A program made the position numbers and the translations under genes. Below are positions 1-33,781 of a stretch of DNA of 33,781 nucleotides, piece by piece. This DNA comes from a virus. The number at the start of each line of letters is the position of its first letter. Within the stretch, counting starts at the first letter, position 1. Under the pieces are notes generated by a model. That model saw nothing but the letters and a program-made list of their open reading frames with translations, did no database searches and had not been told where the DNA came from. The stretch is from positions 1-33,781 of the IMG/VR virus record IMGVR_UViG_3300027861_000107, one strand, 5' to 3'.

Positions 1-26
1 GAAACAAGAACAGATATTTCAAACAT
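1..26 (-). CDS. Start of a third leftward gene, cut by the window edge
   Basis: Reading leftward, an ATG at 26-24 lies two bases after the TAA stop of the MscS-like gene (30-28) and is followed by eight open codons (M F E I S V L V) up to the edge. A weak purine-rich stretch (AAAGAG) lies upstream. The tight spacing matches the other gene junctions and suggests the leftward cluster continues beyond the window. Too little is visible to name a product; this could also be chance. Confidence 0.35.
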
Positions 27-27
27 T

Positions 28-354
28 TTATTCTCTTTCTGGATGTTCTGTTGGCAGTACCTTTTCGATGCCCATGGTGTTAAGGACACGATTTTGAACT
101 ATAAGACGACGATTGGTGTTAACTACGTAAAAAACAGTCTTGCTGAATGTTTGTCGAACAATTCGAGCTTTCTTCGTTCCGCCTATGTAAACCTCGTCGT
201 CAACATTATAGTCACTACCATAATAGAACACGAGACCAGACACAAAGTTCTCAATTGCACTCTTAAAGAACAATGCGCCAGCACCACCGATAAACCACCA
301 AGTGTATTGGCCCATCATGGTTTCTAACATTGTTTGAATGACTACAGGGTCCAT
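28..354 (-). CDS. Miniature MscS-like mechanosensitive channel protein (pore helix plus beta domain only)
   Basis: The 108-residue protein has one hydrophobic segment (about residues 17-46, with WWFIGGAGALFF and ENFVSGLVFYY) followed by a beta-rich domain with VDDEVYIGG and LIVQN. This order and spacing match the pore-lining third helix and following beta domain of MscS channels, where a Gly/Ala-rich helix, a conserved N..aG, an (E/D)xV.(L/I)GG turn and a (I/V)(V/P)N motif occur in the same register. TM1 and TM2 and the large C-terminal alpha/beta cage are absent, so it is about one third of a canonical MscS. The start is supported by AGGAG just upstream. It lies 12 bases downstream of the coiled-coil membrane protein and is probably co-transcribed. 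The MscS relation is my reading of the sequence. A role in lysis, osmotic control or membrane signalling is inference only. Confidence 0.6.
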   Translation of the reverse strand: MDPVVIQTMLETMMGQYTWWFIGGAGALFFKSAIENFVSGLVFYYGSDYNVDDEVYIGGTKKARIVRQTFSKTVFYVVNTNRRLIVQNRVLNTMGIEKVLPTEHPERE

Positions 355-366
355 AAATATCTCCTA

Positions 367-786
367 TTAAGGAACAGCAGGTGCTTGTATTCCTAGTTTC
401 ATAAGAAGGTAAGCAGCTAAAATTACCCAAATAATCTGGATAGCAAAGGTGAAAATTTTGTTCCAGCGATCCTGACTTGTATTAGTGCTGCCTTCAACTA
501 AAGCAAGCCTTTTATCCAACTGCACAAGCTCTAGTTTCACTTCCTTTTGACATTCATCAAGTCTAGCTGACAGCATACCAGTACCTCCATCCTTAGATTC
601 TAGGACTGCTATCTTCTGCATAACCTCTTGATGGACCTTGGCTATCTCTGTCAATCTCTCATCAAGATCATCTTGCTTATCTCTAATAGCTTTGACTCTC
701 TCATCTATCCGAGTGCTTAAATCAAATAACTTCTGTATGTTCTCTGATGTTTGAGAGAGGATTTGTACTGAAATATCGTCTGCCAT
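367..786 (-). CDS. Coiled-coil protein with C-terminal membrane anchor (XhlA-like layout)
   Basis: The 139-residue protein begins MADDISVQ. Residues 10-62 and 73-98 are charged heptad-like helices (LSTRIDERVKAIRDKQDDL, VQLDKRLALVE), and residues 110-132 are a strongly hydrophobic segment (IFTFAIQIIWVILAAYLL) followed by a seven-residue tail. An N-terminal coiled coil with a C-terminal membrane span is the layout of the XhlA haemolysin/holin-associated family, though this is longer than the usual 70-90 residues. I chose the start at 786 because AAGGTG (793-798 on the other strand) lies six bases upstream; an in-frame extension to 921 has no such site and would overlap the divergent gene. It probably sits on the cytoplasmic face of the inner membrane. 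A lysis role is plausible but unproven. Confidence 0.6.
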   Translation of the reverse strand: MADDISVQILSQTSENIQKLFDLSTRIDERVKAIRDKQDDLDERLTEIAKVHQEVMQKIAVLESKDGGTGMLSARLDECQKEVKLELVQLDKRLALVEGSTNTSQDRWNKIFTFAIQIIWVILAAYLLMKLGIQAPAVP

Positions 787-829
787 TACTTTCACCTTAA
801 TATAAGGACAATCTACCATATATACGATC
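787..829. promoter_or_regulatory. 43-base divergent control region
   Basis: The leftward membrane-protein cluster and the rightward structural genes start from this gap, so it is the only place in the window where start signals for both directions could lie without being inside a gene. It contains an inverted repeat, CCTTA-ATA-TAAGG (795-807), whose left arm on the reverse strand overlaps the ribosome binding site of the leftward gene. Very A+T-rich runs (TATATACG at 820-827) could serve as a -10 element, but I cannot assign a convincing -35. The rightward gene has no well-spaced Shine-Dalgarno: its nearest AAGGA is about 21 bases from the ATG. Confidence 0.3.
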
Positions 830-1345
830 ATGAGTGAAAACAAAGAAGAATCTGAAGTCAAAACAGATACCGTGCCAGAGTTGGTTGATGAATTCGAGGA
901 TCTCGATGTCGAAGACCTCATACCAACTATGAACGTAAATGATATGCCTGAAGGACAATCACAAGAAGCTCCACCATGTATTATCGAAGATGAACAAGTA
1001 GTTGGTCTCTATGATGAAATACTTGATAACTGTAGAAAAGACAGAGAGTCAGCCGATGAAGTTTTGGCCAACTTCATTGAAATGGTAATGAATGATGGCG
1101 ATGCCTCTTCTGCCAGCAAAGAAGCAATTGTAAATCTCTTAAAGATTAAATCAGACACATCTGACAAGATGTCAAAAATTGCCGACTTAATGACTCGAAT
1201 GAAGTTAAAGGAAAAAGACACGTTCCCTAGATATCTTGCAGCACAACAGAACAACAAAATAGTAATAGAAAGCAGCAAAAGGGACATGCTTAAATCAATC
1301 GGTAAATTGACTGCGAGGAGTAAAAATGACAAATCGGATAAATGA
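830..1345 (+). CDS. Acidic helical phage protein, function unknown (possibly small-terminase-like)
   Basis: The 171-residue protein has a strongly acidic, probably disordered first 50 residues and a helical remainder (about 62-160) with a basic C-terminus (KLTARSKNDKSDK). The order (acidic leader, helix pair with a Y.e....r segment, a central helix ending in K.....D....S.I..L, basic tail) loosely recalls the T4 small terminase gp16, but I see no diagnostic motif, so I do not name it. Its last 20 bases overlap the next gene, implying coupled translation. The ATG at 830 is the first in frame after the divergent gap and lacks a well-spaced ribosome binding site. Confidence 0.75.
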   Translation: MSENKEESEVKTDTVPELVDEFEDLDVEDLIPTMNVNDMPEGQSQEAPPCIIEDEQVVGLYDEILDNCRKDRESADEVLANFIEMVMNDGDASSASKEAIVNLLKIKSDTSDKMSKIADLMTRMKLKEKDTFPRYLAAQQNNKIVIESSKRDMLKSIGKLTARSKNDKSDK

Positions 1346-2606
1346 AAATGAGTGGTTGGTTGAATTTGATATTCCCCCAGCAGGTGGTCAACCTGATATG
1401 AGTGCTGGTGGTCCACCTATGTCACAACCGGGTGGCCCTGATGATCCCATGGGACAACAAGACCCAAATCAAATGACTGTCGATCAACAGCCAGTAGAAG
1501 ATGAAGTTGCAGATGATCCTCAATATCCTGAAATGCCGGAAGAGAATGAAGACGATGATTTTGAAGTATGGAAAGTCAAGTTCGTAAAAGAATCAATCAA
1601 AGGCGAACCAAACAAACTCATCGACATGCTTCTTCAAGTGAGAGATCGTGAGCTTGATCCTTATCCCAAGAAGTTTGTTGAAGACAACATGGACATCAAC
1701 CAGCTTCGACAAAACTCAAATGTCTTTCAGGCATCAATGGAAATCAGAAAGCTCATAAAGAAAGATTTCGACAGAACCAATCCTGCGACATCAGTGATGA
1801 ACCATGTCACAGCAGTTCTTGATCAAAATCCCATGCTTAATGAAATCTACATCAAGCTTACCGGACTAGGTGGAGGAAAGAACGATCAACATAGAAAATT
1901 CTTTGCAGCTTTAATCGGTGCCGTTCAATTAGGAAGCGGTGGACAAAACGAAGACTTGGTGTTTGAAGAATCTGATTATTCAATTCGAATGTCAACTCGC
2001 TTTGCATCCAAGTGGGGAGATGTAAATCTTGGAAACTGGTTCTTAAAAGAAGATGATCCAGATCGTTTCTTGAAAGATGCGGAGCTAGAACGTCTGGATG
2101 GAGGAAGTCCAGAAGAGCGTGATGTTCTTCGACGACGAGTGGTAGTTGAATCTATTGCTTCTCAATTCATGGAACGTGCCTTTGCCATCAATGTTGTAGG
2201 TCCAGATGGAACGATTTATCACCTTGGTTGGGATTTAGGAAACTCGTTGAAATCTGCTTTCCTTGATGGGAAGCTAGTTGTTCGAACTAGAGACAATGAC
2301 AACAAAGAATCGTTTATTGATGAAGATGGCTCAATCATCTCTGTGCCTAACATGGATATCTATTATGTCAAGGAAAGCCAGAGCATGAGTAGTGCCGATT
2401 CAATGGAACTTGAAGAGATAGAATTCATGAGCCATAAAAACGGAAGTTTATATCTTACAGCCAATCTTGATTTGATTAAAGAAGCCGCTGTTTCTTTGCA
2501 GGGAATGATCTTTCGTGAGACATTGTTCCAAGGAAATCCAAGCGATTACTTGAGAGTTCAGAGATGTGTACCATCATCTGCTGAAATGTTAATGAGGCAA
2601 TGTTAA
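1326..2606 (+). CDS. Unknown phage protein with disordered Pro/Gly/Asp-rich N-terminus
   Basis: The 426-residue protein has a low-complexity first 80 residues rich in P, G, Q, M, D and E (for example GGPPMSQPGGPDDPMGQQ), which looks disordered. A folded alpha/beta region of about 340 residues follows (for example KWGDVNLGNWFLKEDDPDRF near 230-250 and YHLGWDLGNSLKSAFLDGKL near 300). It has no signal peptide or membrane segment. The start at 1326 has GAGGAG at 1315-1320, and the gene overlaps the previous one by 20 bases and abuts the next without a gap. I do not recognise the family. The position ahead of the tail module suggests a virion or assembly role, which is inference. Confidence 0.8.
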   Translation: MTNRINENEWLVEFDIPPAGGQPDMSAGGPPMSQPGGPDDPMGQQDPNQMTVDQQPVEDEVADDPQYPEMPEENEDDDFEVWKVKFVKESIKGEPNKLIDMLLQVRDRELDPYPKKFVEDNMDINQLRQNSNVFQASMEIRKLIKKDFDRTNPATSVMNHVTAVLDQNPMLNEIYIKLTGLGGGKNDQHRKFFAALIGAVQLGSGGQNEDLVFEESDYSIRMSTRFASKWGDVNLGNWFLKEDDPDRFLKDAELERLDGGSPEERDVLRRRVVVESIASQFMERAFAINVVGPDGTIYHLGWDLGNSLKSAFLDGKLVVRTRDNDNKESFIDEDGSIISVPNMDIYYVKESQSMSSADSMELEEIEFMSHKNGSLYLTANLDLIKEAAVSLQGMIFRETLFQGNPSDYLRVQRCVPSSAEMLMRQC

Positions 2607-2975
2607 ATGAGATTCAAGAAATACATGGAATACACTGGAGCACCGCCTGCACCAACAGGAGGAGCAGCACCTCCTGCGCCGGGAAGCGGTCCAATTGGTG
2701 GAGCACAAGGAGCACAGCAACCGGGTCAACAGCAACCGGGACAGCAACCGGGTCAACAGCAACCGGGTCAGATTCAAGTAACTCCTGAAATGGAAGGAGA
2801 AGATTGGTACAAAGCCATCAATGGTTCAAACATGACACCAGAACAGAAACAACAACAAATACAAGCCATGATGTATTTCAATCAAAGCCAACAAATCCAA
2901 AATCCAATTAAAGCATTTGGGAAACAGGTATTAGACAAAAGCATGGGCCATTCGGTCGGTTTAGGAGTAGTATAA
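2607..2975 (+). CDS. Small Pro/Gln-rich protein, unknown
   Basis: The 122-residue protein has three zones: a basic start (MRFKKYMEYTG), a disordered Ala/Pro/Gly tract leading into PGQQ-type repeats (about residues 12-55), and a helical Gln/Met-rich tail (MTPEQKQQQIQAMMYFNQSQ, about 76-95). Such composition fits a linker or scaffold-like virion protein, but no family is recognised. It begins directly after the previous stop, and its stop overlaps the next start (TAATG), so its expression is probably tied to both neighbours. Confidence 0.7.
   Translation: MRFKKYMEYTGAPPAPTGGAAPPAPGSGPIGGAQGAQQPGQQQPGQQPGQQQPGQIQVTPEMEGEDWYKAINGSNMTPEQKQQQIQAMMYFNQSQQIQNPIKAFGKQVLDKSMGHSVGLGVV
2715..2771 (+). 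repeat. Short tandem repeat encoding QQPGQ units
   Basis: Units based on CAGCAACCGGGTCAA occur back to back at 2715-2729, 2730-2741 (a 12-base shortened unit), 2742-2756 and 2757-2771. Every unit length is a multiple of three, so gain or loss of a unit keeps the gene in frame. Confidence 0.9.
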
Positions 2976-3487
2976 TGAAAAATAAATCATTTGGAGACTT
3001 CGTTGATAAGAAACAACGAGAAGGTGTCAGACAATTGACCCTCTTAAAGAAGCTTCTGGAAGAGGGAGGTTTGAAGGTCGAGAATTTCTTAGACACAGAT
3101 GATAGAGACGATCCTTACATCTTTTGCTTTATGCCAACTAGAAATGGCAGTTTCGATGGAATAAGAATATATAAAATTGGAGAGAGCATCGCTTTCCGAA
3201 TCCAAAAAGAGAACCAAACACATCCTTACGGTTCTGCATATCCACTTCCTATCGAAGATATGTTTTACGATTTTCTTAGCGACGAAGATGACGTAGACCA
3301 AAAGAAAGCCGGTAAAAAAGTCATTGATTACGTTGTTAAAGAAGTAAGAAGATTCTTCGACAAAAGTGTAGAAGCTGAAAGAGAAGAAAGAGATCAAGCT
3401 ATCGATCAAGAAAAAGACAACGGAGGAAATCCCCTTGTAAGAACAACAGGGACAGATTATTCATCCCTAGTGTACAACAAGGCGTAA
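2975..3487 (+). CDS. Unknown phage protein, acidic/basic helical C-terminus
   Basis: The 170-residue protein has a basic start (MKNKSFGDFVDKKQREGVRQ) and a central alpha/beta part with FCFMPTRNGSFDGIRIYKIG and ESIAFRIQKEN (about residues 50-80). A highly charged helix (VVKEVRRFFDKSVEAEREER, about 120-140) and a short tail follow. I see no enzyme motif or membrane segment. It begins with a TAATG overlap and closes the first group of rightward genes before the stem-loop and HNH gene. Function not recognised. Confidence 0.75.
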   Translation: MKNKSFGDFVDKKQREGVRQLTLLKKLLEEGGLKVENFLDTDDRDDPYIFCFMPTRNGSFDGIRIYKIGESIAFRIQKENQTHPYGSAYPLPIEDMFYDFLSDEDDVDQKKAGKKVIDYVVKEVRRFFDKSVEAEREERDQAIDQEKDNGGNPLVRTTGTDYSSLVYNKA

Positions 3488-3496
3488 AGTCCTCAA

Positions 3497-3530
3497 ATTA
3501 GAGTGTGTTTTGAATACTTCACACTCTAAT
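3497..3530 (+). promoter_or_regulatory. Perfect 11-bp stem-loop before the HNH gene
   Basis: ATTAGAGTGTG (3497-3507) and its exact reverse complement CACACTCTAAT (3520-3530) flank a 12-base loop. It lies between the stop of the preceding gene and the HNH ribosome binding site (3537-3541). No run of T follows, so it is not a classical intrinsic terminator. It could be an RNA-processing or stability hairpin, limit read-through into the HNH gene, or relate to insertion of that gene. Confidence 0.7.
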
Positions 3531-3532
3531 AA

Positions 3533-4072
3533 GTGTGGAGGAAATTATGCCATACAAAAATGCAGAAGACAGAAGAGTATCACAAGAACAAAGAAAGAAT
3601 TAAGGCAAACGAAAATAAGCCTAGCAGAAAAAAGCAAAGAAAGAAATATCTCGAACAGTATTCAAAGGATAACAAAGATTTAGTTTCGGAAACTAAATCA
3701 AAATGCTATCAGAAGAAAAAAGAAGAATACAAAGAGAGGATATACAAAAGAATTAGGGAACACACAAAGTTGGTTTCTGAAATTAAGGTTCATTATGGTT
3801 GCATGAATGAAAATTGTAAGTGGAGCGAAGACACATATGATCCTGTAATTTTGGACTTCCATCATTGCAACGCAGAACAAAAGAATGCCAAAGTTTCACA
3901 AATGTTTTGTCGTTCCAAACATATAATTGCCGAAGAGATAAACAAATGTGTTGTGTTTTGCGCAAACTGTCATCGATTATTTCACAAAGATAATTATTCG
4001 TTGACAAACCGCTGTAACGTCAACGAGGAATTATTGTGGGAAACGGACTATTCGAGGACTGGAATCCTTTAG
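3533..4072 (+). CDS. HNH endonuclease, probably a homing endonuclease with an N-terminal frameshift
   Basis: The open frame encodes a zinc-binding HNH domain: C90 and C95, LDFHH (107-111), and CANCHRLFH (143-151) with a second cysteine pair. A long Lys/Glu-rich DNA-binding-like helix (residues 12-85) precedes it. This is the pattern of free-standing phage HNH homing endonucleases. The GTG at 3533 has no ribosome binding site. GGAGG at 3537-3541 instead points to ATG 3547, in another frame, which reads MPYKNAEDRR and stops at 3601. MPYK(D/N) is a typical start for this family, so I infer an indel near 3568-3580, a +1 shift by ribosomes, or a sequencing error. An in-frame ATG at 3560 is an alternative start. 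The last 37 bases overlap the next gene. Confidence 0.75.
   Translation: MWRKLCHTKMQKTEEYHKNKERIKANENKPSRKKQRKKYLEQYSKDNKDLVSETKSKCYQKKKEEYKERIYKRIREHTKLVSEIKVHYGCMNENCKWSEDTYDPVILDFHHCNAEQKNAKVSQMFCRSKHIIAEEINKCVVFCANCHRLFHKDNYSLTNRCNVNEELLWETDYSRTGIL
3537..3549 (+). promoter_or_regulatory. Ribosome binding site and ATG pointing to the other HNH frame
   Basis: GGAGG (3537-3541) is followed five bases later by ATG (3547-3549). This start opens an 18-codon frame ending at TAA 3601-3603, while the HNH domain lies in the neighbouring frame. The placement is the best evidence that the HNH gene once began here. Confidence 0.65.
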
Positions 4073-4728
4073 AGAGGATTCCTTCAAACCAACATGGGCT
4101 AAGCACAAAGAAAATCAAACGTGGTTCTCTAGTGTCATTTAGTTATCCCGAAAGTTTCGCAACAATACCGAATGTAATTCATGATCCATATCCAATGGTG
4201 ATACTTACAGATATTTGGCCTCAATACGTCCGAGGTCTTAACTTGCATTATTTAACATTGCCCTATATTAAGAAAATCTTAGGGACATATGGAGGTCAAA
4301 CTGGTTTTAGTTACTTCCAGATACGTCCAGACAAGTATATGGCAAAAGCCTTTAGAATGTATGTAAGAAAAGGTGTACGTCAACCAAAATTATTAGATGT
4401 TAACTTCCTTAATACTGTATTAGAATCGGCTCGGTCATTCGCACCGGGAGAGCTAGAGCAAATCAGAGCAGAAATACAAAGACAAATACAACAAAGACTT
4501 CAAGTAAAAGCAAATGAACTTACATCTTACGAAGAATGGCGAGGGTCTATGACAGATTCTCAGAAGAGACAATTGAGAGGTAAAGGTCTTCAGTCACATG
4601 AAGCACTCAAAGGAGGAGTGGACAGAGACCTTATCTATCCGAATGAAGGAGCAGCAGGATTACATCCGTCACAAATGCCACCACAACAAGGAGAAGGTGG
4701 GGCGTTTAGTACAGACACAAATCTATAA
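4036..4728 (+). CDS. Probable virion structural protein of unknown role, GTG start
   Basis: The 230-residue protein has a compact beta-rich first half with VILTDIWPQYVRGLNLHYLT (about residues 55-74) and FSYFQIRPDKYMAKAFRMYV (about 92-112). A long Gln/Arg/Glu helix (LEQIRAEIQRQIQQRLQVKA, about 140-160) and a disordered Gly/Gln/Pro tail follow. I have an impression of similar proteins in large phages but cannot name the function. The GTG start is supported by GAGGA at 4025-4029, six bases upstream, inside the end of the HNH gene. The next gene, the tape measure, starts 17 bases after its stop, which favours a head-tail or tail-assembly role. Confidence 0.75.
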   Translation: MGNGLFEDWNPLERIPSNQHGLSTKKIKRGSLVSFSYPESFATIPNVIHDPYPMVILTDIWPQYVRGLNLHYLTLPYIKKILGTYGGQTGFSYFQIRPDKYMAKAFRMYVRKGVRQPKLLDVNFLNTVLESARSFAPGELEQIRAEIQRQIQQRLQVKANELTSYEEWRGSMTDSQKRQLRGKGLQSHEALKGGVDRDLIYPNEGAAGLHPSQMPPQQGEGGAFSTDTNL

Positions 4729-4745
4729 GAAAGACCGGAGAATAA

Positions 4746-7700
4746 GTGGCAGATATTGGAAGCAACAGAGTTGTTGACCTAAGCAATGCAACCATTGCGG
4801 GATTAGCGTCTGCATTAAAAGGGCCAGTGCAAGTTTCTTACACTGCCAATGTCCCTGTTGCGGAAGGCAAATTAGACAATCTTTACACTGCTACAAATAA
4901 TGTTGCATCGAGAATTGATGCAAGTGCCAGAGCCGATGCAGACTCCGCTTCCATATTCGCCAACGCCGTAACAGAAATGAAATCTGCCATCTCTGGGAGA
5001 AAAGGATCAGATGAAAATTCTGGTTCAGAAAATGGACTTCTTAGAGATGTAGCAAATTCCGCTAGAGGATTATTCAACGCTTCGAGAAACTGTGGATTAC
5101 AAGTAGATGTCTGTAACATAAGTGCCGGTGCAATTAAAGACATAGCCAATGCTGTGAAAGCATCCAAAGGAGCGGCTTCTGTTGTCACCAAGAAAATTGG
5201 TTCTACCACAAGAGTAAGAAGACCCACCAAGCAATTAGGAAAGGCGCTAGATCATTCAATTGATGATTTGGGAGATCGTCTTATGGCGTCTGGCGGCGGT
5301 AGAGGCGGTGGTGGTAGCGGTGGTGGTAGAGGCGGTGATGCTCCTATGGGGCCGGGTGGTGCCAAAGCTGCTAAAAGCGTTAAAAACCTAGCAGGAGTTA
5401 TAGAAACTCTTGGAGGCATTGTTGCCGGAATTGGAAAAGCAGCAAGCTCAGCATTTGATCTCAATTTATGGAACATGCTTCCAAATATAAAAGCCGCTAA
5501 TGAGTTTCGTGAAAATATAAGAGCGCTTTCTTTTCAAACACTAGGTTATGTTCAAAGCAACGGGGAACTTGCAAGCAGTTACATGCACGTCACAGCACAG
5601 GCACAGGCATCAGGTGAAACATTAGAACAATTTCAAATTCACATGTTGAAATCCGCAGAGCGTGGATTAAAAAGATTATCAAAATCAGAGCGTGCAGCTT
5701 TTGCAGCAAGAAACAAAACTCTTAAAGGTGACAAGTTAGCTGCAAAAATAAGACAGATGGAACAAAAAAGAACCATCAGCGTAACTTCTACTGCGCTTCA
5801 TACTGCGAACATGTTGAAAATGGAAGTCGGAGCAACAAACGATCTATTCACTTCATGGCACATGCAACTCGGAATGAGTGCAAATCAGATGTCTCAAATC
5901 GGCAGGCACATGCAAGCTGTTGCTAGAAGTTCTGGAGTAACAGGAGCAGAGTTACAAAATGCCATGAAGTCTGCTGACAAATTGGCAAAACTTTTAAGAA
6001 GTGCCGGTGGATTCACTACTGGTGCAGCCAAAAATGTTACAGAACTTTCTACGTTGTATCAAAAATATGGCGTAAGCGACAAAATGGCTGCTCAATTAGA
6101 AGCTCGTACAAGTTTGGCTGCGTTCCAAGCTGCCGGTGTAGAAATACAAGGACAACTTTTGCGTATAGCTGCCTCTGGTGGCGGTGCCGCTTTGCAAGAG
6201 AAAGTTAGATTGGGCGGAAGTCTTGATTCAAGAGCAGATCAAAAGGCCATGGCTAAGGGTCGAGATGTTGAAATGCGAAAATACTTGTCAGGATACGAAG
6301 AATTATTGAAAGCCAAAGGTGCTATTAAACCGGGCGGATCAATAGAAGACCTTGATCTAACACAAATGACAGAAGTGTTAAGGTCAGCTTTGCCAAACGC
6401 TGAATACCAACTCCTCAACTACCGCATGGAACAACTAATGGGAGGCGGATTAGGAGACCTTGAATCAACATTTAAGGCTGAAGCGGAGTTGATGCAAACA
6501 ACTCAAAAAAATATGACTGATCTTGGAGCAGAAATAACTAAAAACACTAAATTGTTTGGAGCAAATTCTGACCAAGTAAAAGAAGCGCAAAGAAGATTAC
6601 AAGCGATGGAAACAGATTCATTGCAATCCATGTTTGAAGAAGTTGCCGATGCTGCAAGAGGAGTTGAAGGCGGATTTAACAATATGGGGGCTGATGCCAA
6701 AGCAACTCTGTTAGCCAGTTTAACTGATATGCACGGAGCAGATGTTGCTCAAAAATTCATGGCCGATCTTGGAGGAGGAGCAACAAGTCTTATCAAAGGT
6801 CTTGAAACACAAGCACAAGGAGTAGGAGTAAGCTTAGATAAAGTTATTGGAGAATCTGGATTTGAAGGAGGCACAGCAAAACTTCAAAAAATGCTTGCCA
6901 GTGGCAATCAAGATCAAATGGCTGCTGCCATGAGTGTTCTTAAAACTGCCGGTGCAGATATTAGCCTAAGAGAAAAAGTGGGGGCTGATCCTGTAACTGA
7001 TGCCAGAGATAAGATTAGAAGAGCACACAATAAGGGCCAAGACATAACACAAACTGGGTTATTGTATGTTGTAGATTGGCTTGGAACATGGGGTGTTCTT
7101 GGGATGGCTGCTTTAGGTGGTCTTGGAGCAATTTTCCTCGGTGTTGGAGCAATGATAGGCGGTGGTCTTCTTAAAGGCGGAATGCTTGGTTCATTATTTG
7201 GAAAAGGTGGAACTGTAGCCAAGATGTTTGGCAAAGGTGGAACAGCCGCCAAGATGTTTGGCAAAGGTGGAACAGCCGCCAAGATGTTTGGCAAAGGTGG
7301 AACAGCCGCTCGTGCCGCTGGTGCAGCAAACCCATTTGCTTCTATGACTGGACACATGGGTCGTGCCGCTGGCGGAACAGGAAGAGGAGCAGCAGCCGCA
7401 GGCCGAAGTAAGCTTTTCGGCAAAGGCGGAACTCTACCTAAGTGGCTCGGCGGTGGCGGAAAAGCCGCTCGACTAGCAGCCGGTCCCGGTTCCACACTCG
7501 CTACTCAAGGTGGAGCAAAAGTAGCAAGTAAAGGTCTTGGTGGACTACTCGGAAAAATTGCCGCCCCACTTCAACTTGCCATCGGTGGCATAACTGGAGC
7601 CTTGGAAGCTAAAGAAGCTGGACGAACCACGGCAGAAGGAACCTTACTTGGCGTTCTTACTGGTGATGCTAAAACCGGAAGCATGTTTAGTGGAATGCTT

Positions 7701-10700
7701 GGCATAGAAAAAGGCGGCACAGGAGATAAAGCTCTTGGTGTTGTTGGAGCGGGTGTTTATGGGGGAATGGCCGGTGCGGGAATCGGTGTTCTGTTAGCAC
7801 CATTTACTGCGGGAATTTCTATTCCAGTAGCAGCAGCCATTGGTGGAATCATTGGTGCCATAACAGAAGTCGTAAAGATATTCACAGAAGGAACAGATAT
7901 CTTAGACAAATACATCATCAAGCCTTTGATGATTCTTGCAGGCCCATTGCTCGCAAACATCATGGGTCCATTCAAGATGATCAAAGCTTTGTTCACAGGC
8001 GACTTCACAATGTTTGTAGATGGATTGACAGACATGTTCTTATCCATCCCCAAGATGATTGGCAAAGGATTGATGTATGTCGTTCAAGACATATTTGGAT
8101 TTGATTTGTCTGGTGTACTAGGAGAGCTTTCAGCAGCATGGGATGGATTTGTTGGATACTTCAGCGAAGCTTGGACAGCTTTCACAGATGCTTTAGGGTT
8201 TGATATTTCTGGCGTACTAGATGGAATAAGCGCTGGCTTTGAGTGGCTTTACAATGCAGTCAAACCAGTTGCGGAAGTGATTTATGGGGCTCTTGTAATT
8301 GGATTCGAGGCTTTAACAGCAGTTCTTAAATGGGCAGGCCCTAAAGTTGTATGGTTGGCGGCAGTGCTTGGAGGATTCATAAAGGGTCTTTGGCAAGGAT
8401 TCATGATGATCATGAAGCCGATCATTTTCGTATTCAAAATTGTCTGGAAAGTCGTATCAGGAATTGTCAAAGGAATTGTTGGAATATTCACATGGCTATA
8501 TGACGTGCTAATTGGAAACTCCATCATACCAGACCTTATCTTTGGAATCATTAAGTTCTTCTTAATGTTGCCATTCAAGATTATGGGAGCATTGTGGAAC
8601 TTGCTAAAGAAATTACCGGGTCTTATATGGGAAGGACTAAAATTCCTTGGTGGACTGGCAATGAAACTGATCCCCATGATTTGGGATTTCCTCAAGCAAC
8701 TTCCGGGAATGGCATGGGATATAATAAAGAAAATTCCGGGTCTTCTATGGAAGGGAATCAAAGGCATCGGCGGTCTTCTATGGAAAGGCATCAAAGGTAT
8801 TGGCGGCATGATCTGGGACGGTCTATCGACTCTTCCGGGATTGCTTCTTGATGGAATGAAAGGGGCTCTTCTTGCAGCTTGGAACTGGTTCAAAGGAACA
8901 GTTGAAGGAGCAGCAGATTACGTCACGGGTGCCGACATTGTAAAGAACATCGCAGATCAAAACGCATCAATAGAAAGAGGAGAAGATACCCACTATGGAA
9001 ACATCGACAAAAGACAGGCCAAGATAAAAGACCCAACAGAAGCTTTGAAGCAGGCAGAGAAAGATGCCGAGATGAATCAGAAAAAGCTCACTGGTCAGGA
9101 AAGACATCTTAAAGGTTTGATCAAAGATGGTGGCAGAGGAGGAAGAAGCTGGGGAAGTGATGCAGTCATACCAGACTGGACGGGATTGGATTCTGCAAAA
9201 AATGCAAATGTAGAATCAGTCAAGGGTCAAAAGAGTCTCATTAAAAAAGTCAGGGGAAGACAAGAAGCATTAGATGCAAAAGTTAGAACATTAAGAAGAC
9301 AACAATTAGAACACTTCCTACAATCCGCTGATCCAAAATCTCCAATGGCAATCAAAGCTAAAAAAGCTTTAGATACTATGGATAAAGCTAAAGCAATTAA
9401 AGGAGGAGCCTTCTCCAGCGGGACGGCGCTAAGGTTTGCCTTACAAGAACAAGCAGGAGCACATTATGAAGACTTCAGCTATGACTTAAATAAATCCAAC
9501 GCAGCCAAAGAAAAGAAATCATCCGAAGAATCTGCCAAGAAAAAGATAAGTGTTAGTGGACAAGGAGCTTTTGCGAAAGGCCAAGGAAAAGAAGCTGGAG
9601 CGAAAGGCCAAGGAAAAGAAGCTGGAGCGGAAGCTCTATCAAAAACCATGAAAGAGCATGGACCTGAAAAGGGAACAGCAGACCAAGCAAACAAAGCCAT
9701 GGTCACTCCGGGAAGCATTTACACCCACGACGCTCACTGCGAAGCAGTTCTCATTAAGATACTTGAAGCCTTGGGAGGAAGTCACACTCCTTCTAAAGCT
9801 GTCAATAGTATTGCAGAAGGAGGAGAAGGAGGAATTGGTGGAACTGGTGGTGGTGGATTTTTACAAAGAACTGCTAAATTCTTAGAATCTGGATTTGAAA
9901 GTTGGAAGCGTTTGAGCGGATTAACATCAAAAACAAAACAATCAACATCTAAAGAAACAACTCTTGATGTTGCAAGCGGAAAACCTTCAAAAAGTACAAA
10001 CATGATTTCAGTCATGGCTGTAATGATGGACCTAATGTTGTCTATGGCCAAAGATGTTAGAGCAATTAGAAATTCTGTAACATTAGTTGGAGTTGGAGCG
10101 TTCGACAAAAAGCAAGGTAAAGAAGCTGTAACTTCTGTTGTAGATCAACTTTCTAAAGAAGTTGCAATAACCAGTGGCAGCATTGGTGCTAGTGCTGGTG
10201 CAAAAGCACCAGTACCTCCAAAGACGCCAGCACCTCCAAAGACGCCAGCACCAATGGCACCGAAGTCAAAACCGCCAATTGCGGCTGCTGCATCCGCTGC
10301 GTCTACAGATAAACAAAAGACAGAAGGGCCTATAACTGCAACTGCGGGAGAAGCAGGTGCGTTCGATAAGAAGCAAGGCAGAGAAGCTGGATCAGAAGCT
10401 CTATCAAGAACCATGAAAGAGCACGGCCCTGCAAAGGCAGCAGAAGAGCAAGCCAGTAAAGCAATGATGACTCATGATGTTTATTGTGAAGCTGTTCTCT
10501 TTAAGATACTTGAAGTTTTAGGTGACTGTTGTGCTCCCGGCAAAACAATATCTTCTATTGCCAATGTTACATCAACTGCAACTGGAGGAACTTCTTCTGT
10601 CTCCAATAACAGAACTGGTGATTCCTCTAGGCAAGACAAAACAAAAATTGCATTGAGTCGGATTGACTCTATTGGCAGCAACAGAGTTTCTACCGGAATT

Positions 10701-12992
10701 TCTTCTGTAGCCAATAACAGAACTGGTGATTCCTCTAGGCAAGACAAAACAAAAATTGCATTGAGTCGGATTGACTCTATTGGCAGCAACAGAGTTTCTA
10801 CCGGAATTTCTTCTGTAGCCAATAACAGAACTGGTGATTCTTCTAGGCGAGACGCAGTAAGCCGATTCAATTCTGCTGACTTTAATGTTTCTTCAGCTTC
10901 TAATGTTGCTAGAAGTTCTATTGGCGATTCTAGGTTGGACAGATCAACAATGGCAATGAATAGAAGTAAGTCTACTGGATTTAATGTTGCTGGAGGTTCT
11001 GCAACTGACTCTGCAATGTTTGAAAATTCATATAACAGAAAAAGCGGATACCAAAGTTTTGTTGGATTTGGAAACAAACCAGACGCAACAGGTTCAGAAC
11101 TAGAATTGCTCAAAAAAGAATTAGGAGGAGGAGCTATAACAGCAGGATCATCAAATCCTAGAAGCATGGCTCATAGAGTTGATGATGGAAAGCCATCAAA
11201 AAGTTCAAACATGATTTCAGTCATGGCAGTAATGATGGACCTAGTATTGTCTATAGCCAAAGATATTAGAGCAATAAGAGGTTCTGTAACATTGATTGGA
11301 ACTGGAGCATTTGACAAGAGACAAGGCAGAGAAGCCATCACCTCTGTTGTGGATCAACTCTCTAAAGAAACTGCAATGGCGAGCGCAGGAGCAGTTTTGC
11401 CTCCTGTCAGTAATCCAGACAACATTAGAACATTATCTGGCCGCTATTCTAACACCGCATCAGGTGGTGCCGGTGGTGCTGGTTCAGGAGTCGGAGGTGC
11501 TGGTGGTGCTGGTGGTTCGGGATTCGGTGGATCATCTATTATGGAAAACATTAGATCAGGAGTTTCCAATGTATTATTCGGTGTAGCAAAAACATCTAAA
11601 GCAATTGCAGAAAGTATAGGAGGAGCAGCGTCCGCTACCGCCGCAGGTGGAGTTGGAGGAGCAGGCGGAACTGGTGGTGCTGGTGGAATGACAACTATCC
11701 TATCTGGCATTATGGATTTAGTTTTGTCCATTGCCAAAGACATGAGAATTGTAAGCAGTTCTGTAACGATGGTTGGAACTGGAGCTTTTGCCAAAGGTCA
11801 AAGCAAAGAAGCAATGATTTCCGAAATGGACAAGTCTGTCAAAACCATGATGATGTCCATGTCAACAAAAACAGTTGGAGGTGAAGGCGGTGCGCCATCA
11901 CCACAAATGCTTGAGAAACTAGAGAAGTTAAAAGCACTTGTGTCTTATCAAAAAGAACATCTCTTAAAGACAGGAACAACAAACGATTCAGTAACTTCCG
12001 AAATGCAAAGACTCAAAGAGTCAATGATGAGTAAAGAGAAATCGGAAAAGACATCAGGCAACACAACGCTTGCCAACACAGGTGCATTTGCTAAAGATCA
12101 AAGCAAAGAAGCCGCAAGTGAAGGAGTCACAGGATTCGTTAAATCGATTGCAGCAGCGAACCGTTTTGCTGCCGACTCTACGTTGAAATGGCTGTCAAAT
12201 CTTTCTGATACTTACAAGAGCATTGGAGAAGCCCCTGCTAGAGCGCTTGGTATTGGAGAAGGTCTTAAATCTTCTGTTGAAGAAAAGAGTAAAAGCAGTT
12301 CTTCTTCAGATGTGACTAACGCTTTGAACAAAGGTGCTTTTGATAGAGAAAACATACATGATGCTAAAAGAGAATCTGTTGCTGAATACATTGCGAGAGT
12401 CACAGGATCGTCTCATTCAGGATCATCTCAAAACTCTGTTAATGAATTAAGTAAACTTCATGATTCATCATCTTCATCAGATGATCAAAGCAGATCAATT
12501 GAAACTTCTTTGGCAAGAACCATGGATTGGCTAGAGTCCGCAGGAAATGTCACTGAACAACATGCTACTGGAGATGCTCATGTGGCTGGAATGGATTATA
12601 CAGAAGAGACAAAAGGAATTGTCAACACCTTAATGACAAACAGAGCCCAACTAGAAAGAGGTCTTGAAGCAAGAAAATATGGGGATTTGGGACAAGGTAG
12701 CTCTATTATTCCGGGGATGGATGAAGTTGGGTCTTATCTCTTAGGCGAACAATCAGAAAACATGAAGAAGATGGTTGCACTACTCGCTTCAATCGACTCA
12801 AAAGTCGGAAGAGGAGGAGGATCATCTAACACACCTGAAGTAATTGGATCAAATGGTAAAAGACAAAGAGACCTTCAACATGGCGGTCTTGACATGAATG
12901 TGCTATCTCAAATTGATCCAAGTTGGGGATTGACATATTTTGATGGTCAATTCGGAGATGTAACCACAGAAGGAAATGATACCTACGGTTAA
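4746..12992 (+). CDS. Tail tape-measure protein
   Basis: At 2748 residues this is by far the largest product, directly upstream of the baseplate genes, where tape measures lie. GTG start with CGGAG at 4736-4740. Order: Ala/Ser-rich helical N-terminus; Gly-rich linker (about 182-200); long helical region; hydrophobic stretch (773-820); KMFGKGGTAA repeats (826-855); second hydrophobic stretch (998-1040); Trp/Gly-rich amphipathic region (about 1175-1385, with LLWKGIKGIGG units); then a low-complexity half with repeated modules. GAF(D/A)K.Q.(K/R)EA-type motifs start near residues 1607, 1784, 1871, 2187, 2346 and 2446, with a degenerate one near 2530. Tape measures set tail length at roughly 0.15 nm per residue, giving an upper bound near 410 nm if all of it spans the tube. 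No lytic or peptidase motif was noticed. Confidence 0.93.
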   Translation: MADIGSNRVVDLSNATIAGLASALKGPVQVSYTANVPVAEGKLDNLYTATNNVASRIDASARADADSASIFANAVTEMKSAISGRKGSDENSGSENGLLRDVANSARGLFNASRNCGLQVDVCNISAGAIKDIANAVKASKGAASVVTKKIGSTTRVRRPTKQLGKALDHSIDDLGDRLMASGGGRGGGGSGGGRGGDAPMGPGGAKAAKSVKNLAGVIETLGGIVAGIGKAASSAFDLNLWNMLPNIKAANEFRENIRALSFQTLGYVQSNGELASSYMHVTAQAQASGETLEQFQIHMLKSAERGLKRLSKSERAAFAARNKTLKGDKLAAKIRQMEQKRTISVTSTALHTANMLKMEVGATNDLFTSWHMQLGMSANQMSQIGRHMQAVARSSGVTGAELQNAMKSADKLAKLLRSAGGFTTGAAKNVTELSTLYQKYGVSDKMAAQLEARTSLAAFQAAGVEIQGQLLRIAASGGGAALQEKVRLGGSLDSRADQKAMAKGRDVEMRKYLSGYEELLKAKGAIKPGGSIEDLDLTQMTEVLRSALPNAEYQLLNYRMEQLMGGGLGDLESTFKAEAELMQTTQKNMTDLGAEITKNTKLFGANSDQVKEAQRRLQAMETDSLQSMFEEVADAARGVEGGFNNMGADAKATLLASLTDMHGADVAQKFMADLGGGATSLIKGLETQAQGVGVSLDKVIGESGFEGGTAKLQKMLASGNQDQMAAAMSVLKTAGADISLREKVGADPVTDARDKIRRAHNKGQDITQTGLLYVVDWLGTWGVLGMAALGGLGAIFLGVGAMIGGGLLKGGMLGSLFGKGGTVAKMFGKGGTAAKMFGKGGTAAKMFGKGGTAARAAGAANPFASMTGHMGRAAGGTGRGAAAAGRSKLFGKGGTLPKWLGGGGKAARLAAGPGSTLATQGGAKVASKGLGGLLGKIAAPLQLAIGGITGALEAKEAGRTTAEGTLLGVLTGDAKTGSMFSGMLGIEKGGTGDKALGVVGAGVYGGMAGAGIGVLLAPFTAGISIPVAAAIGGIIGAITEVVKIFTEGTDILDKYIIKPLMILAGPLLANIMGPFKMIKALFTGDFTMFVDGLTDMFLSIPKMIGKGLMYVVQDIFGFDLSGVLGELSAAWDGFVGYFSEAWTAFTDALGFDISGVLDGISAGFEWLYNAVKPVAEVIYGALVIGFEALTAVLKWAGPKVVWLAAVLGGFIKGLWQGFMMIMKPIIFVFKIVWKVVSGIVKGIVGIFTWLYDVLIGNSIIPDLIFGIIKFFLMLPFKIMGALWNLLKKLPGLIWEGLKFLGGLAMKLIPMIWDFLKQLPGMAWDIIKKIPGLLWKGIKGIGGLLWKGIKGIGGMIWDGLSTLPGLLLDGMKGALLAAWNWFKGTVEGAADYVTGADIVKNIADQNASIERGEDTHYGNIDKRQAKIKDPTEALKQAEKDAEMNQKKLTGQERHLKGLIKDGGRGGRSWGSDAVIPDWTGLDSAKNANVESVKGQKSLIKKVRGRQEALDAKVRTLRRQQLEHFLQSADPKSPMAIKAKKALDTMDKAKAIKGGAFSSGTALRFALQEQAGAHYEDFSYDLNKSNAAKEKKSSEESAKKKISVSGQGAFAKGQGKEAGAKGQGKEAGAEALSKTMKEHGPEKGTADQANKAMVTPGSIYTHDAHCEAVLIKILEALGGSHTPSKAVNSIAEGGEGGIGGTGGGGFLQRTAKFLESGFESWKRLSGLTSKTKQSTSKETTLDVASGKPSKSTNMISVMAVMMDLMLSMAKDVRAIRNSVTLVGVGAFDKKQGKEAVTSVVDQLSKEVAITSGSIGASAGAKAPVPPKTPAPPKTPAPMAPKSKPPIAAAASAASTDKQKTEGPITATAGEAGAFDKKQGREAGSEALSRTMKEHGPAKAAEEQASKAMMTHDVYCEAVLFKILEVLGDCCAPGKTISSIANVTSTATGGTSSVSNNRTGDSSRQDKTKIALSRIDSIGSNRVSTGISSVANNRTGDSSRQDKTKIALSRIDSIGSNRVSTGISSVANNRTGDSSRRDAVSRFNSADFNVSSASNVARSSIGDSRLDRSTMAMNRSKSTGFNVAGGSATDSAMFENSYNRKSGYQSFVGFGNKPDATGSELELLKKELGGGAITAGSSNPRSMAHRVDDGKPSKSSNMISVMAVMMDLVLSIAKDIRAIRGSVTLIGTGAFDKRQGREAITSVVDQLSKETAMASAGAVLPPVSNPDNIRTLSGRYSNTASGGAGGAGSGVGGAGGAGGSGFGGSSIMENIRSGVSNVLFGVAKTSKAIAESIGGAASATAAGGVGGAGGTGGAGGMTTILSGIMDLVLSIAKDMRIVSSSVTMVGTGAFAKGQSKEAMISEMDKSVKTMMMSMSTKTVGGEGGAPSPQMLEKLEKLKALVSYQKEHLLKTGTTNDSVTSEMQRLKESMMSKEKSEKTSGNTTLANTGAFAKDQSKEAASEGVTGFVKSIAAANRFAADSTLKWLSNLSDTYKSIGEAPARALGIGEGLKSSVEEKSKSSSSSDVTNALNKGAFDRENIHDAKRESVAEYIARVTGSSHSGSSQNSVNELSKLHDSSSSSDDQSRSIETSLARTMDWLESAGNVTEQHATGDAHVAGMDYTEETKGIVNTLMTNRAQLERGLEARKYGDLGQGSSIIPGMDEVGSYLLGEQSENMKKMVALLASIDSKVGRGGGSSNTPEVIGSNGKRQRDLQHGGLDMNVLSQIDPSWGLTYFDGQFGDVTTEGNDTYG
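7221..7310 (+). repeat. Three 30-bp tandem repeats in the tape measure
   Basis: The unit AAGATGTTTGGCAAAGGTGG plus ten bases occurs at 7221-7250, 7251-7280 and 7281-7310, differing only in the last base. A diverged copy lies at 7191-7220. It encodes KMFGKGGTAA. Identity at silent positions points to recent amplification. Confidence 0.95.
9573..9626 (+). repeat. Two perfect 27-bp tandem repeats in the tape measure
   Basis: Positions 9573-9599 and 9600-9626 are identical and encode AKGQGKEAG twice. This extends one GAFAKGQGKEA motif, which elsewhere in the protein occurs singly. Confidence 0.93.
9978..10160 (+). repeat. Dispersed 183-bp module, copy 1
   Basis: It encodes GKPSK..NMISVMAVMMDL through GAFDK and DQLSKE. 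A diverged copy of the same length, with no indels, lies at 11187-11369, and a shorter relative near 11690-11840. Confidence 0.88.
10590..10849 (+). repeat. 108-bp tandem repeat in the tape measure, about 2.4 copies
   Basis: A 36-codon unit (SSVANNRTGDSSRQDKTK...) repeats with a period of 108 bases. CCAATAACAG recurs at 10603, 10711 and 10819. Copies one and two are identical over about 100 bases, and the third is partial and diverges after 10850. Confidence 0.95.
11187..11369 (+). repeat. Dispersed 183-bp module, copy 2
   Basis: Diverged copy of 9978-10160 with the same length and frame. It is separated from copy 1 by a second copy of the TMKEHGP module and the 108-bp repeats. Confidence 0.88.
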
Positions 12993-13000
12993 GGAGAAAC

Positions 13001-13561
13001 ATGAAAGCTACAAATAATGGAAGTTTGAATCCAATACCAAATTGTTATATTGACATACCAGTTGCAGGTACGGTTCATAGAATTTGTATGAATAATTTGC
13101 CGGATGTATCAGATACAAAATCTGCTATTTATAACAACGAAGGAATCATTGGAAGAGCATTTCCTTTATACACATATTCTCATTCTGGGGATAGACAAAT
13201 AAATGTACAAATACACTTTTTTGCTGTAGAGAGATCAGATGTAAATCAAAACATTCAAGATTTAAGAGCTATTCAAAGTGCTGTGTATCCAAGAGAGGGC
13301 ATTGGACGAACTCCTTATAGACCACCTCCAGTTTGTAAAATACAATGTGGAAACTTGCTTGTCGGAAACCCCGCACGATCTGCTCCACCAGAGGATCTTT
13401 GTGTAATTTTACAATCTTACAGTGTTAAGTTTCCAACGGAAGTGGCATTTGATTCAGAAACTATTACCCCTTATAGATTTGATGTAGAAACATCATGGCT
13501 TACTGCATATTCGGCTGAAGAACTTCCTTGGGCTAGAAGAATATACGAGACAGGGAGATAA
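13001..13561 (+). CDS. Baseplate tube-adapter/peripheral hub protein candidate (CIS-tube or gp48/54-type position)
   Basis: The 186-residue, all-beta-looking protein has FPLYTYSHSGDRQINVQIHF (about 55-74), a YPREG....Y.PPPVCKIQCG segment (about 97-118), and an ending typical of tail-tube-like domains in which a PP.v....G turn is followed by a strand and a final DVETSWLTAY strand. Proteins of this layout lie between tape measure and hub in contractile phages and injection systems and initiate or cap the tube. The family assignment rests on pattern and position, not on a decisive motif. It has AAGGAG before the ATG, and the next gene starts one base after its stop. Confidence 0.55.
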   Translation: MKATNNGSLNPIPNCYIDIPVAGTVHRICMNNLPDVSDTKSAIYNNEGIIGRAFPLYTYSHSGDRQINVQIHFFAVERSDVNQNIQDLRAIQSAVYPREGIGRTPYRPPPVCKIQCGNLLVGNPARSAPPEDLCVILQSYSVKFPTEVAFDSETITPYRFDVETSWLTAYSAEELPWARRIYETGR

Positions 13562-13562
13562 C

Positions 13563-13892
13563 ATGACTCAACTAATAGAACCTAGTGGATTAAACCCAAG
13601 ACAAGTAGCTACGCCAAATAGTAGGTATCTTAGAAATCAAAATGTGATTTATTATGGAGAGCAAAGATTTCTAACATACGATCTTTACGTTAGAGTTCCA
13701 TACAAAAGAACAGGAAATGAAAAAGTCATGGTGATAACAAAAGGAGTCGAATATAGACCAGATTTGGTTTCTTTTGACTTTTATGGATTTCCTGAAAATT
13801 GGTGGAAAATACTTGAAGCAAATAAGATGAGTGACATATTTGATTTCAAGACAGGCAAAACAATTCTTCTTCCAGATATAACAGGTGGATAA
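13563..13892 (+). CDS. gp53-like baseplate wedge protein
   Basis: The 109-residue protein has VEYRPDLVSFDFYGFPENWW (about 66-85) followed by KILEANKMSDIFDFKTGKTI and a final ILLPD. The run D...... YG.P..WW.IL..N...D......G..I..P is the hallmark of T4 gp53-type wedge proteins and related LysM-like peg proteins of contractile baseplates. T4 gp53 is about 196 residues, so this is a short version holding the core. It ends in TAATG, overlapping the hub gene. Its role would be to join the wedges to the hub/tube end. Confidence 0.72.
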   Translation: MTQLIEPSGLNPRQVATPNSRYLRNQNVIYYGEQRFLTYDLYVRVPYKRTGNEKVMVITKGVEYRPDLVSFDFYGFPENWWKILEANKMSDIFDFKTGKTILLPDITGG

Positions 13893-15652
13893 TGGCATCA
13901 CAATTACCAAAATTAGTTCCAGCCCTACCTACTGGACTTTCTTTCCAGCCGCTTTCTCAAATAGGAAGTGCGGTAAGTGGAGGAGCAAATGCAGCAGCAG
14001 GAGGATCAGCAACTTGTAACACTGCTCAGTCAGATACACTTCAACCAGTTCTTACAGGATGTGCAGCGCAAGTTACTGATTGTACTGCAAAAGGTCCAGA
14101 GAAAGGAAACACTTTAGCTCCATATGTGTTAGTTGAATTTGGCGCATTTGGAGCAGATGGTCTAAACACAGGCAATAAGATAACTGTATCAAATGAATCA
14201 TCTCCCGGAACAAGCCCTCCTCATACAGCCATTGTTCAATCATTTGAACTTGGATTTTCAGATGGTCTAGGAGGAAAAATTGTAATACAAGACACAGAGG
14301 GTGGAAGCTTTGTGCAATTTGCAGAAAACTTATTTGCTGATTGGAAGTGTCTTGAAAATCCAGTTACAACACCTCAAATAAAGATGCAATTTGGTTGGGT
14401 GAAATCAGGTTGTGAAAGACCTTATCCGTTTTCGTTTTCAAGATGCTATTATGGAATCATTGACGGTTTAGACACAAGTTACACAGAAGGAAAATTCATT
14501 GCCGAACTTAAAATCATAGACATAGGAAAAGCAATGACCGAAGGACATGTAGAAGCGGTCAAAGGTTCTGATGACCAAACTTGGTGTTTAGCTGATGCAA
14601 TTAGAGCTTTGCTTACAAATGATGTTTCTCCAAATGTTGGAAATGTATCTTTTAGAAAAGTCGAAGGTGGAGAACTTGTGCCAACAGGGTTTCTAAAAAA
14701 TGATGCCGATTGTGGAGGACCAGTTCCAGATGGAGGAGACGGACAACCTTCGATAACAGGCGGGAAAGGTCCGAAAGATAAATGGGATCCAAAATCACAG
14801 CCTAAAATGACAGCCGCAATGCGATGGATAAAAGATTACAATTCAGTAGACAAAAAAGGTTGGCGTCCTTTTTATGATCCATCTACTCCGGGTGGAGAAA
14901 TAATTTTTCTAGCAGATTCCAAACCTCATTGCGATGATGCTCCAACAAGCTTTTTCTGGGATAAATGCTTGGGTCATTATATTGTAAATGGCGGGAATGA
15001 AAGTCCTGTCTTAGAGTTCAATCCTAAGATACATTGGGACTTTGCCATGCTTGTATCAGGTGGTGGTCAAACTGGAGATCAAAAAGTTAAACCATTGCCA
15101 GAAGAAGGAAGTAAGTCTCCCGGCAGAAGAGATTGCCCAAAATTAAAAAGAGCAATAATACCGGGTGCAGGACATCCAATGGCAATTACCAGTAATGAAG
15201 TTCTGTTGAATCAAGAAGGTGCTAATGCTGAAGATGAAGGTCATAAAGCCCAAATAAATCAATTCAAGGCTTACAGAGTAAACATTGCACCAATTAACGC
15301 AGAATTAGTAATTATTGGAGATCCAGAATATTACCCACTTAAGACTCAAGGAAAATACGTGTCCATCACAGTTATAAACCCTTTCTTTGTACAGAAGAAT
15401 GGAGGACAAGATGATGGAGGATGTGCTGATTGGAATGTTACAACAATAAACGCATGTAATGAAGTTTTGTCACATCCGGGTTGGCAAGTAATGAAAATAA
15501 TGCACAAAATTGAATTAGGAAAGTATACGACTCATTTAACAGTTCAACAAGCTGGTCCGGGAACACTAGATGGAAACCAAGGACAACATGGTGGATTATG
15601 GGAAGGCGAAGGCGGCTGGAACAATGGATGGACTCCAGTTTCTTGTAGTTAA
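13892..15652 (+). CDS. Baseplate hub protein (T4 gp27 / P2 gpD-like)
   Basis: The 586-residue protein lies between the gp53-like and spike genes, the usual hub position. The N-terminal part has an Ala/Gly/Ser-rich leader (1-50) and then tube-like beta domains (PYVLVEFGAFGADG near 77-90, FELGFSDGLGGKIVIQD near 117-133). The C-terminal part carries the hub signature: AELVIIGDPEYYPL...GKYVSI.VINPFF, and later PGWQVMKIMHKIELGKYTTH (about 530-549), the conserved final strands of gp27/gpD proteins. A loop-rich Gly/Asp/Lys region (about 270-420) is an insertion compared with short hubs. I count about 14 cysteines, unusual for a cytoplasmically assembled hub. It would form the trimeric platform under the tube that holds the spike. 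Confidence 0.75.
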   Translation: MASQLPKLVPALPTGLSFQPLSQIGSAVSGGANAAAGGSATCNTAQSDTLQPVLTGCAAQVTDCTAKGPEKGNTLAPYVLVEFGAFGADGLNTGNKITVSNESSPGTSPPHTAIVQSFELGFSDGLGGKIVIQDTEGGSFVQFAENLFADWKCLENPVTTPQIKMQFGWVKSGCERPYPFSFSRCYYGIIDGLDTSYTEGKFIAELKIIDIGKAMTEGHVEAVKGSDDQTWCLADAIRALLTNDVSPNVGNVSFRKVEGGELVPTGFLKNDADCGGPVPDGGDGQPSITGGKGPKDKWDPKSQPKMTAAMRWIKDYNSVDKKGWRPFYDPSTPGGEIIFLADSKPHCDDAPTSFFWDKCLGHYIVNGGNESPVLEFNPKIHWDFAMLVSGGGQTGDQKVKPLPEEGSKSPGRRDCPKLKRAIIPGAGHPMAITSNEVLLNQEGANAEDEGHKAQINQFKAYRVNIAPINAELVIIGDPEYYPLKTQGKYVSITVINPFFVQKNGGQDDGGCADWNVTTINACNEVLSHPGWQVMKIMHKIELGKYTTHLTVQQAGPGTLDGNQGQHGGLWEGEGGWNNGWTPVSCS

Positions 15653-15678
15653 CAAACAATTAAAGGATGTAATGTAAA

Positions 15679-18126
15679 ATGGTAAAGCAAACACAAGGAA
15701 CAGGACAATTTTCTGGATTCGGAGAAGAGCTTGATTATGAAGAAATAATCAAGAAGCTTTATGATAGAATTGGCTCTTTGGAAAAATCTGTATCAAACAT
15801 TGGCGCAGCAACAAGAGTCTCCAGAAGAAGGAAATGGAAAACACATAAGCAAAAATCCACTCTGACTCATCTTTCAAGAGCCGTTTGTGTAGCCACCATT
15901 GACCCATGGAAAGAAAATCGAGTTAGATTTTATCATCCTTATTTACACGATCCAAAAACTAAACTACTCGCACTTCCCTTTGCTAGACCTATTTCTTCAA
16001 TGGGTGGATTTGACGACTGCGGATTAAACTGGGTGCCGCCTGCTGGTTCAACTTTGATGTTGTTGTTTGAAGCTGGTAGTAGAGATGCTCCTTTTTATCT
16101 TGGAACAACATGGCATCGTGACAGAGGACCGGGAGGACAAGACCTTCCGGGACCAACAAAAGAATATCAAGATGTATATGCGGGAGACAGAACAGGATAC
16201 TTCCATGGACCGGGCAGTAATCCTAATGACGAACATCAAGTATTGCCTCCTTGGAATACAGAAAATTACAATGGTTTGGATATAGATGACAGCAAACAAT
16301 TCATTGAAGACACTGAAGAACAAAGAAACATAACTTATCCTCACATATATGGTTTCAAGACACCAGAAAAGCACATGCTTAAAATGGTTGACGGTAATGC
16401 CAAGTGCAACCGTCGCTGGAAAAGAATGGAGCTTCAATCAGGTTGCGGCAACTGGATGATTTTCAAAGATGATCATCTTCATTATGGTGGCCAATGGACA
16501 AATCCTTTGTGTCCAGCAGGAGAGACAAGTGGTGGATCAAACTCTAATGAAATAAATCCTTGCTCTACACATTCAGGAGACAAGCCACTCTTTACAGATA
16601 TTCATGGAAAACCAAAAGAAGGACTTTCCTTATGTGAACCAGATTGTAAAGGCGACGATCCAACTCAATGTTCTAAGATTTTGGGAGGTCACTCAAGAAC
16701 TCCCGGAAAAGAAGGATGTGGAGAAGAATATGCAGGAGTAATTCCAGATGGAACAAAATACACAGGTTCGCAAGGTGGAAAAAACAAAAGTTACAAACAC
16801 TGGAATGAATGCCGAGCCTATACCGGTCCCGGAACTCCTCAAAACAATAAATGCACTTTGCCTCAAACGGGAATTCAATTCCTGTCCATCAGTGGCCACA
16901 CAATGGTCATGGATGACTCAGTAGAAGAGCCACGAGGAAAACCAGAATGGCAAAGGTCAACACAACCGTTTGATTTTGGTTGTAACGATAAGTACCTCGG
17001 AATGTTTTGGCAAAAGTCAGCAACAGGTCATACTTTTGCGATGACAGACATCGAAGAACCTTCAAAAGTCAGAAGTAAGCAAAACTTTATTAAACTCAAG
17101 ACTGGTAATGGAAACAAGATTGAGCTTAATGATCACACTGTAAAAACACATTCTAACGATGATGGTTGTCAAAAATGCCCTCCTGACTGTGCTGGAGAAG
17201 AGCGTGGCATTCACATACAGAGCACAAGCAATCATCAAATAAATATGATTGATGATTTGAATATTCAATGTGGTCCTTGTCGCTGCGAAGGAGGCATCCC
17301 GCAGGCCAAAGCAGCAAAGGCTTACGTCCAAATTCGATCTGGATATGGATTAGAGATGAGGTTCAATGACGACTTCTCACAAGAAGAAACTCAAAGTCAG
17401 TGGATACAAATTTTGCATCCTCAGTGCGTTGATCCTCAAACAGATGAGAAATGCAATGCCTGCGATGACTGTAAGGCTTGTAGAGGGCCTCACATACTAA
17501 GATTCCAAGGAAGACCCAAAGGAGAGCCGGGAATCGTGTTCTTGCGTGCTGGTGGGCACTCAATTAGACAGACACATGATATGGATATTGTTATTGTTGG
17601 AGACCTAGAATGTAATCCTTCAGATAAATTCACTTATGTATCTAAGAAGTTCATCACTGCCACAGAAGATATTCATTTTCGTTACAGTGGAGAACTACAT
17701 ATATTCTTCGCAGAGAAACAAATTCTCCTCATGGCTGGACGTGATTGTCCTCCACCTCCGGGGAAAAAGTGTTGTGGGCCTTGTCTTTACAACGTCATCG
17801 TGGCTCGTTGTCCTGTATTTTGCCCATTAACTGGGATATTGCATTGGACTGAAAAAGCTATGAGCGAACGTGTGTTTGCTTCAGCTTATCATCCATGTCA
17901 AGTTCCTTGCGGTGGAGACTGTGCTGATTATTTTGCAGCGATGGCAAAATGTGGTGGCAAAGGTTGTGTGGAAGATGAAGGAGGATCGACAACGCTACCT
18001 CCAGAAGCACAAGCACCTCCGGGACACGCTATGGAACAACCTGAAGGAAATAATGTTGATCCAAACACTGGAGGAACAATTGGCGGAAATAATCCACCCG
18101 GTGGTGGAGGAGTTCCTCAAATTTAA
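15679..18126 (+). CDS. Cysteine-rich baseplate spike protein with OB-fold (gp5/gpV-like)
   Basis: The 815-residue protein carries an OB-fold at about residues 66-150 with VCVATIDPWKENRVRFYHP, LALPFARPIS.MGG, WVPPAGSTLMLLFEAGS and APFYLGT, the standard pattern of gp5/gpV/VgrG spikes. A coiled coil (18-42) precedes it. After it come regularly repeated beta segments (G...I.L.D motifs such as GNGNKIELNDHT) as in triple-stranded needles, then a Cys-rich C-terminus and a Gly/Pro tail. No T4-type lysozyme domain is apparent. I count about 36 cysteines, many as CxxC or CxxxC clusters, far above usual spikes. It would form the membrane-piercing needle below the hub. The next gene (gp25-like) starts nine bases downstream with a clear AAGGAG. 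Confidence 0.8.
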   Translation: MVKQTQGTGQFSGFGEELDYEEIIKKLYDRIGSLEKSVSNIGAATRVSRRRKWKTHKQKSTLTHLSRAVCVATIDPWKENRVRFYHPYLHDPKTKLLALPFARPISSMGGFDDCGLNWVPPAGSTLMLLFEAGSRDAPFYLGTTWHRDRGPGGQDLPGPTKEYQDVYAGDRTGYFHGPGSNPNDEHQVLPPWNTENYNGLDIDDSKQFIEDTEEQRNITYPHIYGFKTPEKHMLKMVDGNAKCNRRWKRMELQSGCGNWMIFKDDHLHYGGQWTNPLCPAGETSGGSNSNEINPCSTHSGDKPLFTDIHGKPKEGLSLCEPDCKGDDPTQCSKILGGHSRTPGKEGCGEEYAGVIPDGTKYTGSQGGKNKSYKHWNECRAYTGPGTPQNNKCTLPQTGIQFLSISGHTMVMDDSVEEPRGKPEWQRSTQPFDFGCNDKYLGMFWQKSATGHTFAMTDIEEPSKVRSKQNFIKLKTGNGNKIELNDHTVKTHSNDDGCQKCPPDCAGEERGIHIQSTSNHQINMIDDLNIQCGPCRCEGGIPQAKAAKAYVQIRSGYGLEMRFNDDFSQEETQSQWIQILHPQCVDPQTDEKCNACDDCKACRGPHILRFQGRPKGEPGIVFLRAGGHSIRQTHDMDIVIVGDLECNPSDKFTYVSKKFITATEDIHFRYSGELHIFFAEKQILLMAGRDCPPPPGKKCCGPCLYNVIVARCPVFCPLTGILHWTEKAMSERVFASAYHPCQVPCGGDCADYFAAMAKCGGKGCVEDEGGSTTLPPEAQAPPGHAMEQPEGNNVDPNTGGTIGGNNPPGGGGVPQI

Positions 18127-18134
18127 GGAGAATC

Positions 18135-18554
18135 ATGGAAAACAAATTTTTAGGATTACAGTACCCGTTGGTTAAGACAAATCGGGGATTACTTGCTCAA
18201 AAGAAGGGAGTAGATCAGATAAAAGCTGATTTATTACAACTTTTGCTTACAAATCCCGGAGAGAGGGTGATGTTGCCAACATTTGGAACTCCTTTAAGAG
18301 AGTTGTTCTTTGACCCAAACGATTTTGACTTAAAGAACAAAGCAAAAAACATGATATCAAAAGCTATATCAGATTGGGAACCAAGAATAGCATTAGAAAA
18401 CATAGAAGTATCAAACAGCATAGATACAGATAGTTTGCATCCTGACGATCCAAAAGATGATTACGAACATATATTATCTGTTAGGATAGAATTTTTCGAT
18501 CCAGAAAACATAACAGAACTTGAAGCCTTAACATTACAACTTCCAGTTTCATAG
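18135..18554 (+). CDS. gp25-like baseplate wedge protein
   Basis: The 139-residue protein matches the GPW/gp25 family closely: IKADLLQLLLTNPGERVMLP followed by TFGTPLRELFFDP (about residues 28-62), then helices with ISKAISDWEPRIALENIEV (about 75-93) and a final strand with ILSVRIEFFD. Length is normal for the family (about 100-140 residues). Gp25 sits at the junction of wedge and sheath and starts sheath polymerisation; the old lysozyme label for this family is not supported by catalytic residues here. AAGGAG precedes the ATG. The gene is followed after eight bases by the J-like gene, the normal partner. Confidence 0.92.
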   Translation: MENKFLGLQYPLVKTNRGLLAQKKGVDQIKADLLQLLLTNPGERVMLPTFGTPLRELFFDPNDFDLKNKAKNMISKAISDWEPRIALENIEVSNSIDTDSLHPDDPKDDYEHILSVRIEFFDPENITELEALTLQLPVS

Positions 18555-18562
18555 GAGATTAG

Positions 18563-20119
18563 ATGGCATTTCAAAATTGTCCTTTTGACATTACACCATT
18601 TGACAAATCAAATTTAATCAAAACTCCAGTATTGGCAAATCTTAATTACACCAATCAAGATTTTTGGTCAATGAAATCCCGTTTAATTGATTTAATACAA
18701 GAAAAATTCGGAGATGACTTTGGAGACTTCATAGAATCTGATTTGGCAATTATGTTGATTGAAAACTGGGCGTTCATTGCAGATACTTTATCCTTTAAGA
18801 TGGATCAAATTGCAAATGAAATATTCATTGACACAGTTAGTGAAATAGACAACGCATTTCGATTAGCGCTTCTAGTTGGATTTAAGCCACAACCACCAAT
18901 TGGAGCAAGATCACTTTGGTCTTTGTCTATAGGAAATGTTCTGACAACTGACTTAAACATTCCTGCTCCACAAAGAATTGATGTGAGCACAGAAGATGGG
19001 CCAAAAACAATTGAACTGTTTCCTGCTGATCAAAACAACAATGCAATTTTTGATGAAAACATAGTAATCACAGCCGGTAATTTCTTGAATACAAGCGTCA
19101 TTGGACTCGAAGGCGAAACCATAATTCAAAACATAACCGGAGATGGAAGCGTAAATCAGTTTGTCAATTTAACAACTGGGCCTGTAATTTGGAATTCAAT
19201 TAGAGTAAACATAGATGGAAACGACTGGAAACAGGTTGACTTCTTCACAGATTCAAATCCTCGCAAAGAATTCCGTGTTGAATATGATTCTTTGTATAAC
19301 GCATTTGTGCTTTTTGGAAATAATCGTGCAGGTCAAATACCCGGAGAATCTTCTCAAGTAAGAATAACTTACAGAACTGGTGGAGGAGTGGCTGGAAATA
19401 TTGTAACTAATGCAATCGAATTACAAAGAAACTTCTCAGCAGATGGATTTGATTTCAATGTTCCTGTTACATTCGTAAACTTCACACGAGGAGAATTTGG
19501 ATACGAAGGAGACTCTATTGAAACGATCAAAAGAAACCTTCCCGCTTGGTTAAGAACCCAAAACCGTGTTGTTTCTGGCGACGACTTTGAAGCGTTCACA
19601 GATCAGTTTTCCACAGAGTTCAATGGTAAAATTGGAAAGTCAAAAGCAATATTAAGAAACTATGGATGTGCTGCTAATGTTGTAGACTTATACATTCTTG
19701 GGGCAGACGGAGATGATGGTTTAGCAGAAACAAACAACGAATTAAAAATTGAACTACAAGAAGCAATAGATTCTAAGAAAATGCTTACAGACAAAGTTTG
19801 TATTAGAAATGGAGTCGTTGTAGAAGTAGATGTAACCATTGATGTAACCATGGATAAGTTCTACAGAAAATTTGAAGATGAATATAGAGAAAGAGTGGAT
19901 AGGAAAACTATCGGCTTTTTCTTGTTACCTAATTGGGATTATGAAAAAACACTCAGAGCAGTAGATTTGCTTAAAGAACTTTCTAGTATTAAAGAAATAG
20001 CCAGTGTTGATATCAACTTTCAAACGGATGTTGCTGCTAACTCTGGAGAAACTGTAACTACAAAATTCTTTGAAATAATTAGACCTGTATCAATTGAGAT
20101 AAATTTTGAATTTGAATAA
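18563..20119 (+). CDS. Baseplate wedge protein, gp6/J-like
   Basis: The 518-residue protein begins with a helical region (about 35-115) containing FIESDLAIMLIENWAFIADT, then an F..A...GFKPQPPIGA segment, matching the conserved start of baseplate J / T4 gp6 proteins. A beta-rich middle follows (PAPQRIDVSTEDGPKTIELF, VRITYRTGGGVAGN, the latter near 267-280), then QNRVVSGDDFEAFTDQF (about 331-347), also conserved in J proteins, and a C-terminal part with repeated strands and VVEVDVTIDVTMD. It forms the inner ring of the baseplate with the gp25- and gp7-like products. Its stop shares a base with the next start (TAATG). Confidence 0.85.
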   Translation: MAFQNCPFDITPFDKSNLIKTPVLANLNYTNQDFWSMKSRLIDLIQEKFGDDFGDFIESDLAIMLIENWAFIADTLSFKMDQIANEIFIDTVSEIDNAFRLALLVGFKPQPPIGARSLWSLSIGNVLTTDLNIPAPQRIDVSTEDGPKTIELFPADQNNNAIFDENIVITAGNFLNTSVIGLEGETIIQNITGDGSVNQFVNLTTGPVIWNSIRVNIDGNDWKQVDFFTDSNPRKEFRVEYDSLYNAFVLFGNNRAGQIPGESSQVRITYRTGGGVAGNIVTNAIELQRNFSADGFDFNVPVTFVNFTRGEFGYEGDSIETIKRNLPAWLRTQNRVVSGDDFEAFTDQFSTEFNGKIGKSKAILRNYGCAANVVDLYILGADGDDGLAETNNELKIELQEAIDSKKMLTDKVCIRNGVVVEVDVTIDVTMDKFYRKFEDEYRERVDRKTIGFFLLPNWDYEKTLRAVDLLKELSSIKEIASVDINFQTDVAANSGETVTTKFFEIIRPVSIEINFEFE

Positions 20120-23100
20120 TGACAACAGCAAAGAAAATAACAGAAAACCCTAAGACTACAGATGTTATCCTGTTTGAATTGGAAACACCTGATAGCTCAA
20201 ATTGTTTTACCGCTGATCCGTTCAAAGTAGACAATGTAACCATCTACTTTGTAGAGCGAGATTTTCTGGGAACAAATTTTGGGGAATATGATAGTTCGGC
20301 TCAAGATGAAGACCTTGTAGTCGCTGTTCAAGTTGCGCAAGAAACATTTTGCGGAGATCCTACAGTTGCTAACAAAAAACTGTTAGATGAAGCTCAAGCA
20401 AATCTAGCTGCCACAACACAAGTCAGCAAGTTCTTTTACAAAGAAAGAACTCCTGTAGAAATTGTGGGGACAAGCGACTTCCCAGCTTGGCTTTCTACAG
20501 ACACAACCAATGCGTACTTGGATTTAGTTCCAGAAGACGCTGATGGCAATCCACAATTTGGTCACTTTACATATGAGTGGCATCCAATGGGAAAGGTCCG
20601 TGAAGGGGACTATTTCATCTGTTGGACTTGGACTCCACTTCCAGCAGGAAGCAGCTTGTCTGCCCATTTGCCATTCAAAATTGATGGTGATCCACGTGCA
20701 GTAACATCAATTCCAACGCATGTTACAGCAACGGATAAATACGAGATACTGTTGGAGAGATACCTTCCAGAGATGTATAAAAATGTCATATGCGAAGGAG
20801 ACCTAACTCCAGAATCTACTGATAAACTGAATCAAGCTGTTGCCGAGGGATTCACCTTCCTTGAAAACTTGACAAATCAAATCATCGACTTGTTTGATGC
20901 GAATGCCTTACATGAATCGATGCTCGCATATTTGTCTAATTTGTTTGATGTCAGGTTAAGGTCTTCCGATCCTACGCTTTGGCGTCGTCAAATCAAAGAA
21001 GCCATACCTGTGTTCAAGAAAAAAGGAACTCTTGAAGGTCTGGAAGATGCTTATTCAATGTGTGGAATGGAGTTAAACAAATACACTCAATTTTGGCAAT
21101 TGACATCCCCTTATACATGGGAAGAATCTTTTGACGTTGATGGCACAGATGATACAGTGTTCCAGCTAGAGAAAGATAATATCGTTCTTCCAATTGACGA
21201 TGCAAATTTTGCATTATACTTAAGGGAAGAAGGCTCTAGCACATATACTGTTTTGACCAAAGATTATGTCAGTTTTTCAGTGGAAGATTGTATTGTAAAA
21301 ATGACATGGATTGGAGAGCAACTATCAAGCCCTCTTACCATAATCAAAGGAGATATTCTTAGAGTCAAATACGAATACAAAGAAGTTCCTGACCCTTCAG
21401 AACAAACTCTTCAAGATTACATTCTTTCATTGCCTCTTCAAGACCAAAGAGACGAAGGCAGTCAAAAGTATCCTCCCAAAAATTGGAATGTAAGATTGAT
21501 CGACGAGGAAGATCCATTGTTTGATGTTCTTATACCTGTAAGACATCCTTTTGCTGATCCAATTGTGTTCGGATTCATTAGAACTGAATTCCCATATTCA
21601 GAAAACATCTACAACATGGAAGAATATAATGGAAGCACTCGTCCATCATTTGATGCCTGTCAAATAAATCGTGATTTCCTTGATCCATGTGGCGCTTGTA
21701 TAAGCAGTAGTTACATGGTTGATGTTGGTATAGAAGAATTGAACAATGATAGGCTGATAGAGGCACAAGATATTTTAGATGAATACATGCCATTTCATGC
21801 ACAACTTCATTCAATCAACTTCTCTGGAGATGTTAATGAATTTGTTCAATCTCCCACAGAAGAAATTGAAGTTCTAGTTAACATGGACTTCACACAATAC
21901 ATTCTATCTGGCCAATCCAATCCTTTCTTTAACAGAATAATGGACCAAGGATTGCCCGGTCAATCATTCGTAGTCGATAGAGATGATTTGGCAACCAAGA
22001 CCACGGTGCTTTCTGGGAAGTTAGGAACTGGGTATAACGATCACGTTGCTTTCATTTCCCCAGACATAGAACTTGATGGATTGGGTATTGCTGTGTTCAA
22101 TCACATTTTAGAAGTTCTTGCACCTTCTCCAAACGCTGGCACGTACACCTTGGGAGAAACAAACAATAGGCTAGATGGTAATCCACACGTTGCAAGACTA
22201 AGTGGCGGTGCCATTGAACCATTAAACGAATCTCCTTTTACATTCAATTTATGGAACATCCTATTTAAGCAAAGCATTGCGGACATCACTCAAGATGACT
22301 TGTTCGAGTTCTCAGACAGCAGTGTTGACTTCTCCTCTCTCGGCGTGAAAAGCCAATGGGATTCCACTCATACTCCAGATTACACTGGAGGAGCATGGAA
22401 GGTTTTGATTCCATCATTAGACTCCACAGCTTATGAAATAGAAGATGTGCAAAATGGAGTTCTTGTTTTGGAAAGCAGAAGCACTTTGCCCACAATAGAC
22501 ACAACTGGTATCACTTATGCTCTTCTCAACGATCTTGATGCAACAATAGATTCAGGAACAACTGGAGACCTAGATGTAACAAGACGTGGGTTTGTAAACC
22601 TTAAAGCACCTGATCTTGCAGTGGATAGAGATAAATTCATTTTGGCCGGTGACTTCCTACATTATGATAATGATGGACTGGACTATGAAATACTGGAATT
22701 CCAAGATCCAGACAAGTTATGGATCGCCGGATGGACAGATGGCGATGTTGTTGGAACTAGCATAGATACAAGAAGAAAATTGGTGGATAAAGCAATTGGC
22801 CTATTTGGGTACAAAGGCTTACATTTAACTACATTCAGCGACCACGAACAAGAATTCAATATCATTAACGGAACTAATCCAGTAGCTCCTCTTACAGATG
22901 AAGATAGATTCAAAGAAAACTTCTTGTTTAAGATAGGCAATGATTTTTACAGAATTCAAGAATGGGATGGAGTAGAAGTAGTTTTGGCTGGTAAAGAACA
23001 AAATTGGACCACATTGATTGCGGGAGGGACTGCGGTAGCTTACTCGCTAGTTCAGTTAACCAAAAATTCATTCAATGTTGGATTAACAGTTTTTGATCAT

Positions 23101-23283
23101 TTAGATCGTGATGGTAAAGATGTAATTATTAGAGAAATATTAGATCAAGTGGATCAAAACACTGCAATTGTTGCTTTATCAACAAATCCGGGAAGTGGAA
23201 TGGAAGAGAATGTTTCTGCTGAAGAAAGCATCTCATTCGTGATAGAAACATTAGATGGAGAGACTCAGGAAGGTGAAATATGA
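20119..23283 (+). CDS. Baseplate wedge protein, gp7 / tail protein I-like, with long C-terminal extension
   Basis: In the 1054-residue protein, residues about 205-320 carry the tail-protein-I pattern: YEILLERYLPEMYKN, then ESMLAYLSNLFDVRLR, LWRRQIKEAIPVFKKKGTLE and GLEDAYSMCGM, where the KKGT.eGLe motif is diagnostic. An N-terminal beta domain (1-200) and a very long beta-rich C-terminal part (about 330-1054) surround it. P2 gpI is about 180 residues, while T4 gp7 is about 1030, so size favours a gp7-like wedge arm. The extended part includes DEDRFKENFLFKIGND-type segments of unknown fold. The ATGA overlap with the next gene indicates coupled translation. Confidence 0.78.
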   Translation: MTTAKKITENPKTTDVILFELETPDSSNCFTADPFKVDNVTIYFVERDFLGTNFGEYDSSAQDEDLVVAVQVAQETFCGDPTVANKKLLDEAQANLAATTQVSKFFYKERTPVEIVGTSDFPAWLSTDTTNAYLDLVPEDADGNPQFGHFTYEWHPMGKVREGDYFICWTWTPLPAGSSLSAHLPFKIDGDPRAVTSIPTHVTATDKYEILLERYLPEMYKNVICEGDLTPESTDKLNQAVAEGFTFLENLTNQIIDLFDANALHESMLAYLSNLFDVRLRSSDPTLWRRQIKEAIPVFKKKGTLEGLEDAYSMCGMELNKYTQFWQLTSPYTWEESFDVDGTDDTVFQLEKDNIVLPIDDANFALYLREEGSSTYTVLTKDYVSFSVEDCIVKMTWIGEQLSSPLTIIKGDILRVKYEYKEVPDPSEQTLQDYILSLPLQDQRDEGSQKYPPKNWNVRLIDEEDPLFDVLIPVRHPFADPIVFGFIRTEFPYSENIYNMEEYNGSTRPSFDACQINRDFLDPCGACISSSYMVDVGIEELNNDRLIEAQDILDEYMPFHAQLHSINFSGDVNEFVQSPTEEIEVLVNMDFTQYILSGQSNPFFNRIMDQGLPGQSFVVDRDDLATKTTVLSGKLGTGYNDHVAFISPDIELDGLGIAVFNHILEVLAPSPNAGTYTLGETNNRLDGNPHVARLSGGAIEPLNESPFTFNLWNILFKQSIADITQDDLFEFSDSSVDFSSLGVKSQWDSTHTPDYTGGAWKVLIPSLDSTAYEIEDVQNGVLVLESRSTLPTIDTTGITYALLNDLDATIDSGTTGDLDVTRRGFVNLKAPDLAVDRDKFILAGDFLHYDNDGLDYEILEFQDPDKLWIAGWTDGDVVGTSIDTRRKLVDKAIGLFGYKGLHLTTFSDHEQEFNIINGTNPVAPLTDEDRFKENFLFKIGNDFYRIQEWDGVEVVLAGKEQNWTTLIAGGTAVAYSLVQLTKNSFNVGLTVFDHLDRDGKDVIIREILDQVDQNTAIVALSTNPGSGMEENVSAEESISFVIETLDGETQEGEI

Positions 23284-23753
23284 TTAAAGAAGCAGTAAAG
23301 TCCCAAGGTGAAGTAGACATCTGCATTGAATACAAAGATGGCGATGGGGAAATGATAACAGTTCATAACACAGTGTTAACAACTGGTCGTCTTGCACTTG
23401 CCAATGGTCTCGCCAACCAGATTGGCAGCAGCTTTGACTTCTATGTCACCAGAATGATTTTTGGAGATGCAGGAACAACTGGCGGGGTCAAGAAAGTAGT
23501 AAATGCTGGAAGAAATGGTCTTTTTGGCGTCACTCAAGTATCTAAGCCAGCGTTGGCTAATTCAGATACCTCTGTGACTGCACAGGTCATCTTCACGTCC
23601 GTTATTCTGTTTAGTGAAGGGGTTGGGCTAACATTGAATGAGATGGCCCTACAGATGGCAAATGGCGATCTCTTTAGCATGACAACATTTCCTGATCTAA
23701 ATAAGACATCAGATATGCAAATAACATTTAATTGGCGTCTTAATTTCATCTAA
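23280..23753 (+). CDS. Small virion structural protein of the baseplate cluster, unknown role
   Basis: The 157-residue protein has NTVLTTGRLALANGLANQIG (about 30-50), FYVTRMIFGDAGTTGG (about 54-69), GLFGVTQVSKPAL and a final MQITFNWRLNFI strand. My impression is that this pattern recurs in large myoviruses as an unnamed structural protein; I cannot assign a T4 counterpart. It starts with an ATGA overlap with the gp7-like gene and is the last gene before the LAGLIDADG insertion. The gap of 59 bases that follows is the second-widest between same-strand genes here and holds the endonuclease promoter. Confidence 0.75.
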   Translation: MIKEAVKSQGEVDICIEYKDGDGEMITVHNTVLTTGRLALANGLANQIGSSFDFYVTRMIFGDAGTTGGVKKVVNAGRNGLFGVTQVSKPALANSDTSVTAQVIFTSVILFSEGVGLTLNEMALQMANGDLFSMTTFPDLNKTSDMQITFNWRLNFI

Positions 23754-23762
23754 AAAAATTAC

Positions 23763-23791
23763 TTGACAAATATTTGTAATTATCATACTAT
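23763..23791 (+). promoter_or_regulatory. Sigma70-like promoter of the LAGLIDADG endonuclease gene
   Basis: The consensus -35 TTGACA (23763-23768), a 17-base spacer and TACTAT (23786-23791, four of six matches to TATAAT) lie 22-50 bases before the ATG at 23813. A second -10 candidate, TATACT (23789-23794), would give a 20-base spacer. No comparable promoter was seen before the structural genes, so the endonuclease is probably transcribed independently by host polymerase. Confidence 0.65.
23766..23777. promoter_or_regulatory. Perfect 12-bp palindrome in the endonuclease promoter
   Basis: ACAAATATTTGT is a perfect palindrome overlapping the last three bases of the -35 element and the start of the spacer. 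This is a usual place for a repressor site. The gene it serves encodes two HTH segments, so self-regulation is possible. Such an A+T-rich palindrome could also be chance. Confidence 0.4.
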
Positions 23792-23812
23792 ACTATCTTT
23801 AAGGAGAAAGTT

Positions 23813-24823
23813 ATGCTTAATGATAAACAAGAACAAATTTTTGTAGGGTCTATGTTGGGAGATGGTTGTATAAGCAAAAATTTTTCAAATGAAGGATTAT
23901 GTAGATTTGAAAAAGGACAATCAAAGAAGGATTTTGTTGGCGAAGATAAATTGTCATATATGAATTGGATGAAGCAAGAGTTTGATGAATTTAGCACTTC
24001 GGTAATTGAGAGTTCTATAAAATCATCAGGAATAGTTAAAGAAATTAGCGGTGATAAAACTTATGACAGATATAACTTTTATACAAAAAGTCTTAAATTG
24101 TGGGAAATACTCGAAGCCGAATGGTACGTCCTACGCACCGATCACAAATGGTATAAGAGAACCAAAATAGTCCCACGAGACATCAAGTTAACTCCGCTCA
24201 CACTTTGTGTATGGCACATGGATGATGGATCAGTAAATCCAAAAGATGCCAATATTGAGTTGAACACACAAGGGTTTTCAGTTGAGGAAGTGGACTTTCT
24301 CATAGAAAGGATTAACAAAGACCTCAGTATCAAGAGCCACAAAAAGAAAGGCCGCAAGAAAAGCCAATACAAAATTTACATTGGCAGAGATCATTACTTT
24401 GATTTCATGGAAATGATCAAGCCGCATATTGAGTGGGACTGCTTTAAGTACAAGGTTGACACAGAAACTTACGACAAGAAACCCCACCAAGGAGAAACAC
24501 ATTCTTTGTCAAAACTTACAAAAAAGAATATCAAACAAATCTTCAAGCTGCGAGACAAAGGATGGTTGCAGAAGAAGATTGCCAACAAACTCGGAATATC
24601 ACAAGCCAATGTATCTGTGATACTTTCTGGAGATCGTTGGTCCCATCTTGGAACAAAGAGGGATGTTATTAGAAAACCTCGTCTCACAAAAGAAATGAAG
24701 TCCCAAATTGTTCTGTTAAAGGAGGATGGGGTTTTTCAAAAAGCTATTGCTGAAAGACTAAATATCAATCAGAGCACAGTATCTCGTGTTCTGAAGGAGA
24801 ACCATTGCCACGTATTGAACTAA
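23813..24823 (+). CDS. LAGLIDADG homing endonuclease with two C-terminal helix-turn-helix segments
   Basis: The 336-residue protein carries two LAGLIDADG-type helices: FVGSMLGDGCI (10-20) and LCVWHMDDGSV (about 130-141). Each has the acidic residue expected for metal-dependent cleavage, so it is probably a single-chain two-motif enzyme. After about residue 230 come two similar HTH units, WLQKKIANKLGISQANVSVI and VFQKAIAERLNINQSTVSRV, resembling resolvase/Trp-repressor-type DNA readers and probably extending target recognition. It is free-standing between two structural genes with its own promoter and AAGGAG site (23801-23806). Its final 19 bases overlap the next gene. It would cut an unoccupied allele and spread by repair; the target site is not identifiable here. 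Confidence 0.88.
   Translation: MLNDKQEQIFVGSMLGDGCISKNFSNEGLCRFEKGQSKKDFVGEDKLSYMNWMKQEFDEFSTSVIESSIKSSGIVKEISGDKTYDRYNFYTKSLKLWEILEAEWYVLRTDHKWYKRTKIVPRDIKLTPLTLCVWHMDDGSVNPKDANIELNTQGFSVEEVDFLIERINKDLSIKSHKKKGRKKSQYKIYIGRDHYFDFMEMIKPHIEWDCFKYKVDTETYDKKPHQGETHSLSKLTKKNIKQIFKLRDKGWLQKKIANKLGISQANVSVILSGDRWSHLGTKRDVIRKPRLTKEMKSQIVLLKEDGVFQKAIAERLNINQSTVSRVLKENHCHVLN
24794..24807 (+). promoter_or_regulatory. Ribosome binding site inside the endonuclease gene that sets a TTG start
   Basis: AAGGAG (24794-24799) is followed after five bases by TTG (24805-24807). It lies within the codons for the last residues of the LAGLIDADG protein, so the downstream structural gene now depends on sequence contributed by the mobile gene. 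Confidence 0.7.
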
Positions 24824-25584
24824 TCCCAGAAGTGTTGTATCAACCCAATGATCCGTATCATTGGGAGATAGACAATCTACCGTTAAAGAACATTATCACT
24901 CGCCAAAATCTCATTAACTTGGCCTTAGACGATGTTCTTGAAGAAATGCGAGACGCTATTGGCACAGCCGGTTCTGTGGCAAATCGTCTTAATCAATCAA
25001 TAGAGCAAGATGGAAGTCTTAAAGCAACTGCTATTGATGCGACATTGCACAACATTGAAGATCACACAGATGGATCAGCATTTGTAAGAATGTCATCAGC
25101 ACAATCGGCCAAAGTAGACTTAGTTGCGGATGAAGCGACAGATTTGGCCTTGCGCATAAACTCAGATGGTAGTAGTCTACTTACATTCGATAGTGGCACG
25201 GTTAAAATTGAACCGACGAGTACAATTACTCCCTCTATCGAAGCACCAGATATCCTTAAATTTCACATGACGTTCCCGGCCAGTGCTGCTCATCAGCATA
25301 ACTATGGAAAAACCCCGGTACACGTCAATCTGGTGACTCCAGACTACATCAATTACAAAGTCAACTCTGTTGCCTCTGCATACATTGATGAGTCTTTAAG
25401 AATTGTAATCAATGGAGTCAGAATCTTTGAAGATGATAGCGTTTATATTCCGGGTCCGCTTGTTGATGATCCATGGACATTGATTGCTTTCACATCTGAT
25501 TCCACCAACGGCACATTCGAATTGTCAACGGCTATCACAGATGATGATATCATAAAAGTCGATTATGACATCTCGCTTGTCTAA
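24805..25584 (+). CDS. Baseplate/tail-fibre structural protein with DNLPL motif, TTG start
   Basis: The 259-residue protein has an N-terminal segment YQPNDPYHWEIDNLPLKNII followed by R..LIN.ALDDV (about 10-45), a motif I associate with phage baseplate and fibre-attachment proteins. A helical stretch, a short beta region with HQHNYGKTP, and a C-terminal beta domain (about 165-259) follow. The start is TTG at 24805, supported by AAGGAG (24794-24799) five bases upstream. That site lies inside the end of the endonuclease gene, and no in-frame ATG gives a full-length domain. A 14-base gap with GAAGAAAG leads to the next gene. Confidence 0.72.
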   Translation: MPRIELIPEVLYQPNDPYHWEIDNLPLKNIITRQNLINLALDDVLEEMRDAIGTAGSVANRLNQSIEQDGSLKATAIDATLHNIEDHTDGSAFVRMSSAQSAKVDLVADEATDLALRINSDGSSLLTFDSGTVKIEPTSTITPSIEAPDILKFHMTFPASAAHQHNYGKTPVHVNLVTPDYINYKVNSVASAYIDESLRIVINGVRIFEDDSVYIPGPLVDDPWTLIAFTSDSTNGTFELSTAITDDDIIKVDYDISLV

Positions 25585-25598
25585 GAAGAAAGTTAATC

Positions 25599-26132
25599 AT
25601 GGATGTAGGATTTATCATCCTTTGCCCCGACAGAAATTCTGGGGGTTTAAGGAATAGCGTAGGAGGTGTACGTCACCATTCATACGACAGAGAGTCTATC
25701 GCTGTCGTACCGGGAGACACAACTCCTAAAGAAGTCAAGGAAATGAAAGAGCATTGTCCTGTTTGGAAGGGCAAAGACACAATTACCAGTCTTGTTAATG
25801 TTGGAATGAAGCGTGTTAAGAGTGAATGGGGATTTATCATGTTTGCAGGAAGTAGAATTCCTGCTTTCTTAGAAAGAAAGTTTGCAACATTTGCAACAAG
25901 CGAAAAAGACATCTTGTTTCCAGTTGTAGAAAAACGCTATGATTTCATATCTGGATCATTTAATGGAGTTCTAATAAACAGGGACTTCTTTAAGAAGGTT
26001 GGAAACTTCACAGAAGGTGCGTTGGAAAAGCAAGGAATGAATGATTTCGAAATGGCAAAGTTCTTGTGGACTGCTGCCGCTTTGGAACATGATGCTAAAT
26101 TTAAGGGAATAGTAGGAATGAGGGTGATATGA
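25599..26132 (+). CDS. Glycosyltransferase-like (GT-A fold) protein lacking a DXD motif
   Basis: The 177-residue protein begins with a strand (VGFIILCPDRN) and a GG.R.S......YD....VVP pattern like the nucleotide-sugar-binding half of GT2 enzymes. Near residues 76-86, where these enzymes carry a metal-binding DXD after a hydrophobic strand, the sequence reads WGFIMFAGSRIP. SGSFNGVLINRDFFKKVGNF (about 124-143) then matches the acceptor-loop segment (NR..F..VG.F.E) of GT2 enzymes. It is shorter than a usual GT2 (about 250). It might be an inactive sugar-binding relative or a metal-independent enzyme. Location in the tail cluster suggests action on virion or host-surface glycans, which is inference. 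Confidence 0.55.
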   Translation: MDVGFIILCPDRNSGGLRNSVGGVRHHSYDRESIAVVPGDTTPKEVKEMKEHCPVWKGKDTITSLVNVGMKRVKSEWGFIMFAGSRIPAFLERKFATFATSEKDILFPVVEKRYDFISGSFNGVLINRDFFKKVGNFTEGALEKQGMNDFEMAKFLWTAAALEHDAKFKGIVGMRVI

Positions 26133-26608
26133 CTTCGAGAGGTTTTAATTTAACCTTTCAAATGTTTCAGGAAGAAACTGCTATCACAGAAAGACTTGCA
26201 GTTGAGTCATTTGAATTAGAATGGGAAGTAGACAGAATTGCAGAAATATCAGGAATGGAGCCGCCTCGTCATGTTGTGCAACAGATGAGATTTGGCGACT
26301 TACATTTTGTATTTCCAGAAGTGAATGAGTTGCCAAACGTAGCACTTCATTACGTAAGACCAGATGTTGCCATCCCACTAAATCCCAGACCTACAATTAA
26401 AGTAGAAATAGGCAGAAACAACTGGGTCGAATATCACGACACAACACTTGTGAGTCTGTCTTATTCCAATCACGAAGAAGGGCCACCCAAACTTGAGGCC
26501 ACTTGGAGATTTAGAGATGCTTCTGGGACTATGCCCAGAAATCAAATGACTATTTCCAGAGAATTGCCGCCAATGCAAAAATTAGATTGGAAGCAACTAG
26601 GATTTTGA
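26129..26608 (+). CDS. Unknown protein of the tail cluster
   Basis: The 159-residue protein has a helical acidic N-terminus (about 1-50), then WEVDRIAEISG, RFGDLHFVFPE, a Pro-rich turn (PDVAIPLNPRPTIKVEIG, about 78-95) and a beta-rich end with WVEYHDTTLVSLSYSN and KLEATWRFRD. It has no membrane segment or catalytic motif that I recognise. It begins with an ATGA overlap with the glycosyltransferase-like gene, and its last 12 bases overlap the end of the convergent deoxyribosyltransferase-like gene. It is probably a structural or accessory tail protein. Confidence 0.7.
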   Translation: MTSRGFNLTFQMFQEETAITERLAVESFELEWEVDRIAEISGMEPPRHVVQQMRFGDLHFVFPEVNELPNVALHYVRPDVAIPLNPRPTIKVEIGRNNWVEYHDTTLVSLSYSNHEEGPPKLEATWRFRDASGTMPRNQMTISRELPPMQKLDWKQLGF

Positions 26609-27214
26609 GTATTTGATCTTGTTCTCTTCGGCTCTACGCTCGATCTCACGCCTGATTAGAACCCATTCGTCGCTGAGAGGCTTCTGTCCGCTGTCTAGCA
26701 ACAGCAATTCATCAATTACGTCTTCCACTGTCTCATAGACATTGGTTTGATTGAGGGCCTTCTCAGGGTCATCCTCGGTGATCTTTTCAATAACATCAAA
26801 TAACCAGCGAGGAAGATTGTATAAACCACCTTCACAGATGAAGAAAGCAGGTTTGTGCTGGTCTTCTCCCATGTAGACTTCGTTTCCAGTTCCCCATTGT
26901 GGAACGCTGGGATCAACCACAACTACTGAAAAATCAGACTGGTCAACAAACCGTAGGTCAAATCTTCTGTATTTTCCTACATATTGTTGTAATTCCTTAA
27001 ACCTACCACCAGATTGCAAATCAACTTGCGTTGCTTTGTCTTCGCCCATTTTGATGTCTTTGCCACCCGGCTTGTCTGTTGGGTCGATTAAAGCAACATC
27101 AAGTTCAGCTTCATACACCAAACGTGTAAATTTTCGACGCCATTCCACACCGTGATCGGCAACATATTCCATTGGGCCTGACAAATAACCCCAAGCACCG
27201 TCTAAAAGTCCCAT
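26597..27214 (-). CDS. Nucleoside 2-deoxyribosyltransferase-like protein
   Basis: The 205-residue protein has the order of motifs seen in this family: GYLSGPMEYV (9-18), a helix with EWRRKF, a second strand VALIDPTDKP (40-49), DLRFVDQSDFSVVVVDP (86-102) and WGTGNEVYMGEDQHKP (107-122). The Glu of GTxxE (E112) aligns with the catalytic nucleophile, so it may be active in cleaving or exchanging base-deoxyribose bonds, relevant to nucleotide salvage or base modification. The start at 27214 is set by AAGGAG (reverse strand of 27223-27228) eight bases upstream; a 13-residue longer in-frame start lacks this. It is the only leftward gene within the tail module. The first bases after the convergent junction are unusually G+C-rich, hinting at separate acquisition. 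Confidence 0.7.
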   Translation of the reverse strand: MGLLDGAWGYLSGPMEYVADHGVEWRRKFTRLVYEAELDVALIDPTDKPGGKDIKMGEDKATQVDLQSGGRFKELQQYVGKYRRFDLRFVDQSDFSVVVVDPSVPQWGTGNEVYMGEDQHKPAFFICEGGLYNLPRWLFDVIEKITEDDPEKALNQTNVYETVEDVIDELLLLDSGQKPLSDEWVLIRREIERRAEENKIKYSKS

Positions 27215-27265
27215 TAGTTTCACTCCTTTATGTAACACACAACATAATCCCACAGCGGAGGAATA

Positions 27266-27973
27266 ATGTCAACAGAAATTATCGAACAAACAAACAAAAT
27301 CTTAAAGAATGCAGAGATGCCAGATCGTCATACTTTCTTTCAGATCGAAAAATTCATTGTAGGCAAAGAACCTACGGCACAGGGTCAATTATGGCAGATT
27401 ACCCGTGAATTACAAGCCCGAAGTGAAACAGTAGAGTCCTATAAGAGAGACCTTGCTGATGCTGAAGACAATCTTGAACTATTCGACATCAGGATTGAAA
27501 GACTTAATAGAGAAATACGGGATTTTGCAGATGATTCAGAGTTGGACTTAAATATTCAAGAAAATGAGATAAATATAAGGAAGCTACAAAGAGAGAAAGA
27601 AGCTCTTGTGAAATCATCAAGAAAAGTTAACAACAAACTCAAATGCGTTTTGGAAGAAATGGGGTTTCTTGCTGCTGGATACGAGAAAATTGTGGAGCTT
27701 GTCGGAGAAGTCAAATCTTTAGACGATGAGTCTGCACAAAAAGAATATTGGAATGAAAGATTGTTGGAAGAATTCAATCTTAGAATCATTCTTAAGCGTC
27801 CTCTCGATCCCGATTTTGTTAAAACTGTAATGTCACTTCACGATGATGCTGTTGTCAAAAAACATGTCACAGCAGCACTGGAAAATGTACAACAACAAAT
27901 GATTGCACAAAGACAATCATTGCCTGAAGAAAAAAGACCTAAAGCAGAAGCGAAAGCACACACGCAAGGATAA
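27266..27973 (+). CDS. Coiled-coil phage protein, unknown
   Basis: In the 235-residue protein, residues about 50-115 form a long charged coiled coil (ARSETVESYKRDLADAEDNL, DIRIERLNREI, NIRKLQREKEALVKSS). A helical part with LEEMGFLAAGYEKIVELVGE (about 129-148) and a basic, Gln-rich tail follow. It has no membrane segment. GGAGG lies a few bases before the ATG, and the gene is followed after three bases by the first PKD protein, suggesting a shared transcript. It could be a chaperone, trimerising stalk or accessory for the downstream fibre-type proteins; I cannot choose between these. Confidence 0.75.
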   Translation: MSTEIIEQTNKILKNAEMPDRHTFFQIEKFIVGKEPTAQGQLWQITRELQARSETVESYKRDLADAEDNLELFDIRIERLNREIRDFADDSELDLNIQENEINIRKLQREKEALVKSSRKVNNKLKCVLEEMGFLAAGYEKIVELVGEVKSLDDESAQKEYWNERLLEEFNLRIILKRPLDPDFVKTVMSLHDDAVVKKHVTAALENVQQQMIAQRQSLPEEKRPKAEAKAHTQG

Positions 27974-27976
27974 AAT

Positions 27977-29002
27977 ATGGCAGACAAGATTTCGAGTTTA
28001 GATTCTGGATACTCAACAGGAGATTTATCTTTATTCCCTGATGTGATTGATGATAAAGAAGTTCTTTATGAAGCCACCAATAACTCCAAAATGCCTCTCA
28101 AACATTCAGTGACTTATTCTGCCAGTCAAATCATAGTAGATAGCACAGAAGGATTCCCAGATGATGGCATTATAAGAATTGGTCCAGATATTGGAGTCGC
28201 TGGAAACCATGAGTTGATTTACTACGGGAAGAAAACCAATAACACATTCCAAGATTTGATTAGAGGGTTTGCTGGATCAAGACAAACCAAATTCTTAAAA
28301 GGAAAGAACTTTGTTACAAACTCAGTGGTCGCTGAGCATCACAACGCAGTCAAGGATGCAATCATTAAGATAGAAGCGGACCTTGGAATCAAAGTTGGTC
28401 CTGTTGCAACTTCTTTGAATGGAATTTTGAAACAGCAAGAAAATAGGTTTCTCGCTCCCAAACCTTTGTTTAGAGCATTCCCAATTAGAGGGGATGCACC
28501 TATGAAAGTTAGGTTTCAAAATTTTTCTACAGGTCACGTTGTAAGATACTTATGGGACTTTGGAGATGGCGGATCATCTTTAGAAAAAAGTCCAACTCAC
28601 ACATATCTTACAGAAGGCGAATACACAGTAAAGTTGAATGTTGTGACTTCAACAGGGGCACAAGGAGTAGTAACAAAGAAAGGATACATAATCATCGACA
28701 ACGATGAATCAGTTCCGTTCTTTTATGTAGACTCAATAAGCAATCCATACTCTGTTGAAACTGCTACAAATATGGCTACTGATCCTAAAGAGTTTGTGTT
28801 TGTTGATCAGTCTGATGGAGATGTAGTTCAAAGGAACTGGGTGTTTGGAGATGGCCAATCAACAACAGTAGAGGATTCGGACTTTCATGATGTAACACAC
28901 ATTTATAGCAAGCCCGGAGAATACTTTGTAACTGAATTGATTCAGTTTGCAAATGGAAGATTGAAAAGAATACAACTCAAAGACCCTTTGGTTGTTCTAT
29001 AA
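27977..29002 (+). CDS. Tail/surface protein with two PKD domains (paralogue 1)
   Basis: The 341-residue protein has an N-terminal module (about 15-140) with FPDVIDDKEVLYEATNN, a beta region (DGIIRIG) and VVAEHHNAVKDAIIKIEADL (117-136) that recurs in the next two genes. It continues into two PKD domains: YLWDFGDGGSS with THTYLTEGEYTVKLNV (about 163-240) and NWVFGDGQSTT with THIYSKPGEYFVTE (about 247-340). PKD domains are Ig-like extracellular folds common in adhesins and phage surface proteins. No signal peptide, as expected for a virion component. Probably a baseplate decoration or fibre segment. Confidence 0.78.
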   Translation: MADKISSLDSGYSTGDLSLFPDVIDDKEVLYEATNNSKMPLKHSVTYSASQIIVDSTEGFPDDGIIRIGPDIGVAGNHELIYYGKKTNNTFQDLIRGFAGSRQTKFLKGKNFVTNSVVAEHHNAVKDAIIKIEADLGIKVGPVATSLNGILKQQENRFLAPKPLFRAFPIRGDAPMKVRFQNFSTGHVVRYLWDFGDGGSSLEKSPTHTYLTEGEYTVKLNVVTSTGAQGVVTKKGYIIIDNDESVPFFYVDSISNPYSVETATNMATDPKEFVFVDQSDGDVVQRNWVFGDGQSTTVEDSDFHDVTHIYSKPGEYFVTELIQFANGRLKRIQLKDPLVVL

Positions 29003-29011
29003 GGAGAAAGA

Positions 29012-31300
29012 ATGGCGATTCCAACAGCGTCCAATTACCCCGACGTATTTGATGATGACGAAAATCTATTTTTGGTTCATGATGCGCTTAGATTAAGATT
29101 ATCCAAAGATTATAATCCCGGCGACAAAACAATAGAAACCGATGGAGAGGTTCTTGTGGCTGGTTTAATGCCAGCATCAGGCATAATCACCTTGACAGAA
29201 CAATGCAGCGACATTGATAAACGTGCCTTGTCTTTTCATTATGGATCATTTGATATTACAACATTAGTGTTTTCGGATTTAGATATCATAGAAGGATTTG
29301 AAGACACACAAAAACTGAAGAGAATAACCAACGTGACAATAAATGTCACAGCACGTCATCACAATCACATTAAAGACTCTTTAATCGCCATAGAAAAATT
29401 TATTGGAATTGAAGGAACTACTGATGTTGTCCCTTTTGGCCCAACATTAGAAGGAAGAATCAACTTCTTGAGAAATTTGGTTCTTGTTCCCAAAGCATGG
29501 TTTACTGCTGATAGAAGAATTGGAAACATTCCTTTAGAAGTTGAGTTTAGAGACATGAGCTTTCGTCTCGGAACAGATGGCAATTCAGGCACCACAAAAC
29601 TTACATGGGACTTTGGAGATCAAACCACATCTATAATTTCCAACTTTAGCACAATTAGTGTAAGTGATTTCGTTCCCACTGATCAAGTTGAAGTATTAGT
29701 GCTTGATGAAGATGGCGGTAAAGTAAAGAAGACTTATCATCAACCGGGAGTTTATGATGTGGCTTTAACTGTAGAAAATGATTTTGGCAAAGACACCATT
29801 ATACTTCCCGACTTCATCAATGCTAGAGTTCAAGCTCCAGATGATGCCATTGTTCGTTTTATCGAGAACACATCAACACAAGACGCAACTCCCGGAGTTC
29901 CTCCCAATGGTCCATTTTCAACAGTTCCAAAAATTCGCTCTCCCATTAACACATTGATTCAAATTGAAATTGAATCAGGAGAAAACCCTTCTACTCCGGG
30001 AATAAGTTTTGCTGGAGAACAACTAGATGGAGGAGGGAATCCAATTGATCCTATAGAAACTTATACATGGAATCTTGGAGACGACTTACAACATCCCAAC
30101 ACAGCAGACACTAAAGCTGCATATTCCATTGGTGGAATATTTGATCTTAGATTAAGAGTAGACACAGAGTTTGGTGCTTATCGAATTACAACCTACGAAG
30201 ATTCAATTGATATCATTGAAAACACAAACATGTGGTTGTGGTTATTTGACGATGCAGGAACAAATGCAAGATCATATGAATTTGGATTGATTAGTGAAAC
30301 ATTTAAGTTAACTCCAGCAAGCACTCTTGCAGTGTCCAGAAACGATAGTTTCCTTACAGGACAGCCAGATGAAGTAAGACAAAAAAGAGAGTTCAAAAAG
30401 AACACAGGGTTTACTCAAAGAGGAACTTTGACCTCTGGAGGCGGTGGGGCATCGCTTCTTTACTGGGCAAGTGGAAGAGGGGCCGCTGATCCAGCCAGTT
30501 CGGAGTTGATTAGAGTTGTGGAGTATGTTGGTTTTAATGACACATACATCACAAGACCTTCCATAACAAGACAATGGAACTGGGCCAACATAAACACGGG
30601 AACAACATCTGCATTTGTTTTTGGAGCAATTTCTTCACATTCTCCTAATACATCTTTTACAAACACGCAAAAAGATGATTTGGAGCTAACTGGTCTTACT
30701 GTCTCAAGTGCTCTCTTATCGGCAGACAATTATTTTAATGGAGCTAACGAACTTGAACAAAACACAGCTATTTATGATGTGAATGGCGATCCAACCACCG
30801 GACACTTTAGCGTGTACAGAACAGCTTGGAAAGACTTGTCAGGATACATTGCAAGGAACGATGGAGTAGGACCATTCTTTAGAATCAAGAGCTTCTATCG
30901 CACAGAAGGAAGTGTAGGTTCTCCATTTGAAAACATTAGAAAGATGCAAGATATTCAAGGTCCAACAAAACTAGATGGAGAGCTTGTTGATATGAGCGAA
31001 GGAGTGTTCTTCTTAAACAACTCCGGTTCTGTATCCAAGTTCAATGATGTAGATTTAACATGGAGTTCTGGTGGCCCCGGAGCTAACTCATTACTTTACC
31101 GTGGTCTTCAAGATACAACTGTTAGTGGATTTGATAATCCAGATAACACAATGTTACTTGTATCAGACGGTGATAAACGTGCATATTTAAGTTTTGATTA
31201 TAGTCCAAATGCCTTGCTGAAATTTAACGAAACAGACTTAACCTTTGCAGCAATGGGAAGTAGACCTTCCGGCGAGCAGTGGATAGCAGGAGTTTACTAA
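29012..31300 (+). CDS. Large tail/fibre protein with PKD domains (paralogue 2)
   Basis: The 762-residue protein shares the N-terminal module (YPDVFDDDENLFLVHDALRL at 9-28; ARHHNHIKDSLIAIEKFIGI at 114-133). A PKD domain (LTWDFGDQTTSI near 198-209, closing with YHQPGVYDVALTVEND) and a second, degenerate one (YTWNLGDDLQ near 351-360, GGIFDLRLRVDTEFG) follow. The C-terminal half (about 400-762) is beta-rich, with many Asn/Gly/Ser turns and repeated strand pairs (SEGVFFLNNSGSVSKFND, MLLVSDGDKRAYLSFDYS), suggesting a propeller or receptor-binding tip. It has AAGGAG before the ATG. As the longest of the three paralogues it is the best receptor-binding candidate, by inference. Confidence 0.75.
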   Translation: MAIPTASNYPDVFDDDENLFLVHDALRLRLSKDYNPGDKTIETDGEVLVAGLMPASGIITLTEQCSDIDKRALSFHYGSFDITTLVFSDLDIIEGFEDTQKLKRITNVTINVTARHHNHIKDSLIAIEKFIGIEGTTDVVPFGPTLEGRINFLRNLVLVPKAWFTADRRIGNIPLEVEFRDMSFRLGTDGNSGTTKLTWDFGDQTTSIISNFSTISVSDFVPTDQVEVLVLDEDGGKVKKTYHQPGVYDVALTVENDFGKDTIILPDFINARVQAPDDAIVRFIENTSTQDATPGVPPNGPFSTVPKIRSPINTLIQIEIESGENPSTPGISFAGEQLDGGGNPIDPIETYTWNLGDDLQHPNTADTKAAYSIGGIFDLRLRVDTEFGAYRITTYEDSIDIIENTNMWLWLFDDAGTNARSYEFGLISETFKLTPASTLAVSRNDSFLTGQPDEVRQKREFKKNTGFTQRGTLTSGGGGASLLYWASGRGAADPASSELIRVVEYVGFNDTYITRPSITRQWNWANINTGTTSAFVFGAISSHSPNTSFTNTQKDDLELTGLTVSSALLSADNYFNGANELEQNTAIYDVNGDPTTGHFSVYRTAWKDLSGYIARNDGVGPFFRIKSFYRTEGSVGSPFENIRKMQDIQGPTKLDGELVDMSEGVFFLNNSGSVSKFNDVDLTWSSGGPGANSLLYRGLQDTTVSGFDNPDNTMLLVSDGDKRAYLSFDYSPNALLKFNETDLTFAAMGSRPSGEQWIAGVY

Positions 31301-31301
31301 A

Positions 31302-33170
31302 ATGACATTTCCTCCAGTTCCAGTTTTTCCTAAAGCCATTGATACAGATCATGAGTTGTATTTGGTTCACAATACAACAGAGACAAGAATCTGTGTAGAC
31401 AATGTGCCTTGGTCGCAAGAAATAGAAATTGTTCCTGTGTCTTCAACTTCAGTTGAAATATGGGCCGACAATGGATTCGCCAATATTGAAGGAGAGCTTC
31501 TTTATTACGAAACGGTTGAAAAAGATGTTAATGGAAAAGTAAACAAACTAAAAAAGTGTGCAAGAAATTTAGGTGGAGAAGACACAAAGTTAAACAAAAA
31601 AGGAACGTGGATCAGAAGTTTTGTAGTGGCCGAACATCACAACCAACTTGTAGATGGAATTTTGAATGCGGAAAATTTCATTGGTTTTAATTTTGATCCA
31701 AGACAGGAAACCTTAGACTGGAGAATTAGAAACCTTGAGGGACTAGACATTATTTTTGATGACTTTACTTGTCCTGACATAGTTTTCACTTTCAACATCA
31801 TTGAAGATGATCCAGTGACAGGAAAGCTTGCAGAGTATCTTATAGAAATACAAGGAACTGGTGGAGCACCAACAGGATTGATTTCAATTATCACACTTAG
31901 TTTCGGTGATGGAGCAACCACGGATATTCTGGAGGGAACTCATCGTTATGCCGTAAATGCACAAATTGATCCAGTAATCACAGTAATCAATGATAGTTGT
32001 GAAATAATTCAAACTCCAGTAAATCGCATAAATCCACTTGAACCACCAGCACTTGTGTTGGCATCTTTTGATATACCAATTCCAGAAATTCCTGAATTTC
32101 CAGATTTTACTTTTGTGCCGTGTGATGTTCCAGAAGTAGACATTAACTTGCCGCCATTGATATTTCCTTGCATATCACTAGAAGGACAAATTGGGCCATT
32201 GCCATCTGTAATTGTTGGACCAGATATCAACATGGTTAGCAACGTGACCATAACTGCGAACAATCCAATACAAATTTTGCAAAGCATTGTAACAATTGAA
32301 GGTGGACCTATCATCATTCCTTCAATTGTTGTGTTCGATCCGCCAGTGCCTCCTACAATTATCATTGATCCACCAATTCCTCCTACGATTGTGGTTGTCA
32401 CCCAATCTAACATCGCTCTTACATTAGATGCGGCAGACCTTCCAAGATTGGAAGTTGATTGGGGTGCTCCTCCAGAAATGGAAGTTGCTTTGACATTGGC
32501 AAAAGAAGCTAAGACACCAGAAATGTTTGCAGCCGATCCTGCAATTGTAAGAGATTTTGGAGAAGAGTTTGCAGATTTATTTGAAGCCTCTCAAACAATG
32601 AAAGTTGAATATGAATCAGTGGGCATTCCAGAAGAGATAAGAATCATTCCTCCTAAAATGCCAAATGTTAGAGTGGATTCTTCGGACATGCCTCGCACCA
32701 TTAAATTAGATTGTACAGAAGCTAAAATTCCGACAGACATTGTTATTCATGGTCCAGAAACTCCGATACCAAACTCTATTAGACTTAATGGAGATGATCT
32801 TCCAGAAGACATCGGATTGGTCTATAAAGGTAAAGGAATCAAGGTTGATACAGAAGGTGTGTCAATCAAACTTGAAATGGAAAAAGAGATTCCTACAAGA
32901 ATCTTGGTGGAAATGCCAAAGCCTATTCCTGAGAAAATCATTATTGATGCCAGTGGAATTCCCGACAAAATAGTTTTAGAAGCACCCGAAGGAATTCCTC
33001 TTCTTATACCAGAAGATATTGGGATACCACTTGTCATGCCAGAAAACCCAGAAATAGAAATGGTATGGAAGGGAAGTCCAATAGAAGTTAAGATAACCAT
33101 GGACGAGGTTCTAAACAAAGATGCTGATGGCAGAAATTGTGTTATGATCACACCTTGCCCGATAGGATAA
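31302..33170 (+). CDS. Tail/fibre protein with Ile/Pro strand repeats (paralogue 3)
   Basis: The 622-residue protein shares the N-terminal module (FPKAIDTDHELYLVHNTTET at 9-28; VVAEHHNQLVDGILNAENFI at 108-127), followed by a degenerate PKD-like segment (LSFGDGATTDILEGTHRY, 199-216). From about residue 245 it is almost entirely made of short strands broken by prolines: PPVPPTIIIDPPIPPTIVVV, later MPNVRVDSSDMPRTIKLD, IPTDIVIHG and IPEKIIIDASGIPDKIVLEA. The spacing of (I/L/M)P..I.(I/V/L) is roughly 13-17 residues. This looks like a repetitive beta-fibre. It begins one base after the previous stop, with AGGAG inside the end of that gene. Confidence 0.75.
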   Translation: MTFPPVPVFPKAIDTDHELYLVHNTTETRICVDNVPWSQEIEIVPVSSTSVEIWADNGFANIEGELLYYETVEKDVNGKVNKLKKCARNLGGEDTKLNKKGTWIRSFVVAEHHNQLVDGILNAENFIGFNFDPRQETLDWRIRNLEGLDIIFDDFTCPDIVFTFNIIEDDPVTGKLAEYLIEIQGTGGAPTGLISIITLSFGDGATTDILEGTHRYAVNAQIDPVITVINDSCEIIQTPVNRINPLEPPALVLASFDIPIPEIPEFPDFTFVPCDVPEVDINLPPLIFPCISLEGQIGPLPSVIVGPDINMVSNVTITANNPIQILQSIVTIEGGPIIIPSIVVFDPPVPPTIIIDPPIPPTIVVVTQSNIALTLDAADLPRLEVDWGAPPEMEVALTLAKEAKTPEMFAADPAIVRDFGEEFADLFEASQTMKVEYESVGIPEEIRIIPPKMPNVRVDSSDMPRTIKLDCTEAKIPTDIVIHGPETPIPNSIRLNGDDLPEDIGLVYKGKGIKVDTEGVSIKLEMEKEIPTRILVEMPKPIPEKIIIDASGIPDKIVLEAPEGIPLLIPEDIGIPLVMPENPEIEMVWKGSPIEVKITMDEVLNKDADGRNCVMITPCPIG

Positions 33171-33172
33171 CT

Positions 33173-33781
33173 ATGCACATAAAACCCCACTCAACAAATA
33201 ATGAATACATTCGTGCTGGGGACTTGTGGGTGCGTAATTTTGACAAGAAGGTCAAACCTCTTTCTTTGAATTACATGTTTATAAAGGATGACTATCAAGA
33301 AGTGTTTTCCAACACTTCAAGAAATGTCAAGTATCCTCAAGTTTCAGATGAATTGCTTATATTCCGCAAGATAGTGATCGTATCTGATGGATTTAATTTC
33401 AGCAAAACACATCATGACATGCAAGACTTCCCAAAAGATGTTGCAATATTGACCACAAATGGAGCTTTAAGATTTTGGGAATTGATGTCTCCTGAAATTG
33501 ATGCGGAAAACAGAAGAAGCATCAATGGATACATTGCAAACAATCCTTATAAAGAATGTTTAAGATATCTTCCCAAAAGAGATGTTCAATATTATCCCAC
33601 CTGTTTAGCTTCATCAAGAACAAATCATGAGTTCTTAGACAAATACAAAGGAGATGTATATGTTTACGAGCCATCACCGGAAGATAGTTTTGGAACAAGT
33701 AGGAAATCTGGATATTATATAGATGATTACAGAAACCCTATATGTGCCGCTATAGGTCTCGCATATCAATTCGGAGTAAGA
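33173..33781 (+). CDS. Partial gene, MAF/DUF115-like protein, cut by the window edge
   Basis: An open frame of 203 codons begins at ATG 33173, two bases after the previous stop, with AGGA upstream, and runs off the window. It contains KIVIVSDGFNFSKTHHDMQD, then VAILTTNGALRFWEL (about 75-108), and later YYPTCLASSRTN, KYKGDVYVYEPS and an ending NPICAAIGLAYQFGV. This order (a strand, a helix, a T/V.NGAL step and a final A..LA..fG) resembles the central domain of MAF/DUF115 proteins, which work with sugar transfer to surface proteins. The match is by pattern only. Together with the GT-like gene it hints at a glycan-related function near the fibre genes. Confidence 0.65.
   Translation, partial: MHIKPHSTNNEYIRAGDLWVRNFDKKVKPLSLNYMFIKDDYQEVFSNTSRNVKYPQVSDELLIFRKIVIVSDGFNFSKTHHDMQDFPKDVAILTTNGALRFWELMSPEIDAENRRSINGYIANNPYKECLRYLPKRDVQYYPTCLASSRTNHEFLDKYKGDVYVYEPSPEDSFGTSRKSGYYIDDYRNPICAAIGLAYQFGVR

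Follow-up and report, generated by a model that had tools for sequence, protein, structure and literature searches.

Near one end of a 33,781-nucleotide stretch of viral DNA (positions 1 to 33,781 of the IMG/VR record IMGVR_UViG_3300027861_000107; hereafter, the window) lies a small gene whose product resembles part of the mechanosensitive channel MscS. The locus raises two questions: whether this protein (here called mini-MscS) descends from MscS by loss of most of the channel, and, if it does, what a large phage would use the remainder for. The original prediction placed the gene at positions 28–354, and these coordinates proved exact; the coding strand, which it left unstated, is the minus strand. 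The features of the locus are the following.

28–354, minus strand: mini-MscS gene, a complete open reading frame (ORF) of 108 codons (108 amino acids)
52–213, minus strand: MscS beta domain, residues 48–101 (from PF00924 matches, structure and family alignment)
220–264, minus strand: TM3b-like amphipathic segment, residues 31–45, aligned to MscS Gln112–Met126 (hhalign register)
265–306, minus strand: TM3a-like helix with an uncharged hydrophobic core, residues 17–30 (from the model helix at residues 3–45, hydropathy and column composition)
361–365, minus strand: Shine–Dalgarno sequence AGGAG, 6 bases ahead of the mini-MscS ATG and directly behind the stop codon (367–369) of the upstream gene
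367–786, minus strand: upstream gene of 139 codons (139 amino acids), with a coiled coil, a C-terminal membrane anchor and faint XhlA-type similarity
830–4728, plus strand: divergent gene block, mostly kept next to the mini-MscS pair in four relatives

The mini-MscS start codon (ATG) occupies positions 354–352 and the stop codon positions 30–28. Only 12 bases separate the end of the upstream gene from the mini-MscS start, and the two genes probably form one transcription unit. A ribosome-binding site, homologs and purifying selection establish that 28–354 is a real gene.

Successive scans of IMG/VR for relatives returned 2, 28, 230 and 241 loci; at least 241 viral loci therefore carry a relative, on contigs of up to 380 kb, and by computation mini-MscS is conserved across many large uncultivated phages. 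Of the 107 ORFs that we extracted, 56 are distinct. Most have 99–135 residues, the few longer ones likely reflecting the choice of an upstream start, and identity to the window protein is 35–73 per cent. The family is under strong purifying selection, with dN/dS values of 0.02–0.23 where the ratio is estimable, and many pairs combine few protein changes with saturated, or almost saturated, synonymous sites. A tblastn search with six different family members as queries found no mini-MscS in 50,697 GenBank phage records, members gave no consistent family in PHROGs, and a first scan of bacterial and archaeal genomes found none. A second scan of such genomes yielded one member, on a contig assigned to a Marinimicrobia metagenome-assembled genome; because its neighbours are endolysin and tail genes, this is probably a phage contig. 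One viral contig (L032) encodes two paralogs, one per subfamily, at 7293–7640 and 8001–8330, 360 bases apart. Some subgroups (L018, L022, L080 and relatives) have an AT-rich region 5′ of the start codon and, unlike the window group, lack a Shine–Dalgarno sequence, which may reflect different hosts.

Taken by itself, the window protein is a borderline case, since it scores an E-value of 0.057 (14 bits) against the Pfam MscS profile, below the curated cut-off; the homology is significant because of the family evidence. The profile search called for by the original prediction produced the expected match: Pfam MS_channel_2nd (PF00924) recognizes 19 of 22 members (best E-value 4.8e-7); L001 and L002 exceed the curated cut-off, and 17 of 32 viral records lie above it. 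Searches of PDB sequences with phmmer and profiles matched almost only YnaI and MscS, each weakly. An hhalign comparison with E. coli MscS kept the expected register with a P-value of 0.0011 and a probability, by the program's own estimate, of only 21 per cent, and identity to host-type MscS is only 10–20 per cent across the aligned region. The motifs that had drawn attention to the gene are all present (N36-x-x-S39-G40, VDDEVYIGG from V51 to G59, and V86-Q-N88).

An AlphaFold model built from 47 sequences (mean pLDDT 83, pTM 0.55) consists of a helix at residues 3–45 followed by five strands. VIA-align superimposes this model on MSL10 and MscS with Z-scores of 8–9.7 over about 102 residues (MscS residues 85–188 align with model residues 3–108) and on Trypanosoma cruzi MscS with a Z-score of 7.7. 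The leading PDB matches of an earlier, weaker model (pLDDT 70) in Foldseek were all MscS, MSL, YnaI or MscK. In the model, in VIA-align and in hhalign alike, the TM3-like helix is joined to the beta domain in the MscS register. Taken without the helix, the beta domain is similar to SH3/Tudor-type domains too, CarD among them (Z-score of about 7). A Z-score near 8 is not decisive on its own, but such SH3-like domains (CarD, Tudor, myosin) match the barrel only, whereas the MscS match takes in both helix and domain and scores above them. A fold unrelated to the MscS beta domain was to count against the homology originally proposed; the predicted fold matched MscS, and the idea survived.

The proposed truncation, in which pore helix and beta domain remain while TM1–TM2 and the cage are gone, was likewise borne out by Pfam, the AlphaFold model, Foldseek and VIA-align. 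The TM1–TM2 sensor paddle is absent, with only a short stretch ahead of the helix, and so is the cage (the C-terminal alpha/beta domain and barrel), as the ORF stops right after the beta domain. In 32 related records, which are partial contigs, the small genes are the sole PF00924 matches; hence we found no longer phage MscS that could supply the lost parts. Mini-MscS is one of the smallest MscS-like proteins found. Fold, homology and truncation are thus established by computation, and we are highly confident that mini-MscS derives from the MscS superfamily and has retained just the pore helix (TM3) and the beta domain. The accompanying premise that canonical MscS proteins need TM1–TM2 and the cage was too strong, as T. 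cruzi MscS (TcMscS), which lacks TM1 and cage alike, is gated by tension (PMC12334622), and the microsporidian MscS2 assembles into heptamers of unknown function with no more than TM3 and the beta domain (PMC11262690).

Conservation differs between the two retained parts. Thirteen residues are invariant in 47 members (D48, D52, D53, V55, G59, R64, I65, R67, T73, F75, N88, E97 and K98), all of them in the beta domain; K72 is near-invariant, and the signatures RIxR, KTxF and EK, invariant in the family, are not found in E. coli MscS. The helix drifts and is more poorly conserved. All members have Lys, Arg or Gln at position 31 (Lys31 in the window copy), and N36 and G40 align with N117 and G121 of MscS TM3b, G40 being largely kept and N36 present in about half of the members. 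The Gly/Ala-rich pore helix of the original prediction exists in the window copy (FIGGAGALFF) but is not a family trait: across the 47 members only position 24, and in part position 23, is small, the helix is otherwise rich in Leu, Ile, Phe and Val, and most members lack the Gly/Ala-packed TM3a pore lining of E. coli-type MscS. Such packing characterizes E. coli MscS and is not a general feature of the MscS superfamily. Whether the helix spans the membrane is uncertain, because its uncharged core of about 14 residues (17–30) is short for a membrane span and the hydropathy of the window copy is low (a mean over residues 13–30 of 0.84, against 1.64 for the family).

The genes around mini-MscS vary among lineages. 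The product of the upstream gene in the window matches phrog_937 (1.4e-5 and 1.1e-6) and scores below the cut-off for Pfam XhlA, and many coiled-coil families score alike. This coiled-coil/anchor gene adjoins mini-MscS in L029, L030, L033 and L046; it was rejected as an obligate partner, as the mini-MscS of L031 (71 per cent identical) sits elsewhere without it. Within the divergent block, the gene at 4036–4728 (plus strand) resembles a T4-type DNA end protector. Farther along the window, baseplate and tail genes at 13001–33170 are syntenic with those of the 595-kb uncultured phage LR756511.1 (23–44 per cent identical), the named relative nearest to the window in its virion genes, in which a search run without a positive control found no mini-MscS. 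A gene at 23813–24823, inside the tail block, has homing endonuclease-like (LAGLIDADG, phrog_11023 at 1.8e-14) and helix-turn-helix matches. In the freshwater group the neighbours are an ankyrin/cyclase gene and a coiled-coil gene with lipoprotein-like features. In L080, the gene before mini-MscS (6924–7889) starts like a lipoprotein and has a coiled coil and a membrane segment, recalling single-molecule spanins, and the gene after it (8360–10138, also in related freshwater loci) combines ankyrin repeats with an adenylate/guanylate cyclase domain (Pfam 7.4e-5, just above the cut-off); the proximity of cyclic-nucleotide signalling to an MscS-like gene could be functional. Marine groups have PAP2 or amidase genes as neighbours; a PAP2-type phosphatase gene directly precedes mini-MscS in several marine loci (7178–8014 in L043, and relatives), and a GroEL-like chaperonin gene, recognized by eye, lies about 1.4 kb before it on the 147-kb contig L048 (5013–6596). 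Given this variation, mini-MscS seems to be portable cargo that has a function of its own.

As for that function, we tentatively prefer, at slightly less than even confidence, a cage-less ring that assembles by itself in the host inner membrane and adjusts how leaky that membrane is during infection. The beta domains would pack side by side into a ring, presumably heptameric as in MscS, MscS2 and TcMscS, and the short helices would enter the membrane from its cytoplasmic face. The result would be a cage-less pore of low selectivity, opening on membrane stretch or thinning. It would likely serve a large phage, during its long infection, as an osmotic valve that sets turgor or the leakiness of the inner membrane and either delays bursting or tunes the time of lysis. 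The ring and pore are plausible because TcMscS gates without TM1 and cage and MscS2 heptamerizes with TM3 and the beta domain only. Ring assembly itself seems to us reasonably likely, and conduction as a valve possible but doubtful. We think it unlikely that large phages independently evolved a single-helix, cage-less MscS-type channel, among the smallest functional ones, that is gated by tension or thinning and controls turgor or lysis timing. Judged from the sequences, a helix that is poorly conserved, lacks the MscS Gly/Ala packing in most members and may not span the membrane counts against a pore, and so do the E. coli MscS variants lacking the alpha/beta domain and the barrel, both parts of the cage, which PMC11262690 cites as not inserted into membranes.

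The varied neighbours bear most directly on the alternative that mini-MscS is a lysis protein, acting as holin, pinholin or lysis-timing partner to permeabilize the inner membrane when infection ends. The original prediction proposed looking for the same mini-protein next to lysis genes in other phages, and such neighbours do occur in some lineages: mini-MscS lies directly upstream of a glycosyl hydrolase 108 endolysin in L189 and about 40 bases after an amidase in L069, an amidase is at most 1–2 kb away in G019, G028, G031, G032 and G035, a lysis gene is close in the L020/L050 block, and in the L018/L022 lineage mini-MscS is divergent from a Phage_holin_10 gene on the opposite strand, near a lysozyme. 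The partner in the window lineage, a coiled-coil/anchor protein weakly like XhlA, fits too. The proximity does not extend to six other phages (G007, G008, G009, G010, G011 and G014), in which the amidase is about 15–26 kb away, and most of the records with a nearby amidase have a single gene block in common, hence a single ancestor. Moreover, G020 and G030 carry a separate holin, and the window has no endolysin nearby, although the contig ends 28 bases past the mini-MscS gene. A search of the mini-MscS records for lysozyme (PF00959) came back nearly empty; a similar outcome for glycosyl hydrolase 108 is uninformative, as no control gave a match. With lysis genes near in some lineages and far in others, a general holin role is unsupported, and we regard the lysis explanation as improbable.

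The concentration of conservation in the beta domain, including the invariant charged residues R64, R67, E97 and K98 and the near-invariant K72, would suit a protein that conducts nothing, in which the beta domain is a binding ring or adaptor and the drifting helix a mere tether; the SH3/Tudor-like appearance of the isolated domain points the same way. Yet the first-ranking, MscS-family matches run through helix and beta domain together, and N36 in part and G40 largely are conserved as in MscS TM3b, which leaves this reading improbable as well. The retained beta domain, which lines the ring in MscS, and the preserved register would also allow mini-MscS to co-assemble with host MscS and shut or open that channel, as a poison or modulator, and the absence of a longer partner from the phage agrees with this. 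Mixed rings are argued against by the divergence from host-type MscS, to which mini-MscS is only 10–20 per cent identical over the aligned region, and by RIxR, KTxF and EK, foreign to the E. coli protein; we judge such co-assembly quite improbable. A chance resemblance, in which an unrelated small membrane protein happens to carry an SH3-like barrel, would account for the borderline Pfam score of the single window sequence but not for the 17 records above the curated cut-off or for the fold matches, and this already disfavoured explanation is very improbable.

If the cage-less ring conducts, a single helix plus a small domain would make up a minimal mechanosensitive channel; mini-MscS would then reveal what tension sensing requires of MscS, and would constitute an undescribed phage route to act on the osmotic state of the host. 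If it does not conduct, viruses would have put a beta-domain ring to another use. The question can be tested directly, given a family that is small, widespread and readily expressed.

In the open literature that we searched, we found no description of a phage MscS family, which is weak evidence of absence; MscL and mechanosensitive channels in viruses receive a general mention in one viral-metagenome paper (PMC13288924). A search of the GenBank phage records for full-length MscS, with an E. coli MscS query whose top match is annotated as MscS, gave 17 records: several are plainly pieces of bacterial chromosomes, and most of the others are unannotated fragments. BFVD contains two unnamed viral proteins, A0A516LVN0 (104 amino acids) and A0A516MLU7 (129 amino acids), that are similar in length and match the model structurally over nearly their full length; on that basis they probably belong to the family, members of which are thus probably already in sequence databases. 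The MscS proteins of giant viruses (Aureococcus anophagefferens virus and Sylvanvirus), named as mechanosensitive channels, also match in fold, but they have 261 and 651 residues and come from eukaryotic viruses. E. coli MscS and YnaI (PF00924) share a homologous TM3 and beta domain with mini-MscS, yet have 286 residues or more and possess both the TM1–TM2 region and the alpha/beta-plus-barrel cage that mini-MscS lacks. TcMscS, like mini-MscS, has no cage, no TM1 and a thin membrane part, with TM3 and the beta domain making up the whole pore, but it keeps an N helix and TM2 and is a proven mechanosensitive channel (PMC12334622). A close counterpart in domain content and size is MscS2 of Nematocida displodere (PMC11262690), which has a TM3-like helix and a beta domain, no cage and no TM1, and measures 73–95 amino acids in some microsporidian species. 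MscS2 is a eukaryotic parasite gene of bacterial origin whose heptamer has been seen by cryo-EM, whereas mini-MscS has its own invariant signature (RIxR, KTxF, EK) and a viral gene context; in architecture, mini-MscS fits the minimal MscS2 type.
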